64,000 bases of DNA from an uncultured Roseovarius sp. (GTDB taxonomy: Bacteria > Pseudomonadota > Alphaproteobacteria > Rhodobacterales > Rhodobacteraceae): contig CAKSUL010000003.1 in assembly GCA_934501475.1 (NCBI GenBank), positions 5,896 through 69,895 of the forward strand. Reading direction: 5' to 3'. The notes beneath the pieces were generated by a model. The model did not search any database and had not been told where the DNA came from. It worked only from the letters and a program-made list of their open reading frames with translations. Below are positions 1 to 64,000 of the stretch, piece after piece (position 1 is the stretch's first letter; each line of letters begins with the position of its first letter). A program made the position numbers and the translations under genes.

Positions 1-222
1 CATCAACTGCATGACGAATTCCCCGAACACGCAGCCAGGATTGCCGAACTCAAGGGCAAAGACGCCCATTTCACCCGCCTTGCCGAGCAATATCACGAGA
101 TCAACCGCGCCGTTCACCGCGCCGAAACCAATGTCGAGCCGGTGGAGGATCTGACCGAGGTCGAGATGCGCAAGAAGCGCGGCGCCCTCAAGGACGAGCT
201 TTACCGCATGCTGACCGCCTGA
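1..222 (+). CDS. YdcH-like (DUF465) small protein, 3' part
   Basis: The window opens inside this gene; 73 residues and a TGA stop at 220-222 remain. The chain is charged and helical, with HEINRAVHRAE near the middle and an end in KKRGALKDELYRML, the pattern of the YdcH/DUF465 family of small coiled-coil proteins of unknown function. These are usually 70-80 residues, so only the first few residues are probably lost upstream. It converges on pccR. The family call rests on the heptad-like pattern and on the LKDEL(Y) ending; no biochemical role can be given. Confidence 0.75.
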   Translation, partial: HQLHDEFPEHAARIAELKGKDAHFTRLAEQYHEINRAVHRAETNVEPVEDLTEVEMRKKRGALKDELYRMLTA

Positions 223-231
223 ACCACACCG

Positions 232-267
232 CTGCGCCCGACATCATCCGTGTCGGGCACAGCGCAG
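232..267. terminator. Possible hairpin between convergent genes
   Basis: CCCGACA (237-243) pairs with TGTCGGG (251-257) across a 7-nt loop, and CTGCG (232-236) pairs with CGCAG (263-267) across a one-sided bulge. It lies between the end of the YdcH-like gene and the end of pccR. There is no T-run on either side, so intrinsic termination is only a guess. Confidence 0.3.
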
Positions 268-283
268 GGCACCAGCCCCCCCG

Positions 284-1681
284 TCAGGCGACGTCATAGG
301 GCAGCAATCCGCGCTCATCGGGGTCGATGGCAAGGCGGCGTTCCAGCGGCGGGATCGAGCGTTGGTGGCAATTGATGCGCTCGCAGATCCGGCAGGAAAT
401 GCCGATCGGCTCGAACGCGGCAGGGTTGGAGAGGTCCAGATTGTCGGCATAGACCAGCGCGGGCGCATGTTTCACCTCACAGCCCAGGGCGATGGCGAAA
501 CGGCGCACCGGCGCGCCGAATGATCCGCCCGGTTTCGAGACATCCCGCGCCAGATTGACATAGCGCACCCCGTCCGGCGTTTCGGCCAGTTGGCGCAGGA
601 ACCGGCCCGGCGTTTCAAACGCGCGATGCACGTTCCACAGCGGACAGGCCCCGCCATAGCGCGCGAATTGCATCAGCGTGGCCGAATGCCGCTTGGTGAT
701 GGTGCCGGCCTGATCGACGCGCACGAAAAAGAACGGAATCCCCTTGGCTCCGGGGCGTTGCAGCGTCGAGAGACGATGCGCCACCTGTTCGATCGAGGCC
801 CCGAACCGGTTGGCGAGGATCTCGAGATCATGGCGGCAGTCGCGCGCTTCGCGCTGAAAGCGCTGATAGGGCATCAACGCCGCGCCGGCATAGTAATTGG
901 CCAGACCGATCTTGGCGATGGCGCGGGCCTCGTCCGACTGGAACCGCGCCAGATCCAGCGTCGCCTCAAGCAGTTGATCCTGCGTCAGCAGCGCCAGTTG
1001 CAACAGCGCCTGAAAGCTGCGGGTTTCGGGCGCGGCGCGCGCTGACAGATAGAGCACGCCATTGCCCCGATCGAGGCGGCGCAGCTTGTCGCTGTCGCTC
1101 AGCGCGACGGAAATCCCGATGCCGGACAGGCGGGCGAGGGTGCGTTCATAAATCGACTGGCGCGCATCGCCCGTGGTGCCAAAGCGTTCGGCGGCGCGGT
1201 CCACGGCGTCGATGTAATTGTCGCAGTAGTGAAAGAAATCGCGCACCTCGTTCCAGGGGCTCTGCTGGGTCTGGGCATCGTCGCGGCCCAACGCCTCATC
1301 CAGCGAGGCCAGCCTCTCGTGAGTCTGGCGATAGGCGGCGTGCAGCTCCAGAAAGGCGCGCGCCAGCGCGGGGGCATTGGCGGCCGTCAGGCGCAGATCG
1401 GCCACGGGGGGCGTGTCGGAAAACACCGGATCTGCCAGCGCCTCGCGCATGTCCGACACCATGCGTTCGGCATCGCCCGAGCCCAGTTCGGTGACGTCAA
1501 AGCCGAATTCCTGCGCCAGCGCCAGAACCACCGTCGTGCTGACGGGACGGTTGTTGTTCTCCATCTGGTTCAGATAGGGCAGGGACACGCCCAGCCGCGC
1601 GGCAAAATCCTTTTGGGTGAGGCCAAGGCGCGTGCGCGTTTCGCGCAGCTTGGCCCCGGCATAGAGCTTTCTGGTGGCCAT
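284..1681 (-). CDS. pccR: ScfR-family regulator PccR (short-chain acyl-CoA-sensing, XRE/DUF2083)
   Basis: A 465-residue regulator with an N-terminal XRE helix-turn-helix (about residues 8-65, including GLTQKDFAARLGVS and LNQMENN), a central ImmA/IrrE-like and DUF2083 region, and a Cys-rich C-terminal segment (CRICERINC). This is the architecture of the short-chain fatty acyl-CoA regulators. In Rhodobacter sphaeroides the ScfR member PccR controls pccB and itself through TTTGCAAA-type sites. Here the gene sits one gene away from pccB, and its own promoter carries such boxes at 1694-1731. The open frame continues far upstream, but the ATG at 1681 (MATRKLYAGAKL) starts exactly at the HTH domain, as in the family, and the operator lies just upstream. 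Predicted role: activation or repression of propionyl-CoA carboxylase in response to acyl-CoA. Confidence 0.9.
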   Translation of the reverse strand: MATRKLYAGAKLRETRTRLGLTQKDFAARLGVSLPYLNQMENNNRPVSTTVVLALAQEFGFDVTELGSGDAERMVSDMREALADPVFSDTPPVADLRLTAANAPALARAFLELHAAYRQTHERLASLDEALGRDDAQTQQSPWNEVRDFFHYCDNYIDAVDRAAERFGTTGDARQSIYERTLARLSGIGISVALSDSDKLRRLDRGNGVLYLSARAAPETRSFQALLQLALLTQDQLLEATLDLARFQSDEARAIAKIGLANYYAGAALMPYQRFQREARDCRHDLEILANRFGASIEQVAHRLSTLQRPGAKGIPFFFVRVDQAGTITKRHSATLMQFARYGGACPLWNVHRAFETPGRFLRQLAETPDGVRYVNLARDVSKPGGSFGAPVRRFAIALGCEVKHAPALVYADNLDLSNPAAFEPIGISCRICERINCHQRSIPPLERRLAIDPDERGLLPYDVA

Positions 1682-1693
1682 GAGGTCTCCGGC

Positions 1694-1731
1694 TTTGCAG
1701 CTTTGCTTTGGGGGCAGGTTAGGTTTGCAAA
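1694..1731 (-). promoter_or_regulatory. PccR/ScfR operator array at the pccR promoter
   Basis: On the plus strand: TTTGCA at 1694-1699, TTTGC at 1702-1706, and a perfect TTTGCAAA at 1724-1731. The innermost box lies only 12 bases upstream of the pccR start codon, so bound regulator would block initiation; this fits autorepression. The motif is the one reported for PccR in R. sphaeroides, although the spacing differs from the TTTGCAAA-X4-TTTGCAAA form I recall. Confidence 0.7.
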
Positions 1732-1770
1732 GCGATCTGCGCAAGATGCCTGCATGTGCGCCGCGTCGCG

Positions 1771-2994
1771 TCAGGACATGCTCATCCGCATCCGGCGTTC
1801 GCGCCGCATCACCAGCAGGATCGCCACCACCGCCATCAGCGCAGTGATCAGCATGATCCAGAGCAGCGGAAACGCCCCGCTGCCGGGCGTCAGCAAGGCA
1901 CCCGCCAGCGCCGACAGTGCCGCCCCGATCCCGATCATCAGCGCCCCCGACAGCCCGCTGGCCGTGCCCGCCAGATGCGGGCGCACCGACAGTGCCCCGG
2001 CGGTCGCATTCGGGATCGCCATGCCATTTCCCAGCCCCATCAGCGTCATCAACCCGAAAAAGCTGAGCGCGGTGCCGAGCCCGGCATAAAACAGCAACAG
2101 GTTCAGCAGGATTCCCCCCGCATTGATCAGCGTGCCCCAATACACCATGCGGTTGACCCCGATCCGCACCGAATAGCGCCCCGAGAGGAAATTCCCCGCG
2201 AAATACCCGATCGCGGGCGCGCCGAAATAGAGGCCCAGTTCAGCCGAATCCAGCGCGAACACATGATCCCCGACATAGGGCGCGCCCCCCAGATAGGCAA
2301 AGAACGCCCCCGAACACAGGCCCGACGCCGCCGCATAGCCCCAGAACCGGGGCGAGCGGAACAATACCGGGTATTCGCGAAACTGCTGGGCCAGTGAAAA
2401 TTCGCTTTTGGCGGCGGTCTCGCCCAGATCGGTCCAGGTCAACCACAGCACCGCGCCCCCCAGGACGAACAACAGCCAGAACGACGATTGCCACCCGAAT
2501 GCCTGATCCAGCACGCCGCCGACCGCGGGGCCCAGCATCGGAACCACGGCCATGCCCATGGTGACATAACCGATCATGCTTGCGGCCTGATTTTGCGGAA
2601 CGATGTCGCGCACGATGGCGCGGCTCAGCACCATGGCGGCGACGATGGCGGCCTGAATCATGCGAAAGGTCAGGAACACCCAGACATTGCCGGACAGCGC
2701 ACAGCCCAGTGTCGCCAGCAGGAAAATGATCAGCCCGCCCAGAATGATCGGCCTGCGGCCGAACTTGTCCGACAGCGGCCCGATAAAGACCTGAAACACC
2801 GCGTTGACCGCCAGATAGAGCGCGACAGACAACTGCACCAGCCGGTAATCCGCCTCAAGATACTCGGCCATGCCGGGCAGGCTGGGCAGGAAGATGTTCA
2901 TCGCCAGCGCCGACAGCCCCGCAAGCAGGATCAGCGTCGCGATATGTGGCGGGGTGGTGCGGTCCAGAAAGCGGGCTTTGGGCGGGGTGTTCAT
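1771..2994 (-). CDS. Bcr/CflA-like MFS drug-efflux transporter
   Basis: 407 residues, about 12 hydrophobic segments. The first loop holds the MFS signature GPLSDKFGRRP, followed by FRMIQAA and LSRAIVRDIV, typical of the DHA1 Bcr/CflA multidrug-efflux branch, a proton-driven inner-membrane antiporter. It ends in a basic tail (MRRERRMRM). I chose the ATG at 2994; a TTG at 3024 would add ten residues. It diverges from pccB, with its start about 60 bp from the TTTGC array, so PccR could also affect it. The substrate cannot be read from the sequence. Its place between pccR and pccB may only reflect genome order. Confidence 0.88.
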   Translation of the reverse strand: MNTPPKARFLDRTTPPHIATLILLAGLSALAMNIFLPSLPGMAEYLEADYRLVQLSVALYLAVNAVFQVFIGPLSDKFGRRPIILGGLIIFLLATLGCALSGNVWVFLTFRMIQAAIVAAMVLSRAIVRDIVPQNQAASMIGYVTMGMAVVPMLGPAVGGVLDQAFGWQSSFWLLFVLGGAVLWLTWTDLGETAAKSEFSLAQQFREYPVLFRSPRFWGYAAASGLCSGAFFAYLGGAPYVGDHVFALDSAELGLYFGAPAIGYFAGNFLSGRYSVRIGVNRMVYWGTLINAGGILLNLLLFYAGLGTALSFFGLMTLMGLGNGMAIPNATAGALSVRPHLAGTASGLSGALMIGIGAALSALAGALLTPGSGAFPLLWIMLITALMAVVAILLVMRRERRMRMSMS

Positions 2995-3018
2995 ATTGCT
3001 ATGGCTAGGCTCGGCGAT

Positions 3019-3098
3019 CTGCAAAGTCCATCACGCTCGGCCATATATTCAATTTTGCAGATTTGCGGCGTTAGCTTTGCAGGTCTTTGCAAATTTGC
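3019..3098 (+). promoter_or_regulatory. PccR/ScfR operator array upstream of pccB
   Basis: Plus-strand TTTGC cores start at 3054, 3062, 3076, 3086 and 3094; the 3086-3093 copy is the full palindrome TTTGCAAA. A further CTTTGCAG lies on the minus strand at 3019-3026. The block TTTGCAG[A/C]TTTGC followed about 22-24 bases later by TTTGCAAA occurs both here and at the pccR promoter. It ends 63 bases before the pccB start, a good position for transcriptional control. Confidence 0.75.
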
Positions 3099-3161
3099 CG
3101 AAAACCGCTTTGGCCTGCGCCGGTTTTGCGGGTAGAACAGCGCAAACGCAAGGGGACAACC

Positions 3162-4694
3162 ATGACCGAAATTTTGCAAGAACTGGAAAAGCGGCGCAGC
3201 GAGGCCGTTCTGGGCGGTGGAGCCCACCGGATCGAGGCGCAGCACGCCAAGGGCAAGCTGACCGCGCGCGAACGGATCGAATTGCTGCTGGACGAGGACA
3301 GTTTCGAAGAGTTCGACATGTTCGTCACCCATCGCTGCACCGATTTCGGCATGGAAAAACAACGCCCTTACGGCGATGGCGTGGTCACCGGCTGGGGCAC
3401 GATCAACGGGCGCATGGTCTATCTGTTCAGTCAGGATTTCACCGTCTTTGGCGGCTCGCTCTCGGAAACCCACGCCCAGAAGATCTGCAAGATCATGGAT
3501 ATGGCGGTGCAGAACGGTGCGCCGGTGATCGGCATCAACGATTCGGGCGGCGCGCGCATTCAGGAGGGCGTGGCCTCGCTTGCCGGCTACGCCGAGGTGT
3601 TCCAGCGCAACATCCTCGCCAGCGGCGTCATCCCGCAGATCAGCATCATCATGGGCCCCTGTGCGGGCGGCGCGGTCTATTCCCCGGCGATGACCGACTT
3701 CATCTTCATGGTCAAGGACACGTCCTACATGTTCGTGACCGGCCCCGATGTGGTCAAGACCGTGACCAACGAGGTGGTGACGGCCGAGGAGCTGGGCGGC
3801 GCCTCGACCCATACCCGTAAATCCAGCGTGGCGGACGGCGCCTTTGAGAACGATGTCGAGGCGCTGGCCGAAGTGCGCAGGCTGGTTGATTTCCTGCCCT
3901 CGTCGAACCGCGAGAAACCCCCGGTGCGCCCGTTCTTCGATCAGCCGGGCCGGGTCGAGATGTCGCTTGATACGCTGATCCCCGACAACCCCAACTCGCC
4001 CTATGACATGAAGGAATTGATCACCAAGGTCGCGGATGAGGGTGATTTCTATGAGATCCAGGAGGATTTTGCCCGCAACATCATCACCGGGTTCATCCGC
4101 CTTGAAGGGCGCAGCATCGGCGTGGTGGCCAATCAGCCGATGGTTCTGGCCGGATGTCTGGACATCGACAGTTCACGCAAGGCCGCGCGCTTTGTGCGGT
4201 TCTGCGATGCGTTCGAAATTCCGATCCTGACCTTCGTGGATGTGCCCGGCTTTCTGCCCGGCACCGGGCAGGAATTCGGCGGCGTGATCAAGCATGGTGC
4301 GAAACTGCTGTTCGCCTATGGTCAGGCGACGGTGCCGATGGTGACGGTGATCACCCGCAAGGCCTATGGCGGGGCCTATGACGTGATGGCGTCCAAACAT
4401 CTGCGCGCCGATATCAACTATGCGTGGCCCACCGCCGAGATCGCGGTGATGGGCGCCAGGGGCGCGACCGAGATCATCCACCGCGCCGATCGCGACAACC
4501 CCGAAAAGCTGGCCCAGCACACCAAGGATTACGAGGCGCGCTTTGCCAATCCGTTCGTTGCCGCCGAACGCGGCTTTATTGACGAGGTGATCATGCCCCA
4601 CAGCACACGCGTGCGCGTCAGCCGCGCCTTTGCGTCGCTGCGGCAGAAAAAGGCGGATATCCCATGGAAAAAACACGACAACATTCCGCTGTGA
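3162..4694 (+). CDS. pccB: Propionyl-CoA carboxylase beta subunit (carboxyltransferase)
   Basis: 510 residues, the usual length. It transfers the carboxyl group from biotin to propionyl-CoA, giving (S)-methylmalonyl-CoA, as the beta part of the PccAB dodecamer. The N-terminal acyl-CoA carboxylase half contains [10 protein letters not shown] (about 128-137) and [11 protein letters not shown] (about 164-174), whose glycines form an oxyanion hole; the C-terminal half has [26 protein letters not shown] and [10 protein letters not shown]. The ATG at 3162 has an AAGGGG ribosome site at 3150-3155. Expression is probably set by the PccR array upstream. Its partner pccA lies 2.4 kb downstream, beyond several small genes and a strong terminator, so the two subunits are not in one simple operon. 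Confidence 0.97.
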
Positions 4695-4753
4695 CGCCAT
4701 GACAGGAACCCCGATGGCGGCCCGCGCGTTTCCTTGCGAGAAGGAGGTGCAAC

Positions 4754-5035
4754 ATGGCCAGCACACAGAATTCAGACGGCACGGACAGATCCGGCATCAA
4801 GGACGAAGAGACCTATTCGGCGCTTCGCGACAAGGGGATGTCCAAGGAAAAGGCCGCGCGCATCGCCAATGCGCAGGCCAACGAGGACATGCATCCGTCG
4901 CGCAAGGGCGGCAAGGCCGCGCCTTACGAGGAGTGGACCAGGGATGCGCTCTACAGCCGCGCACAGGAGATCGGGATCGACGGGCGCTCGGGCATGACCA
5001 AGGCGCAGTTGATCAAGGCGCTGCGCAACCACTGA
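4754..5035 (+). CDS. Small Rho-N/DUF7218-like protein
   Basis: 93 residues, hydrophilic. The N-terminal half (DEETYSALRDKGMSKEKAARIANA) resembles DUF7218, and the C-terminal half ends in a short SAP/Rho-N-like helix-extended-loop-helix unit (RDALYSRAQEIGIDGRSGMTKAQLIKALR), a fold that often binds nucleic acid. A very strong ribosome site (AGAAGGAGGT, 4739-4748) precedes the ATG, suggesting high expression. Proteins of this kind are common in alphaproteobacteria and are sometimes stress-induced; no function is established to my knowledge. It follows pccB by 59 bases and could be read from the same message. Confidence 0.82.
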   Translation: MASTQNSDGTDRSGIKDEETYSALRDKGMSKEKAARIANAQANEDMHPSRKGGKAAPYEEWTRDALYSRAQEIGIDGRSGMTKAQLIKALRNH

Positions 5036-5078
5036 CGCGGCCCCTGTCCGATATCCGGCGCGTCATGGGGCGGGCAGG

Positions 5079-5450
5079 ATGAGCGGTCAGGCCAATGCCG
5101 GCAATGTCGCCGCTGCGGCGGGGGCGTTGACCCTGCCGTCGGGCCATGCCGCGCGCCTGTTCGAGCGGCTGGATGAGCCGGGCGATGACGGCATGATCTA
5201 CCGGTTCCGCTTTGTCTCCGAGGGGTTTCGCGTGATCGACGCGGACGCGGATGCCGCCTTGGCGGACCTGGAATTTCTGTGCCAGCACTACGCCCTCAGG
5301 AACCTGCCCGTTGACGGCGCGCCGCCCGCACAGATCATCATTTCGCTGGCGGATCGCGAAGTGCCATTTGCCACCACAGACCCCGCCGCAACCCAGGTTT
5401 TCGAGGCTTTCAGCGTCGAGAATGACACCTGTATCTGGGAGATGTTTTGA
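5079..5450 (+). CDS. DUF6497-like protein
   Basis: 123 residues with no known catalytic motif. The core LPSGHAARLFERLDEPG...IYRFRFVSEGF, the block LEFLCQHYALRNLP, the segment PAQIIISLADREVPF and the end ENDTCIWEMF match what I know as DUF6497, a family largely confined to Rhodobacterales. Family members often carry a signal peptide; none is obvious here, the start being MSGQANAGNVAAAAGALT. It starts 43 bases after the preceding small gene on the same strand. Role unknown. Confidence 0.7.
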   Translation: MSGQANAGNVAAAAGALTLPSGHAARLFERLDEPGDDGMIYRFRFVSEGFRVIDADADAALADLEFLCQHYALRNLPVDGAPPAQIIISLADREVPFATTDPAATQVFEAFSVENDTCIWEMF

Positions 5451-5664
5451 TGGTGACACCATATCTTGCGCGCCCAAGCGCAGGCAGGGGCGGATATGAG
5501 GCTTTGCGGCCACATCGCGCCGACATGCATCGGCCTGCATATCAATTCAACGTGAATTCGATTATCGTCGGCGTCGATTGCACCCAAGCAATCTTAACCT
5601 CGAATCCGGGGCAGGTGGGGGGCTTTGCCCTGAAATCACCCTTTGAAAGAGACAGGAGAACAAC
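5451..5664 (+). other. Intergenic stretch, probable promoter region of the small lipoprotein gene
   Basis: 214 bases without a convincing gene. It contains a short hairpin (GCCGA-CATGCA-TCGGC, near 5518-5533) and an AATTC-AACGT-GAATT inverted repeat near 5544-5558. A GACAGGAG ribosome site precedes the ATG at 5665. No recognised promoter consensus. Confidence 0.4.
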
Positions 5665-5811
5665 ATGTCGAACAGTTTCAAGATCCTTATCGCAGTCGGC
5701 CTGGTGGCCATGGTCGGTGCATGTGCACAGCCCGCACAAGAAGAATATGTCGTGGTCGAGCCGATCACGGTCGAGCCCGTATCCTCCGGCAAGTACGGCG
5801 GAAAATACTGA
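5665..5811 (+). CDS. Small lipoprotein, 48 residues
   Basis: A short gene with an ideal ribosome site (ACAGGAG) 7 bases before ATG. The product has a basic N-terminus, a hydrophobic stretch (ILIAVGLVAMV) and a lipobox ending VGAC, so lipidation at Cys20 is expected. The mature 29 residues are acidic-polar with a VVVEPITVEPVSS segment and end in GKYGGKY. Tiny lipoproteins of this layout recur in Rhodobacteraceae; no function known. A stable hairpin follows at 5837-5858. Confidence 0.75.
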   Translation: MSNSFKILIAVGLVAMVGACAQPAQEEYVVVEPITVEPVSSGKYGGKY

Positions 5812-5836
5812 GCGTTCTGAACGCCCAGGGCTGACA

Positions 5837-5858
5837 GGGCAGGCCGCAAGGCCTGTCC
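5837..5858 (+). terminator. Candidate terminator hairpin after the small lipoprotein gene
   Basis: GGCAGGCC (5838-5845), loop GCAA, then GGCCTGTC (5850-5857), an 8-bp stem with one G-U pair and a GNRA-type loop, 26 bases after the stop. No T-run follows, so it may stabilise the 3' end rather than terminate. Confidence 0.4.
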
Positions 5859-5937
5859 GACACATACCTGACCGCGCCCTTCGCCGCCTCAGCGGCAATC
5901 GTGCATGGCCCCGTTTCACATTTCATGGGGGTCTGTC

Positions 5938-6291
5938 ATGCTGAAGCATCGCGGCTTTCCCGGGCGTCTGCCCGGCTCTGATTTCCAATTCATCATCCGG
6001 CGCGGCAACGCCAAGGGCGTCACCCGCATCATCCGGCGCGAGCGCTATCGCGACCGCAAGCCGGCGGATCGGCGGGCCGACGCGGGATTCATGCGCGCCT
6101 TGTGGTTGCATTTTGGCCCGCACCCGTTCGAGCGCGGCAACCTGGACGCCGGGCGGCTGAGCTGGCTGTTCGGCCGCGAGGTTCTGCCCGCCGAAGATCC
6201 GTTCGACCCCGAAAGCTATGAGGCGTTGCTGGTGATCGATGAGGCCGCAGCGCGGCGTTCGTTTCCCGATGCATTCGACGACGCGCCGTGA
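5938..6291 (+). CDS. Hypothetical protein, basic N-terminal half
   Basis: 117 residues from the ATG at 5938 (MLKHRGFPGRLPG); an upstream ATG at 5905 would add eleven. The first half is strongly basic (IIRRGNAKGVTRIIRRERYRDRKPADRR), the second acidic, ending DAFDDAP. I recognise no domain. The codon usage is normal high-GC and the frame is uninterrupted. A GGGG tract is 9 bases upstream of the chosen start. Function unknown; the charge split might suit nucleic-acid or membrane-surface contact, but that is only a guess. Confidence 0.6.
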   Translation: MLKHRGFPGRLPGSDFQFIIRRGNAKGVTRIIRRERYRDRKPADRRADAGFMRALWLHFGPHPFERGNLDAGRLSWLFGREVLPAEDPFDPESYEALLVIDEAAARRSFPDAFDDAP

Positions 6292-6399
6292 TCATGCATC
6301 GATCTTCCCGTAATGTTCCCCGCCAATATGGGCGGAATTTTGCCACCAAGGGTTGTGCGGGGCGTCCGACAAGCGTTTTTTCGCGCAAGAATTGCGGAT

Positions 6400-6581
6400 T
6401 TACGCGGATTGCCGCCCGATCCGGGGTGTCGCGCGCGATGTTCTTGGCAGGGGCGGCGCACCCGGTCACAGTCAATACCGTAGTGGCGGGCCTTCCCCAA
6501 GGGTCCGGGACAATTAGTCCGAACCGTTACCCTTCCCCTGACGGGCGGCATTTCGCACAATTGCGGGTGCCGCCCTTTTTT
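6400..6581 (+). ncRNA. Candidate small RNA (unassigned)
   Basis: A structured, non-coding segment ending at the best intrinsic terminator in this part of the window. The 5' end is not defined by a clear promoter and is only approximate. I could not match it to 6S, SRP, tmRNA or RNase P. The alternative is that it is merely a long 3' untranslated region of the gene ending at 6291. Confidence 0.3.
6543..6581 (+). terminator. Strong intrinsic terminator
   Basis: GGGCGGCA (6543-6550) pairs perfectly with TGCCGCCC (6568-6575). A nested CGCA/TGCG stem (6554-6557 with 6562-6565) fills the loop, and six Ts follow at 6576-6581. Confidence 0.88.
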
Positions 6582-6718
6582 CCATATACCCCAGAATGTT
6601 ACAGCAATCGGCAAGGCTCCGCGCAATTTGGCGTTGCGGGGGGATTGCGCTTTGACGCGGGCGGCGAAATGGCCTTGAATACGCGGATAAATAATCCCCA
6701 ATCAAGAGGCTACAATCG

Positions 6719-6934
6719 ATGCACAGGATCAACACCCCCATACGGGCCGCCCTTTCCGTTCTGGCACTTGGCGCACTCGGCGCCTGTGGTGACACGGCGC
6801 TGGAACAGGGCCTTTTCGGCGCGGGTGCCGGGGCCACGACAGCGGCTGTGCTGGATGGCAATCTGGCGGCGGGTGCCGTTGTCGGCGCCGCCGGCAACAT
6901 CGCCTATTGCCAGACCTATCCCGAACGCTGCTGA
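6719..6934 (+). CDS. Small glycine-rich lipoprotein
   Basis: 71 residues. A signal sequence (INTPIRAALSVLALGALGAC) ends in the lipobox LGAC, so the mature protein would begin at the Cys. The mature part contains GLFGAGAGATTAAVLDGNLAAGAVVGAAGN, a glycine-zipper-like stretch able to pack against a membrane, and ends with two Cys (YCQTYPERC) that could form a disulphide in the periplasm. Such small glycine-zipper lipoproteins are common envelope components in Rhodobacterales. Its transcript should end at the terminator at 6995-7029. Function unknown. Confidence 0.78.
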   Translation: MHRINTPIRAALSVLALGALGACGDTALEQGLFGAGAGATTAAVLDGNLAAGAVVGAAGNIAYCQTYPERC

Positions 6935-6994
6935 TGATCTGAACCGTGTCCTGATCGGACGCGCGCCCACCACTCACATATTCACCACTCATGC

Positions 6995-7029
6995 AACCAC
7001 CGGTGCGCCCTGCGCGCCGGTGGTTTTTT
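6995..7029 (+). terminator. Strong intrinsic terminator just upstream of pccA
   Basis: CCACCGGTGCGC (6997-7008), loop CCT, GCGCGCCGGTGG (7012-7023), a 12-bp stem with one wobble, followed by TTTTTT (7024-7029). The last two A-T pairs extend the stem. It lies only 54 bases before the pccA start codon. Confidence 0.9.
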
Positions 7030-7042
7030 CATGTCATGCCGA

Positions 7043-7056
7043 TGCGAAACATCGCA
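7043..7056 (+). promoter_or_regulatory. Inverted repeat between terminator and pccA
   Basis: TGCGA-AACA-TCGCA, a perfect 5-4-5 inverted repeat, overlaps GATG-CGAAA-CATC. It sits in the only space available for a pccA promoter between the terminator and the start codon. It does not match the TTTGC boxes found at pccB and pccR. Confidence 0.3.
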
Positions 7057-7083
7057 GGGCCCAGAACTGAAGGGGACAAGACC

Positions 7084-8856
7084 ATGTTCAAGAAGATCCT
7101 GATCGCCAACCGCGGTGAAATCGCCTGTCGCGTGATCAAGACCGCCCGCGAAATGGGCATTCAGACGGTCGCGATCTATTCCGACGCGGACCGCAACGCG
7201 TTGCATGTGCGCATGGCTGACGAAGCGATCCATATCGGCCCGTCCCCCGCCAACGAGAGCTATATCGTGATCGAGCGCGTCATGGACGCGATCCGCCGGA
7301 GCGGCGCCGAGGCCGTGCATCCCGGTTATGGTTTTCTCAGCGAAAATGCCAGTTTCGCCGAGGCGCTCGAGGCCGAGGGCGTCGCCTTTATCGGCCCGCC
7401 CACCGGCGCGATCAAGGCGATGGGCGACAAGATCACCAGCAAGAAAATCGCCCAGGAGGCCGGTGTCAGCACCGTGCCCGGCTACATGGGCCTGATCGCG
7501 GATGCCGAAGAGGCGGTCAAGATCAGCAACCAGGTCGGCTATCCGGTGATGCTCAAGGCCTCTGCGGGGGGCGGCGGCAAGGGGATGCGCATCGCCTGGA
7601 ACGATGTTGAGGCGCGCGAGGGCGAACAGGCCGTGGCTCTCGCGCAGGCCGTCGATTACGCAAGCGCCGGAACGGTGGAATTCATCGTCGATGGCGACAG
7701 GAATTTCTATTTCCTTGAGATGAACACCCGCCTTCAGGTGGAACACCCCGTCACCGAGCTGATCACCGGGGTCGATCTGGTCGAACAGATGATCCGCATC
7801 GCCAATGGCGAAAAGCTGACCATCGCGCAAAGCGATGTGAAACTGAATGGCTGGGCCATCGAGAGCCGCCTTTACGCCGAAGATCCCTATCGCAATTTCC
7901 TGCCCTCGATCGGCCGTCTGACCCGCTATCGCCCGCCACAGGCGCTGGCCGTTGAGGGGGCCGTGGTGCGCAATGATACCGGCGTCTTCGAGGGCGGCGA
8001 GATCAGCATGTTCTACGACCCGATGATTGCCAAGCTGTGCACATGGGCCCCGACCCGCGCCGAGGCGATCGAGGGGATGCGCAACGCGCTCGATGCGTTC
8101 GAGGTTGAGGGGATCGGCCATAACCTGCCCTTCCTCAGCGCGGTGATGGATCATCCGAAATTCGTCAGTGGCGACATCACCACCGCCTTCATCGCCGAGG
8201 AATATCCCGATGGCTTTGACGGGGTCTCCCTGCCGGACGCCGCGCTGAGGCGGATCGCCGCCAGTTGCGCCGCGATGCACCGCGTTGCCGAGATCCGCCG
8301 CACCCGCCTGTCAGGGCGCATGGACAATCACGAACGCCATGTCGGCGATGACTGGGTCGTGACATTGCAGGATCAGGCCCATAGCGTGACGATCGATGCC
8401 TATCCGGGCGGGGCGACGGTGCGTTTTGCCGATGGCGGCGCGGTCAAGGTGACCAGCGACTGGACACCGGGCGATCAGCTGGCCACGCTGGATGTGGACG
8501 GGGTTCCACTGGTTCTGAAGGTGGGCAAGGTGTCGGGTGGTTTCCGCATCCGCAGCCGCGGGGCGGACATGATTGTGCATGTGCGCACGCCGCGTCAGGC
8601 CGAACTGGCGGCGTTAATGCCCGAGAAACTTCCGCCTGATACATCCCGTCTGCTGCTGTGCCCGATGCCGGGGCTGGTGGTGTCGGTCAGCGTCGTCGTG
8701 GGCGATGAGGTGCAGGAGGGGCAATCGCTGTGCACGATCGAGGCGATGAAGATGGAAAACATCCTGCGCGCCGAACGCAAGGCGGTCGTGACGCGGATCA
8801 ATGCCGGGCCGGGCGACAGTCTGGCCGTCGATGAAATCATCATGGAGTTCGAATAA
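7084..8856 (+). CDS. pccA: Propionyl-CoA carboxylase alpha subunit with internal in-frame deletion
   Basis: 590 residues; homologues are about 666. It should carboxylate biotin with ATP and bicarbonate. The N-terminal biotin-carboxylase start (KILIANRGEIACRV), the glycine loop GGGGKGMRI (about 162-170), the later LEMNTRLQVEHPVTE and the C-terminal biotinyl motif EAMKMEN (Lys556) are all intact. Between AREG and GEQAVALAQ at residue 180 (base 7621) the family normally has about 76 residues, including the IEKFV and RHIEIQ strands, ERECSIQRR and EEAPSP, which carry ATP- and bicarbonate-binding residues (E201 to K238 region in E. coli biotin carboxylase numbering). They are absent here, yet the frame is kept. 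The product as written should be inactive. ATG at 7084 with an AAGGGG site. An assembly collapse is the main alternative. Confidence 0.9.
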   Translation: MFKKILIANRGEIACRVIKTAREMGIQTVAIYSDADRNALHVRMADEAIHIGPSPANESYIVIERVMDAIRRSGAEAVHPGYGFLSENASFAEALEAEGVAFIGPPTGAIKAMGDKITSKKIAQEAGVSTVPGYMGLIADAEEAVKISNQVGYPVMLKASAGGGGKGMRIAWNDVEAREGEQAVALAQAVDYASAGTVEFIVDGDRNFYFLEMNTRLQVEHPVTELITGVDLVEQMIRIANGEKLTIAQSDVKLNGWAIESRLYAEDPYRNFLPSIGRLTRYRPPQALAVEGAVVRNDTGVFEGGEISMFYDPMIAKLCTWAPTRAEAIEGMRNALDAFEVEGIGHNLPFLSAVMDHPKFVSGDITTAFIAEEYPDGFDGVSLPDAALRRIAASCAAMHRVAEIRRTRLSGRMDNHERHVGDDWVVTLQDQAHSVTIDAYPGGATVRFADGGAVKVTSDWTPGDQLATLDVDGVPLVLKVGKVSGGFRIRSRGADMIVHVRTPRQAELAALMPEKLPPDTSRLLLCPMPGLVVSVSVVVGDEVQEGQSLCTIEAMKMENILRAERKAVVTRINAGPGDSLAVDEIIMEFE

Positions 8857-8862
8857 CGCACC

Positions 8863-9393
8863 ATGCCCCGCCATCGCCGCCATATGCCAGAGCGCGCCGT
8901 CACCTTGCTGGCCTGTGCCTGCCTGATGTGGATCGCCTCTGCGTGCGCGCGCGACGATGAGGCGGCGATGCGCACGCGTCTGGTGCGGTGGTTCTCGCTG
9001 GGCGACACGGTGGTGTTCAAGGCCGGGCCGGACTGTGCGGCGGCGGTTTTCCGGGTGGTGGATACGCGGATCAAATCGTCGATGCGGGTCACGGATGGCG
9101 TGTCCCTCGCGCTTTATGCGTGGCGTGAGCGCAGCGCGGTGGCGGTGGACAATCGCGCGCTCAGCCCGGACCGGGTCATCGTGCAGGTGGCGGATGCGCG
9201 CCGGGATCTGGGGATGCGGATGCGCCGCGCGGCGCTGGAATCGCGTGGCTGCATGGGCGAGGGCGCGGAGGATGCATTTCGCGCGGCCCTGATGGCGCCC
9301 GGCGCGGTTCTGGCATGGGATGAGGACAGCGCCGCCCTGATGCTGCTGGATACACGCACGAAACTGCTGATCGTCGCGATGGGAAGCCACTGA
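8863..9393 (+). CDS. Putative lipoprotein downstream of pccA
   Basis: 176 residues starting 6 bases after the pccA stop, so it is co-transcribed. A hydrophobic leader (AVTLLACACLMWIASAC) ends in ASAC, a likely though not ideal lipobox. A second start at 8884 (MPERAV) would give a neater signal sequence. The mature part has two spaced Cys (PDCAAAVF and SRGCMGEG) that may pair, and no catalytic motif I recognise. Genes of this type recur after pccA in Rhodobacterales, but a role in propionyl-CoA metabolism would be odd for an exported protein. Function unknown. Confidence 0.7.
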   Translation: MPRHRRHMPERAVTLLACACLMWIASACARDDEAAMRTRLVRWFSLGDTVVFKAGPDCAAAVFRVVDTRIKSSMRVTDGVSLALYAWRERSAVAVDNRALSPDRVIVQVADARRDLGMRMRRAALESRGCMGEGAEDAFRAALMAPGAVLAWDEDSAALMLLDTRTKLLIVAMGSH

Positions 9394-9426
9394 CATGACC
9401 ACCCGCGCGACATATCCGCCGATCGC

Positions 9427-9873
9427 TCAGCTGCCTTCGCGGCGGTCGTGCATTTCCTGCTGGCGCGCAGGCAGTTTGTCGATCGAGCGGGAAATTTCCC
9501 GCACGTCATATGGCATCGGTTTGCGCAGCAGGATGGTGCCGTCCTTGGAAATCAGAACCAACATGAACCCGCGCGGGCGCAACCGTTCGCGCAGCGCGCT
9601 TTGGGCCGATGGGTCTGTATCGGTCAGCACGACGACATCACGCTCGGCCAGAAACTCGGGCCGCTCGTGGAGATATTCCATCTGCGTGACAAAGCGGGGG
9701 TCAAAGGCCGAGTCCGCAAACACCACGACCGGGCGTTTTATCCATACAAATTCATTCAAATCCACCTCGGTGCCATCCAGGAACAACCCCTCCACGATGG
9801 TTTCAGGGGCCTCCTGGGCCCCTGCGGCAGATGCGATTAAAACAGCAAAAACAACGCGGAAGATGATTTTCAT
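9427..9873 (-). CDS. Exported DUF4174 protein
   Basis: 148 residues. The frame is open further upstream, but the ATG at 9873 begins a clean signal peptide (MKIIFRVVFAVLIASAAGAQ, cut after AGA). The mature domain (RPVVVFADSAFDPRFVTQMEYL, then RDVVVLTDTDP, then GFMLVLISKDGTILLRKP) has the strand order of a thioredoxin-like fold and matches DUF4174. There is no CxxC pair, so it is not a standard thiol oxidoreductase. An AGGAG-type ribosome site precedes the start (AGGAGCCTCT). It diverges from the sulfotransferase-like gene. Function unknown. Confidence 0.82.
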   Translation of the reverse strand: MKIIFRVVFAVLIASAAGAQEAPETIVEGLFLDGTEVDLNEFVWIKRPVVVFADSAFDPRFVTQMEYLHERPEFLAERDVVVLTDTDPSAQSALRERLRPRGFMLVLISKDGTILLRKPMPYDVREISRSIDKLPARQQEMHDRREGS

Positions 9874-10051
9874 AGAGGCTCCTGTCCGGCTTGATATAGG
9901 GGGTCTGTGCCGGATTGCGACGCCTAATGTCCCCCCCCTGTCCAAAAAGATCAATGTTAATCGCATCGTCAGGTTTCTGGCGCAATCCTGTTGGGGAGCG
10001 GTCACTCTCAGCGCGCCCATAGCGCGGCAGCAGCGAAAGGCATTTGGTTTC

Positions 10052-10987
10052 ATGGATATCATCCTTCATCTCGGGGCGCATCGCACCGCCACGACAAGTT
10101 TTCAGTATTACCTGCGCAAGAACGCGGCGCGCCTCGGGTGGGAGGGGATCGTGGTTCTTGGCCCGCGCCAGACCCGCAATGGCCTGTTCTCGGGTGTGTT
10201 TGCGGCCCCCGGCGCGACGCCTGCCGCCCAGCAGTTGCGCCGCGCCCGTGGACGCATCGCCCTGCGCCTTGAGCGTGAACGCGCCAAGGGCGCGCGGGTG
10301 ATGGTGATCAGCGATGAAAACATGATCGGCGCGCCCCGGCGCAATCTGCGCGACATGCGGCTCTATGCCGATATAGGTCAGCGGATGGCGCGCTATCACG
10401 ATGCGTTCGATGGCCGGATCGGGCGGGTCGTGCTCAGCATCCGCGCGCAGGACTGTTATTGGAATTCGGTGATTGCATTTGCTATTGAACGCGGGGGCGC
10501 CGTGCCGTCGCCTGCGCGGATCTCGTGTATTGCACAGGGCGCGCGCGGCTGGCGCGACGTGATCGGCGATCTGGCCTGCGCGCTGCCCGATGTGGCAATC
10601 GAGGTGATGGTGCATGAAACCTACGCCAGCCTGCCCGAGCGCAAGCTGGAGATCATGACCGGGGCCGCGGACCTGCCGCGCACCTATGCGCGCGAATGGC
10701 TGAACCGCGCGCCGGATCTCGCGCAATTGCGCGCATTGCTGAAAGAGCGCGGGATCGAACCCGGCCCGCGACTGCAGGGTGACGGGCGGGGCCAGTTCTT
10801 TGATGAGGCGCAGGTCGCGGCCCTGCGTGAGGCCTATGCGGATGATCTATTCTGGCTGAGGTCCGGTGCGGACGGGCTGGCCGTTTTGACAGAGGAAACC
10901 GATCCGGAAGGAGTGGGGCAAACCCCGCCCGCCGGAGTGAACACAAGAGGACAGTCAGGTGAAAAGCAAAATCGACGAATGGCGTAG
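10052..10987 (+). CDS. Sulfotransferase-like protein
   Basis: 311 residues from the ATG at 10052. The N-terminus [20 protein letters not shown] has the phosphate-loop pattern (GxxRTxTTS) that binds the 5'-phosphosulfate of PAPS in sulfotransferases. [11 protein letters not shown] and the later [19 protein letters not shown] resemble the second PAPS-binding region in bacterial sulfotransferase-family proteins. The acceptor cannot be inferred. The gene runs 29 bases into the mutase gene, its stop at 10985-10987, so the two must be transcribed together and may be translationally linked. The last 30 or so residues look poorly conserved and might have been extended over the mutase leader. Confidence 0.72.
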
Positions 10988-13088
10988 CATCGCCGAAAAG
11001 GAACTGCGCGGGCGCGATCCGGACGATCTGACCTGGGACACGATCGAGGGGATCAAGGTCAAGCCGCTCTATACCGAGGACGATCTGGTGGGGCTGGATC
11101 ATCTGGGCAGCATCCCCGGCGCCGCCCCGTTCACGCGCGGCGTCAAGGCGACGATGTATGCCGGGCGCCCCTGGACGATCCGCCAATATGCCGGGTTTTC
11201 CACCGCCGAGGAATCAAACGCCTTTTACCGCCGCAACCTGGCAGCCGGGCAGCAGGGCGTTTCGGTGGCCTTCGATCTGGCCACGCATCGCGGCTATGAC
11301 AGCGACCACCCCCGCGTCGAGGGCGATGTGGGCAAGGCCGGTGTCGCCATCGACAGTGTCGAGGACATGAAGATCCTGTTCGATCAGATCCCGCTGGACA
11401 AGGTCAGCGTGTCGATGACCATGAACGGCGCGGTGATCCCGATCCTGGCCAGTTTCATCGTCGCCGGTGAGGAACAGGGGCATGACAAGTCGGTCCTGTC
11501 CGGCACCATCCAGAATGATATCCTCAAGGAATTCATGGTGCGCAACACCTATATCTATCCGCCCGAGCCCTCGATGCGGATCATCAGCGACATCATCGAG
11601 TATACCAGCAACGAGATGCCGAAATTCAACTCGATCAGCATCTCGGGCTATCACATGCAGGAGGCCGGCGCGAACCTGGTGCAGGAACTGGCCTATACGC
11701 TGGCGGATGGGCGCGAATATGTGCGCGCGGCGGTGCAGGCCGGCATGGATGTGGACAAATTCGCCGGGCGGCTGTCGTTCTTTTTCGCCATCGGGATGAA
11801 TTTCTTCATGGAGGCGGCGAAACTGCGTGCCGCGCGGCTGCTGTGGCACCGGATCATGACGGAATTCGGCGCGCAGAGCGAGCGCTCCAAGATGCTGCGC
11901 ACCCATTGCCAGACCTCGGGCGTGAGCCTGCAGGAACAGGACCCCTACAACAACGTGGTGCGCACCGCCTATGAGGCGATGAGCGCGGCCCTTGGCGGCA
12001 CGCAATCCCTGCACACCAACGCGCTGGATGAGGCGATGGCGCTGCCCACCGATTTCAGCGCCCGCATCGCGCGCAACACCCAGCTGATCCTGCAGGAGGA
12101 AACCGGCATCACCAACGTGGTCGATCCCCTCGCCGGGAGCTATTATGTCGAAAGCCTGACCGCCGAACTGGCGCAAAAGGCCTGGGAGTTGATCGAGGAA
12201 GTCGAGGCCATGGGCGGCATGACCAAGGCCGTGGCGACCGGGATGCCCAAGCTGCGCATCGAGGAATCGGCGGCCAAGCGCCAGGCGATGATCGACCGGG
12301 GCAGCGAGGTCATCGTCGGGGTGAACAAATACCGTCTGGCCGAGGAGGATCCGATCGACATTCTGGACATCGACAATTCGGCCGTGCGCCTGTCGCAGAT
12401 CGCCCGGCTGGAGAAGATCCGCGCAACGCGCGACGGCGCCGCCTGCGAGGCGGCATTGGCCAACCTGGCGCGCTGTGCGGCCGAGGGCGGCAATATTCTG
12501 GAGGCCGCGATCGAGGCGGCGCGCGCACGCGCAACGGTGGGAGAGATCAGCATGAGCATGGAAAAGACCTTTGGCCGGCACCGCGCCGAGGTGAAGACGC
12601 TGGCCGGTGTCTATGGCGCCGCCTATGAGGGGGATGAGGGCTTTGCCGCCATCCAGAAATCGGTCGAGGATTTTGCCGAGGCCGAAGGCCGCCGCCCCCG
12701 GATGCTGGTGGTCAAGATGGGTCAGGATGGCCATGACCGCGGCGCCAAGGTGATCGCGACCGCCTTCGCCGATATCGGTTTCGACGTGGATGTGGGGCCG
12801 CTGTTCCAGACCCCCGAAGAGGCGGCGCAGGATGCGGTGGACAATGACGTGCATGTTGTCGGCATCAGTTCGCAGGCCGCCGGGCACAAGACCCTCGCGC
12901 CCAAGCTGATCGAGGCGCTGAATGCCAAGGGCGCGGGTGATATCCTGGTGATCTGTGGCGGCGTGATTCCGCAGCAGGATTATGCGTTTCTGAAAGCGGC
13001 GGGCGTCAAGGCGATCTTTGGCCCCGGCACCAATATCCCCGAGGCGGCGCAGGATATCCTGCGTCTGATCCGGGCCTCGCGCGGATAA
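10959..13088 (+). CDS. mcm: Adenosylcobalamin-dependent methylmalonyl-CoA mutase
   Basis: 709 residues, the size of the single-chain mutase. It isomerises (R)-methylmalonyl-CoA to succinyl-CoA, completing propionyl-CoA assimilation. The N-terminal TIM barrel carries [14 protein letters not shown], the catalytic region [21 protein letters not shown] and [12 protein letters not shown]; the C-terminal B12 domain starts near 565 with the axial-ligand motif DGHDRG (His592) and later GGVIPQQDY. The start is a GTG at 10959 with AAGAGGA upstream; it overlaps the preceding gene by 29 bases. The gene is complete, in contrast to pccA. B12 supply is supported elsewhere in the window by cobS and cobT. Confidence 0.97.
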
Positions 13089-13132
13089 AGGGTGGGCCTT
13101 GTCGGGTGGTTCCGCCCTGTGCGGGCCGCGCG

Positions 13133-13160
13133 ATTGAGTATTTGGACAAAGAAGAAGGGC
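13133..13160 (+). repeat. Short intergenic motif, copy 1
   Basis: GAGTATTTGGACAAAGAAG followed by AAGGGC, just before the MAPEG-like gene. A close relative (AGGATATTTGCGGCCAGAAG then AAGGGC) lies at 43232-43257. The AAGAAGGGCAGAG end may also supply the ribosome site of the next gene. Confidence 0.4.
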
Positions 13161-13164
13161 AGAG

Positions 13165-13668
13165 ATGGGAACGCGCGCCAAGGTAGGGGCCGGGATGGCG
13201 GCAGGGCTGATCTGGGCGGTGCTGTTGCTGTGGGGGGCGGCACGTTTTGTGCAATTGCCGGTCTTTACCCTGATACCGACGATCATGACCGCTTTCCTGT
13301 TGCCGGGTCTGGTGACGGCGCTGATGGTGGGGCGGATCGCGCAGCGCCGGTTCTGCGACGCAGGCCATATCGACGGGCAGGATTTCGCGGCGGGCAGTGG
13401 CGGCGATATTGATCAGAGGGTGTTGCGAAACACGCTTGAGCAGGTGGCTTTGGCGCTGTGCATCTGGCCTGCGGCCGCGGTGGTGTTGTCCGGGGCCGGG
13501 CCTGGGATCATCATGGCGTTGGGGGTCGGATTCGCTTTGGCGCGATTGGCGTTCTGGGTGGGGTATCACGTGGCGCCGCCGCTGCGCGCCTTTGGCTTTG
13601 CCGCCAGTTTTTATCCGACGGTTCTGGTGGCGTTATGGTCCATTGCAGCGCTGCTCGGCCTGTTGTGA
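13165..13668 (+). CDS. MAPEG-like integral membrane protein
   Basis: 167 residues with four hydrophobic segments (about 10-28, 33-55, 93-112, 115-135 and a last one at 143-166). The loop ending RVLRNTLEQVALAL has the N-T-x-E-Q pattern of MAPEG proteins (membrane-associated proteins in eicosanoid and glutathione metabolism), and the helix FWVGYHVAPPLRAFGF fits the RxxGY/H element. Bacterial members may be glutathione-dependent detoxifying enzymes, but no substrate can be inferred. It is a single gene between mcm and a VOC protein. Confidence 0.72.
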   Translation: MGTRAKVGAGMAAGLIWAVLLLWGAARFVQLPVFTLIPTIMTAFLLPGLVTALMVGRIAQRRFCDAGHIDGQDFAAGSGGDIDQRVLRNTLEQVALALCIWPAAAVVLSGAGPGIIMALGVGFALARLAFWVGYHVAPPLRAFGFAASFYPTVLVALWSIAALLGLL

Positions 13669-13695
13669 GCTTTGCTGCGCGGTGATGTCTTCCGC

Positions 13696-13722
13696 CCCGT
13701 TCAGGCGGTTCTGGTGAACGGG
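13696..13722 (+). terminator. Possible terminator hairpin after the MAPEG-like gene
   Basis: CCCGTTCA (13696-13703) pairs perfectly with TGAACGGG (13715-13722) over an 11-base loop, 28 bases after the stop. No T-run follows. Confidence 0.4.
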
Positions 13723-13829
13723 TGGCGCGACAGCATTGCCTTATCCTGATTTGAACCCTTATGTTTGCGCGGCGCGGCTTTGCCGGGGCTGTGGCAGATG
13801 TCGCGACCCGCGATTTGAAAGATGAAGGA

Positions 13830-14447
13830 ATGACTGTGTTGCAACTGGATCATATCGCCGTTTCCGCCCTGACCCTTGAGGAGGGGCGCGATCATGTCGA
13901 GGCCGCGTTGGGCGTGTCATTGCAGCCGGGCGGCGTGCATGCGCATTTTGGCACGCATAACATGCTGTTGGGCCTTGAGGACGGGTTGTACCTGGAGGTG
14001 ATCGCGATTGACCCATCGGTGGCGTCGCCGCCCTATGCGCGCTGGTTCGATCTGGACCGGTTCGCGGGGCGCGCCCGCCCGACCACCTGGATTTGCCGCA
14101 CCGACGATCTGGCCGCCATGACGGCGCGGTTTGACGGGGCGGGGGCGGCGGTGGATCTGGCGCGGGGGGATCTGCGCTGGCAGATGGCGGTGCCGCAGGA
14201 CGGGATATTGCCGTTTGACGGGCTGTTTCCGGCCCTGATCCAGTGGCGAAGCGACGTGCATCCGGCGACGCGGCTGACGCAGGTCGGTTGTGCGCTGCGC
14301 CGCCTGATCGTGAGCCATCCGCAGGCTGAGGCGCTGGAGGCGGCACTGGGTCCGGTTCTGCGCGAGGGCCGCGTGGTCTATGAAACCGGGCCGGCGGGGC
14401 TGCGGGCTGAAATCGGCACGCCGCATGGCCTGCGCGTTCTGGAGTGA
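13830..14447 (+). CDS. Glyoxalase-like (VOC) domain protein
   Basis: 205 residues. It begins with LQLDHIAVSALTLEEGRDHVEAALGV, the metal-ligand strand of the VOC fold, then HFGTHNMLLGLEDGLYLEVIAID with another conserved His and Glu; this is the Glyoxalase_3-like group common in Rhodobacterales. The reaction is unknown. The start is uncertain: AAGGA directly abuts the ATG at 13830, which is too close, but sits well for a GTG at 13836; a further ATG at 13761 is in frame. The difference does not affect the domain. Confidence 0.8.
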   Translation: MTVLQLDHIAVSALTLEEGRDHVEAALGVSLQPGGVHAHFGTHNMLLGLEDGLYLEVIAIDPSVASPPYARWFDLDRFAGRARPTTWICRTDDLAAMTARFDGAGAAVDLARGDLRWQMAVPQDGILPFDGLFPALIQWRSDVHPATRLTQVGCALRRLIVSHPQAEALEAALGPVLREGRVVYETGPAGLRAEIGTPHGLRVLE

Positions 14448-14609
14448 GCGGGCGCGCTGCGCGATATCGCAAGAAACCTCTGCCAGAGCGCGCTGAACCT
14501 ATTGCAAAACCACTTGTGAGGGCGCACACAGACGCCCGCTGAACGCCGCCAGGGCGCGGCGTATTTCAACAGGTTCCAAGGACCGCCTCCCCGGTATAAG
14601 GTCAAATTC

Positions 14610-15293
14610 ATGTCGCTCTGGACCCGAATATCCGAGGCTATCTCGGCGTTGGCCTCTGGCGAGGGGCTGAGCGCCGTCTTTGAGCGGTTGCGCACCCCGC
14701 CCGAGCGCAGCGTCGCCTTTGCGATTGCGGTGATCGCGCTTGGCGCGAAGATGGCCAAGGCCGACGGGCAGGTGACCCGCGCCGAGGTGACCGCGTTTCG
14801 CGAGGTGTTCCAGATCCCGCCCGAGGATGAGGCGGGGGCCGCGCGGGTGTTCAATCTGGCGCGTCAGGATGTCGCCGGGTTCGAGGAATACGCCGCCCGC
14901 GTCAAGCGCATGTTCGGTGACGAAAAGGAGGTTCTGACCGACCTTCTGGAGGGGCTGTTTCACATTGCCCTGGCTGACGGCGAATATCACCCCAACGAGG
15001 ATGCGTTTCTGAAACGGGTGGCGCAGATATTCGGCCTTGGGGGGCCGTGTTTCTCGATGTTGCGCCATCGCTTCGTGCCAGATATTTCGCCCGATCCCTA
15101 TACGTTGCTGGGGGTCACACCGCAGGACCCGCTGGAGGTGATACAGGCCCGATACCGCGCGATGGTGCGCGAGAACCACCCCGACAAGATGTTCGCGCGC
15201 GGCGTTCCCGAAGAGGCGATCAAGTTGGCGGAGCGGCGCATGGTTGATATCAACCGCGCATGGGATGAGATCAGGGCAGGGCGCGGCGGATGA
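14610..15293 (+). CDS. TerB + DnaJ co-chaperone (DjlA-like, cytosolic)
   Basis: 227 residues. The first 150 form a TerB-like helical domain (AKMAKADGQVTRAEVTAFREVF and the repeat ALADGEYHPNEDAFL, acidic D-G-x-x-x-x-E turns). The last 65 are a J-domain (YTLLGVTPQDPLEVIQARYRAMVRENHPDK) with an intact HPD motif, so it should stimulate DnaK ATPase. Unlike DjlA of E. coli it lacks an N-terminal membrane helix. Its TGA overlaps the ATG of the next gene (ATGA, 15290-15293), so translation is coupled. Clients unknown; it is one of three TerB-type proteins in the window. Confidence 0.88.
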   Translation: MSLWTRISEAISALASGEGLSAVFERLRTPPERSVAFAIAVIALGAKMAKADGQVTRAEVTAFREVFQIPPEDEAGAARVFNLARQDVAGFEEYAARVKRMFGDEKEVLTDLLEGLFHIALADGEYHPNEDAFLKRVAQIFGLGGPCFSMLRHRFVPDISPDPYTLLGVTPQDPLEVIQARYRAMVRENHPDKMFARGVPEEAIKLAERRMVDINRAWDEIRAGRGG

Positions 15294-16315
15294 GGATCGC
15301 CACCTATAATGTCGAGTGGTTCAACTCGTTGTTTGACGATGAGGGCGGGCTTCTGGACGATCAGGAATGGTCCAGCCGCTATGATGTGACGCGCGCGGAT
15401 CAGCTGGCGGCCCTGGGCATCGTGTTCACCGCGATTGACGCCGATGCGGTGATGATCATCGAGGCGCCGGATCACAGCCCGCATCGCACGACGGTGGCGG
15501 CGCTTGAGAATTTCGCGCGGGTGATGCAGTTGCGTGCGCGCCGCGCCGTGGTGGGTTTTACCAATGACACGCAACAGGAAATCGCGCTGCTTTATGATCC
15601 CGACGCGCTGAGCGCGGTGCATGATCCGCTGGGCGATGGGACCGGCAAGCGCGGATCGACGGATGCGCCGCGCTTTGACGGGGTTTACCGGATTGATCTG
15701 GACATCGACGCCACCGAGGATCTGGTGCGCTTTTCCAAGCCGCCTCTGGAACTGGCGGTGATGACGGCGGCGGGGCGCGCGCTGAGGTTGATCGGGGTGC
15801 ATCTGAAATCCAAGGCGCCGCATGGGGCGCACGGGGCGGCAGACGTGATGCGCATGGCGATTGCGAACCGGCGCAAGCAACTGGCGCAGGCGGTCTGGCT
15901 GAGCGCGCGGGTACAGGCGCATCTGGCGGCGGGTGAGTCGCTGATCGTGCTGGGGGATCTGAATGACGGTCCGGGGCTGGATGAATATGAGGGTCTGTTC
16001 GGGCGCTCCTCGATCGAGATCGTCATGGGCGAGGGGCGCGAACACCGCCTGTTTGACCCGCACGCCCGCGCGGCGCTGCGCCGCAAGCTGTCGGCGGCCC
16101 CGACCAGTGCGCGGTTCTACCTGTCGCATGACAAGCGCTATATGCAGGCGCTGCTGGATTATATCATGGTGTCGGATGATCTGTGCCGCCTTGATCCGGT
16201 CTGGCGCATCTGGCATCCGTTCGATGACCCGAAATGCTGGGCCACGCCTGAATTATGTAACGCGCTGCTGAGCGCGTCGGATCATTTTCCGGTGACGCTG
16301 GACATCGATATCTAG
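15290..16315 (+). CDS. Endonuclease/exonuclease/phosphatase-family protein
   Basis: 341 residues. The order of motifs is that of the EEP (DNase I/exonuclease III) fold: TYNVEWFNSLF at the start with the metal Asn, DAVMIIEAPDH with the metal Glu, LIGVHLKSKAPHG, LIVLGDLNDGPGLDEYEG with the catalytic D-x-N, and SDHFPVTLDI at the end with the D-H pair. All catalytic positions appear intact. The substrate could be DNA, RNA or a phospho-compound. There is no signal peptide, so it is cytosolic. It is translationally coupled to the TerB-DnaJ gene. Confidence 0.88.
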   Translation: MRIATYNVEWFNSLFDDEGGLLDDQEWSSRYDVTRADQLAALGIVFTAIDADAVMIIEAPDHSPHRTTVAALENFARVMQLRARRAVVGFTNDTQQEIALLYDPDALSAVHDPLGDGTGKRGSTDAPRFDGVYRIDLDIDATEDLVRFSKPPLELAVMTAAGRALRLIGVHLKSKAPHGAHGAADVMRMAIANRRKQLAQAVWLSARVQAHLAAGESLIVLGDLNDGPGLDEYEGLFGRSSIEIVMGEGREHRLFDPHARAALRRKLSAAPTSARFYLSHDKRYMQALLDYIMVSDDLCRLDPVWRIWHPFDDPKCWATPELCNALLSASDHFPVTLDIDI

Positions 16316-16396
16316 GGCGTATGGAAATATCATTTTCGCGGCATTGTCCTGCATGATGGTCTTCACAACGCGATGTGGCGTGCCTACATTGCAGGG

Positions 16397-16789
16397 ATGA
16401 AACGCATTGTTCCCATATTGGCGATCGCGCTGATGACGGCCCTGCCCGCAGGGGCGCAGGATACGCCCGAAGCCGCGCCGCCGGACAGTTCCGAGGATAG
16501 CGGCCTGTCGCTGATCGAGCGGGGCGCGAAGATGTTTCTCGAGGGCCTCATGCAGGAGGTCGAACCGACGGTGAAAGACCTGCGCGGCATGGCCGAGAAC
16601 ATGCAGCCGGCCTTGCGCGATTTCGCCGAGCGGATGGGACCGGCCTTTGCCGATATATTGGGCCAGATCGGTGATCTGAGCGCGTATCACGCGCCCGAGA
16701 TCCTGCCCAATGGCGATATCATCATGCGCAAGAAGACCCCGCAGGAATTGCTGGATGATGCCGTCCCGGAGGGCGAGATCGAGATCTGA
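16397..16789 (+). CDS. Exported protein of unknown function
   Basis: 130 residues. The ATG at 16397 gives a standard signal peptide (MKRIVPILAIALMTALPAGA, then QDT), so I prefer it to the in-frame ATG at 16373. The mature part is acidic and helical (LIERGAKMFLEGLMQEVEPTVKDLRGM, FAERMGPAFADILGQIGDLSAYHAPEILPNGDIIMRKK). Related Rhodobacterales proteins are often labelled AAA+ in databases, but there is no Walker motif here, so that label is not supported. It converges on ppx. Function unknown. Confidence 0.72.
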   Translation: MKRIVPILAIALMTALPAGAQDTPEAAPPDSSEDSGLSLIERGAKMFLEGLMQEVEPTVKDLRGMAENMQPALRDFAERMGPAFADILGQIGDLSAYHAPEILPNGDIIMRKKTPQELLDDAVPEGEIEI

Positions 16790-18364
16790 TCAGCCGCGCG
16801 GCACGACCCTGGTTTCAGCCGAAAGCGAGGTGGCAAGCGATTGAAAGCGCGCTTCGGCGACTTCTCCGAATAGCGCCTCGGCCCCTTTGGAAAGCCGCAG
16901 TTCCAGCAATTTCTTCTTCGGATACCAGCGCATTTCGCCCAGCTTTGCATCCTCTTTCAGCCACAGCATCGCGGCGAACCGCATCGCCTTGCCCAGGATC
17001 TGTGCCTCTTTCTGGGCCCGGGGATCGAGAAGATCGTATAATTCGGCAAAGCGCGCGGCGCTGCGGCTGTTGGAATAGCGATGCATCAGGGCAAGGCCCA
17101 GAAACACCCGTTCGGCATGTTTCAGCCCGCCCAGATTGGCGCGCGTGGCGTTGTCGAAACAGACCTCGGCGCGGTAATCGGGATGGGCGCGCCAACTGAC
17201 ATCATGCAGCAGGCAGGCGGCCTTGATCAGGCGTTTGCGTTCGGGGTGGGCGGATTTGAACAGCGGCATGATGAAATTGTAGACCACCTTGCCGAAACCG
17301 GGCAGGCGCGCATCCTTGGCCTCGGCAAAGCGGCAGGCTTCGATCAGCGGATCGCGGTCGCGCAGCTGCTGGGGCATCTGTTCATAGAGCATGCCCTCGC
17401 GGATGCCATAGCTGGACAGGGCGATGTCATGGGGCTTGAAGGTGCGCAGAACTTCGCGCAGAACCTCGCAGGCCTGCGGCACCAGTGCCATGCGCGCCGC
17501 TGACACCCCGGCGCGGATGCGCAGATCGTCAAGATTGCTGGTTTCGATATATCTGATGGTCTCGCGCACGGATTTCTGGCTCATCCGGTATTCATGCAGC
17601 ACGTTCAGCGGATAGGCGCGCCGCTCCATGTCGATCTTGGCCAGGGCGCGCCATGATCCCCCGACCAGAAACAGCCGGTTCTTCTGCTCGCCCAGCTGCT
17701 CGGCCATCTCGGCCAGCGTGTCGCGGATATAGGTGCGCCGGGCCTTCTTGCCGCCCTTGAGATCGCGCAGCTTCAGCGGCCCCAGCGAGGATGTGACCCG
17801 CCGCCCGACATGGCCGCGGTTGATTTCGGCCATCTCCATCGACGATCCGCCAATATCGCAGACCAACCCATAAGAGCCGGGCCAGCCCAGCAACACGCCC
17901 TGTGCGGACAGCCGCGCCTCTTCGCGCCCGTCCACCACCCACAGTTTCAGCCCCGTGGTCTCTTCGACTTCGCGGCGGAACTCGGGGCCGTCCGTGGCGT
18001 CGCGCACGGCGGCGGTGGCGACGCAGGTCAGCGGGCCGGTCTTCATGCCCAACCCCAGTTTCTGGAACCGGCGCAGCGCGCTGAGCGCGCGCACCCGTCC
18101 CTCGGGGTTCAGCCGCCCGGTTTCGGACATGCCCGCGCCAAGCCCGCACATGATCTTTTCGTTGTAGAAATAGGCCGGGCTGCGCGCCGCGCCGTCAAAC
18201 ACCACCAGCCGGACCGAGTTCGAGCCGACATCGACCACACCCACCCGTTTCAGCGCCCGCGCGGAGGGTTTGTCAAACAGGGGGCGGCCAAACGGGAAGG
18301 CGTCATGCGCGCCGGTGTCATGCTCATCCGTTTCAGGATCGGTCAGGTCGGGCCCGGTGTCCAT
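16790..18364 (-). CDS. ppx: Exopolyphosphatase / Ppx-GppA phosphatase
   Basis: 524 residues. An ASKHA-fold ATPase-like domain begins with VGVVDVGSNSVRLVVFDG (phosphate 1 loop) and continues with CDIGGSSMEMAEI (phosphate 2 loop), then a C-terminal HD-like helical region with LIKAACLLHDVSW, giving the long Ppx architecture. It removes terminal phosphates from polyphosphate, and possibly from pppGpp. Its start is 51 bases downstream of the ppk stop on the same strand, so synthesis and breakdown of polyphosphate are encoded together, as in many proteobacteria. The N-terminal 35 residues are acidic and variable. Confidence 0.93.
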   Translation of the reverse strand: MDTGPDLTDPETDEHDTGAHDAFPFGRPLFDKPSARALKRVGVVDVGSNSVRLVVFDGAARSPAYFYNEKIMCGLGAGMSETGRLNPEGRVRALSALRRFQKLGLGMKTGPLTCVATAAVRDATDGPEFRREVEETTGLKLWVVDGREEARLSAQGVLLGWPGSYGLVCDIGGSSMEMAEINRGHVGRRVTSSLGPLKLRDLKGGKKARRTYIRDTLAEMAEQLGEQKNRLFLVGGSWRALAKIDMERRAYPLNVLHEYRMSQKSVRETIRYIETSNLDDLRIRAGVSAARMALVPQACEVLREVLRTFKPHDIALSSYGIREGMLYEQMPQQLRDRDPLIEACRFAEAKDARLPGFGKVVYNFIMPLFKSAHPERKRLIKAACLLHDVSWRAHPDYRAEVCFDNATRANLGGLKHAERVFLGLALMHRYSNSRSAARFAELYDLLDPRAQKEAQILGKAMRFAAMLWLKEDAKLGEMRWYPKKKLLELRLSKGAEALFGEVAEARFQSLATSLSAETRVVPRG

Positions 18365-18415
18365 GCATCCCCCGCTGTCATTTGCGCCTCGTTATGGGCC
18401 ATGGTGGCGGAGCGG

Positions 18416-20590
18416 TCAATCTTCGGTATGGGTCAGCTTGGGCACATCCGACGCCCCCGCCGATCCGCGCCCGGACAGGGACGGGTTTTCCATGAAGAAC
18501 CGGTGGCAATTGAAGGCAAAACCGCCCTCGGGCAGTTCGGCGCGGGTGAAACTGCCATCCGGCGACATGACCCAGCTTTGGGCGACATCGGCCATGTTGG
18601 CCGCCATCACCTGGCTGACGATCTGCGCCTTGACGGTGGGGTTTTCGATCTCGACCAGGGTTTCGACCCGCCGATTGAGGTTGCGCCCCATCCAGTCAGC
18701 CGAGCTGATATAGACCCGCGCCTTTTTATGCGGCAGGCCATGACCATTGCCGAAACAGACGATGCGCGAATGTTCCAGAAACCGCCCGACGATGGATTTG
18801 ACGCGGATATTGTCGCTGAGGCCCCTGACGCCGGGGCGCAGCCCGCAGATGCCGCGCACCACCAGGCTGATCTGAACGCCCGCCTGACTGGCCGCATATA
18901 GCGCGTCGATCACATCGGGTTCGATCAGCGAATTCATCTTGGCCCAGATATGGGCGGGTTTTCCGGCGGCGGCATGCGCGCTTTCGGCGGCGATCAACTC
19001 AAGCAGGCGGGGCTTGAGCGAAATCGGTGAAATCGCCAGGTTTTCCAGCTTTTCGGGCAGGGCATAGCCCGACAGGTAATTGAACACCTTGGTCGCGTCG
19101 CGCCCCAATGTGGGATCACAGGTAAAGAAGGACAGATCGGTATAGATCTTGGCGGTGATCGGGTGGTAATTGCCGGTGCCGAAATGGGTATAGGTCACCA
19201 GATTGTCGCCCTCGCGGCGCACCACGATGCTGATCTTGGCGTGGGTCTTGAGATCAAAGAACCCATAGACCACATGCGCGCCCGCACGTTCGAGGCGGCG
19301 GGACTGGCGGATATTGGCGGCCTCGTCGAAACGCGCCTTCAACTCGACCAGGGCGGTGACGGATTTGCCGTTTTCGGCCGCCTCGCACAGCGCCTCGACA
19401 ATGGGAGAGTGGTTGGACGTGCGGTAAAGCGTCTGCTTGATCGCCACCACATCCGGGTCCCGCGCGGCCTGCGCGAGGAAGCGGATGACCATGTCGAAGG
19501 TCTCATAGGGGTGGTGCAGCAGCATGTCCTTGCGCCGGATCGCGGCAAACATGTCGCCGTCATGGTCCTGCACGCGTTCGGGCACGCGCGGGGTGAAGGG
19601 GGGCCACAGCAGATCGGGGCGGTTGTCCAGCACCAGTTCCTTGAGGTCGGCCAGACCGATCATGCCTTCGACCTCGACCACCTCATCGGGGATGACGTGC
19701 AATTCCTGCATCACCAGATCGCGCAGCGCCGGGGGGGCGTTGGCCGAGATCGTCATGCGCACCACCTCGCCGCGGCGGCGGCGTTTCAGCGCGACCTCGA
19801 ATTCACGCACCAGGTCTTCGGCCTCGTCCTCAAGTTCCAGATCGCTGTCGCGCAGCACCCGGAATGCGCAATGCCCCTTGTATTCATAGCCGGGGAACAG
19901 GCTCCCGAGATGCAGCAGCAACAGCTCTTCCAGCGGCAGGAACCGCTGTTTTCCGTTCAGCACCGGCAGCGCGACAAAGCGGTTGATCTGTTGGGGAATG
20001 GGCAAGAGCGCCTTCAGCGGACGCCGGTCATCGCGCCGTTCCAGATGCAGCGCCAGCGAATAGCCCAGATTGGGGATGAACGGAAAGGGATGCGCCGGAT
20101 CGATCGCCAGCGGCGAGAGCACCGGAAAGACATTGTTGAGAAAGACATCGGCCAGGTAATCGGTTTCCTCATCATTCAGGCTGTTGCCGTCCAGGATCAG
20201 GATGTCATGCTGTTCAAGCTCGCGGCGCAGGTCTTCATAGGTGCATTGCTGCGCATCCAGCAATTTGCGCGCATCCTCGTTGATCAGCACCAGTTGCTCG
20301 GCCGGGCTCAGCCCGTCGGCGGCGGGCGTGGTGTTTCCGGCGCGCGCCAATTCGCGCAGACCGGCCACGCGGACATTGTAGAATTCATCCAGATTGATGG
20401 CCGAGATCGACAGGAAGCGCAGCCGCTCGAGCAGGGGCACGCGCGGGTTGTTGGCCTCTTCCAGCACCCGCCAGTTGAAGCCCAGCCAGCTGAGTTCGCG
20501 GTTGAAGAACCGCCCCGGCCCGCTGGGGTCCAGATCGGGCAGCTCGATAGGGTCGGGAAAAGGGGATTTCAGGAAATCTGCGTGTGTCAT
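18416..20590 (-). CDS. ppk: Polyphosphate kinase 1
   Basis: 724 residues, standard length. It polymerises the gamma-phosphate of ATP into polyphosphate. Landmarks: [19 protein letters not shown] at the N-terminus, [29 protein letters not shown], then [13 protein letters not shown] with the phosphorylated His (His449) and [21 protein letters not shown], and near the end the second conserved region [17 protein letters not shown]. The start was set at the ATG at 20590 ([11 protein letters not shown]) with AAGGCCC upstream, although the frame stays open further. It precedes ppx, and hda lies 62 bases upstream on the same strand. Confidence 0.97.
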
Positions 20591-20652
20591 TGGGGCCTTG
20601 TGCGCATCCCGCGGGATGCAGGAAAGTGACGTTAAAGTGCCCCAGAGTGGCG

Positions 20653-21324
20653 TTATTCGCCCAGTTTGTCCAGCACTTGCGCCGCCAATGCGCGCCCGAC
20701 GGGGCGCCCGGTTTCCAGTGCCGCCCTGTCCAGCGCCGCCACCACGCGATGCGCCGCCTGAAACGAGCGCGGCATCCGCTTGGTCAGATACTCGATGGTG
20801 CCGGGTGCGGGCATGATCTGACGGTCCGCCAGCAGTTTCATCATCACCGCCGCCAGCAATCCGTCGTCGGGATCGCGCAGCATGCATGTGGGCGTGCCCT
20901 GCATCCGGCTGGCCAGATCGGGCAGGGTGAGGGGCCAGAAACTGGGCGCGCGCTGCGCGCTCATCAACAGGCTGTGCCCTTGCGCCAGAATGAGGTTGTG
21001 CAGGTGAAACAGTGCCTCTTCACCCTCGGTGCCGCCGATCTGGTCCGCGTCCTCGATGGCCAGATTGCCGCTGGCCAGATCGGGAATGTCAGCGCCCGCC
21101 AGATCGCGCGCCGCGACGATCCGCGCCCCCGACAGCGCCGCCCAGACATGGGTCAGGTGCGTCTTGCCCGCCCCCGCAGGCCCGCACAGCATCAGCTTGC
21201 GCCCCGGCCAGTTGCGCCAGCCCTCGATCAGCGCCACCGCCGTGGCATTGGCGGGCGAGACGAAATAATCCTCGCGCCCGAGTGCCGTGATGGCGGGCAG
21301 GTCAAAGCTGAGCTGGCGTGGCAT
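20653..21324 (-). CDS. hdaA: DnaA-related regulatory protein (HdaA)
   Basis: 223 residues. A short AAA+ protein related to the ATPase domain of DnaA, with Walker [10 protein letters not shown] (about 47-55), a Walker B-like AIEDAD and an arginine-finger segment LPDLASRM. In Caulobacter and E. coli, Hda proteins bind the replication clamp and trigger ATP hydrolysis by DnaA, preventing extra rounds of initiation. The N-terminal RQLSFDLP is the typical clamp-binding peptide (QLxFDLP). Its ATG overlaps the stop of the AI-2E permease (TGATG at 21322-21326), so the two are coupled, an arrangement common in this order. Confidence 0.93.
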
Positions 21325-22388
21325 CAGTCGTCCTGCTTGGACACGCCGCGATAGAGCAGGCTGCTTTTGTAGCGATCCGTGGCAAAGCGGGTCAGCACGC
21401 CGATCGCCGCCGCGACCGGCACCGCCACCAGCATGCCGACAAATCCGAACAGCGCCCCGAACACCGACAGCGCAAAGATCAGCCACACGGGATGCAGCCC
21501 GACCGAATCGCCCACCAGTTTCGGCGTCAGGACATTGCCCTCGATCACCTGACCCAGCACGAAGATCCCGGCAACCAGCCCGATCGAGAACCAATCCCCC
21601 CAGAACTGGAACAGCGCCAGACCGATGGCCAGCAGCCCGCCGATCAGCGCGCCCACATAGGGGATGAAGGTGATCAGCCCGGCAAGCGCGCCCACCACCA
21701 GCCCGAATTGCAGCCCCACCAGCATCAGCGCCACCGCATAATAGCTGCCGAGGATCAGGCAGACCGTGCCCATGCCGCGCACGAAACTGGCCATGGTCTT
21801 GTCGATCTCACCGGCCAGATACCGGATCTGGGGCGCGTGATCGCGCGGCAGCAGATCGTCGATGGCCGCAATCATGTTGTCCCAGTCATAAAGCAGGTAG
21901 AACGCCACCACCGGCACGATCACGAACAGGATCACCATGTTGACCAGCGACGAGACCGAGCTCAGCACCGTTTCCAGCAACTGACCGCCACGTTCCTGCA
22001 CGGTTTCACCGACGGCCAGCAGCGATTTGCGCAATGTCGAATCGGTGTCGACCAGTTGCGGAAACCTTTCCGTCAGGAAATTCTGCAGATCCGTGGCCAG
22101 TTGCGGCGCCACGTCGAACAGGGCGATGGATTGCTCGATCAGGGTCGGCACCACCAGCAGCGCCATGATGACAAAGATCAGCAGCGCAAAGATGGTGATC
22201 ATCACCACCGATACGGCCCGGCTGAGGCCCATGGCCTCAAGGCGGTCGGCGACCGGATCAAGGAAATAGGCAATCGCGCCGCCCAGGACGAAGGGCAGGA
22301 TCACATCGCCCAGAAACCACAGCACGACCAGAAACACCGCCGAGGCGATGCTCCAGTATTTGAGCTGCGTGTTCATGGGCAGTGACAT
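21324..22388 (-). CDS. AI-2E family transporter (PerM-like)
   Basis: 354 residues from the ATG at 22388, which has a GGAG site 8 bases upstream; an earlier in-frame start at 22439 lacks one. Around eight membrane segments, with ALMLVGLQFGLVVGALAGLITFIPYVGALIGG in the conserved part and a large soluble loop between about 75 and 150. This is the AI-2E/PerM exporter family, some of which move autoinducer-2 or act as sodium/proton antiporters; the substrate here is unknown. It overlaps hdaA by one base. Confidence 0.9.
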   Translation of the reverse strand: MSLPMNTQLKYWSIASAVFLVVLWFLGDVILPFVLGGAIAYFLDPVADRLEAMGLSRAVSVVMITIFALLIFVIMALLVVPTLIEQSIALFDVAPQLATDLQNFLTERFPQLVDTDSTLRKSLLAVGETVQERGGQLLETVLSSVSSLVNMVILFVIVPVVAFYLLYDWDNMIAAIDDLLPRDHAPQIRYLAGEIDKTMASFVRGMGTVCLILGSYYAVALMLVGLQFGLVVGALAGLITFIPYVGALIGGLLAIGLALFQFWGDWFSIGLVAGIFVLGQVIEGNVLTPKLVGDSVGLHPVWLIFALSVFGALFGFVGMLVAVPVAAAIGVLTRFATDRYKSSLLYRGVSKQDD

Positions 22389-22565
22389 CGGGTCTCCGGG
22401 TTGGTGCATGTACATCGCCCAAGGCGCGCGCGCTTTCAAGGGCGCAGAGTCGAAAACGGTCTCCGGGCCGGGGCCGCGCGCCTGTGGTGCAAACGACGCA
22501 AGGGGGCGAATCGTTCCGTGCGGCGACAGGATTGACCGGATGCGCCTACCCGATCGCGGGCGGCC
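22389..22565. other. Intergenic, nothing recognised
   Basis: 177 bases between the AI-2E gene start and the end of a minus-strand exported protein gene. No terminator, RNA or repeat seen. Confidence 0.5.
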
Positions 22566-22964
22566 TCACGATCTTATGCAATAGGTCGCCCCGCCGTAGA
22601 TCACAGGCGCGTTTTTTGTGCATTTGTTGCGCCGTGGCTGAACCGGTGCACCATCTGCCGGGGCGCTGATGCGGCCCAGTTTCTTGTCGGCGCAAGCATT
22701 GATCCATGCCGCGTCCTGCGCGCTGATCTGGTGATCGGGAACGATGCGGAGCACGGAATCACCGCCCCAGGGGTAGGCGACATATGTTGCCTGTATCCGG
22801 GGCCATCCATGCGTGCCCAGTTCATACTTGCAGTCGAGTATGGCCGAATGCTGGGCAGGGGCCGGAATATAGCCGTTCCTTTCGGGCAATTCCCCTGCAT
22901 GAGCCATTTGCAGGAACAGGGTTGCCGCACTGGTTGAAATCAGGGCTTTGGCTAAAATACGCAT
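22566..22964 (-). CDS. Exported protein of unknown function
   Basis: 132 residues. A signal peptide (ILAKALISTSAATLFLQMAHA, then GELP) is followed by a mature domain of about 110 residues with four Cys (LDCKYEL, INACADKK, NKCTK, TYCIRS), which probably form two disulphides in the periplasm. No family recognised. Its base composition is a little richer in A and T than its neighbours, and it lies between two gene-poor stretches, so recent gain is possible but unproven. Confidence 0.62.
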   Translation of the reverse strand: MRILAKALISTSAATLFLQMAHAGELPERNGYIPAPAQHSAILDCKYELGTHGWPRIQATYVAYPWGGDSVLRIVPDHQISAQDAAWINACADKKLGRISAPADGAPVQPRRNKCTKNAPVIYGGATYCIRS

Positions 22965-23318
22965 GTAAATTTCCTATGGTGAACAATGGTTTGGTTGCCA
23001 GAGATCCCCTTTTTCCGCGACAAGGTCAACACCTATCGGATGAAATCAGACTTGCGCGCGCCGTCAAGAATGCAGTGGATTTGACGAAAAATGCGGGTGC
23101 CGGCCTTTTTCCGGCATGGCTGTCTTGCGCGGGGGCGTGCGCATTCCGCCAAGCCCAGGCATTCATGGGGTGCGGATCACGCAATGCCGCGCCGGGCCGG
23201 CCGGCACCGCTCTCGACCATCTCGGCCACGGAGCGCACAGTGTCGATGTTTGCTTGTCTGTTGGCCGGCAAAGCCATAAACCACGCGGGAAACGCCACTT
23301 TGCCAAAGGTATGCCCAA
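22965..23318. other. 354-base stretch without a convincing gene
   Basis: It holds a short hairpin TGCCGG-7nt-CCGGCA (23098-23116) with five Ts inside the loop, not after the stem, so it is not a clear terminator. A minus-strand open frame of 90 codons (23026-23298) shows no signal peptide, domain or ribosome site. The promoter of proS must be in the right half. Confidence 0.5.
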
Positions 23319-24668
23319 ATGCGCCTGTCCCGTTATTTCCTGCCCGTTCTCAAGGAAACCCCCGCCGAGGCCCAGATCGTCAGTCACCGCCTGATGCTGC
23401 GCGCGGGCATGATCAAGCAGGCCAGCGCCGGGATCTATTCCTGGCTGCCGCTGGGGTTCAAGCTGCTGCGCAAGCTGGAGAACATCGTGCATGAGGAACA
23501 GATGCGCGCCGGGCATATCCCGATGCTGATGCCGACGCTGCAATCGGCCGATCTGTGGCGCGAGTCGGGGCGCTTTGACGATTATGGCGAGGAAATGTTG
23601 CGTATCCGCGACCGCCATGGGCGCGACATGCTGTATGGGCCGACCAACGAAGAGCTGATCACCGACATCTTTCGCGCCCATGTGGGCAGCTACAAGGACC
23701 TGCCGCTGACGCTCTATCATATCCAGTGGAAATTCCGCGATGAGATCCGCCCCCGGTTCGGCGTGATGCGCGGGCGCGAGTTCCTGATGAAGGACGGTTA
23801 CAACTTCGACGTCACCAAAGAGGACGCGCTGCACGCCTATAACCGCCATCTGGTCACCTATCTGCGCACCTATGAACGCATGGGTCTTCAGGCCATTCCG
23901 ATGCGCGCGGATTCCGGCCCGATCGGCGGTGATGACACGCATGAATTCCTTGTGCTGGCCGATACCGGCGAAAGCGAAGTGTTCTATGACAGCGAAATCA
24001 CCGACCTGAAATTCGGGGATCGCAGCGTGGATTACGACGATGTCGCCCAGTGCAAGGCGGTGCTGGATGAATTCACCTCGCGCTATGCCCGCACCGACGA
24101 GACCCATGACGAAGCCCTGTTCAACCAGATCCCCGAAGAACGCCGCCGCGTGGCGCGCGGCATCGAGGTGGGGCAGATATTCTATTTCGGCACCAAATAT
24201 TCCGACAAGCTGGGCGCGAAGGTGCAGACCGCCGACGGAAGCACGGTTCCGGTGCATATGGGCAGCCACGGCATCGGCGTGAGCCGCCTTGCGGGTGCGA
24301 TCATCGAGGCCAGCCATGACGAGCGCGGCATCATCTGGCCCGAGGGCGTGACGCCCTTCCATGTCGGCATCGTCAACCTCAAGCAGGGCGACGCCGAGGC
24401 CGACGCCGCCTGTGAGGCGATCTACCACTCGCTCGAGGCGATCGGCCTTGAGCCGCTCTATGACGACCGCGATGAGCGGGCAGGCGGCAAATTCGCCACC
24501 ATGGACCTGATCGGCCTGCCATGGCGGATCACCGTGGGGCCGCGCGGCCTGAAAAACGGGGTGGTCGAACTGACCAGCCGTCGCACCGGCGGGAGTGAGG
24601 AATTGCCGCCCGAAACCGCGGTCGAGCGGCTGATGCAGATTTACGCGAACCATCGCGTGACCGGCTAG
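23319..24668 (+). CDS. proS: Prolyl-tRNA synthetase (short alphaproteobacterial form)
   Basis: 449 residues, class II synthetase that charges tRNA-Pro. Motif 2 is visible in [27 protein letters not shown], and motif 3 as [17 protein letters not shown]. The length is right for the alphaproteobacterial ProS that lacks the INS editing domain found in the 570-residue E. coli type, so mischarged Ala-tRNA-Pro would need a separate deacylase. The anticodon-binding domain occupies about 350-449. A single gene upstream of lolC. Confidence 0.97.
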
Positions 24669-24828
24669 GGCGGGCAGCCATCGGAAAGGGCGGCATTTTG
24701 GCGCGCACAGTGCCCGCTTTGGGCCGGTGCGCCGGCTGTTTCGGCGAAAACCCGGCGCGCGCCCTGAACGTGCTTGACGCCGGGCGCGCCAGCCCACAGT
24801 TTCCCCCAAACCTGAACCGGAGCCCCTG

Positions 24829-26118
24829 ATGGCCACATCGCCCGCCCCCTTTGCCCGATTTGAATGGATGATCGCCTGGCGCTATCTGCGGGCCAAACGT
24901 GCCGAAGGCGGGGTCAGCATCATGACCTGGATCAGCCTGATCGGCATCATGCTGGCGGTGTTCGCGCTGATCGCGACGCTGTCGGTGCGCTCGGGATTCC
25001 GGGCGGAGTTCGTGGACACGATCCTGGGGGCCAATGCCCATGTGACGATCTACAATTCCGGTGAGGTCGATCCCGTTACGGGGCGCATCGACCGCACGCT
25101 TGAGGATTACCGCGCCATGGCCGAGCGCGTGCGCGCCGTGCCCGGCGTCACCCGCGCGGCCCCGTTGATCAAGGGTCAGGTCATGGCCAACGCCCGCGAG
25201 CGCAACGCCGGGGTCGAGGTGTTCGGCATCGCGCTCGAGGATCTCAAGACCATTCCGCGCATCGCCGATCCCGAAACCGCCCAGGGCAGCATCGACGCCT
25301 TCGAGGGCGGTATCGCCATCGGTTCGGGGGTGGCGCGGGAACTGGGCGTCGGCATTGGTGAGCGGATCAAGATCATCTCACCGGGCGGGGTGAAGACCGC
25401 CTTTGGCACCACGCCGCGCGTCAATGCCTATGAGGTTGTCTATATCTTTACCGCCGGGCGCTATGATATCGACCGCACCCGCATCTACATGCCCTTTGGC
25501 GAGGCGCAGTCCTTCTTCAACCGCGAAGGGCGCGCGGATGAGCTTGAGGTGATGGTGGCGGACCCGGACGCGGTGGATGAGTTGGCGCTGCCGCTGATCC
25601 GCGCCGCCGGTGAGAGGGCGCTGCTGTGGACATGGCGCGATGCCAGCGGCAGTTTCCTGCGCGCGCTCGAGGTCGAGGACAATGTGATGTTCATCATCCT
25701 GTCGATCCTCGTGCTGATCGCGGCGATGAACATCACCAGCGGGCTGATCATGCTGGTCAAGAACAAGGGCCGTGACATCGGCATCCTGCGCACGATGGGG
25801 CTGACGGAATCGTCGATCCTGCGGGTGTTTTTCATCTGCGGGGCGTTTACGGGGATGATCGGCACGCTGCTGGGCGTGGTTCTGGGCTGTCTGTTCGCGC
25901 TCTATATCGACCCGATCTTTGCCTTCGTGAACGTGGCGATGGGCGGGCAGGTCTGGGATCCGTCGATCCGCGGTATCTATCATCTGCCGGCCCGGCTTGA
26001 GTTGCGCGATGTGATGTCGGCGGTGGGCCTGTCGCTGAGCCTGTCCTTTGTGGTGACGATCTTTCCGGCGCGGCGCGCGGCGCGGATGAACCCGGTGGAG
26101 GCGCTGCGCTATGAGTGA
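24829..26118 (+). CDS. lolC: Lipoprotein-releasing ABC transporter permease
   Basis: 429 residues. FtsX-like permease with an N-terminal helix (about 35-58), a large periplasmic domain and three C-terminal helices (about 285-310, 325-355, 385-410). The motif [24 protein letters not shown] is the LolC/LolE coupling segment facing LolD. Alphaproteobacteria usually carry one permease (LolF-type, homodimeric) in place of LolC plus LolE; only one is present here. It extracts lipoproteins from the inner membrane. It overlaps lolD by 8 bases. Confidence 0.94.
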
Positions 26119-26794
26119 TCCTGTGCTGGAGCTTGCCGGGCTTGAAAAGGTCTATAACCGGGGCCGCAACAACGAGGTGGCGGTGCTGCGCGGCGCGGAC
26201 CTCGCGCTGAACGCCGGTGAGATCGTGGCGATGGTCGCGCCTTCGGGGGCGGGCAAATCGACACTGCTGCATATCGCCGGGTTGCTGGATACGGCCGATG
26301 CCGGATCGGTGCGCTTTGGCGGCACCGACATGACCGGGCTGGGGGATCGCCGCCGCACCATCGCGCGGCGGCGCGATGTGGGGTTTGTCTATCAGTTCCA
26401 CCATCTGCTGCCGGAATTCAGCGCGCTGGAAAACATCGTGCTGCCGCAACTGGCCAATGGTGTGCGCAAGGCGGAGGCGGAAAGACGCGCCCTTGCCCTG
26501 CTTGAGCGGGTCGGCATCGGCGCGCGCGCGGGGCATCGCCCCTCGGCCATGTCGGGCGGTGAGCAGCAGCGCGTCGCGTTCTGCCGTGCCCTTGCGAATG
26601 GCCCGAAACTGTTGCTGGCCGATGAGCCGACCGGCAATCTGGACCCTGCCACGTCGGATCAGGTGTTTGCGGCGCTGATGGAGCTGGTGCGCGACACCGG
26701 GTTGTCGGCGCTGATCGCGACGCATAACCTTGAACTGGCGGCGCGGATGGACCGCATCGTGCGGCTGGACAAGGGCCGGATTGTAACGGGATAA
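26111..26794 (+). CDS. lolD: Lipoprotein-releasing ABC transporter ATPase
   Basis: 227 residues. Walker A is APSGAGKST, the Q-loop [14 protein letters not shown], the signature [14 protein letters not shown], Walker [13 protein letters not shown] and the switch His in ATHNLEL. These are all standard for LolD/MacB-type ATPases, which drive release of lipoproteins to the carrier LolA. The start ATG at 26111 lies inside the end of lolC, so translation is coupled. No defect seen. Confidence 0.96.
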
Positions 26795-26805
26795 GGACAA
26801 GCAGG

Positions 26806-27789
26806 ATGCGCGACGTTTCACTGGACCGGATCGAGGAACTGAGCAAGGCCGCGCTGATGCGCCATGGCGCAGAGGGCTGGATCGCCGCCTCGGTCGCGCG
26901 GGCGGTGCGCGCGGCAGAAAGCGTCGGCAACAAGATCTGCGGCCTCTATTATCTGGAAAGCTACTGTCAGCAACTGCAATCGGGCCGGGTCAGCGGCACG
27001 GTCGAGCCCCGCGTCACCCGGCCGCGCCCCGGCACGGTGGTGGTGGATGCCGGGTTCGGCTTTGCGCAGGCGGCGTTCGAGCGCGCCTTGCCCGACGCGG
27101 TGCAGGCCGCGCAGGAAAACGGCATCGCCTCGCTCGCGGTCTGTCACGCGCATACCTGCACGTCGCTGGGCTATTTCACCGATCAGATCGCGCGCGCCGG
27201 GCTGATCGGGCTGGGCATGACCAACGCCACGCCCATTGTCGCCCCGCCGGGCGGCAGGACGCGGGTGATCGGGACCAATCCGATTGCCTTTGCCGTGCCC
27301 GATGGCAAGGGCGGTGTAGCGATGCAATTCGATCAATCCACCACCACCGTCGCCCTGGGCAAGATCACCATGGCCAAGGCCGCCGGTCAGAGCATCCCTG
27401 AAGGCTGGGCGCTGGACAGCAACGGCAACCCCACCACCGACCCAGAGGCGGCGATCGCCGGATCATTGGTCAGCATGGGGGGCTACAAGGGCTGGGGCTT
27501 TGGTCTGATGGCCGAATTGCTGAGCGCGGGCATGACCGGGGGGCTGGCCTCGGTCGATGTCAAGCCGCTCAAGGCACCGACGGGACAACCGCATGATCTG
27601 GGGCAGTATTACGTGCTGATTGATCCCGGCACATCGGACGCCTTCGGGGCGCGGCTGGCGCGGGTTTCGGAAATGGTGGCGCAGGATCCGGGCGCGCGGA
27701 TGCCGGGGCAGGGCAGGGCGGTGATCGATCCCGTGGCGCTGGATGACGCGGCATGGGCGCAGCTATGCGCATTGGCGGGGGACGCCTGA
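26806..27789 (+). CDS. Ldh-family (malate/L-lactate-type) NAD(P)-dependent dehydrogenase
   Basis: 327 residues of the type II malate/L-lactate dehydrogenase fold (YlbC/AllD/ComC family). The conserved block is VCHAHTCTSLGYFTDQIARAGLIGLGMTNAT with the catalytic His (usually in the form SxHxG; here HAHTC), then GTNPIAFAVP and MGGYKGWGFGLMAELLS. Members reduce 2-oxo acids or imino acids such as delta-1-piperideine-2-carboxylate. Substrate not predictable. It follows lolD by 11 bases, so it may be read from the same transcript, but no functional link is apparent. Its length is near the lower end for the family. Confidence 0.85.
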   Translation: MRDVSLDRIEELSKAALMRHGAEGWIAASVARAVRAAESVGNKICGLYYLESYCQQLQSGRVSGTVEPRVTRPRPGTVVVDAGFGFAQAAFERALPDAVQAAQENGIASLAVCHAHTCTSLGYFTDQIARAGLIGLGMTNATPIVAPPGGRTRVIGTNPIAFAVPDGKGGVAMQFDQSTTTVALGKITMAKAAGQSIPEGWALDSNGNPTTDPEAAIAGSLVSMGGYKGWGFGLMAELLSAGMTGGLASVDVKPLKAPTGQPHDLGQYYVLIDPGTSDAFGARLARVSEMVAQDPGARMPGQGRAVIDPVALDDAAWAQLCALAGDA

Positions 27790-27793
27790 AGCG

Positions 27794-28237
27794 TCAGACC
27801 TGCTGCGTGACAAACACCCCGGCGGCCATCAGTGCGATGCCGCTGGCGCGCGTCCAGGACAGCGCGTTGACCTGCGCGCCGAACAGCCCGAAATGATCAA
27901 TGGCCGCGGCGCTGACAAGTTGCCCCAGCAACACGAAGAACACCGCGTTGCCCACGCCGAATGCCGGCGCGATCCAGGTGATCGACAGCACATAAAAGGC
28001 GACGAACACACCGCCGAACAACAGGTGTTTCGGGGCGACGGACACGCCCATGATCGCGCGCGGATTGCCAAGCAGCGACACGGACAGCAAGATCAGCAGC
28101 GCCACGGCGAATAGGATCACCGCCGCCGCCACAGGTGAGCCCATCCGCGTGCCCAGTGCGGAATTGAGCGCGACCTGAATCGGGATGCCGATGCCCGCAA
28201 ACAGCATGGTCAGGGCAAAAACGCTGGTCTGGGACAT
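27794..28237 (-). CDS. Small DMT/YdcZ-like transporter (DUF606)
   Basis: 147 residues with five hydrophobic helices, from the ATG at 28237 (MSQTSVFALT). The phrases GIPIQVALNSALGTRMGSPVAAA and YVLSITWIAPAFGVGNAVFFVLLGQLVSAAAIDHFG are those of the DUF606/YdcZ branch of the drug-metabolite transporter superfamily, five-helix halves that act as dimers. Substrate unknown. It is convergent with the dehydrogenase gene, ending 4 bases after it, and diverges from the spike-like gene. Confidence 0.88.
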   Translation of the reverse strand: MSQTSVFALTMLFAGIGIPIQVALNSALGTRMGSPVAAAVILFAVALLILLSVSLLGNPRAIMGVSVAPKHLLFGGVFVAFYVLSITWIAPAFGVGNAVFFVLLGQLVSAAAIDHFGLFGAQVNALSWTRASGIALMAAGVFVTQQV

Positions 28238-28550
28238 GAGAAGACTCCGTCGCGAGGGGATGATCCGCTGGCTCGCGTCCGGTGGATGCGGGTCGCACGT
28301 GCCGGGTTTGATGGCGCGAATTGCGGGCAAAGGCAACTGCATTCGCCCCGGACGCACAAGCCGTGCCATGAGGCGGCTCATTTTTGCGGGTCCGCCACCC
28401 CCCACCGTCACGGTGGGGCGAGCATGCGTTAACACCCGATTGATAATTCCCTAGCCGACCGGGTCCGCCCGGTGTGGCGAAACCTGTGACTCCCGGCCCC
28501 GGTGCAAGGCGATGCAATTGCTGCCGGAGCGGGCATGGAAAGGGAATTGA
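28238..28550 (+). other. 313-base leader region of the spike-like gene
   Basis: It contains a perfect hairpin CCCCACCG-TCA-CGGTGGGG (28400-28418), a second stem ACCGGG-TCCG-CCCGGT near 28460-28475 and a small ATGAG-GCGG-CTCAT stem followed by Ts near 28368-28386. An AAGGGAATTGA segment precedes the next ATG. No coding frame. A long structured 5' leader is plausible, but I recognise no riboswitch class. Confidence 0.45.
28400..28418. repeat. Perfect 8-bp hairpin upstream of the spike-like gene
   Basis: CCCCACCG, loop TCA, CGGTGGGG. It is very stable as RNA, about 130 bases before the ATG at 28551. No T-run follows, so attenuation is speculative. Confidence 0.5.
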
Positions 28551-30842
28551 ATGAACAAGGCGATAACCGATGGTCTGGTGCTGATGCCGACCGCTTTTGC
28601 GCAGGGTCTGGATGTCTGGTCCAGCGGCGATGGCACGCCCGGCTCGGATACCTATGACGGTGCGGCCAATGCGGCCCTTGTGGTGGCGGATCAGGATTTT
28701 GGCGGTGCGCTGGAGATGCAAAAGACCCAGACCCTGCAAAAGCTGCGCTATATGGCGGAAACGCCGCTGTTGCCGGGCTGCTATCTGCGCATCACCGCGC
28801 GGATCAAGGCGATTTCGGGCAATTTGCCGACCGTGCGGATTGCCGGCTGGGCCGGCGGGGCGGGGGGCACGCATGTCACCGGCCTGACCGAGACCGGGCC
28901 TGCGGTCACCCTTCAGACCTATGGCGAGGTGGTCGAGGTGTCGGCCATTGTCGGCGCGGGCAACCGTGGCGGGGTCGATATGGTCTGGGGCGCGCAGCCG
29001 CTTTATGGGCATTTCGGGCTGGACCTGACCGGGACCAATGGCGGTATCGTGCGCGTGGACGATCTGGTGATCGAGGATATCACCGCGGCGTTCCTGCGCG
29101 ACATGATGGATTGGGTCGATGTGCGCGATTTCGGCGCGGTCGGCGATGGCGTCAGCGACGATCAGCAGGCGTTCGAGGCGGCGGATGCGGCGGCGGCGGG
29201 TCGCGATGTTCTGGTGCCCGCCGGCAATTACTACCTGGGCGACAGCGTGACCTTTCAGTCAAGCGTGCGCTTTGAGGGCATCGTCACCATGCCCGACGAC
29301 AAGGTGCTTTCGCTGACCCGCAACTATGACTATCCCAGTTATCTCGACGCGTTCGGCGATGAGGATCTGGCCTTTCGCAAGGCGTTTCAGGCGCTGCTGA
29401 ACAATGTCGGGCATGATTCACTGGATCTGAAGGGGCGGGTGATCACGCTGCGCGCGCCGGTCGACATGCAGGCGGCCGAAGGGACGATAACCAGCTATTC
29501 GCAGCGCCGCCTGATCAAGAACGGTCAGCTTTACGCCGCCACCACCTCCAACTGGGACACGGATGTGTTCACCTCGCAGGCGACCTATTCGCCTGGCGAC
29601 AGTCTGAAGCTGACCAATGTCGCCAATGTGGCCAATATCCCCATCGGTGCGCTGATCGAAGGCAATGGCGTGGGCCGCGAGGTCTATGTCAGCGCCAAGA
29701 ACATCGCCGCGCAGGAGTTGATCATCTCGCAGCAGCTCCATGACGCGGCGGGCACGCAGGTGTTCACCTTCCGGCGGTTCAAATACATGCTGGATTTCGG
29801 CGGTTTTGAAAAACTGTCGAAGTTTTCCCTGTCCAACATCGAATTCCAATGCGATGGCATGGCGAGCGGGGTCATGCTGCCCTCGACCGGCACCGGGTTT
29901 CATTTCCGCGACTGTTTCTTTACCGGCCCCAAGGATCGCGGGATTTCCAGCGCCTACAAGGGCGATCAGGGCATGATCGTGGACCGCTGTCAGTTCCTGT
30001 CCAACGAGGGGCCGATCCTCAGCGTGAACCGCACCACGATCGCCCTGAATGCCAATGCGAATGACGTGAAACTGCGCAACAACCGCGTGGTCAAGTTCCG
30101 CCATTTCGCGGTGCTGTGCGGTTCAAGCAACGTGATCACCGGCAACCACTGGTTCCAGGGCGACAACTCGAACGATGCCGGGCGCACCGCCGGGCTGGTG
30201 CTGAGCCGCTCGAACGCGCGCACCACGATCAACGCCAACTATATCGATAACTGCTTTATCGAATGGGGCAATGAGCATGACAGCGCGCCCGGGTTCTCAA
30301 GCGAGTTCTCGTTCAGCGCGCTCAACATCACCGACAACGTGTTTCTGGCCGGGAACGTGGCACCGTGGTTTACCTATCTGGTGGTCAAACCGTATGGTGC
30401 GGGGCATTATCTGAACGGGCTGACCGTCACCGGCAATTCGTTCCGCATCATCGACGATCCGATTGACCGGGTGGATATGGTCGATACGACATTCGCGGAT
30501 CTGGACTATAACAGGTTCAAGAATATCAACTTTTCCAACAACACCTTCAACAATGTCAATGTCTCGGTGGCCAGCCCGCTGGCGGTCGAGCATGTGCAAA
30601 ACACCCCCTCGGCGGATTGGACGGTGGATTTTGGCGACCGCCTGCCATTCGGGGCATGGGCGCAGACGGTGATGTCGGCGATTCCGGCGGGGCCGTTGAC
30701 GACCGGGTCGGGCAGTATCGTCTATGCCGCGCCGTTCTATCAGGCCAAGCAGGGTCCGGACCAGGATCAGATCCGCCTGCGCTGGCCCGACAACGTGAAG
30801 GGGGCGGTCACCATGGTGGTGCGGATCGACGACGTGGATTGA
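28551..30842 (+). CDS. Beta-helix spike-like protein (pectate-lyase/GH28-related fold)
   Basis: 763 residues, no signal peptide. Residues 1-185 form a jelly-roll-like region; WVDVRDFGAVGDGVSDDQQAF (near 188-208) is the entry motif of the pectate-lyase/GH28-related right-handed beta-helix seen in phage tailspikes. What follows is rich in Asn-turn repeats (SALNITDNVFLAGN, GLTVTGNSF, INFSNNTFNNVNVSV), each a helix rung. A last domain of about 90 residues ends in VRIDDVD. I associate near-identical layouts with roseobacter genomes, possibly as capsule-binding spikes of gene transfer agents (GhsB-like); that link is unconfirmed. No phage structural genes adjoin it. Confidence 0.75.
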   Translation: MNKAITDGLVLMPTAFAQGLDVWSSGDGTPGSDTYDGAANAALVVADQDFGGALEMQKTQTLQKLRYMAETPLLPGCYLRITARIKAISGNLPTVRIAGWAGGAGGTHVTGLTETGPAVTLQTYGEVVEVSAIVGAGNRGGVDMVWGAQPLYGHFGLDLTGTNGGIVRVDDLVIEDITAAFLRDMMDWVDVRDFGAVGDGVSDDQQAFEAADAAAAGRDVLVPAGNYYLGDSVTFQSSVRFEGIVTMPDDKVLSLTRNYDYPSYLDAFGDEDLAFRKAFQALLNNVGHDSLDLKGRVITLRAPVDMQAAEGTITSYSQRRLIKNGQLYAATTSNWDTDVFTSQATYSPGDSLKLTNVANVANIPIGALIEGNGVGREVYVSAKNIAAQELIISQQLHDAAGTQVFTFRRFKYMLDFGGFEKLSKFSLSNIEFQCDGMASGVMLPSTGTGFHFRDCFFTGPKDRGISSAYKGDQGMIVDRCQFLSNEGPILSVNRTTIALNANANDVKLRNNRVVKFRHFAVLCGSSNVITGNHWFQGDNSNDAGRTAGLVLSRSNARTTINANYIDNCFIEWGNEHDSAPGFSSEFSFSALNITDNVFLAGNVAPWFTYLVVKPYGAGHYLNGLTVTGNSFRIIDDPIDRVDMVDTTFADLDYNRFKNINFSNNTFNNVNVSVASPLAVEHVQNTPSADWTVDFGDRLPFGAWAQTVMSAIPAGPLTTGSGSIVYAAPFYQAKQGPDQDQIRLRWPDNVKGAVTMVVRIDDVD

Positions 30843-30846
30843 CCCC

Positions 30847-31500
30847 TCAAAATGAGCGCCACAGCCCCAGCTTGAGGCCATAGCGCGGCGCATTGATCAG
30901 CCCGGCCGTCACCCCCAGTTCCAGGTGGCGGCCGGGTTTTCGTTCAAACACGATGGATTGCACGACGCGCAGATAGTCGGGATTGCGCATCTCTCCGCCC
31001 TGTTGCAGTTGCAGTATCAGCTTGGTGCGCGCGCCGCTGTTGATGCCGATGGTGAAATCGGTGCTCAGGTCCATGCTGGCATCTTCGATCGAGAATCCGG
31101 CCTTGCCGTCGATGCTGAACCACCCGCTGCGCCCCAGCAGTTGCAGGCTCTGGCCCACGGAGACGCCGTGGCGATAGATCGGTTCACTGTCGATCACGCC
31201 CATCGAGAACTCCATCGACAGCCGCGTCTGCGGCCGCCCGATCACCCGCACCGGCATCACCGCAAAGGCCATCGCCTTGTGATAGCCGTTTTCATCCCCG
31301 CCCAGATCCAGACCCAGCGTCAGGTCGTCGCGCATGCCGTATTCCGCAAAGATCCCGGTATAGACCCGCGCCGCGCCGCTTTGTTCGGGGTCTTCGCCGG
31401 TGACATGCCATGAGATGAACCCGCTGCCCTTGTCGCGCAGCCACGGCCCGGCCTGGGCCGGCGTGGACAGCATGAGAAGGCACAGCAAGAGACGCATCAT
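30847..31500 (-). CDS. Outer-membrane beta-barrel candidate
   Basis: 217 residues. The ATG at 31500 follows AAGGA by about 10 bases and gives a signal peptide (RLLLCLLMLSTPAQA, then GPWLRDKGSGF). The mature chain alternates polar and hydrophobic residues in strands (GSGFISWHVTGEDP, YTGIFAEYGMRDDLTLGLDLGG, RPQTRLSMEFSMGV, FTIGINSGARTKLILQLQQGG) and ends in Phe (LGLWRSF), the usual C-terminal signal for outer-membrane assembly. No named family. It converges on the spike-like gene with only 4 bases between stops. Confidence 0.7.
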   Translation of the reverse strand: MMRLLLCLLMLSTPAQAGPWLRDKGSGFISWHVTGEDPEQSGAARVYTGIFAEYGMRDDLTLGLDLGGDENGYHKAMAFAVMPVRVIGRPQTRLSMEFSMGVIDSEPIYRHGVSVGQSLQLLGRSGWFSIDGKAGFSIEDASMDLSTDFTIGINSGARTKLILQLQQGGEMRNPDYLRVVQSIVFERKPGRHLELGVTAGLINAPRYGLKLGLWRSF

Positions 31501-31520
31501 TTTGCCAATTTCCTTAATAA

Positions 31521-31538
31521 TGGTAAACCAGTGGTTAA
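31521..31538. promoter_or_regulatory. Palindromic operator candidate in a divergent promoter
   Basis: TGGTAAACCAGTGGTTAA combines TGGT-AA-ACCA with AACCA-G-TGGTT. It lies in the AT-rich 112-base gap between the outer-membrane protein gene and the monooxygenase-fold gene, about 20 bases before the former's start. Confidence 0.4.
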
Positions 31539-31612
31539 TTTTTCTTTCTGATTTGCTGATTTGCGCGACGCTGCTAAGATGATGTGAATGCAGGGATGAA
31601 AGTGAGGATGCG

Positions 31613-31933
31613 ATGCCACATATTGCCCAGTCCAAGGACTATCAGACCGTCATCACCACCTTCGAGATGACGCCCGGCACCTGTCAGGACCTTCTGGACG
31701 AGTTGACCGAGGCCTATGAGGTCTTCATCTCGAAACAGCCGGGATTCATCGCCGCGGGCCTGCATGTGAACGATGCCCAGACCCGGGTCGCCAATTATTC
31801 CCAGTGGAAACGGCGCGAGGATTTTCAGGCGATGCTGCGCACGCAGGAAATGCGCACCCGCAACCGGCGCATTCACGCCCTGTGCAAGAGTTTCGAGCCG
31901 GTGATGTATGACGTCGTGCGCACTTTCGACTGA
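31613..31933 (+). CDS. Antibiotic biosynthesis monooxygenase (ABM)-fold protein
   Basis: 106 residues. The ferredoxin-like ABM fold is suggested by VITTFEMTPGTCQDLLDELTEAYEVFISKQPGFIAAGLHVND followed by RVANYSQWKRREDFQAMLR, where the W in SQWKR is the usual conserved aromatic. Such small dimers may act as cofactor-free monooxygenases on quinols or as haem-degrading proteins, but many have no assigned reaction. An FNR-like box overlaps its stop codon and belongs to the next gene. Confidence 0.8.
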   Translation: MPHIAQSKDYQTVITTFEMTPGTCQDLLDELTEAYEVFISKQPGFIAAGLHVNDAQTRVANYSQWKRREDFQAMLRTQEMRTRNRRIHALCKSFEPVMYDVVRTFD

Positions 31934-31943
31934 CCTGGATCAA
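31930..31943 (+). promoter_or_regulatory. FNR/FnrL-like box upstream of the universal stress protein
   Basis: CTGACCTGGATCAA matches the FnrL consensus TTGAY-N4-RTCAA in all but the first base. It is centred 72 bases before the usp start codon and overlaps the stop of the preceding gene. This predicts induction under low oxygen. Confidence 0.55.
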
Positions 31944-32008
31944 TGCGGTTGGGGTGGTTCTGGCGCAAGGTAGCGCTTTGACCCCCGAAGCCCTGACAGG
32001 AGACGACG

Positions 32009-32416
32009 ATGTATAAACATGTTCTGGTCCCGATTTCATTCGAGGAAGAGAGTTTTTCGGTGCGCGCATTGGACGCCGCGCAGGTTCTGGCGAACAAGGG
32101 CGCAGATATCACCCTGTTGCATGTGTTCGAAGCGATCCCGGCCCATGCCATGGGCTATCTGCCGGAGAACTACGCAACCGAACGGCGCGGCGCGATCCTG
32201 TCGGAACTCAAGCTGATGGCGTCGAAACTGCCCAATGCCGTGGCCAGGGTGGTGACCGGCCATGCCAGCCGCGCGATCCTGGATTTCGCCGCCGAGAACG
32301 GCGTTGACTGCATCGTGGTGGCCAGCAACCAGCCGGGGATGCAGGATCTGTTGCTGGGCTCGACCGCGGCCAGGGTGGTGCGCCATGCCAGATGCGCGGT
32401 GCATGTGCTGCGCTGA
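32009..32416 (+). CDS. Universal stress protein UspA family
   Basis: 135 residues, single Usp domain. It opens with KHVLVPISFEEES, has the LLHVFEAIP strand and closes with DLLLGSTAARVVRHARCAVHVLR, the nucleotide-binding end of the fold (G-x-T). The usual GSHRPG loop is changed to ASNQPG here, so ATP binding may be altered. Good ribosome site (ACAGGAGACGACG). Usp proteins protect against stasis and oxygen limitation; the FNR-like box at 31930-31943 supports oxygen control here. Confidence 0.92.
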   Translation: MYKHVLVPISFEEESFSVRALDAAQVLANKGADITLLHVFEAIPAHAMGYLPENYATERRGAILSELKLMASKLPNAVARVVTGHASRAILDFAAENGVDCIVVASNQPGMQDLLLGSTAARVVRHARCAVHVLR

Positions 32417-32444
32417 GGCGGGCGCGCGCTGACGGGCGGGGGCC

Positions 32445-33749
32445 TCAGACGCCCAACCGGTCGCGCAGCGCGAACCACGTCATCGCCAGCACCAATAGCG
32501 GCGTGCGCAGCCCGCCCCCCCCCGGAAAGCGCGGCGCAGGCACGCGCGCCATGGTGTCAAACCCGCTGGCCTCACCCATGATGGCCTGTGCCATCAATTG
32601 CCCGGCATGGGTCGCCGTGCCCACCCCGTGCCCCGAATAGCCCGACGCCGACAGCATGTTGGGTGCCAGCCGCGCCAGATAGGGCATCCGTTTGAGCGTG
32701 ATGCCCAATGTGCCGCCCCATGCGTAATCGATCCGGGTGTCGGCCAGATGCGGGAAGATCTCAAGCATCGGCTTGCGCACGGTCTTGATGATGTCCTTGG
32801 GAAACCGATAGCCATAGCTTTCGCCGCCGCCGAACAGCAGGCGCTTGTCATGGCTGAGGCGAAAGTAATTCACCACGAATTTCGTATCCGCCACCGCCAC
32901 GTCCCGTGCCAGAACCCGCTCTGCGGCGTCGCCCAGCGGTTCGGTCGCCACGATGAAATTGTTGATCGGCATCACGCGGGCCGCCACCTGCGGGTTCAGC
33001 CTGCCCAGATAGCCGTTGCAGGCCAGAATGACATGATCCGCCTCGACATGGCCATGGCCGGTCTGCACCACGGCGCGCGCGCCCGGTTTTATGTGATGCA
33101 CCAGTGAGCGCTCAAAAATCCGCACGCCGGCCTTGTGCGCCGCGCGCGCCAGCCCAAGCGCGTAGGCCAGCGGATGCAGATGCGCCGCCCCCATATCGAG
33201 AGTGCCGCCGTGATAGGCCGGTGAGGGGCAGAGCGCGGCAAATTCCCCGGCATCCATTTTCTGGATCTCACCATAGCCATATTGGGCCGCCAGATGATCG
33301 GCCTCGGCATGTTCCTCGGCCATTTCGCGGGCGGAAAAACAGGCATGGGCCACGCCGGGTTTGAGGTGGCACTCAATTTCATGCTTTGCGATCAGGGATT
33401 TGACCAATGCCTTGGCGTCTTCGGCCATGTCCCACAGCCGCGCCGCATCGTCGCGCCCCATCAGCCGCTCAAGCGCCGCCTGTCCCATGCGCTGCCCGCT
33501 GCCCAACTGGCCGCCATTGCGCCCCGAGGCACCGAATCCGACGCGATGCGCCTCGATCAGGACCACGTCCAGCCCCGCCTCGGCCAGGTGCAGCGCCGCC
33601 GAAAGGCCGGTATAGCCCGCGCCGATCACGCAGACATCCGCGCGCGCGCTGCCCTTGAGGGTGGGAAACGCCTCCAGGGGCCGCGCCGTGGCGGTATACC
33701 AGCTGTCTGGATAGGCCCCGGCGCGGTCATTGGCGTAAAGCAGATCCAT
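32445..33749 (-). CDS. puuB: FAD-dependent amine oxidase, gamma-glutamylputrescine oxidase-like
   Basis: 434 residues. The DAO fold begins with ADVCVIGAGYTGLSAALHLAEAGLDVVLIEA (FAD-binding GxGxxG) and then RVGFGASGRNGGQLGSGQRMG, typical of PuuB/OrdL oxidases; the C-terminus has YSGHGVGTATHAGQLMAQAI. It would oxidise gamma-glutamylputrescine to the aldehyde with release of ammonia and hydrogen peroxide. It is the last gene of a three-gene operon (amidotransferase, glutamine-synthetase-like, oxidase), with only 3 bases between it and the synthetase gene. The substrate could be another gamma-glutamyl amine. Confidence 0.88.
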   Translation of the reverse strand: MDLLYANDRAGAYPDSWYTATARPLEAFPTLKGSARADVCVIGAGYTGLSAALHLAEAGLDVVLIEAHRVGFGASGRNGGQLGSGQRMGQAALERLMGRDDAARLWDMAEDAKALVKSLIAKHEIECHLKPGVAHACFSAREMAEEHAEADHLAAQYGYGEIQKMDAGEFAALCPSPAYHGGTLDMGAAHLHPLAYALGLARAAHKAGVRIFERSLVHHIKPGARAVVQTGHGHVEADHVILACNGYLGRLNPQVAARVMPINNFIVATEPLGDAAERVLARDVAVADTKFVVNYFRLSHDKRLLFGGGESYGYRFPKDIIKTVRKPMLEIFPHLADTRIDYAWGGTLGITLKRMPYLARLAPNMLSASGYSGHGVGTATHAGQLMAQAIMGEASGFDTMARVPAPRFPGGGGLRTPLLVLAMTWFALRDRLGV

Positions 33750-33752
33750 GGA

Positions 33753-35111
33753 TCACACGTTCAGCAACAGATGCTCGCGCTCCCAGGGGGAAATAACCTG
33801 CAGGAATTCCTCGTATTCGGTGCGTTTCACGATCGAATAGACCCGCGCGAATTCAGTTCCCAGCATTTCGTGCAGTTGTGTCGCCTCATCGAACAGGTCC
33901 AGCGCGTCGCCCAGAACGCGCGGGATGTCACCGTCGCCCTCATAGGCGTCGCCCTTGAATTCGGGCGCGGGCATCTGCGCGGCCTCCAGCCCCAGCAATC
34001 CGCAGGCCAGACTGGCCGCGATCGCAAGGTAGGGGTTGCAATCCATCCCCGCCAGCCGGTTTTCCACCCGCCGCGATCCGGCCCCGGAGATCGGGATGCG
34101 GATGCCGGTGGTGCGGTTGTCGCGCGCCCATTCCAGGTTGATCGGCGCCGCGTGATCCTTGACATAGCGCCGATAGGAATTGACGTAGGGGGCCATCACC
34201 GCAATCGCGGCGGGCATGTGGTTTTGCAGCCCGGCGATGAAGTGATAGAAGGCGTCGGTTTCCGTGCCGTTCTTGCCGGCAAAGATGTTCTTGCCGGTCT
34301 TGCTGTTCAGGACCGAGTGGTGGATATGCATCGAGCTGCCCGGCTCGTCCTCGATCGGTTTGGCCATGAAGGTGGCAAAGCAATCATGGCGCAGCGCCGC
34401 CTCGCGGATCAGGCGCTTGAAATAGAACACCTCATCGGCCAGTTGGATCGGATCGCCATGCGCCAGGTTGATTTCCAACTGTCCGGCGCCGCCCTCCTGG
34501 GTGATGCCGTCGATCTCAAAGCCCTGCGCCTCGGCGAAATCATAGATGTCGTCGATCACCGGGCCGAATTCATCCACCGCCGTCATCGAATAGGCCTGCC
34601 GTGCGGCGGCGGGGCGTCCCGAGCGGCCCATCATCGGCTTGATCTCTTGCGCGGGGTCGATATTGCGCGCCACCAGGTAGAATTCCATCTCGGGTGCGAT
34701 CACCGGGGTCAGGCCGCGATCCGTATACAGCTTGACCACCCGGCGCAGCACGTTGCGCGGGCTGAACGGGATCGGCACACCTTCGCTGTCAAAGGCGTCA
34801 TGGATCACCTGCAGGGTCCAGTCGCCGGTCCAGGGCGCGGCGGTGGCGGTGCTCATGTCGGGGTAGAGAACCATGTCCTGTTCGATGAACCCGCCTTCGC
34901 CCGCCGCCTCGCCCCAGTCGCCGGTGATGGTCTGGAAAAAGATCGAATCGGGCAGGTGGAAATAATTCTGCTTGGCGAATTTGGTGGCCGGAACGGCCTT
35001 GCCGCGCGCAATGCCGGGCAGGTCCGAGATGATGCACTCGACCTCGTCCAGGCGTCTGCCTTCCAGATAGGCCTTCGCGGCCTCGGGCAGGTTTTTCATG
35101 ACATCGTCCAT
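33753..35111 (-). CDS. Glutamine synthetase-family gamma-glutamylpolyamine synthetase
   Basis: 452 residues. Glutamine-synthetase fold, with the metal/ATP motifs PEMEFYLVAR, GAGQLEINLAHGD, MAKPIEDEPGSSMHIHHS and NRTTGIRIP and the C-terminal NPYLAIAASLA. It lacks the tyrosine adenylylation loop context of GlnA and belongs to the GlnA4/PuuA-like group that joins glutamate to a polyamine amine using ATP. Start ATG shares one base with the stop of the amidotransferase gene (TGATG), so translation is coupled. A second synthetase lies just upstream at 35975-37291, so two specificities are likely. Confidence 0.9.
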   Translation of the reverse strand: MDDVMKNLPEAAKAYLEGRRLDEVECIISDLPGIARGKAVPATKFAKQNYFHLPDSIFFQTITGDWGEAAGEGGFIEQDMVLYPDMSTATAAPWTGDWTLQVIHDAFDSEGVPIPFSPRNVLRRVVKLYTDRGLTPVIAPEMEFYLVARNIDPAQEIKPMMGRSGRPAAARQAYSMTAVDEFGPVIDDIYDFAEAQGFEIDGITQEGGAGQLEINLAHGDPIQLADEVFYFKRLIREAALRHDCFATFMAKPIEDEPGSSMHIHHSVLNSKTGKNIFAGKNGTETDAFYHFIAGLQNHMPAAIAVMAPYVNSYRRYVKDHAAPINLEWARDNRTTGIRIPISGAGSRRVENRLAGMDCNPYLAIAASLACGLLGLEAAQMPAPEFKGDAYEGDGDIPRVLGDALDLFDEATQLHEMLGTEFARVYSIVKRTEYEEFLQVISPWEREHLLLNV

Positions 35112-35788
35112 CAGGAACTCCGTTTGAGGAAATCGGCCATGCGATCGGCCAGGGTCTGGGCGTCGACCGGCGCATCCAGACGTTCGGTTGCGGCGTCCAG
35201 CAGCGCATCGGGCACGGTGCCGCGCCCGCGCGTGCGGATCAGCCGGTCCATCATCTCAGAGGTGAATTCCGGGTGCGGTTGCACGCTGAACACCTTGTCT
35301 CCATAGAGCAATGCAGCGGTGTCGCAAAACGCGCTGCTGCCGATCACCTCGGCACCCTCGGGCACCTTGACCACCTGATCCTGATGCCACGCGTTCAGCG
35401 TCACGCTCTGGCCGTCGATCTCGTATTGCGTGGGTCCGACGACCCAGCCGCCGCTGAATTTCTCGACCTTGCCACCAAGGGCCTGCGCGATGATCTGATG
35501 GCCGAAACAGACCCCGACCATCGGGCGGCCATCGCGGTAGATCGCGCGGATCAGATCCTCAAGCGGCGCGATCCAGTCGTGATCCTCATAGGCGCCGTGT
35601 TTGGACCCGGTGATCAGCCATGCATCGGCCGAATCGGGACCATCGGGAAAGACGCCGTCAACCACGGCGTAGGTGTCATAGCTCAGCCCATGCCCCTCAA
35701 GCAGGCGGGCGAACATCGTGTCATAATCACCCAGTGCAGGGATGATGGTGTCGGGCGCGTGCCCGGTCAGTAAAATGCCGACTTTCAT
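35111..35788 (-). CDS. Type 1 glutamine amidotransferase-like protein
   Basis: 225 residues. Class I amidotransferase fold with the nucleophile elbow GVCFGHQ (Cys about 94), and the His-Glu of the triad in QPHPEF. It is a stand-alone domain of the GuaA-N type rather than PuuD. Within this operon it might hydrolyse a gamma-glutamyl product or supply ammonia, but neither is proven. First gene of the operon running to the PuuB-like oxidase; the perfect palindrome at 35902-35917 lies in its promoter region. Confidence 0.86.
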   Translation of the reverse strand: MKVGILLTGHAPDTIIPALGDYDTMFARLLEGHGLSYDTYAVVDGVFPDGPDSADAWLITGSKHGAYEDHDWIAPLEDLIRAIYRDGRPMVGVCFGHQIIAQALGGKVEKFSGGWVVGPTQYEIDGQSVTLNAWHQDQVVKVPEGAEVIGSSAFCDTAALLYGDKVFSVQPHPEFTSEMMDRLIRTRGRGTVPDALLDAATERLDAPVDAQTLADRMADFLKRSS

Positions 35789-35901
35789 CGTTTCTCCAAC
35801 ATGCCTGTCGCGGATTTTGCCGTTCGGGAAAATGCCGGATGGGCTGGTGTTCCTGTGTTGCTGTCCGTGATGTGCCGCCTGCGCGTCTGGCGCAGAAAGC
35901 G

Positions 35902-35917
35902 TAATTTGATCAAATTA
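35902..35917. promoter_or_regulatory. Perfect 16-bp palindrome upstream of the polyamine operon
   Basis: TAATTTGATCAAATTA is fully self-complementary and lies about 114 bases before the start of the amidotransferase gene, in an AT-rich island within a GC-rich region. It is a strong operator candidate for a dimeric repressor. Confidence 0.65.
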
Positions 35918-35974
35918 AGCGTAGCCGAGGCCGCGCATCCGAACAAGGGGGTTTCAGAGCTGCGTTTGTCGATT

Positions 35975-37291
35975 CTAAACCTTTTCCAGATAGGTGATCC
36001 AGTGCCTTTCGGTCGGGATCTCACCCATGCGGCGCAACTCCTGGCGTTTGGTCATGACCAGGTTTTTGATCATGTGCGGGCCGAAGATGGCCGCGATGGC
36101 GGGCGAGGTTTCGAACAGATCGATCGCGCTGGCCCAGTCGGTGGCCATTTGCGGCAGATCCTTGTCATAGGCGCTGCCGCGCATCGCCGGTCCGGGATCG
36201 GCGCCGGAATCGATCCCGTTCATGGCGGCGCCCAGAATCACCGCAAAGCTGAGATAGGGGTTGATGTCGCCGCCGGCAACGCGGTGCTCGATGCGGCGCG
36301 CGCGCGGTGCGCCACCGGGAACGCGGATCGCGGCGGTGCGGTTCTCATAGGCCCAGCAGATCGACGTGGGCGCGTGGGCACCGGGCACCATGCGCTCATA
36401 GCTGTTGGCATGGGGGCAAAAGATCAGCGTCGAGTCCGCCATCGCCTCAAGGCAGCCGGCAATCGCCGCGCGCAGCGTGTCGCTGCCCTTGGGCGTGCCA
36501 TCGTCGAATATGTTCGCGCCGTCCCGGTCCAGCACGGAAAAATGCATGTGCATCCCGTTGCCCGCATCCTCGGGAAAGGGTTTGGCCATGAAGGTCGCGG
36601 CAAACCCCCGCTGGCGCGCCAGCCCGCGGATCAGTGCCTTGAAGAACCAGGTATCGTCGGCGGCGCGCAGCGCGTCCTGATGGTTCAGCGTGATCTCGAA
36701 CTGGCCGACGCCGGATTCCGAGGTGGCGGTCTGCGCCTCGATCCCCATGGCCGCGCAGCCCTCGTAAAGCGCCGAGAGGAAATCATCGAACGCGTCCATC
36801 TGGCTGAGCGACAGGATCTCGGAGCCGTCGATTCGCCGCCCGTTGCGCGGGTCATGCACATGTTTCAGGATGTCGGCGCTGTCATCCACCAGCGTGAATT
36901 CCAGCTCGGTCGAGGCGATCACCTGCCAGCCGCGCGCCTCATAGCGCTCAAGCACCCGGCGCAGCGCATGGCGCGGGTCGCCCTCAAACGGGCGGCCATC
37001 CTCGTGATACATCTGCATCGGCACCAATGGCTGCGCCGAACCCAGCCAGGGCAGGGGCATCGGGCCGCGCGAGGTGGGGCGCAGTATGCCATCGGCATCG
37101 CCGGATTCAAACACCAGCGGGCTGTCCTCGATATCGGCCCCCTTGATGTCGACATTCAGCACCGAAAGCGGCATCCGCACGGCACCTTCCTCCAGCGTGG
37201 CGGCGTAGGCGCCGGGCACGCGTTTGCCCCGCATCTGGCCGTTGAGGTCGCAGGCCGCGACGCGGAAGGTGGCGTATTCACTCAGATACAT
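35975..37291 (-). CDS. Second glutamine synthetase-family protein (PuuA-like)
   Basis: 438 residues. Same fold as the neighbour but only moderately similar: STELEFTLVDD, GVGQFEITLNHQDALRAADD, MAKPFPEDAGNGMHMHFS, ENRTAAIRVPGG and NPYLSFAVILGAAM. The layout fits gamma-glutamylputrescine synthetase (PuuA). It starts 84 bases downstream of the PhnD-like gene's stop and ends 186 bases before the amidotransferase operon on the same strand. Whether it has its own promoter is open; a TTTGCAAA octamer lies 63-70 bases upstream of its ATG. Confidence 0.9.
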   Translation of the reverse strand: MYLSEYATFRVAACDLNGQMRGKRVPGAYAATLEEGAVRMPLSVLNVDIKGADIEDSPLVFESGDADGILRPTSRGPMPLPWLGSAQPLVPMQMYHEDGRPFEGDPRHALRRVLERYEARGWQVIASTELEFTLVDDSADILKHVHDPRNGRRIDGSEILSLSQMDAFDDFLSALYEGCAAMGIEAQTATSESGVGQFEITLNHQDALRAADDTWFFKALIRGLARQRGFAATFMAKPFPEDAGNGMHMHFSVLDRDGANIFDDGTPKGSDTLRAAIAGCLEAMADSTLIFCPHANSYERMVPGAHAPTSICWAYENRTAAIRVPGGAPRARRIEHRVAGGDINPYLSFAVILGAAMNGIDSGADPGPAMRGSAYDKDLPQMATDWASAIDLFETSPAIAAIFGPHMIKNLVMTKRQELRRMGEIPTERHWITYLEKV

Positions 37292-37353
37292 TACGGATTG
37301 TCCCTTGATTTCGCCGCAAGGATTTACCGAATGACCGGCGGGCGCAACTTAAA

Positions 37354-37361
37354 TTTGCAAA
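37354..37361. promoter_or_regulatory. TTTGCAAA octamer upstream of the second synthetase gene
   Basis: Third perfect TTTGCAAA in the window, set in AATTTGCAAAT. Only a single box, without the TTTGC array found at pccB and pccR. Confidence 0.3.
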
Positions 37362-37375
37362 TCCGCAAGGGGACG

Positions 37376-38155
37376 TCACGGCGCGCCGTCAATGCGCGCG
37401 CCCGCGGGCGGGGGCGGTGTCGGAACCGCCAGATAGGCCGCGGCGGGCATGCGGACAATACCACGCAGGCCCAGAGTGGCGCGGACCTGCGCGGGCAGGG
37501 ACGCAAAGGCGGCGGTGATGGCGGCGAAATGCCTCTCGGGGTCGCGCCCCGGCGCGGTGATATAGGGCAGGGCGGGCGTGGGCGGCGTTTCCTCCACCAC
37601 CCTGAGCGTGCGGGCCATGTCGCAGTGGCGTTGCAGCAATGTCCAGCTCAGGATGTCGATCCCGGCGATATCGGCCTGTCCTGTCGCCACGGCGCGGATC
37701 GATGCGGCGTGCGCCCCGGTCTCGATCGACGCGCCAAAGCGCAGGCCGCGTATGCGCGCGTGATCTTGCGGCGCGGCCCAGCCGCTTTGGGACATTGGAT
37801 CATTGAAGGCCAGACGCGCACCTGCGAATTGCGCCAGATCGCGGCGCGCATCATCACGGCGCGCCACCATGACGGTGCTGTAATAGCCCGCCGGCAGATG
37901 CGCCAGATCCAGCACCGGCGCGCCGATCAGCGTCACCCGCCCATGCAATCGCGTGCGATAGGGATAGCCGCAGGTCTGTGACAGGATCAGATCGGGGCTT
38001 TGCCAGTGATCCCAGGGATCGCCGCCACGGCACAGCGCCTGCGGGCCCTCACCCAATACGGCCCGTATCGCCGACCAGAGCGCATCATTTCCCGCGCGCG
38101 TCTCGGGCAGGTCATACATCGGCAGGCTGGCGATCAGACCTGCCTGCGCGCTCAT
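37376..38155 (-). CDS. PhnD/SsuA-like protein without signal peptide
   Basis: 259 residues. The type 2 periplasmic-binding fold is shown by LILSQTCGYPYRTRL, YYSTVMVARRDDAR, ARLAFNDPMSQSGW and VATGQADIAGIDILSW, the phosphonate/sulfonate binding-protein (PhnD) pattern. It starts MSAQAGLIASLPMYDLPETR with no signal sequence or lipobox and no ABC transporter genes nearby, so it is probably cytosolic and may sense rather than transport a ligand. Its ATG overlaps the stop of the upstream TerB gene (ATGA), coupling the two. Confidence 0.78.
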   Translation of the reverse strand: MSAQAGLIASLPMYDLPETRAGNDALWSAIRAVLGEGPQALCRGGDPWDHWQSPDLILSQTCGYPYRTRLHGRVTLIGAPVLDLAHLPAGYYSTVMVARRDDARRDLAQFAGARLAFNDPMSQSGWAAPQDHARIRGLRFGASIETGAHAASIRAVATGQADIAGIDILSWTLLQRHCDMARTLRVVEETPPTPALPYITAPGRDPERHFAAITAAFASLPAQVRATLGLRGIVRMPAAAYLAVPTPPPPAGARIDGAP

Positions 38156-38589
38156 TTTCCGGTGACCCGCTGACGCGCCAGATTGCTGTCGCGGTCATTG
38201 ACGCCCAGCAGATTGGCCGCCAGCCGCAGCAGCGCGTCCTCTTCGTCATCGCGCACCCCGTCCGCCAGCGCCACCTGCCACAGCGCCTCGACCACGCTGA
38301 CGCGGTCTTCGTAAGGCACCTTGTCCTTGATCGCGCGGGTGAAACGGACGGTATCGGGGGCGTGGCCCTCAAGGATTTCGGCGTCGCGGCGCAGCGCCTT
38401 GGCATCGTCATTGCTCAGCTCATAGCGCGCCTCAAGGATGCGGTCGATGCGGATGATCTCATCCGCCGCATAGTCCCCGTCGGTGCGCGCCACGCGCACC
38501 AGCAGCGCGCTCAGCGCCAGCCTGGCGTCGGTTTCGGTCAGTGGATCGGCGGCGGACTGGGTCAGCCTTTTGATGAAATCAGCAAACAT
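38152..38589 (-). CDS. TerB-like protein, copy 2
   Basis: 145 residues from the ATG at 38589 (MFADFIKRL). Helical TerB domain with paired acidic motifs: ALLVRVARTDGDYAADEIIRIDRIL and ALWQVALADGVRDDEEDALLRLAANLLG, both with D-G-x(5)-E turns. It parallels the next gene upstream residue by residue and is clearly a paralogue. TerB-like proteins occur in tellurite resistance and stress systems as metal-binding or membrane-associated factors. It is translationally coupled to the PhnD-like protein. Confidence 0.85.
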   Translation of the reverse strand: MFADFIKRLTQSAADPLTETDARLALSALLVRVARTDGDYAADEIIRIDRILEARYELSNDDAKALRRDAEILEGHAPDTVRFTRAIKDKVPYEDRVSVVEALWQVALADGVRDDEEDALLRLAANLLGVNDRDSNLARQRVTGK

Positions 38590-38629
38590 GGGATCAGATA
38601 TAGGGGCGCGTGCACGCCGCGCCAATGGT

Positions 38630-39067
38630 TTAATTCATGTTGGCGCGGGCGCGGGCGGCCTCGCAATCGGCCATGCTCAGCCCGAGGGCGTCGCGCACCT
38701 GATCGACAACGCGCGATTCGGCCTCATTGGCCACGCCATCGGCCAGCATCACCTGCCACAGCGCCTCATGCGCCTGCACCCGCTGGTCGAATTCGACCGA
38801 ATCGCGAATCAGCCGGGCGAATTCACCGGTGTCGGGGGCCTGGGCCTCGATCTTTTCGCAGGTGGCGCGCAGTTTGGCGGCCTCGACCGGGTTCAGCCCG
38901 TGCATCTGCGCCAAAAGACGGTCGATCAGGCGGATTTCCTCAAAATCATAGGTCTTGTCGGATTTGGCCACTCGCACCATCAGCGCGCCCAATGCCAGGC
39001 GTGCATCGGGCACCGGCAAGGGGGCCGGCGCGCGTGTGCGAAAGATGTTCAAGATACCCAGTCCCAT
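38630..39067 (-). CDS. TerB-like protein, copy 1
   Basis: 145 residues, paralogue of the downstream gene: ALMVRVAKSDKTYDFEEIRLIDRLL and ALWQVMLADGVANEAESRVVDQVRDALGL occupy the same positions. The first D-G turn is changed to S-D-K-T, so one of the two acidic sites may have lost its role. It starts MGLGILNIFRT, a short amphipathic end that could touch the membrane. First gene of a three-gene operon (TerB, TerB, PhnD-like), 40 bases from the second copy. Confidence 0.85.
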   Translation of the reverse strand: MGLGILNIFRTRAPAPLPVPDARLALGALMVRVAKSDKTYDFEEIRLIDRLLAQMHGLNPVEAAKLRATCEKIEAQAPDTGEFARLIRDSVEFDQRVQAHEALWQVMLADGVANEAESRVVDQVRDALGLSMADCEAARARANMN

Positions 39068-39147
39068 GCTCTCACCTCATCTGTGCAAAACCATATGTAC
39101 AGAACCGCGCGGCAAATGGAATTTGCGCAACGTCTTGTTAATGCAAT

Positions 39148-39163
39148 TGTCCCATATTGGACA
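39148..39163. promoter_or_regulatory. Inverted repeat in a divergent promoter region
   Basis: TGTCC-CATATT-GGACA, a perfect 5-6-5 repeat with partial flanking symmetry (CAAT...CATTG), in an AT-rich gap between the TerB operon and the DUF4274-like gene. Confidence 0.4.
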
Positions 39164-39228
39164 CATTGAAACCATAGAATCTGCGTGTTGCCCCGACATT
39201 TACTCTCCACATCTTCGATGATTGCCTG

Positions 39229-39906
39229 ATGGAGTGCGTATATATGGTTGTCCTGGATAATTTCGATCTGGATGCTGCGTCGCAGCAGGACCATCTGGAT
39301 CTTGTCCATGGGCTGCCCCCGCACGCGCTGTGCGACTTTGCGCGCCGATATGACTGGCGCCTCTACCCCGAGGTGGTTCTGGGCTGGGTCATGGCGCAGA
39401 AGGGCATCGATCTGGGCACGGCGCTGGCAACCTTTCTGAATGGCGGGCCGGAGCGGTTCAATTATTTTCACAAACGCGATGTGCCGCCTCAATACCTGGG
39501 CACGGCGCGCCTGCTGGACAATATCTGCCTGCGTATCAACAGTGGCTACTACCTGGTTGCCCCCGATGCCGGCGATGCGCCATCCGCCGAACGCCAGAAG
39601 GTGCAGAAATGGCTGGCGATCCAGCAGATGGACCGCAGCGAGGGGACCAGCGGGCGTTGGGTGCTGGATGATTCAATCGTCGCGGCGTTGCTGGGCAATC
39701 CTGCGCCAGGCAACGCGGGTCTGCCGGTTCCGGCGTCATTCCTGCCCAGAATGCGCGGGCGCGACGCGCTGCCCGATCTGATGCTGCCGGTTGAGGAGGT
39801 GGACGAGGGGGCGGGCGATGTTTCCATCGCTGCGCCAATGGGCGAAACCGGTGGCGGCGGTCTGCGCGCCCGGCTGCGCCGCGTCATCGCGCGCCGCAAG
39901 AGCTGA
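39229..39906 (+). CDS. DUF4274-like protein
   Basis: 225 residues. The first 80 residues (LPPHALCDFARRYDWRLYPEVVLGWVMAQKGIDLGTALATFLNGGPERF) resemble the DUF4274 pattern: a Y-x-W segment, then C/I-D-L-G-T-A-L and a pseudo-repeat. The rest is variable, with a GGG linker and a basic end (RLRRVIARRKS). No enzyme motif. The start could instead be the ATG at 39244. The AT-rich upstream region with an inverted repeat suggests its own regulated promoter. Function unknown; some DUF4274 genes sit in toxin-immunity settings, but nothing here supports that. Confidence 0.6.
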   Translation: MECVYMVVLDNFDLDAASQQDHLDLVHGLPPHALCDFARRYDWRLYPEVVLGWVMAQKGIDLGTALATFLNGGPERFNYFHKRDVPPQYLGTARLLDNICLRINSGYYLVAPDAGDAPSAERQKVQKWLAIQQMDRSEGTSGRWVLDDSIVAALLGNPAPGNAGLPVPASFLPRMRGRDALPDLMLPVEEVDEGAGDVSIAAPMGETGGGGLRARLRRVIARRKS

Positions 39907-39950
39907 GCGCGCCCATCAATTGCCAGTTCAGTTGCCCCCTCAATTACCCC

Positions 39951-41327
39951 TCAGTTCACTGGCGGGACCAGCTTGCCGGGGTTCATGATGTTGTCGGGGT
40001 CCAGCGCCTGCTTGATGGCGCCCATCACCGCCCAGCCCTGCCCGTGTTCCTGTTCCATATAGCCCAGCTTGCCCAGCCCGATCCCGTGTTCGCCGGTGGC
40101 GGTGCCGCCCATGGCCAGGGCGCGCGCGACCATCCGTTGCGACACGGCCTTCGCGGCACTCACCTGTGCGGGATCATCGACGTCGATCAGCAGGCTGGAA
40201 TGAAAATTCCCGTCCCCGACATGGCCCACGATGGGGCCATTGATCCCATGCGCGGCCAGATCGACGCGGGTTTCCTCGATCATTTCGGCCAGGCGCGAGA
40301 TCGGCACGCAGACATCCGTCACCAGTGCGCGCGCGCCCGGTTGCGAGGCAAGGATCGCGTAATAGGCCTTGTGGCGCATGGCCCACAGCGCGCTGCGCTC
40401 TTCGGGTTTTTCGGCGCGCCTGAAATCGGTCGCACCATGGTCGGCGGCGATGTCGCCAAAGGCGGCCGAACAGTCCTGCACGCCCTGGGGCGTGCCGTGA
40501 AACTCCAGCAGGAGATGCGGTTTCGCGGGCAGGTTCATGGCGCTGTAGGCATTGACCGCAAGGACGCTGGCCACATCCATCAACTCGATCCGCGCCACCG
40601 GCAGGGCGCTCTGGATGGCCTCGGTCGCGGCATTCACCGCACCGGCCACGTCGTCAAAGGCGCAGACCGCCGCCGACACCGCCTCGGGCTGGCCATGCAG
40701 GCGCAATGTCAGTTCGGTGATCAGGCCCAGCGTGCCCTCGGCACCGACGAACAGCCGGGTCAGATCGTAGCCGGCCGCGGATTTGCGCGCCCGCGTGCCG
40801 GTGCGGATGATCCGCCCATCCGCCAGCACCACCTCAAGCGCCAGGACATTGTCGCGCATCGTGCCATAGCGCACCGTGGTGGTGCCGCTGGCGCGCGTCG
40901 AGGCCATGCCCCCCAACGAGGCGTTGGCCCCCGGATCGACCGGAAAGAACAGCCCCGTGGCGCGCAGTTCCTCGTTCAGCGCCTCGCGGGTCACGCCGGG
41001 CTGGACGCGCACATCCATGTCGCCGGGGCTGATGTGCAACACCCGGTTCATGCGGCTGAAATCCACCGTGACACCGCCACGGGGCGCCTGGGCCTGCCCC
41101 TCGAGCGAGGTGCCCGCCCCCCAGCCGATCACCGGGCAGCGATGGCGCGCGCAGATCGTCACGATCTGTGCCACCTCCTCGGTGCTGGTCGGATAGACCA
41201 CCGCATCGGGCGGGGCCGGGGCAAGATGGGTTTCGCTGTGCCCATGCAGGTCCAGATCGGACTTGGACCGAGAGACGCCTTGCCCTAGTAAGGTGGATAG
41301 TGCGGTGATTGCCTCGGAAATGCCCAT
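39951..41327 (-). CDS. dld: FAD-linked D-lactate dehydrogenase (cytochrome-type)
   Basis: 458 residues. VAO-type FAD domain with VVYPTSTEEVAQIVTICARHRCPVIGWGAGTSLEGQA, PGANASLGGMASTRASGTTTVRYGTM and FVGAEGTLGLITELTLRLH; the C-terminal half has GPIVGHVGDGNFHSSLLID with metal-binding His and ATGEHGIGLGKLGYM with another. This is the LDHD/GlcD group, most like D-lactate dehydrogenase, passing electrons to the respiratory chain. D-2-hydroxy acids other than lactate (for example glycolate) are possible. It diverges from the ClC gene. Confidence 0.9.
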   Translation of the reverse strand: MGISEAITALSTLLGQGVSRSKSDLDLHGHSETHLAPAPPDAVVYPTSTEEVAQIVTICARHRCPVIGWGAGTSLEGQAQAPRGGVTVDFSRMNRVLHISPGDMDVRVQPGVTREALNEELRATGLFFPVDPGANASLGGMASTRASGTTTVRYGTMRDNVLALEVVLADGRIIRTGTRARKSAAGYDLTRLFVGAEGTLGLITELTLRLHGQPEAVSAAVCAFDDVAGAVNAATEAIQSALPVARIELMDVASVLAVNAYSAMNLPAKPHLLLEFHGTPQGVQDCSAAFGDIAADHGATDFRRAEKPEERSALWAMRHKAYYAILASQPGARALVTDVCVPISRLAEMIEETRVDLAAHGINGPIVGHVGDGNFHSSLLIDVDDPAQVSAAKAVSQRMVARALAMGGTATGEHGIGLGKLGYMEQEHGQGWAVMGAIKQALDPDNIMNPGKLVPPVN

Positions 41328-41415
41328 TGATATGTCCCTGATGCCTGCTGATCCGATGGCGGCATCCTAAGCGGGCAGCACGACGGGGGAAAGGCCGTTT
41401 GCGCTGTCTGACGGG

Positions 41416-43110
41416 ATGGAAATGAACCAGAAAACCCCATCGTTGCTGAAACGGAAACTGAAATCGGGTGTGAACAAGCTGCGCATCGCCTGGGCGGTGC
41501 TGCGAGCGCGCGGACCCAGCCAGTTCCAGTTCTGGCTGATCGCGCTGGCGATCGGGGTGGCGGCGGGATTTGCGACATTGATGTTTCGCAAGGGCATCAC
41601 CCTGGTGCAGAACCTGGCCTATGGCACGCGCCATGCGAATGAGGTCCAGGGCATCGCGGCCCAGCTGGAGTGGTATTGGGTCCTGGTGATCCCGATCATC
41701 GGCGGGCTGGTGGTGGGGCTGATTCTGGACCGGTTCACGCCGAACGGGCAGGCGCATTCGGTCACCGAGGTGATCGAGGGCGCGGCGCTTTATGAGGGGC
41801 GCGTCCCTTTGCGCGCCGGGGCGGCCTCGGTGGTGGCGTCGATGATCACGCTGGGCACCGGCGGATCAAGCGGGCGCGAGGGGCCGGTGGTGCATATGGC
41901 CTCGGTGATCTCGACCTGGGTCAGCGAGCGGATCAACGCGGACGGCATCACCGGGCGCAACCTGCTGGGCTGTGCGGTGGCGGCGGCGGTTTCGGCGTCG
42001 TTCAACGCGCCCATCGCCGGGGCGCTGTTCGCGCTCGAGGTGGTGTTGCGGCATTTCGCGGTCCACTCCTTTGCGCCGATCGTCATCGCCAGCGCGGCGG
42101 GCACGGTGATCAACCGGCTGGAGTTCGGAGATATCACCGAATTCACCCTGCCGGTATCGACGGCGCTGGATTTTTATGTCGAATTGCCGGCGTTCCTGAT
42201 CCTGGGGCTGGTCTGCGGGGTGGTGGCGTCGCTGATGATATATGCGATCATCTTTGTCGAGGATATCGGCAATGACCTGCAGCAGCGCGCAAGACTGCCC
42301 CGTTGGCTGCGCCCGATGGTGGCGGGGGGGATGCTGGGCGGGCTGGCGATCTGGTTTCCCCATATCATCGGCGTCGGATATGAGACCACATCGGCGGCGC
42401 TGACCGGCGGGCTGGTGCTGCATGAGGCGATCGTGTTTGCATTGCTCAAGGCGGTGGCGGTCGCGATCACCATCGGCGGGCGCATGGGGGGGGGCATGTT
42501 TTCGCCCTCGCTGATGATGGGGGCGCTGACCGGGCTGGCCTTCGGGTGGATCGCGACGTCGATCCTGCCCGATGTCAGCGGATCGCACACCCTTTATGCG
42601 CTGGCGGGCATGGGGGCGCTGGCGGCGACGGTGCTGGGCGCGCCGATTTCCACGACGCTGATCGTGTTCGAGATGACCGGCGACTGGCAGACCGGGCTGG
42701 CGGTGATGGTGGCGGTCTCGACCTCGACCGCGTTGGGATCGCGGCTGGTGGAGATGTCGTTTTTCCTGACCCAACTGGCGCGGCGCGGCGTGCATGTGGC
42801 GGCGGGCCCGCAGGCCTATCTGCTGTCGATGTCGCGTGTCGCCAACGTGATGCGCGACAAGGAACATGAGCGCGCGGCGGATGAGGAAACCTGCTGGGAG
42901 TTGATCGGGGACGGCATCTATATCGACGGCAACGCCACGCTGGAGACGGCCATGCCGGTGTTCGACCGCACCGGCGTGCCGTTCATTCCGGTGGTCACGC
43001 TGGCCGGTGAGGGCGAGCCGCCCGAGCTATGGGGCGCGCTGTTTCATGTCGATGCGCTCAAGGCGTTCAACCGCGCGCTGGCGGCGGTGTCCGAAGAAGA
43101 GCATAGCTGA
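41416..43110 (+). CDS. ClC-type chloride channel or antiporter with C-terminal regulatory domain
   Basis: 564 residues. Ten or more membrane segments. The selectivity motifs are recognisable: GTGGSSGREGPVVHM (about 143-157) with the gating Glu of GREGP, and MGGGMFSPSLMMGA (GxFxP). The gating glutamate favours a Cl-/H+ exchanger. After about residue 460 a cytosolic CBS-like region follows (GDGIYIDGNATLETAMPVFDRTGVPFIPVV). A short basic N-terminus precedes the first helix. No operon partner; it converges on the DUF427 gene. Confidence 0.93.
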   Translation: MEMNQKTPSLLKRKLKSGVNKLRIAWAVLRARGPSQFQFWLIALAIGVAAGFATLMFRKGITLVQNLAYGTRHANEVQGIAAQLEWYWVLVIPIIGGLVVGLILDRFTPNGQAHSVTEVIEGAALYEGRVPLRAGAASVVASMITLGTGGSSGREGPVVHMASVISTWVSERINADGITGRNLLGCAVAAAVSASFNAPIAGALFALEVVLRHFAVHSFAPIVIASAAGTVINRLEFGDITEFTLPVSTALDFYVELPAFLILGLVCGVVASLMIYAIIFVEDIGNDLQQRARLPRWLRPMVAGGMLGGLAIWFPHIIGVGYETTSAALTGGLVLHEAIVFALLKAVAVAITIGGRMGGGMFSPSLMMGALTGLAFGWIATSILPDVSGSHTLYALAGMGALAATVLGAPISTTLIVFEMTGDWQTGLAVMVAVSTSTALGSRLVEMSFFLTQLARRGVHVAAGPQAYLLSMSRVANVMRDKEHERAADEETCWELIGDGIYIDGNATLETAMPVFDRTGVPFIPVVTLAGEGEPPELWGALFHVDALKAFNRALAAVSEEEHS

Positions 43111-43199
43111 GATTCGGGCGGGCCCCGGTGGTGCGCCTTGCGGCGCGCCGGGTCATGTTTCGCGTTGGCACGCAGCAGGGGGCTTTGCCCCCCGCGGCA

Positions 43200-43219
43200 A
43201 AAAATCCATGCGGATTTTT
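43200..43219. terminator. Bidirectional terminator-like hairpin
   Basis: AAAAATCC (43200-43207), loop ATGC, GGATTTTT (43212-43219), an A-run/T-run stem working on both strands between two convergent genes. A GGGGGC-TTT-GCCCCC stem immediately precedes it. Confidence 0.65.
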
Positions 43220-43231
43220 AACCGCTCCCCC

Positions 43232-43257
43232 CAGGATATTTGCGGCCAGAAGAAGGG
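43232..43257 (+). repeat. Short intergenic motif, copy 2
   Basis: AGGATATTTGCGGCCAGAAG then AAGGGC, related to the motif at 13133-13160. It lies here between the terminator hairpin and the end of the convergent DUF427 gene, so it cannot be a ribosome site. Confidence 0.4.
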
Positions 43258-43284
43258 CCGGGCAGGGGAAAGAAGGATGGCGGG

Positions 43285-43626
43285 TCAGACCCGTTCCACG
43301 GTCAGCGTGTCGCTGCTGTGAAAGGCGAGATGGGATTTGATCGACGCCACGCCGGGATTGGGGTCTTCGTAGCTCCAGGCGGCGTTTTCCAGTGTCTGGC
43401 TTTTGGTGATGATGTTGTAATAGCGCGCATGGCCCTTGTGCGGGCATTTGGTGGTCTGCTGGTTCACGTCAAGAAAGGCCATGGCCACGTCGGCGCGCGG
43501 GAAATAGATGACCGGGGCGTGGTCGCCCTCAACAAGTTCCAGTGCGTTGGTGGTTTCCGCGAGGACCGCGCCGCCTGCGCGGACGGTCCATGTGCCCTCG
43601 GCATTGTGGATCTTGATATGCGCCAT
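43285..43626 (-). CDS. DUF427-domain protein
   Basis: 113 residues from the ATG at 43626 (MAHIKIHNAEGTW). The core VLAETTNALELVEGDHAPVIYFPRADV, then TTKCPHKGHARYYNI with the invariant C-P-x-K-G, and NAAWSYEDPNPGVASIKSHLAFH are diagnostic of DUF427. The fold is small and beta-rich; no reaction has been demonstrated to my knowledge. An AAGGGATA-like ribosome site precedes the ATG. Stand-alone gene, 68 bases downstream of the M24 peptidase stop, on the same strand. Confidence 0.92.
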   Translation of the reverse strand: MAHIKIHNAEGTWTVRAGGAVLAETTNALELVEGDHAPVIYFPRADVAMAFLDVNQQTTKCPHKGHARYYNIITKSQTLENAAWSYEDPNPGVASIKSHLAFHSSDTLTVERV

Positions 43627-43694
43627 GATGGTATCCCTTTTTTCCTGCATGGGCTTTGTTACCCGCAAAATGCGGCAGGCGGAACCCGGATTTG

Positions 43695-45500
43695 TCACAG
43701 TGGCTGACAGGCCTTTTCCAGCCAGGCGCGGGTTTCGTCGTCAACGCGCCCGCCGAGTTTCTCAAGGCAGGCTTCGTGGTAGGAATCGAGCCAGTCGCGC
43801 TCGGCTTCGGTCAGCATGTCGATGTCGATCAGGCGGCGCGTGATGGGGGCAAAGGTCAGTGTTTCAAAGCAGAGCTTGTCCGCGGGATCGCCCTCGGGCA
43901 GGATCTCGGCCTGTTGCACGACCAGCAGGTTTTCGATGCGGATGCCAAAGGCGCCCTCGCGGTAGTAACCCGGTTCGTTCGAGATGATCATGCCGGGGCG
44001 GAAGGGGACGTCGCTGGTCCGGCTGAGCCGCTGCGGGCCTTCATGCACGCACAGATAGACGCCGACGCCATGCCCGGTGCCGTGGCCATAATCCTGATCG
44101 GCCAGCCAGAGCGGGTAGCGCGCGATGGCGTCCAGATCGCGCCCGGCAAGGCCCGCCGGCCAGCGCAGGCGCGACATCGCGATCATCCCCTGCAGCACGC
44201 GGGTGAAGGCTGCGCGCTCATCCGGGCCGGGATCGCCCATGGCCAGGGTGCGGGTGATGTCGGTCGTGCCGTCGAGATATTGCCCGCCGCTGTCGAGCAC
44301 CAGAAGATCGCCGTCCTCGATGCTGCGGTCGGACTCATGCGAGACCCGGTAATGCGCCAGCGCGCCGTTGGGGCCGGACCCGGCGATGGTGTCGAAGCTG
44401 ATGTCGAGCAGCGCCCCCGTGGCGGCGCGGCATGCTTCGAGATGGGTGACGACCTCGATTTCGGTGATCGCGCCGGGGACCTGGGCGTCAAACCAGCACA
44501 GGAAGGTTGAGACCGCCGCGCCGTCGCGCAGATGCGCCTCGCTTGTGGCGGCGATTTCGGCGTCGCTCTTGCAGGCCTTGGGCAGCAGGCAGGGATCGGC
44601 GTCAAATGCGATGGCGATGCCGCGGGCGCGCAGCATGTCGACGATGGCGACCGGGATGCTGTCACGGTCGAGGCGCACCGTGCCGGTGAGGGCATGCAGC
44701 GCGGTCTCAAGCGTGGCGGTATCCATCGGGGTGATGCCGTCGGCGCGGCAGGCATCCGGCAGGGTGGTCAGGCGATCTGCCTGCATGAACAGCGAAACGC
44801 GCGCGTCATCATGCAGAATTGCAAAGGCATGGGCCACCGGGTTGCGCGGGATGTCCGATCCGCGGATGTTGAGCAGCCAGGCGATGCTGTCGGGCAGGCT
44901 GAGCACGGCGGCGCTGTGGCCCGCGTCGCGCAGCGCCTGGCCGAGGCGCGCGCGTTTTGCGGCGGATGTCTCACCGGCCAGATCATCGGGATAGGCGGTG
45001 ACATTGCCCATGGGCGGGCCGGGGCGGTCGGGCCAGATGGCGTCGATCAGGTTGGTGACGGGGCGCAGGGCAATGCCCGTGTCGGCAAGCGCGCCGGTCA
45101 GATCCTCGATCTCCCGGGCGGTGTGCAGCCATGTGTCATAGCCCACGACGCCGCCACCCGGCAGGGCGTCGCGCAGCCATGTGGCCAGCTTGGTCTCGGG
45201 CCAGTCCACCGGCTGAAACGCGTCGGGATCGGTCTGCACGCGCACCTGCACGCGGTAGCGGCCATCGACGAACACACCGGCGCGCGCCTGGGTTATGGCG
45301 GCGAACCCGGCCGAGCCGGTAAAGCCGGTCAGCCAGGACAGGCGCTCATCTCCGGGGGCGACATATTCGCCCTGATGGGCATCGGCGCGAGGCACCAGAT
45401 AGGCGTCAAGGCCCGCGCCCTGCATCGCGCTGCGCAGCGCCATCAGGCGGGGCGGGCCCTGTTCGGGGCTGGCCTTGCTGTCAAAGCTCTGGAACATCAC
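43695..45500 (-). CDS. pepP: M24-family Xaa-Pro aminopeptidase
   Basis: 601 residues, the long form with two creatinase-N domains before the catalytic domain. Metal ligands in the C-terminal pita-bread domain are in place: [20 protein letters not shown] (two Asp), [17 protein letters not shown] (His), [16 protein letters not shown] (Glu and the last Glu). It removes N-terminal residues preceding proline, probably in the cytosol as no signal peptide is present. Its start overlaps the cobT stop by 4 bases (ATGA), so it may be translated together with cobT without functional relation. Confidence 0.92.
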
Positions 45501-47374
45501 GAGGCCCTGTTGATGCCCAGGAAACGGGCACGCGCGCGCGGGTCGCTGTCAAACAGCGCCGCCAGTTGTTCGGTCATCGCGCCTGCCAGCTGATCGACAT
45601 CGGTGATGGTCACGGCGCGCTCGTAATAGCGGGTCACGTCATGGCCGATGCCGATGGCCAGCAATTCCACCGCCTTGCGCCTTTCGACCATGGCGATCAC
45701 GTCGCGCAGGTGTTTTTCAAGGTAATTCGCGGGGTTGACCGACAGCGTGCTGTCATCGACCGGCGCGCCGTCGCTGATCACCATCAGGATCTTGCGCGCC
45801 TCGCGGCGGTGCAGCATCCGCCGGTGCGCCCATTCCAGCGCCTCACCGTCGATATTTTCCTTCAGCAGGCCCTCTTTCATCATCAGACCCAGATTGTCGC
45901 GGGTGCGGCGCATCGGGGAATCCGCCGATTTATAGATGATGTGGCGCAGATCGTTCAGCCGTCCGGGCAGTTGCGGGCGCCCGTCGGCCAGCCATGCCTC
46001 GCGGCTTTGGCCACCTTTCCAGGCGCGGGTGGTAAAGCCCAGGATCTCGACCTTGACGGCGCAGCGTTCCAGCGTGCGCGCCAGAACGTCAGCGCAGATC
46101 GCCGCGATCGAGATCGGCCGCCCGCGCATGGAGCCGGAATTGTCCAGCAACAGCGTCACGATCGTATCGCGGAATTCGGTATCCTTTTCCACCTTGAAGC
46201 TGAGCGGCGTCGTCGGGCTGGCCACCACGCGGGCCAGACGGCCGGCGTCAAGGATGCCCTCCTCGCGGTCAAACTCCCATGAGCGGCTCTGCTGGGCCTG
46301 AAGCCGGCGTTGCAGCTTGTTGGCGAGGCGGCTGACGGCGCCCTTCAGCGGCTCGAGTTGTTGATCGAGATAGGCGCGCAGGCGCTCAAGTTCGATCGGC
46401 TCGGCCAGATCCTCGGCGCGGATTTCCTCGTCATATTCGGTGCTGTAGGCCAGATAATTGGGATCGGCGTCGGAAATCGGCTGGGGCGGCGGGGGCTCGA
46501 GCGGGGCATCGCCTTCGGGCAGTTCGGTTTCGTCGCCCATGTCCTCATCGGCCTGATCGTCGCTGCTGATCTGGGCCTGTGAGGCGTCCTGCTGATCCTC
46601 CTGGGATTGCTCGGGGTCGGCGTCGGCATCGTCGGTGTCGCTGTCTTCCTGTCCTGCACTATCCGGATCTTCCTGATCCTCGGCGTTTTCCTCGGCGTCG
46701 TCGTCGGTCTGGTCGTCCTCGGCGTCGGGATCGTCGCCCAATTGATCGCCATAGCCCAGATCGTCGATCACCTGACGCGCCAGCCGCGCAAAGGCCGATT
46801 GGTTGGCAAGGATGTCATTGAGGTTCTTCAGCGTGCCCCCGGCCTCGGCCTCGATGAAATCGCGCCAGAGATTCATCACGTTCTGCGCGCCCGCCGGCAT
46901 GTCGCGCCCGGTGGCGAGGTGGCGGATCAGATAGCCGGCGGCCGCCGCAAGCGGGGCATCGGCGGCATCGGTGATCTGCTCATAGCCCAGACGCTGGGCC
47001 TCGGCGGCGATTTTCGAGTCGATATTGGTCGCGGTGCCGGGCATGACGCGCGCGCCCACCGCCTCGCAGCGGGCGGTTTCCATCGCCTCGTAGAGATCGC
47101 GCGCCATCTGCCCCGGCGGGCAATAGCGGGCATGGGTCTTGGCGTCGTGGTATTTGTGGCGCAGCGCCAGCGCATCGGCCGTGCCGCGCGCGTGCAGCAC
47201 CTCTTCGCGGGTCAGGCGGCGGCTGATCTGGGGCAGGCGCAGCGAATCCCCGCTCAGCCCCGCGGGATCGACGGAATAGGTCACGCTGAGATCGCGGTCA
47301 TCGGCCATGACCTTGGTGGCCTCGGCCAGCGCCTTCTTGAACGGATCGGCGGGGTTGTCGGATGGTTTAGCCAT
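45497..47374 (-). CDS. cobT: Cobaltochelatase subunit CobT
   Basis: 625 residues. The middle (about 215-290) is a long acidic, low-complexity stretch of Asp, Glu and Gln; the C-terminal half is a von Willebrand factor A domain with the metal site DNSGSMRG (about 409-416). Together with CobS and CobN it inserts cobalt into hydrogenobyrinic acid a,c-diamide in aerobic B12 synthesis. CobN is not in the window. B12 is required by the mutase at 10959-13088. cobS lies 98 bases upstream on the same strand. Confidence 0.96.
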
Positions 47375-47472
47375 TGTCCAAGCCTCTAACCAGCATCATG
47401 CATTTTCATTTGTCGATGTCGAAGAGATCGCCGCGCGGTGACCCGGCCGGATGCCCGTCACCGCCCGCGACC

Positions 47473-48459
47473 TCACCTCATACTCATGCTTGCCGCGCTT
47501 TCGGGCAGTTCCTCGTCAAAGCAGCGCTGATAGAATTCCGCCACGGTCTGGCGCTCCAGCTCGTCGCATTTGTTGAGGAAGGTCAGGCGGAAGGCATAGC
47601 CGACATTGCGGAAAATGGTGGTGTTCTGCGCCCATGTGATCACGGTGCGCGGGCTCATCACGGTGGAGAGTTCCCCGTTCATGAACGCCGTGCGGGTGAG
47701 GTCGGCGACCGTCACCATCTGCGAAATCATCTTGCGGCCCTTTTCGGTGTTGTAGACCGGGTTCTTGGACAGAACGATATTCGTCTCGGCGTCATGTGAC
47801 AGGTAGTTCAGCGTCGCCACCAGGCTCCAGCGGTCCATCTGGCCCTGGTTGATCTGCTGCGTGCCGTGATAAAGACCCGTCGTATCCCCCAGGCCCACGG
47901 TGTTGGCGGTGGCGAACAGGCGGAAATAGGGGTTCGGGGTGATCACCTCGTTCTGGTCGAGCAGCGTCAGCTTGCCATCGGCCTCGAGAACCCGCTGGAT
48001 CACGAACATCACATCGGCGCGGCCTGCGTCATATTCATCGAACACGATCGCGGTCGGGTTGCGCAGCGCCCAGGGCAGGATGCCCTCATGGAATTCGGTG
48101 ACCTGCACGCCATCGCGCAGCTTGATCGCGTCCTTGCCGATCAGGTCGATCCGGCTGATATGGCTGTCAAGGTTGACGCGAACGCAGGGCCAGTTCAGCC
48201 GCGCGGCGACCTGTTCGATATGGGTGGATTTGCCGGTGCCGTGATAGCCCTGGATCATCACCCGACGATTATGGGCAAAACCCGCCAGGATCGCCAGCGT
48301 CGTGTCGGGGTCGAACTTGTAGGTGCTGTCGATATCCGGCACCCGGTCAGTGCGGGTGGGAAAGCCCCTGACATTCATGTCAGTATCGATGCCGAACACT
48401 TCGCGAACAGAAATCTCTTCGGTCGGTTTTGCGTTTATGTCAATGGTTCCATCAGCCAT
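47473..48459 (-). CDS. cobS: Cobaltochelatase subunit CobS
   Basis: 328 residues, MoxR-like AAA+ ATPase. Walker [10 protein letters not shown] (about 71-79), Walker [13 protein letters not shown], sensor region [22 protein letters not shown]. It forms the ATP-driven ring with CobT that powers cobalt insertion by CobN. The N-terminus ([18 protein letters not shown]) is the family standard. It is the first gene of the cobS-cobT-peptidase run, and the sigma-factor gene diverges from it. Confidence 0.97.
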
Positions 48460-48489
48460 CTGCGAGGTCCTTCACTCAGGTCTTTTCGT

Positions 48490-48511
48490 GTTGCGCAACG
48501 TGGTGCAACAT
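48490..48511. promoter_or_regulatory. GTTGC repeats in the cobS/sigma divergent region
   Basis: GTTGCGCAAC (48490-48499) is a perfect 10-bp palindrome and is followed by GTG and GTGCAAC. It lies 30 bases before the cobS start. No B12 riboswitch hallmark is present. Confidence 0.35.
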
Positions 48512-48604
48512 ATACCAGCCAAGGGCAAGGGAAAGGGCAAAGAATGATCTGGCCTTATCGCATCCGCGCCCTATACCTCCAGACAGACCTGTTTCACACC
48601 GGAC

Positions 48605-49150
48605 GTGCCGTTGCCCCATGACGACCTGGAAAACCTGATCGCGCGCATCGCCACTGGCGAGCGTGCGGCGTTTCAGGCGCTTTATTCGCGCACATCCGCG
48701 AAACTTTTCGGCATATCCCTGCGTGTCTTGAATGAGCGCGCCGAGGCCGAGGACGCGTTGCAGGAGGTGTTCGTCAAGATCTGGCACAATGCCGGGCGTT
48801 ATCGCGCCAATGGTCTCAGCCCGATGACATGGCTGATCACGATCGCGCGCAACCACGCCATCGACCGGCTGCGCAAGCGCCGCGAGGGGCAGGCGGGGCT
48901 GGACATGGTGGCCACACTGGCCGATCCCGCCCCCGGCCCCGAGGCGCAGGTGATCGCCGCGTCGGGGTGCGCGCAACTGGCGGGTTGCCTCGATGAGTTG
49001 GACGCGCCCCGCGCCGAGGCGGTGCGCCGCGCCTATCTCATGGGCGAAAGTTATGGCGAGTTGGCGGCGCGCTTTGACGTGCCGCTGAACACGATGCGGA
49101 CATGGCTGCGCCGCAGCCTGCTGAAACTGAGGGAGTGCCTGACGCGATGA
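48605..49150 (+). CDS. ECF RNA polymerase sigma factor
   Basis: 181 residues starting at GTG 48605. Sigma region 2 is seen in FQALYSRTSAKLFGISLRVLNERAEAEDALQEVFVKIWHNAGRYR and PMTWLITIARNHAIDRLRKRR; region 4 in ESYGELAARFDVPLNTMRTWLRRSLLKLRECL. The Cys at GCAQLAGCLDEL is not obviously a sensor. Its TGA overlaps the ATG of the next gene, the partner anti-sigma factor (ATGA, 49147-49150). The likely regulon includes the fasciclin gene and perhaps msrB downstream. Confidence 0.93.
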   Translation: MPLPHDDLENLIARIATGERAAFQALYSRTSAKLFGISLRVLNERAEAEDALQEVFVKIWHNAGRYRANGLSPMTWLITIARNHAIDRLRKRREGQAGLDMVATLADPAPGPEAQVIAASGCAQLAGCLDELDAPRAEAVRRAYLMGESYGELAARFDVPLNTMRTWLRRSLLKLRECLTR

Positions 49151-49872
49151 CCGACCCGCGCCAGCCAGAACCGGGCCAACCACGCGGCGGCGATGAGGAT
49201 CGCGCCCTTGCGGGGGAATATGCCCTTGGATTGCTGTCCGCGCCCGAGGCGGCGGCGTTCGAGGCGCGTCTGGTGCATGAACCGGGCCTGCGCGCGCTTT
49301 ATGCCTCATGGGCCGAGGATTTCGCCGCCCTGACCGATGACATCCCCGAGGTCACGCCCCCCGCCGCCCTGACGCGCGCAATCGAGGCGCGGTTGTTTGC
49401 GCCCACGCCGCGCAGGGGCCGGTTAGCACTGGGTTGGCTTGTGTTTGGCTGGCTCGGGGCCGGGGTGGCGGTGGTGGCGCTGGCCCTCTGGGTCGGGCTG
49501 GGTGTGGATATGTTCACACCGCGCGCCCCGGACAAACCGGCCTATGTCGCACAGATCGCGGCCGAGGACGGATCCCTGATGGTTGCGGCCTCCTATGACG
49601 CCAAGGCGGGCGCGCTGTTCGTGGATCGTCGCGCAGGGGCGGCACCTGCCGGGCGCGCGCTGGAGCTGTGGCTGATCGTGGGGGACGCGGCCCCGGTGTC
49701 ACTGGGCGTTCTGCCCGAGGCGCAACAAGGCGCGCTGCCCATCGCGCCCGAACTGCGCGCGCGCCTCTCTGCGGGCGCGGTCTTTGCCATCTCGGACGAA
49801 CCCGAAGGCGGCTCACCCACCGGGGCGCCGACCGGCGCCGTTCTGGCCAGCGGGGCAATCACCGCCTCGTAA
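49147..49872 (+). CDS. Anti-sigma factor (RskA-like), single-pass membrane protein
   Basis: 241 residues. The N-terminal cytosolic part has the anti-sigma helix set (ALAGEYALGLLSAPEAAAFEARLVHEPGLRALYASWAEDFAAL), a transmembrane helix about 99-119 (LGWLVFGWLGAGVAVVALALW), and a periplasmic anti-sigma-K domain of about 120 residues (LWLIVGDAAPVSLGVLP). No zinc HxxxCxxC motif, so it should sense an envelope signal rather than redox. Coupled to the ECF gene by ATGA overlap. Release of the sigma factor could require proteolysis. Confidence 0.9.
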   Translation: MTDPRQPEPGQPRGGDEDRALAGEYALGLLSAPEAAAFEARLVHEPGLRALYASWAEDFAALTDDIPEVTPPAALTRAIEARLFAPTPRRGRLALGWLVFGWLGAGVAVVALALWVGLGVDMFTPRAPDKPAYVAQIAAEDGSLMVAASYDAKAGALFVDRRAGAAPAGRALELWLIVGDAAPVSLGVLPEAQQGALPIAPELRARLSAGAVFAISDEPEGGSPTGAPTGAVLASGAITAS

Positions 49873-50155
49873 GGGGGGCAATGGGGGATGCCGAATTGTC
49901 AAACAATCATATCATCTTGTATTCCGTATTTAATGTAGCGCATGAATACGAATCCGGGCGCTATGAGATGCCGTTGCAAGGGCGCGGAACGCTTCCTGTC
50001 CGAAAACCCGGACTGCGGCGAAGACCGGTGTTGAGCAGCGTCAATTCCCGCACCTGTTCAAATAAATCTCACTCCACCTGAAACTCCTTGGCGCGGGGCT
50101 GCGTGTCTTTGGGCGAGGCCGGGACAATCCTGTTCCGCCAGATGAGGAGAGACAC
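49873..50155 (+). other. 283-base intergenic region before the fasciclin gene
   Basis: AT-rich at its left side (49905-49945). Contains GGAA-CGC-TTCC (49986-49996) and GTCCG-AAAACC-CGGAC (49999-50014), two adjacent inverted repeats, and a possible 30-codon frame. A GAGGAGAGAC ribosome site precedes the fasciclin ATG. The ECF-dependent promoter is expected here but I could not identify it. Confidence 0.5.
49942..50034 (+). CDS. Possible 30-residue Cys-rich peptide
   Basis: ATG to TGA frame with Cys at 10, 12, 25 and 30 (CRC near the middle, DCGEDRC at the end). No clear ribosome site. Four Cys in 30 residues would suit a metal- or redox-active peptide, but the frame may be chance, and it overlaps the inverted repeats of the intergenic region. 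Confidence 0.18.
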   Translation: MNTNPGAMRCRCKGAERFLSENPDCGEDRC

Positions 50156-50728
50156 ATGAAAACCACAACAATCCTGACAGCCGCCGCCGCCCTGTGCACT
50201 GCCGCGACATTTGCGCTTGCCGAAGGCACGCCCATGACCGGCAACCCGATGGTGGGCGGCGCCGAGATGTTCGCCGACAAGAACATCATCGAGAACGCCG
50301 TGAACTCGGCCGATCACACCACGCTGGTCGCCGCCGTCAAGGCCGCCGGTCTGGTCGAAACCCTCCAGGGCGAGGGGCCGTTCACCGTCTTTGCCCCGAC
50401 CGACGCCGCCTTTGCCATGCTCAAGCCGGGCACCGTCGAAGCCCTGCTGGAACCTGGCGCCAGGGATCAGCTGACAAGGATCCTGACCTGCCATGTGGTC
50501 GGCGCGGATGCGATGGCGATGGCGATCAAGGGCATGATCGACGATGATGGCGGCGCGCATGTGGTGCCCACCCTTGGAGGGTGCATGCTGAACGCGACTT
50601 ATGAGGGCGACAGGATCATGCTTGAGGATGAACAGGGCCGGGTGATCAACGTCACCATCGCCGATGTCCAGCAATCCAACGGCGTCATCCACGTGGTCGA
50701 CCGGGTGATCCTGCCCGCCGCCGAGTGA
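50156..50728 (+). CDS. Exported fasciclin-domain protein
   Basis: 190 residues. Signal peptide (TTTILTAAAALCTAATFALA, then EGTPMTG). A single FAS1 domain follows: NIIENAVNSADHTTLVAAVKAAGLVETLQGEGPFTVFAPTDAAFAML, then LTRILTCHVVGADAMA and NGVIHVVDRVILP, containing both H1 and H2 boxes. FAS1 proteins are adhesion or cell-envelope factors. Conserved grouping with an ECF/anti-sigma pair in Rhodobacterales suggests it is part of that regulon, induced by envelope or oxidative stress. Good GGAG ribosome site. Confidence 0.93.
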   Translation: MKTTTILTAAAALCTAATFALAEGTPMTGNPMVGGAEMFADKNIIENAVNSADHTTLVAAVKAAGLVETLQGEGPFTVFAPTDAAFAMLKPGTVEALLEPGARDQLTRILTCHVVGADAMAMAIKGMIDDDGGAHVVPTLGGCMLNATYEGDRIMLEDEQGRVINVTIADVQQSNGVIHVVDRVILPAAE

Positions 50729-50730
50729 GC

Positions 50731-50758
50731 CTGTCAACCATACCTGTGGTCGTGACAG
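50731..50758 (+). terminator. Hairpin directly after the fasciclin stop
   Basis: CTGTCAACCA (50731-50740) with TGGT (50747-50750) and TGACAG (50753-50758), the arms split by a CG bulge. No T-run. Confidence 0.35.
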
Positions 50759-50801
50759 CCGCCGAAACCCTGCGGTGGAAGTAACATTGTTCACCAGGAT
50801 G

Positions 50802-50834
50802 TGCGGGGCCGTGCCCTTGTGCGTTGGCCCCGCA
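50802..50834 (+). repeat. Stable inverted repeat before msrB
   Basis: TGCGGGGCC (50802-50810) and GGCCCCGCA (50826-50834), 9 bp, with a 15-base loop, 66 bases upstream of the msrB ATG. It could be a terminator without a T-run or an msrB leader structure. Confidence 0.4.
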
Positions 50835-50900
50835 TGCGACATCTAAGATGGCAAATGACCTGCTTTTCGGGTCGTTTCGCCCCCACAAAGGAGCATTGCA

Positions 50901-51380
50901 ATGACATATCCCTCAAGACGCAGCTTTTTCGCCATGGGCGCCGCCGCCCTGTCCGTTGCCGCGCTCAGCCGTCCCGGCACCGCCGAGGGCACGTTCGAGG
51001 TGACGCGCACCGATGAGGAATGGCGCGCCATGCTGAGCGATGCGCAATATGAGGTGATGCGCAACGAAGGCACCGAGCGCGCGGGCTCGTCCCCGCTGGA
51101 CAAGGTCTATGATGACGGCACCTATCACTGTCGCGGCTGTGATCTGGCGCTTTATGCCTCCGAGACGAAATTCGACAGCGGCACCGGCTGGCCCAGCTTT
51201 TATCAGTCCCTGCCGGATGCGATCGCCACCAAGGAAGACAGGAGTTTCTTTTCCACCCGCACCGAATGCCATTGCCGCCGCTGCGGCAGCCATCTGGGCC
51301 ATATCTTTGACGACGGCCCGCCCCCCACTGGCAAGCGCCATTGCCTGAACGGCGTAAGCCTGGTGTTCAAGCCGGCCTGA
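50901..51380 (+). CDS. msrB: Tat-exported methionine-R-sulfoxide reductase B
   Basis: 159 residues. The leader YPSRRSFFAMGAAALSVAALSRPGTAEG has the twin-arginine motif (RRSFF), so a folded protein should be exported. The domain has two zinc CxxC pairs (CRGCD and CRRCG) and the end GKRHCLNGVSLVF, where Cys148 is the catalytic residue (usually RYCMNS or RYCVNG). It repairs methionine-R-sulfoxide in periplasmic proteins; the next thiol for resolving is not obvious. It has its own AAAGGAG ribosome site and lies behind an ECF/fasciclin group, consistent with oxidative stress response. Confidence 0.92.
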   Translation: MTYPSRRSFFAMGAAALSVAALSRPGTAEGTFEVTRTDEEWRAMLSDAQYEVMRNEGTERAGSSPLDKVYDDGTYHCRGCDLALYASETKFDSGTGWPSFYQSLPDAIATKEDRSFFSTRTECHCRRCGSHLGHIFDDGPPPTGKRHCLNGVSLVFKPA

Positions 51381-51422
51381 AGCGTTTCGCCCCGGCGCGA
51401 TCCGGAACCGGCCAGACAAATG

Positions 51423-51460
51423 AAAACCCGCGCCGGATATGACGTCCGGCGCGGGTTTTT
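51423..51460. terminator. Bidirectional intrinsic terminator
   Basis: AAAACCCGCGCCGGA (51423-51437) pairs over 15 bp with TCCGGCGCGGGTTTT (51445-51459) around a 7-base loop; T-runs on both strands. Serves convergent msrB and the J-domain gene. Confidence 0.93.
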
Positions 51461-51480
51461 ACATTAAGTTATTGGCGCAA

Positions 51481-52104
51481 CTATTTGAAATTGCGGCTTT
51501 GCTTGATCTGCTCCCAAGCCCAGACGACCTGTTGCAACTGTTCTTCCTGACTGCGGTCGCCGCCGTTGATGTCCGGATGCAGCACCTTGATCAGCGATTT
51601 GTAGGAATTGCGGATCTCGGCCTTGGTCCAGCGGTCATCGGCCTCGAGGATGTCGATGGCGCGCCGCTCGGTCGGGGGCAGGCGTTTGGAACCGCCGCGC
51701 GATTTGCCGGGGTTGCGCGTGGCATTGCCGCCCAGGACCTGCTCGGCGCCCTCGATTCCCAGGCGCGCCCAGGCCCGTGCCTCGGGGTCGGTGAACGCCT
51801 TGGTCTCGCGCTCCCACACCTTGTCCTTGGACAGTTGGGCGTTGATTTCCGCCTCGGTGGTGCCGTCAAAGAAATTCCACTTGAGGTTGTATTCGCGCAC
51901 ATGCTGCTGGCAGAACCAGAAGAAATCATCCAGCACATCGGGCGCCTTGGGCGCGCGATACTTGCCCGCCTCGGTGCAGCCCTCATGCTCGCAGGGGCGG
52001 GTCGATGTCTCGGACGCCCCGGACATCCCGCGCCGGCCACGCGGGTTTTTCTTCTTGGCAGAAGAAACGGACATATCAAAGCCGAATGGATCAGATTTGG
52101 TCAT
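51481..52104 (-). CDS. J-domain protein (DnaJ-like co-chaperone)
   Basis: 207 residues from the ATG at 52104 with AAAGGGG five bases upstream; a GTG at 52110 is less likely. The C-terminal 65 residues are a J-domain (TKAEIRNSYKSLIKVLHPDINGG) with intact HPD. The N-terminal part (KKKNPRGRRGMSGA, then CEHEGCTEAGKYRAPKAP) has two Cys close together that may bind metal, and a middle helical region. Members of this type stand back to back with bolA in most Rhodobacterales, as here. Clients unknown. Confidence 0.9.
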   Translation of the reverse strand: MTKSDPFGFDMSVSSAKKKNPRGRRGMSGASETSTRPCEHEGCTEAGKYRAPKAPDVLDDFFWFCQQHVREYNLKWNFFDGTTEAEINAQLSKDKVWERETKAFTDPEARAWARLGIEGAEQVLGGNATRNPGKSRGGSKRLPPTERRAIDILEADDRWTKAEIRNSYKSLIKVLHPDINGGDRSQEEQLQQVVWAWEQIKQSRNFK

Positions 52105-52179
52105 GGTCACCCCTTTCCGAGTCGGAGACAGGACATTAAGCTAAAACGCAGCAAATTGAAGGGGGCTAAAAGTAAAAAA

Positions 52180-52437
52180 ATGGACAGGACGGCAGAAATC
52201 CGCGCGGCGCTGAGCGCCAATTTCGACATTCAACATCTTGAAGTCATTGATGAAAGTGAGGCGCATCGCGGTCATTCCGGCTATCAGGAGGGGGGGCAGT
52301 CACATTTCAGGGTTTGCATCAGGTCGCCGGATTTTGCCGGTTTGACGCGCATTGCGCGTCATCGCGCGGTGCATTCGGCCATCGGCGCGCAGATGATGGG
52401 GCAGATTCACGCGCTCACGCTCGAGATCGAGTCCTGA
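52180..52437 (+). CDS. bolA: BolA-family protein
   Basis: 85 residues. RTAEIRAALSANFDIQHLEVIDES, then the loop HRGHSGYQEGGQSHFRVCIRSPDF and HRAVHSAIGAQMMGQIHALTLEI, are standard BolA features, including the conserved His that helps bind a 2Fe-2S cluster with monothiol glutaredoxins. It probably works in iron-sulfur trafficking or iron control. The ribosome site is GAAGGGGG with a longer than usual gap to the ATG. Divergent from the J-domain gene with about 75 bases between starts. Confidence 0.95.
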   Translation: MDRTAEIRAALSANFDIQHLEVIDESEAHRGHSGYQEGGQSHFRVCIRSPDFAGLTRIARHRAVHSAIGAQMMGQIHALTLEIES

Positions 52438-52899
52438 TCAGTCGGGTTTTGCGGTCGTGGGGTCGGTCTTGTCGGTGGCGTCGCGCGCGCCGCTCTCGAA
52501 CAGGGAGTGCCGGGGGGCGGCGGGTGCCGCCTGCGCCGCTGCATCTTCGGATGCGATATCAGCGGCAGGCCGGGGCGCCGCGTCGCCCTTTGCCTTGGAC
52601 AGGGGCGGATCGTTGCGCTTGGGCGTGGGGCGCGTGGGCGCATCGTCCGTGACCGCGGGGTCCGCGTCCAGTTCGCGCCGGAACACCAGCAGCGTGCGAT
52701 AGACCGTATGGCTTGAGGTCAGGCCCTGGCGTTCCTCGCTGGGCAGGATATCGGCGCGCTGATATTCCCAGCCCTCGGCCCCCAGCCCGTTCATCAGGCT
52801 TTGCAGCGCATGGGAAAACCGTGCCTCGGGGCCCTTTACGCCGGGCGCCTTCTGTCCCTTGGTCGGGGCGGGCAGGATCTTGTATTCATAGCGCTTCAT
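52438..52899 (-). CDS. DUF4177-domain protein with low-complexity tail
   Basis: 153 residues from the ATG at 52899 (MKRYEYKILPAP). The first 80 residues (FSHALQSLMNGLGAEGWEYQRADILPSEERQGLTSSHTVYRTLLVFRRE) are the DUF4177 pattern, a small sheet-helix domain of unknown function. The rest is Ala/Pro/Asp-rich and disordered. Its stop abuts the bolA stop, the two genes converging with no gap. It may be co-transcribed with the thioesterase upstream. Confidence 0.82.
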   Translation of the reverse strand: MKRYEYKILPAPTKGQKAPGVKGPEARFSHALQSLMNGLGAEGWEYQRADILPSEERQGLTSSHTVYRTLLVFRRELDADPAVTDDAPTRPTPKRNDPPLSKAKGDAAPRPAADIASEDAAAQAAPAAPRHSLFESGARDATDKTDPTTAKPD

Positions 52900-52920
52900 C
52901 GGATCGTCCAATTCTGTCGG

Positions 52921-53409
52921 TCAGGGGCGGCGGGTGCTGTTGGGGATGGCGATGGCGCGGCTCAGCGTCTTGGGCGGCAGCGGCACCCTGGCATGGGCAT
53001 CGGCCATCTTTTCCAGCCGCGCCAGGGTGTCCGCATCCATCGGTGTGACGCGCGGGCCGGTCATGTCGACATGCAGGGTCATGGATTCGCCGGTCGCCGC
53101 CAGCCAGCCATCCATGTGATGGAGTTCCTGAAGCGCGTGAAAGCGTTTGGCGTCGAAATCCACCAGCCGAAAGGTGGTGAACACCCGGTCGCCCAAATGC
53201 AGCTCGCGGATATAGCGGATGTGGAATTCCGCCGTGTAGGTGGTCAGCCTGCGCTTGGCGGCATATTCGGGCCCGAATCCGAGCGTGGGATAGACCTGAT
53301 CGGCGCCGCGATCAAAGAGGACACCGTAATAGGCCATGTTGAGATGGCCGTTGAAGTCGATCCAGCCCGGTTCGATATCCATCAGTTCGGATTGAAACAG
53401 GGTGCTCAT
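52921..53409 (-). CDS. Acyl-CoA thioesterase, hotdog fold
   Basis: 162 residues. The YbgC/FadM-like pattern is present: IEPGWIDFNGHLNMAYYGVLFDRGADQVY, where the Asp after W-I and the N-G-H-L-N turn mark the 4-hydroxybenzoyl-CoA-type thioesterases, and FHIRYIRELHLGDRVFTTFRLVDFDAKRFH. Homologues are associated with carnitine metabolism and with acyl-CoA hydrolysis, but the acyl group is unknown. It lies between gatB and the DUF4177 gene on the same strand, 34 bases after gatB. Confidence 0.88.
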   Translation of the reverse strand: MSTLFQSELMDIEPGWIDFNGHLNMAYYGVLFDRGADQVYPTLGFGPEYAAKRRLTTYTAEFHIRYIRELHLGDRVFTTFRLVDFDAKRFHALQELHHMDGWLAATGESMTLHVDMTGPRVTPMDADTLARLEKMADAHARVPLPPKTLSRAIAIPNSTRRP

Positions 53410-53443
53410 GCGGTCCTCATCGGGCAGGGGGCGCGCGCGGGGG

Positions 53444-54955
53444 TCACAGGCCCAGCTTGTCGCTGACGATCTGGTTCACCGCCTTGGGATTGGCCTTGCC
53501 GCCGGTCGCCTTCATCACCTGGCCGACGAACCAGCCGGCCAGTTTCGGGTTCTGGCGGGCCTTTTCGACCTGCGCGGGATTGTCGTTGATGATCTGCGCG
53601 ACCGCGGCCTCGATCGCGCCGGTATCGGTGACCTGCGTCAGCCCTTCGGTCTGCACCACTTCGGCCGGGTCGCGCCCGGTCGTGTAGGTGATCTCGAACA
53701 CGTCCTTGGCGATCTTGCCGCTGATCGCGTCCGAGGCGATCAGGTCCACGATGCTGCCCAGCTGCGCCGGCGAGACCGGCGATGTCGTGATGTCCGCATC
53801 GTCCTTTTTCAGCCGGCCGAACAGCTCGTTTATCACCCAGTTGGCGGTCAGCTTGCCGTCGCGCCCGTCGGCGGCGGCCTCGAAATAGGCGGCGTTGGCC
53901 ACATCCGCCGTCAGCACCGAGGCGTCATATTCGCTGAGGCCGAAATCGGTGACAAAGCGCGCCTTCTTGGCGTCGGGCAATTCGGGCAGCGAGGCGGCGA
54001 TATCGTCCACCCAGGCCTGCTCGATCTCAAGGGGCAGCAGGTCGGGGTCGGGGAAATAGCGGTAATCATGCGCCTCTTCCTTCGAGCGCATCGAGCGGGT
54101 CTCGTTGCGGTCGGGATCATAGAGGCGGGTTTCCTGCGTGACGCTGCCGCCGCCTTCCAGAATGGCCATCTGGCGGCGGGCCTCGAAGTCGATCGCGGCC
54201 TGGATAAAGCGCATCGAGTTCATGTTCTTGATCTCGCAGCGCGTGCCCAGATGGGCGAAATCCTGCGTTTCCTGGTATTTCTCATATTGGCCGGGGCGGC
54301 ATACCGACACGTTCACATCCGCGCGCAGGCTGCCGTTCTGCATGTTGCCATCGCAGGTGCCCAGATAGCGCAGGATCTGGCGCAGCTTGGTGACATAGGC
54401 CGCCGCCTCTTCGGGGCCGCGAATGTCGGGGCGGCTGACGATCTCCATCAGGGCGACGCCGGTGCGGTTGAGATCGACGAAACTCATCGCGGGGTCCATG
54501 TCATGGATGGATTTGCCGGCGTCCTGCTCCATGTGGATACGCTCGACGCGCACAAGGCGCGCGATGCCGGGGCCCATGTCGACCAGGATCTCGCCCTCGC
54601 CGACAAGGGGTTCGTAAAGCTGGCTGATCTGATAGCCCTGCGGCAGGTCGGGATAGAAATAGTTCTTGCGGTCAAACGCCGATCTGAGGTTGATCTGCGC
54701 GCGCAGCCCAAGGCCGGTGCGCACTGCCTGCTCGACGCAGAATTCGTTGATCACCGGCAACATGCCGGGCATGGCCGCGTCCACGAAGGCGACGTTTGAA
54801 TTGGGTTCCGCGCCGAATTGCGTCGAGGCCCCGGAAAACAGTTTCGACTTGCTGGCGATCTGGGCATGGACCTCCATCCCGATCACCAGTTCCCAGTCGT
54901 GCTTTGCGCCCGAGATCACTTTGGGTTTCGGGGTCTCATATGTCAGATCAAGCAT
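53444..54955 (-). CDS. gatB: Asp/Glu-tRNA amidotransferase subunit B
   Basis: 503 residues, usual length. [21 protein letters not shown] opens the kinase domain, with [20 protein letters not shown] (here [18 protein letters not shown]) and [24 protein letters not shown]; the C-terminal YqeY-like tail ends [15 protein letters not shown]. With GatA and GatC it converts Glu-tRNA-Gln (and Asp-tRNA-Asn) to the amide form, needed because alphaproteobacteria often lack GlnRS-independent routes. gatA and gatC are not in the window. Confidence 0.97.
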
Positions 54956-55062
54956 GGCCGCGCGTCCTTTGGTGCTGTGGCCAGCGTTCTAGTGCAGCGC
55001 GCTGCGCGGGGCAAGAGGGCGCACCGGTGCATGCGCCCACGGGTCTGGTCTGAGTGGGGGCC

Positions 55063-56349
55063 TCAGATCGACGGCAGGCGATACATGCCGGCGGGCGAGA
55101 AGGCGATGGTGCTGCCATCGGCCATCTGATCGGCGAACTGGGCGGCAATGGCGCGCAGGGCGGCCTGACGGCCCTCGCGCACCAGCGCGCGCCGTGACGG
55201 CAGGGGCGGCGTCAGCCCCGGCGCGCGCAGCGCCTGCGTCCAGATCAGCGGATGCAACTCGTGCAGATGATCCGCAAGGATCCAGCTGAGACAGGCGCGC
55301 AGTTCGTCGCGTTTGCCGGCAATGCCGCCATGTCGTGCGGCGGCGCGCGCGGATTTGCGCGGGGTTTCGGCGTCGGGGCCGCGCATCGACACCGCGCAGA
55401 ATGACGCCAGCAGGTTGGCGTTGTGCTGATCCGGCTTGCGCGCCAGAATATCGCGCAGCCCTTCGATGAAAAACCCGGTATCCAGCAGGGTCATCGCGCC
55501 GTGATCCACCGCCAGCGCATCGAAATAGACCCACGCATAGGCCCCGGCCCCCCAGATGTCGCCGGTGCGCGCGGCGGTGCGGCGCGCCTCAAGCTCAAGC
55601 TGCTCGTAAGAGCCGAACCGGCTGGGCAACAGGGCCTGGCCGAGGGCGCGCATGTGGCGCGGGCTGTGCGGGTCAAGGTTGATCAGGGCCTCATAGTCAT
55701 CCGCCACCCGGCGGCGCGGATGGGGCGCGGCGGCCAGCAACGCGCATTGCGCCGCCCCCAGCGATGGCGCGTCGCGCGCGCCGCGCCTCTGCCCCTCGAG
55801 CAGCGCGGCGGCACGGGTGAAATGCGCCGCAAAGCGGTCGGCGCGGGTGGCCGCGTCGATGTCGGGATGTTCCTGGGGGGCGTTGCGCCATGCCCAGCCC
55901 AGATCGATATGCGCCATGGCCACGATCATCGCGCAGGGATACTCATCGGGGTGCTCGGCCAGCGCGGCCTCCAATGCGTCGATTCCGTCAGGCGGCGGCG
56001 CGATGCCCTCGTGCAGCGCATCCTCGGCCACGGCCACCACATCGCCGCGCGCCCCCACGGCCATCAACAACGCGGCAGATTCGCCCCCCGGCGTGGACAG
56101 GCGCAGCGCGTCGGCCTCGACGATTTCGGCTGACAGGCGGTCCCACATCTCCTGACGAGCCAATTTCTGCCCACGGTCCTGGAACTGGCCGCGGGCGATC
56201 TCTTCGTCGGTAATCTGCATCGATGGCAAGAGGATACGCCGGCTGAGCCGGTCCAGATCGACCGGCTGGTGCGCCGCGCGTTTGCGCCGCAATCCTCGCA
56301 ACGGCGCAAGGCCGCTCAGGGTTCGAAGCAGGCTGGTATTTTCAGACAT
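55063..56349 (-). CDS. Hypothetical helical-repeat protein
   Basis: 428 residues, no recognised family. It starts with a basic stretch (RGLRRKRAAHQPVDLDRLSRR), then a mostly helical middle rich in Ala and Leu (ALEAALAEHPDEYPCAMIVAMAHIDLGWAWRNAP, DDYEALINLDPHSPRHMRALGQALLPSRFGSYEQLELEARRTA), which reads like TPR/Sel1-type repeats. No signal peptide or membrane segment. Neighbours are gatB and a lytic transglycosylase gene, neither suggesting a role. Confidence 0.68.
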   Translation of the reverse strand: MSENTSLLRTLSGLAPLRGLRRKRAAHQPVDLDRLSRRILLPSMQITDEEIARGQFQDRGQKLARQEMWDRLSAEIVEADALRLSTPGGESAALLMAVGARGDVVAVAEDALHEGIAPPPDGIDALEAALAEHPDEYPCAMIVAMAHIDLGWAWRNAPQEHPDIDAATRADRFAAHFTRAAALLEGQRRGARDAPSLGAAQCALLAAAPHPRRRVADDYEALINLDPHSPRHMRALGQALLPSRFGSYEQLELEARRTAARTGDIWGAGAYAWVYFDALAVDHGAMTLLDTGFFIEGLRDILARKPDQHNANLLASFCAVSMRGPDAETPRKSARAAARHGGIAGKRDELRACLSWILADHLHELHPLIWTQALRAPGLTPPLPSRRALVREGRQAALRAIAAQFADQMADGSTIAFSPAGMYRLPSI

Positions 56350-56488
56350 GCGGTGCTCTCTTTGGTGTGGTGTCGTCAGTCTGGCGCTCCATTCTGGCCA
56401 AAACGCGGCAGGCCTTTGGTGAAGGCATGGAAAAGCGGGCGATGCGCCTTGCGATTGCCTTTATGATCAAAACACGGGATTATGTGGC

Positions 56489-57181
56489 ATGAGACGGCTT
56501 TGCCTTTGTATTGTAATGATATTTTTTCCGATCACCGCCGGGGCGCAGGATGCGCAAACCGCCGCGATAGGCGCGCGTCCGCTCATGCGCCCTGCGGCGG
56601 CCGAGGTCGTGCTGCCGCCGATGCGCTGGAACAGCCATCCCGAATCCGACGAATGGACCCGCAGCGCCGTGCGCGCCTTGCGCGACCACGGCGCGCCGCT
56701 GACCCATGTGGTGCCGCGCGATGTCGACACCTGGTGTCCGGGCTATCGTGATGCGGGCCCATCGGCGCGGCGGGCGTTCTGGGTGGGGTTCCTGTCGGCG
56801 CTGGCCAAACATGAAAGCACCTACCGCCCGCATGCGGTGGGCGGCGGCGGGCGCTGGTTCGGCCTGTTGCAGATCCTGCCCGCGACCGCGCGCCATTATG
56901 GCTGTGTGGCGGGATCGGGCGCGGCGCTCAAGGATGGGGGGGCCAACCTGTCCTGCGCCATCCGCATCCTGGCGGTGACCGTGCCGCGCGATGCGGCGAT
57001 CGCCCTCAAGGACGGGCGCTGGCGCGGGGTGGCGGCGGATTGGGGCCCGCTGCGCAGCGAGAGCAAGCGCGCCGACATGGCCCGCTGGCTGCGCGCGCAG
57101 CCCTATTGCGCGATCACCAGGTCACCCCGCCCGGTTGCGCGCCCCGCGCTGAGCCTGCCGATACGGATGGCGCGGGACTGA
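56489..57181 (+). CDS. Exported lytic transglycosylase (SLT domain)
   Basis: 230 residues. Signal peptide (RRLCLCIVMIFFPITAGA, then QDAQ). The catalytic domain has FLSALAKHESTYRPHAVGGGGRWFGLLQILPATARHYGC, with the catalytic Glu in KHES and the GLLQI active-site turn. SLT-type enzymes cleave the glycan strands of peptidoglycan, making 1,6-anhydro ends. A C-terminal Cys (CAIRI / YCAITR) may form a disulphide. The start could also be an upstream in-frame codon, but this one has the proper leader. Role: wall turnover or insertion of envelope machinery. Confidence 0.88.
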   Translation: MRRLCLCIVMIFFPITAGAQDAQTAAIGARPLMRPAAAEVVLPPMRWNSHPESDEWTRSAVRALRDHGAPLTHVVPRDVDTWCPGYRDAGPSARRAFWVGFLSALAKHESTYRPHAVGGGGRWFGLLQILPATARHYGCVAGSGAALKDGGANLSCAIRILAVTVPRDAAIALKDGRWRGVAADWGPLRSESKRADMARWLRAQPYCAITRSPRPVARPALSLPIRMARD

Positions 57182-57203
57182 GCATGGCGATCCATGAGCG
57201 CGC

Positions 57204-59765
57204 TCAGGCGGCCAATATGCGGCTGACCATTTCGGTCGTGTCGCGGCTGAGCGCGGGGGTGGCCAGGATGCGCTCAAGCTGGGCGCGGATCAGCGCCTGA
57301 CGCGCCGGGCCGTAACGCCGCCACGTCTCGAACGCCGAACACATCCGCGCCGTGGTCTGCGGGTTCAGCGGATCAAGCCGGATCAGGTTATCCGCCAACA
57401 ACGCATAGCCCTTGCCCGAGGCGTGATGAAACCCCGCGGGCGACGCGCTGAGCGCGCCCAGGGTGGCGCGGAACCGGTTGGGGTTCTTCAGCGTGAAATC
57501 AGGATGGCGGGTCAGGCGCGCGGCAATGTCGGCGGTCGCGTCGGGGGCGGCATTGGCGATTTGCAGGCTGAACCATTTGTCGATCACCAGACGATCCGCC
57601 TGCCATTGACGATAGAAGGCCTCGACCGCCGCGTCGCCCTTGGCGACCTGCACCAGACAGGACAGCGCGGCCAGTTGCTGGGTCATGTTGTCGGCGCTGT
57701 CATATTGGCGCTGCGCCGCCGCGCCGCCATCCAGCCGGTTGATCATGCCAAGGGCGGCATTGGCCAGTGCGCGCGCGCCCGATTGCGCGGCGTCGGGGCG
57801 GTAGGGGGCGCTGACCTGGTGGCCGGCATAAAGGCGGGTCGCCAGATCCTGCATCGACTGGGCGCGCGCCTGTTTCAGGGTCTCCAGCGCCTCCCATATG
57901 GTCTGCGGATCGGGAATGTCGCCCGCATCATGCAGCGCCTGCGCCAGATCGTCCTGCGACGGCAGCCCGAGGGCGAGGGCGCGGAACGCCGGATCAAGGC
58001 TGTCGTCGCGCGCCATGGCGGCGATTGCATCGAGATAGGCGCCATCCGGCGGCGCCCCGTCGCGGATCATCGCCAGCAGCCCGTCGCGCGCAAGGGCGTG
58101 GCCGGCCTCCCATTTGTTGAACGGATCGGTGTCATGGGCCAGCAGAAAGGCGCGCGTGGCGTTGTCGATCGGGTGCTCGAGGATCACCGGCGCGGAAAAC
58201 CCGCGCAGGATCGACGGGATCGGGCGCGCCGCCAGCCCCTCGAAGGTGAAACTCTGCTCGGCGTGCTCCATTTCCAGAACGCGGGTTGCGCGCACCTCAT
58301 CGCCATTGGGGCCCAGCAGGCCGACGGCAATCGGAATGACGCGCGGGTTTTTCACCTTCTGCCCCGGTGTCGGCGGCGTTTCCTGCCGGAAATGCAGCGT
58401 GTAACGGCCATCGCGATACTCATCCCGGACATGCAGGCGCGGGGTTCCGGCCTCTTCATACCAGCGTTTGAACTGTGTCAGGTCGCGCCCGGTCGTGTCC
58501 TCGAACACGCGAAGCCAATCCTCGATCGTGCAGGCCTGCCCGTCATGGCGTTCAAAATAGAGGTCGAGCGCGCGGCCATAGGCCTCATCCCCCACCAGCG
58601 TTTTCAGCATCCCGATCAGCTCGGCCCCTTTTTCATAGACGGTGGCGGTGTAGAAATTGTTGATCTCGACGAAACTGGCCGGGCGCACGGGATGCGCCAG
58701 CGGGCCGTTATCCTCGCGGAACTGGCGCGCGCGCAGGGCGATCACGTCCTCGATGCGTTTCACCGGCGCGCTGCGCATGTCGGCGGTGAACTGGGCATCG
58801 CGGAACACGGTAAGCCCCTCCTTGAGGCACAGCTGGAACCAGTCGCGGCAGGTGATGCGGTTGCCGGTCCAGTTGTGGAAATACTCATGCGCGATGATCG
58901 CCTCGATGCGCTCGAAATTGGCGTCGGTCGAGGTTTCGGGTGACGCCAGCACACAGGAGGAATTGAAGATGTTCAGCCCCTTGTTTTCCATCGCGCCCAT
59001 GTTGAAATCATCGACGGCGACGATATTGAACACATCCAGGTCGTATTCGCGGCCATAGGTCTGCTCATCCCACCGCATCGACGCCTTCAGCGCCTCCATG
59101 CCGAAGGCGCATTTGTCCTCATCGCCGGGGCGCACCCAGATGTTCAGTTCCACATCGCGCCCCGACCGGGTGGTAAAGCGATCCGGGTGATTGACCAGAT
59201 CCCCCGCCACCAGCGCAAACAGATAGGCCGGTTTGGGCCAGGGGTCATGCCACTCGGCAAATCCGGGCCCCTCGGCCACCTTGTCGCCATTGGACAGCTT
59301 TACGGGCATGTCGCCCTCGATTCGCACGGTAAAGATGGCCATCACGTCGGGGCGGTCGGGGTAATAGGTGATCTTGCGAAAGCCCTGCGCCTCGCATTGG
59401 GTGCAATACATCCCGCCGGACATGTAGAGCCCCTCAAGGGCGGTATTGCCCGCCGGGTCGATCTCGACCTCGGCCTCCCATGTGAAGGGGGCGTCGGGGG
59501 CGGGGCAGCGCAGCCCCTCGGGGGTGATCACCGGCGAGACGGGCGCGCCGTCGATGCGCGCCGAGATCAGCCTGAGCGACTCACCATCCAGTTGCAGCAG
59601 GCCCGCGCCGGATCCGGCCGCGGGGTTGGGGCGGAATTCGATCCGGCTGAGAACGCGGGTCTTGCCCGGCGCAAGGCGCACCGTCAGGTGGACCGAGTCC
59701 ACCAGATAGCCAAAGGGCGTGTAATCCCTGAGATGGATCGTCTGGGGGGTGGCATCCTTGGGCAT
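57204..59765 (-). CDS. pepN: Aminopeptidase N (M1 family)
   Basis: 853 residues, E. coli PepN type. Substrate-recognition GAMENKGLNIFNS, zinc-binding HEYFHNWTGNR with the third ligand in KEGLTVFRD, and the C-terminal helical domain to the end. It removes a range of N-terminal residues from peptides in the cytosol. It has no signal peptide. Single gene convergent with the transglycosylase gene, 22 bases apart. Confidence 0.97.
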   Translation of the reverse strand: MPKDATPQTIHLRDYTPFGYLVDSVHLTVRLAPGKTRVLSRIEFRPNPAAGSGAGLLQLDGESLRLISARIDGAPVSPVITPEGLRCPAPDAPFTWEAEVEIDPAGNTALEGLYMSGGMYCTQCEAQGFRKITYYPDRPDVMAIFTVRIEGDMPVKLSNGDKVAEGPGFAEWHDPWPKPAYLFALVAGDLVNHPDRFTTRSGRDVELNIWVRPGDEDKCAFGMEALKASMRWDEQTYGREYDLDVFNIVAVDDFNMGAMENKGLNIFNSSCVLASPETSTDANFERIEAIIAHEYFHNWTGNRITCRDWFQLCLKEGLTVFRDAQFTADMRSAPVKRIEDVIALRARQFREDNGPLAHPVRPASFVEINNFYTATVYEKGAELIGMLKTLVGDEAYGRALDLYFERHDGQACTIEDWLRVFEDTTGRDLTQFKRWYEEAGTPRLHVRDEYRDGRYTLHFRQETPPTPGQKVKNPRVIPIAVGLLGPNGDEVRATRVLEMEHAEQSFTFEGLAARPIPSILRGFSAPVILEHPIDNATRAFLLAHDTDPFNKWEAGHALARDGLLAMIRDGAPPDGAYLDAIAAMARDDSLDPAFRALALGLPSQDDLAQALHDAGDIPDPQTIWEALETLKQARAQSMQDLATRLYAGHQVSAPYRPDAAQSGARALANAALGMINRLDGGAAAQRQYDSADNMTQQLAALSCLVQVAKGDAAVEAFYRQWQADRLVIDKWFSLQIANAAPDATADIAARLTRHPDFTLKNPNRFRATLGALSASPAGFHHASGKGYALLADNLIRLDPLNPQTTARMCSAFETWRRYGPARQALIRAQLERILATPALSRDTTEMVSRILAA

Positions 59766-59876
59766 GTCTGCGTCTCCGGTAATTGGAACTTTCGGCTTTG
59801 CGGGACGTTAGGGCCATGTGCGCTGGCCTTCAATGGGCCAATCCACCCGAGCAGAACAAACCAAAGGAGTGACGCC

Positions 59877-60104
59877 ATGTCCCCCCCGGATACCGATCTC
59901 GACCGCCAGAAAGCGCGGCACAAGACCCCGATAGCAGGCATGAAGGCGCTGGTGATCATCGCCGCGCTGGTGTTTCTGGCGCTGGTCGGATGGATGGCCA
60001 ACCAGGGGCAGGAACCGCGCAAGGTGAATGATCCGGCGCTGACCGGTGAATACGGGGCCGAACCGGTCGAACCGGTCACCGTTCCGGCCGCCCCTGCCGA
60101 GTGA
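59877..60104 (+). CDS. Small single-pass membrane protein
   Basis: 75 residues. A basic N-terminus (DRQKARHKTPIAG) precedes one transmembrane helix (about 23-41, ALVIIAALVFLALVGWMA), then a polar C-terminal tail (QGQEPRKVNDPALTGEYGAEPVEPV) likely in the periplasm. An AAAGGAG ribosome site lies 10 bases before the ATG. Its divergent position from pepN suggests its own promoter. Unknown function; no lipobox. Confidence 0.72.
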   Translation: MSPPDTDLDRQKARHKTPIAGMKALVIIAALVFLALVGWMANQGQEPRKVNDPALTGEYGAEPVEPVTVPAAPAE

Positions 60105-60171
60105 CGCGCGCGCAAGGGCCGGAAAACCTGGCGGCGGGTTCTGCAAAACTGCGCAACCGGCTGTTCAATTC

Positions 60172-60248
60172 TTGATGTTTTCCTGTAATTGGGGCCATTA
60201 TATCCTTTGAAGGATATCAGGGCTTTGCCCCACGCTCACAGGATTCAC
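60172..60248 (+). promoter_or_regulatory. Promoter region with 8-2-8 palindrome upstream of the PuuD-type gene
   Basis: ATATCCTT-TG-AAGGATAT (60200-60217) is a perfect inverted repeat. A TTGATG (60172-60177) and CATTAT (60196-60201) 18 bases apart make a passable sigma-70 promoter whose -10 overlaps the palindrome, a classical repressor layout. Confidence 0.5.
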
Positions 60249-61049
60249 ATGACCCGCGCAATCATCGGTATCATCGGCAATCAACACACGATCGACGGGC
60301 GCTTTCCGGTTCATGCCGGGGGGGTCATGAACTCGACCGCGGTGGCCGACGCGGCGGGCTGCATGCCGCTTCTGGTGCCCAGCGATCCGCGATTCGTCAG
60401 CGTGGGCGAGTTGATGGAGTGCTGCGACGGTTTCCTGCTGACCGGCGGGCGCCCCAACATCCACCCCGAGGAATACGGCGAGGCGCCGACCGTGGCGCAT
60501 GGTGATTTCGATCGCGCGCGCGATGCGATCACCCTGCCACTGGTGCGCGCCTGTATCGAGCGCGGTCAGCCGATTCTGGGGGTGTGCCGGGGCTTTCAGG
60601 AAATGAACGTCGCCCTGGGCGGCACGCTTTATCCCGAAATCCGCGATTTGCCGGGGCGCGACAACCACCGGATGCCCCCAGATGGCACGCTGGAGGAGCA
60701 ATTCGCGCTGCGCCACAAGGTCCGGTTTCATGAGGGCGGCGTGTTTCATCGGCTGATGGGCGCGCAGGAGGTGATGACCAACACGCTGCACGGGCAGGGG
60801 ATCAAGACGCCGGGCGCGCGGGTCGTCATTGACGGCTATGCGCCCGACACCACCCCCGAGGCGCTTTATATCGAGGCGGCGACCGGCTTTGCGCTGGCGG
60901 TGCAGTGGCACCCGGAATGGAACGCCTGCAATGACCCGGTGTCGCGCCCGCTGTTCCAGGCGTTCGGCGATGCCGCGCGGGCCTGGGCGGCGCGGCGCGG
61001 TCGCACTGGCGGCAGGGGCGAAGCGGATAACGCGTTGAAGACCGCCTGA
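60249..61049 (+). CDS. puuD: Gamma-glutamyl-GABA hydrolase-like (PuuD, class I amidotransferase fold)
   Basis: 266 residues. The nucleophile elbow GVCRGFQEMNVALGGTLYPEIRD (Cys about 116) and the C-terminal AVQWHPEWN carry the triad Cys-His-Glu of peptidase C26. PuuD cleaves gamma-glutamyl-GABA to GABA and glutamate, the last step of the route that begins with the synthetase and oxidase at 32-37 kb. It sits 23 kb from them, under a separate palindromic promoter. The ATG at 60249 is preceded by AGGATTCAC. Other gamma-glutamyl amides are possible substrates. Confidence 0.88.
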   Translation: MTRAIIGIIGNQHTIDGRFPVHAGGVMNSTAVADAAGCMPLLVPSDPRFVSVGELMECCDGFLLTGGRPNIHPEEYGEAPTVAHGDFDRARDAITLPLVRACIERGQPILGVCRGFQEMNVALGGTLYPEIRDLPGRDNHRMPPDGTLEEQFALRHKVRFHEGGVFHRLMGAQEVMTNTLHGQGIKTPGARVVIDGYAPDTTPEALYIEAATGFALAVQWHPEWNACNDPVSRPLFQAFGDAARAWAARRGRTGGRGEADNALKTA

Positions 61050-61067
61050 GTGTTCAGCCCTGAAGGC

Positions 61068-61454
61068 TCAGAGGGCTGCGCGCAGCGCCTCAATGCTGGA
61101 CGGGATGCCGGCATCGGCACGTTTCCTGGCCGAAATCCCCTGCGCCACCAGAATATAGGACATCATCAGATGATCGCGCAGCGCCTCATCGGGCAGGCCG
61201 GAGGCCGCGTGCTGTTGCAGCCACGACATGCCGCGTGAGGCCAGGTAGGGCGCGGGGCGGATGCCGGGCTGATCGCTCAGCACCTCGAAGGCGATCCTGG
61301 ACACCTTGAAGGTGAACGCATCGCGCCCGTCGTTCCAGCCGCAGATCGCAAACACCTTGGTCTCCACCTTCCACACATCCGCATTGCCCCATTGCACCAC
61401 ATGGCTGGTGGCGGGCAGGGTGGCGCAGAAGGCGTTGAATTCATCGCGGGTCAT
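61068..61454 (-). CDS. MmcQ/YjbR-family protein
   Basis: 128 residues from the ATG at 61454 (MTRDEFNAFCATLPATSHVVQWGNADVWKVETKVFAICGW). The fold is the double-wing YjbR/MmcQ type, small basic proteins of unclear function sometimes thought to bind DNA; SYILVAQGISARKRA is the usual end. An additional 12 residues upstream are possible. It converges on the puuD-like gene. Confidence 0.85.
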   Translation of the reverse strand: MTRDEFNAFCATLPATSHVVQWGNADVWKVETKVFAICGWNDGRDAFTFKVSRIAFEVLSDQPGIRPAPYLASRGMSWLQQHAASGLPDEALRDHLMMSYILVAQGISARKRADAGIPSSIEALRAAL

Positions 61455-61536
61455 CGCGGCCAGCTTGCAGCGGGTTCCCCCCTGTGGCAAGCCTTGCTAG
61501 GGCGGGGCAACGGGAATTGGGATTGGCGGGAACGAC

Positions 61537-61989
61537 ATGCTGAAATGGATTGATCTGCCGCCGGTATGGTTGCTCGGGGCGCTGGGCATGGCCTGGTGGC
61601 AGGCCGAAAAGGCCCCCTACGGGCTGAGCTTTGCCGGGGCCTGGGCCGATCTTGCCAGCGGTCTGCTGATCGGTGCGGGCGTGTTGCTGATGCTGCTTGC
61701 GGTCATCGAGATGCGCCGCGCGCGCACGACGCTCATGCCCCATTCCGACGCCGACCGGCTGGTGACAAGCGGCATATTCAAGCGCAGCCGCAACCCGATC
61801 TATCTGGGCGATGCGCTGATTCTGGCCGGGTTCATCCTGCGCTGGGATGCGGTTCTGGCGTTGCCGCTGATTCCGGTGTTCCTCTGGGTGATCGAAAAGC
61901 GCTTTGTCATCCCCGAGGAAAACCGCCTGCGCAGAAAATTCCGCGCCGATTTCGCCCGGTATTGCCAGAAAACCCGCCGCTGGCTGTGA
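61537..61989 (+). CDS. Isoprenylcysteine-methyltransferase-like membrane protein
   Basis: 150 residues, four hydrophobic segments. The C-terminal half has SGIFKRSRNPIYLGDALILAGF and IPEENRLRRKFRADFARYCQKTRRWL, the R-N-P-x-Y-x-G and E-E-x-x-L patterns of the ICMT/PEMT family that binds S-adenosylmethionine at the membrane. Bacterial members may methylate lipids or other thiol or amine groups; the substrate is unknown. Single gene upstream of pntA. Confidence 0.82.
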   Translation: MLKWIDLPPVWLLGALGMAWWQAEKAPYGLSFAGAWADLASGLLIGAGVLLMLLAVIEMRRARTTLMPHSDADRLVTSGIFKRSRNPIYLGDALILAGFILRWDAVLALPLIPVFLWVIEKRFVIPEENRLRRKFRADFARYCQKTRRWL

Positions 61990-62103
61990 TAAATCAGCCG
62001 CCGGACCCGGATCAGGCGGGCAAAACAACGCGCGGGGCTTGAGTATGGGCGCCGCGCTGTGGCATTCCGGCACGGCACAGACACACCTGCGGGGGATGAA
62101 CAT

Positions 62104-63678
62104 TTGATAATCGGAACGCCCAAAGAGGTTTTCAAAGGCGAGGCACGGGTCGCAATGACGCCCGAGTCCGCATTGCAGCTGCAAAAGCTGGGACATGAAT
62201 GCGTGATCGAGACGGGGGCCGGGCTGGCCGCCGGGTTCAATGATCGCGCCTACGAGGATGCGGGCGTCAAGGTGATCAAGACCCCCGCCGCCCTGTGGAA
62301 GGCCGCGGATGTGGTCGCCAAGGTGCGTCCGCCCAATGATACCGAGGTCAAGCGCCTGCGCGACGGGCAGACCCTGATTTCGTTCTTCAACCCGGCGGAA
62401 AACGAAAAACACATGCAGCAGGCCGCCACCAAGGGCGCGACCGTGATCGCCATGGAAATGGTGCCGCGCATCAGCCGCGCGCAGAAGATGGACGCGCTGT
62501 CCTCGATGGCCAATATCGCGGGCTACCGCGCGGTGATCGAGGCGGGCAACAATTTCGGCCGCTTCTTTACCGGGCAGGTCACGGCGGCGGGCAAGGTGCC
62601 CCCGGCCAAGGTGCTGATCGTGGGTGCGGGCGTGGCCGGGCTGGCGGCGATCGGCACGTCCACGGCGCTGGGCGCCATCACCTATGCGTTCGACGTGCGC
62701 CCCGAAGTGGCCGAACAGATCGAATCGATGGGGGCCGAATTCGTCTATCTGGATTTCGAGGGCGCGGCGCAGGACGGCGCGGCGACGGGCGGCTATGCGG
62801 CCCCCTCCAGCCCCGAATTCCGCGAAAAGCAGCTTGAGAAATTCCGCGAACTGGCCCCCGATATCGACATCGTGATCACCACGGCGCTGATTCCGGGGCG
62901 CGATGCGCCGGTGCTGTGGACCGCCGACATGGTCGCGGCGATGAAGCCGGGCAGCGTGATTGTCGATCTGGCCGCCGAAAGGGGCGGCAATTGCGAATTG
63001 ACGGTCATGGACGAAAAGATCGTCACCGATAACGGCGTGACCATCGTCGGCTATACCGATTTCCCCAGCCGGATGGCGGCGCAAAGCTCGGCGCTTTATG
63101 CCACCAACATCCGCCACATGCTGAGCGACCTCACCCCTGAAAAGGACGGTGCGATCGTGCATGACATGGAGGATGACGTGATCCGCGGCGCGACGGTGGC
63201 CCATGGTGGCGAGGTGACCTATCCACCCCCGCCGCCCAAGGTGGCGGCGATCGCCGTGCAGCCCAGGAAAGAGGCCGCCAAGGCCCTCACAGCCGAGGAA
63301 AAGAAGGCGGCCGAACTGGTCGCGTTCAAGGCGGCGACCAAACAGCAGGTCACCATCCTGGCCGCGGGCGGGGCGCTGATGTTCCTGCTGGGGCTGGTCG
63401 CACCGGCCAGTTTCATGCAGCATTTCATCGTGTTCGTGCTGGCCTGCTTTGTCGGCTTCCAGGTGATCTGGAACGTCAGCCATTCGCTGCACACGCCGCT
63501 GATGGCCGTGACCAACGCCATTTCCGGTATCGTCATCCTGGGCGCGCTGCTTCAGATCGGGTCGGCCAACTGGCTGGTCGTGGTCCTCAGCCTGGTGTCG
63601 GTTCTCATCGCCTCGATCAATATTGTCGGTGGCTTCCTCGTGACACGGCGCATGCTTGCCATGTTCCAGAAATCCTGA
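62104..63678 (+). CDS. pntA: Proton-translocating NAD(P) transhydrogenase alpha subunit
   Basis: 524 residues starting at TTG 62104, chosen because GGGGGA lies 7 bases upstream and the protein then begins as homologues do ([21 protein letters not shown]). NAD(H)-binding domain I ([22 protein letters not shown] and [16 protein letters not shown]) is followed by three or four C-terminal membrane helices (about 420-520). With PntB it uses the proton gradient to make NADPH from NADH. It is followed by pntB after 16 bases. Confidence 0.95.
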
Positions 63679-63694
63679 AGGGAGGGGCAGCGAT

Positions 63695-64000
63695 ATGTTT
63701 TCGATCGGAGTGACCTCAGCCGCCTATGTCGCGGCAAGCGTTCTTTTCATCCTCTCCCTTGGCGGGCTGTCCGGCCAGGAAAGCGCCAAGCGCGCGGTCT
63801 GGTATGGTATCGTCGGCATGGGCATCGCGGTGGTTGCCACCGTGTTCGGCCCCGGCGTCAGCAACGTCTTTCTGATCCTCATCGCCATCGCGGCGGGGGG
63901 CTATGCGGGCTATTACGTGGCCGGGCGCGTGCAGATGACCGAGATGCCGCAACTGGTGGCGGCGCTGCATTCCTTTGTCGGGCTGGCGGCGGTGTTCATC
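63695..64000 (+). CDS. pntB: NAD(P) transhydrogenase beta subunit, 5' part
   Basis: 102 residues to the window edge, beginning MFSIGVTSAAYVAASVLFILSLGGLSGQESAKRAVWYGIVGMG, then AGGYAGYYVAGRVQMTEMPQLVAALHSFVGLAAVF, the standard start of PntB with its membrane helices. An AAGGGAGG ribosome site (63679-63686) precedes the ATG. The NADP(H)-binding domain III lies beyond the window. Forms the proton channel with PntA. Confidence 0.96.
   Translation, partial: MFSIGVTSAAYVAASVLFILSLGGLSGQESAKRAVWYGIVGMGIAVVATVFGPGVSNVFLILIAIAAGGYAGYYVAGRVQMTEMPQLVAALHSFVGLAAVFI

Follow-up and report, generated by a model that had tools for sequence, protein, structure and literature searches.

The pccA gene at 7084..8856 (plus strand) of the window, i.e., the whole 64-kb stretch of DNA analyzed here, is an open frame of 590 codons followed by a stop codon, and it raises the question of whether part of a carboxylase gene has been lost from the chromosome, has been dropped during sequencing and assembly, or is dispensable for the enzyme. 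Relative to its family, the encoded PccA lacks residues 181-256, a block of 76 amino acid residues (228 bp) that is missing exactly in frame. The deletion junction (7621..7624, plus strand) reads GAG GGC GAA, in which GGC is the Gly180 codon and the following GAA is homologous to the codon of residue 257; the joint at base 7621 creates zero new amino acids.

The gap was analyzed by pairwise and multiple alignment. When the short form was compared by phmmer with the solved relative 3n6r_A, residues 1-184 matched at offset 0 and the residues from 179 onward at offset 76, and the same two-piece alignment was obtained with 6ybp_G. A single 76-column gap in the short form was observed in the alignment with P0002 (an intact protein described below) and six other PccA proteins of 666 residues, and the motifs IEKFV, RHIEIQ, ERECSIQRR and EEAPSP were all located within the block of P0002 that the short form lacks. 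Judged by these alignments, short pccA is a deletion relative to the family. The original prediction had given a length of 590 against 666, a joint at base 7621, a preserved frame, and the absence of these four motifs between flanks that align with the family, all of which agreed with the open frame, the phmmer results and the P0002 alignment. A frameshift or a split gene was ruled out by the one open frame, and an N-filled gap by the window, which is without any N. The PccA family also includes a class of 681/682 residues; the 15 extra residues of 3n6r_A sit further on and are unrelated to the 76-residue gap.

Domains and Active-Site Residues of the Short PccA

The short form was found to contain the biotin carboxylase (BC) N-terminal domain (PF00289; E 1.7e-46, profile 1-109 of 110), the BC C-terminal domain (PF02785; profile 1-107 of 108), the PCC-type BT domain (PF18140; profile 2-126 of 126) and the biotinyl domain (PF00364). 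The biotinylation motif AMKM (residues 554-557; 8743..8754, plus strand), with K556 taken as the biotinyl lysine, was retained. The ATP-grasp profile (PF02786, CPSase_L_D2) was split into two stretches, the best of which covered 143-209 of 211, and the short form does not have the whole ATP-grasp domain with its contacts to adenine, ribose and phosphate. The gene is the same by descent as the PccA of Rhodobacteraceae (solved relative 3n6r_A), with which it shares the BC N- and C-terminal, BT and biotinyl domains, the PccB partner and the mcm neighbor, but differs from it in lacking ATP-grasp residues 181-256 and in the divided CPSase_L_D2.

Contacts to ATP, Mg and bicarbonate were taken from the BC domain of the L. 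lactis pyruvate carboxylase, as given in PMC9581989, and were transferred to P0002 through shared motifs rather than a structural alignment, the L. lactis numbers shifting by 0 to +2; the phosphate contact of Lys236 comes from docking in PMC12550680. The residue types agreed with the L. lactis contacts except for Ile202, which is a valine in P0002. By this transfer, E200, K201 and V203 (adenine), H208, Q232 and N235 (ribose) and K237 (phosphate) are absent from the short form, which leaves one adenine contact of four and no ribose contact of three, and takes away one phosphate contact. The adenine contact that stays is K158; the phosphate contacts of K116 and the glycine loop are likewise present, together with R338, which has a role at biotin. 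Lys158 and the glycine-rich T-loop of the ATP-grasp (residues 158-165) lie at 7555..7578 (plus strand). The Mg and bicarbonate residues E199, E212, R216, Q218, V219 and E220 of the short form (7678..7743, plus strand) are also retained, and their equivalents in P0002 numbering are E275 and E288 (Mg) and R292, Q294, V295 and E296 (bicarbonate). The deletion had been proposed to remove residues for both ATP and bicarbonate; the ATP part stands, with seven contacts gone, but the loss of bicarbonate residues was not borne out because the main ligands R292, Q294, V295 and E296 are retained. The predicted failure of biotin carboxylation is supported, at the level of sequence, by the lost ATP contacts.

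In the product, the BC N- and C-terminal, BT and biotinyl domains would be kept along with the glycine loop and the residues for Mg and bicarbonate. The end of the B-lid would be lost, as would the strands and loops after it, which hold adenine and ribose, and one phosphate-side lysine. We expect such a PccA to be translated, and it could retain biotinylation and contact with PccB; carboxyphosphate or carboxybiotin should not be made by it, and the cell would be left with genes for PccR, PccB and Mcm but without propionyl-CoA carboxylation.

Structure prediction was performed by AlphaFold2 with 40-row alignments of the same 40 proteins for the short form and the intact control. The short form reached a mean pLDDT of 69.2 and a pTM of 0.64, with residues 113-145 and 148-219 below 50, whereas the intact control reached 82.5 and 0.77, with four short segments below 50 and with ten-residue pLDDT means of 59 to 95 in the segments matching 113-145 and 148-219. 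The top structural match of the short-form model was 3n6r (TM 0.73-0.74, rmsd 7.5-9.6). The modeled contrast in pLDDT is strong and falls mainly in the ATP-grasp, although misfolding is unprovable from a model of this kind.

Neighboring Genes and Putative PccR Sites

The pccR-like gene for an ScfR-family regulator (284..1681, minus strand), pccB (3162..4694, plus strand; 510 residues), mcm for methylmalonyl-CoA mutase (10959..13088, plus strand; 709 residues) and the MFS gene of the cluster all showed nearly full-length domains. Indels of 8 or more residues were counted in the relative loci L001-L080, using the best match that covered at least 95% of the protein. Zero indels of this size were found in pccB (64/71 loci with a match at this coverage), mcm (61/69) and the MFS gene (38/40), which speaks against a general indel problem in the window, and pccR showed three indels of 8-9 residues (30/35 loci at this coverage) and one 16-residue indel in a partial match (101 loci, repeats included). 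When the window was scanned, 49 of the 57 other predicted ORFs were compared with Pfam or, for ten of them, NCBIfam; nine of these were without any match and so are uninformative on indels, and ORF 28551-30842 had a weak match only.

The pccB gene preceded mcm on the pccA strand in 61/63 relative loci with both genes, and linkage to pccA was found. The sequence TTTGCAAA, the putative core of PccR sites, occurs three times in the 64-kb window (0.22 expected from base composition). One putative site (1724..1731) is located between pccR and the MFS gene, and a second (3086..3093), accompanied by copies with one mismatch at 3018 and 3054, upstream of pccB. Among the relative loci, TTTGCAAA was observed within 250 bp upstream of pccB in 38/64, of pccR in 28/32 and of mcm in 0/51, against shuffled expectations of 0.14, 0.02 and 0.06 loci, respectively. 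The control region of the pcc cluster thus looks unaffected. Taken with the domain scans and the indel counts, the sites at 1724 and 3086 supported the earlier view that pccB, mcm and the putative PccR sites look intact.

An Intact Protein Almost Certainly of the Same Species

As shown by the protein search (best 120 of 7999 matches), the short protein was counted on two contigs, the longest of 91,053 bp, which may be one assembly deposited twice. The second match, P0002, is an ENA protein of 666 residues from one 40,363-bp contig. Its residues 1-180 and 257 to the end are identical to the short form (590/590), and the block FQSS...RAMG is extra in P0002. The other matches listed (best 120 of 7999) are proteins of 666 residues, with one of 684. 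Given that the remaining aligned PccA proteins are at most 88% identical to the short form and at most 89% to P0002, the 590/590 identity makes P0002 almost certainly a protein of the same species. The short form is therefore one of the states of this species and not the sole one, and the identity to P0002 indicates that the event was recent and is unfixed in the species.

The ORF downstream of pccA (8863..9393, plus strand) was without a Pfam match and gave four matches among 1261 candidates, its own cluster included; the cluster is found on three public contigs and has two member sequences. These three contigs fit the two short-form contigs and the intact one, and are presumably the same.

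With a query spanning the junction (residues 161-202), the short form scored 76 bits and P0002 65 bits. Among the matches listed (best 120 of 7842), no other protein covered more than 76% of residues 161-202 and none had the joint, which is private to the short form in this set. At least three of the four block motifs were matched by 234/234 other PccA proteins fetched from the best 120 of 7999 and the best 120 of 7842. Seven of the fetched proteins are shorter (461-616 residues) and were considered as possible carriers of the deletion; P0123, P0191 and P0127 were examined and have late starts, with the block present. The exact junction 30-mer gave 0 matches in viral_contigs, a set that is little informative about a chromosome.

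The Deleted Block in Relatives

The relative loci were the best 80 of 590 confirmed stretches in genome_contigs. All 76 block residues were present and stop-free in 78 of them, the other two (L036 and L051) beginning at a contig end inside or after the block, and the identity of the block in these 78 loci ranged from 53 to 73 of 76 residues, with a median of 68. The homologous glycine codons were exactly 228 bp apart in 78/78 measurable relatives (80 loci). In the genus of Roseovarius sp. 217 (G002, the genome behind L002), 77/84 genomes matched P0002 at E 1e-250 or better, of which 76 spanned residues 1-666 and one residues 38-666, with zero stops. The other seven comprised G445, with a frameshift near residue 368, G447 and G459, with partial copies (that of G447 at a contig end), and G452, G453, G457 and G467, with matches of at most 55% identity only.

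The pccA gene of G445 (L103, ∼2601-2604) has residues 1-368 in one frame and 368-666 in the next. This case shows that public genomes can contain a broken-looking pccA, through biology or error, which counts against the reading of a real deletion.

Intact DNA of the same species was sought in the 12 genomes behind the loci, in 394 genomes of the family, and in two genera, with 2 and 84 genomes respectively. Under a strict cut-off, pccA was matched in 208/394 genomes of the family and in 1/2 and 65/84 of those of the two genera; intact pccA DNA of the same species was not found in these genomes, the best long DNA match being 83% identical. Matches were obtained in 267 plasmid records, two of them at 90-95% identity, and none covered 80% of the 20-kb query.

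Origin of the Gap and Competing Explanations

Of 78 relatives, 40 had no exact ungapped repeat at the homologous ends of the block (0 bp), 22 had one of 3 bp and 16 one of 4 bp. An intact allele using GGC at both places would give the two ends a common GGGC; the longer gapped repeat of the original prediction would depend on the codons of that allele. Four base pairs of repeat can give rise to a deletion now and then, but an ordinary k-mer graph collapse would need more. Because the repeats of the relatives are only 0-4 bp, we lean toward real DNA. The explanation that we hold to be probable, with some reserve, is a very recent 228-bp in-frame null deletion in one lineage of a Roseovarius-like species, other members of which have the intact gene. 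We infer that the DNA of the short allele is real and that its activity is lost.

The main competitor is that the cell carries an intact pccA of 666 codons, from which 228 bp were dropped in library preparation, assembly, bubble removal or polishing. The existence of the otherwise identical intact protein P0002 is consistent with such an artifact, as is the state of the rest of pccA and of the cluster, which shows no decay and no second mutation; moreover, the window is probably a metagenome contig, the longest contig with the short protein being 91,053 bp. Against it stand the shortness of the exact repeats (at most 4 bp in the 78 relatives), a window without N, and the count of the short protein on two contigs, which may not be independent. 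As all else is perfectly identical, the artifact is kept as a serious possibility, somewhat doubtful but of real weight.

A variant of the real deletion, which we regard as rather unlikely, is that the population is polymorphic for a working carboxylase and that an in-frame null allele has risen enough to be assembled, with PccR, PccB and Mcm kept, since the loss is neutral or favored in the habitat or the inactive biotinylated alpha subunit has another role.

That the protein of 590 residues is functional, as a shortened but active or repurposed PccA under selection, is very improbable. The intact frame, the joint without a new residue, and the retained AMKM motif and BT domain would suit such a protein. 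However, an in-frame outcome is expected in 1 of 3 cases by chance, the block is highly conserved (median 68 of 76 residues identical in 78 loci) and holds seven mapped ATP contacts, the remnant of the ATP-grasp was modeled without confidence, and the joint was absent from all other proteins among the matches listed (best 120 of 7842). Least probable of all, to the point of being hardly credible, is a deletion fixed in the species or clade with P0002 as contamination or from another species, for although only one intact contig of the exact sequence is known (best 120 of 7999 matches), P0002 is identical at 590/590 positions as compared with at most 88% (short form) and 89% (P0002) for the other aligned PccA proteins. 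The short pccA is either a recently broken allele of a known enzyme, unseen elsewhere among the matches listed, or an assembly error; it is not a new kind of system.

Consequences and Comparison with Known Cases

According to PMC12632250, transposon mutants of C. sphaeroides in pcc did not grow on propionate/HCO3- or butyrate/HCO3-, were negative or compromised on 3-hydroxypropionate, and were only compromised on acetate. These mutants are laboratory insertions in another genus, whereas the short form is a natural or artifactual deletion known from sequence. The original prediction of lost growth through the ethylmalonyl-CoA pathway was too strong in view of the mutants described there, which were merely compromised on acetate. 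In R. capsulatus, according to PMC10370305, deletion of pccR impaired growth on propionate and left growth on acetate and malate unaffected. The same growth pattern would be expected for cells with the short allele, unless a second PccA or another route is present. A limited literature search gave nothing on a propionyl-CoA carboxylase deletion in Roseovarius, nor on the carboxylase with Roseobacter DMSP/acrylate.

The human PCCA variant p.Asp240_Gln247del, an in-frame deletion of eight residues, is classed as pathogenic in PMC8073151, the authors of which describe its effect as 'not as obvious' as that of a second in-frame deletion in their study. The variant resembles the short form in being an in-frame loss in the B-subdomain lid of the biotin carboxylase domain, but it removes 8 residues through mis-splicing, whereas 76 residues are missing from the bacterial DNA itself.

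If the deletion is real, the two forms are a natural allele pair, the proteins of which are identical outside one block of 76 residues, and they allow one to ask when Rhodobacteraceae dispense with propionyl-CoA carboxylation. If it is an artifact, automatic annotation would probably still report a normal carboxylase, and metabolic models that use the gene would be wrong. In either case, metagenome bins can be screened for broken biotin carboxylases simply by looking for the 76-residue block.

Other Features of the Window

The third copy of TTTGCAAA (37354-37361) is remote from the pcc cluster; it lies upstream of a glutamine synthetase-like gene (35975-37291, minus strand) and is possibly a further ScfR-type site. 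A phosphonate-binding-like ORF (37376-37936) matched profile positions 84-235 of 242 with the chosen start, and its frame is open further upstream. Two adjacent TerB-domain genes, encoding 145 residues each, were observed at 38152-39067 on the minus strand, and a TerB protein with a weak DnaJ match is encoded at 14649-15293.
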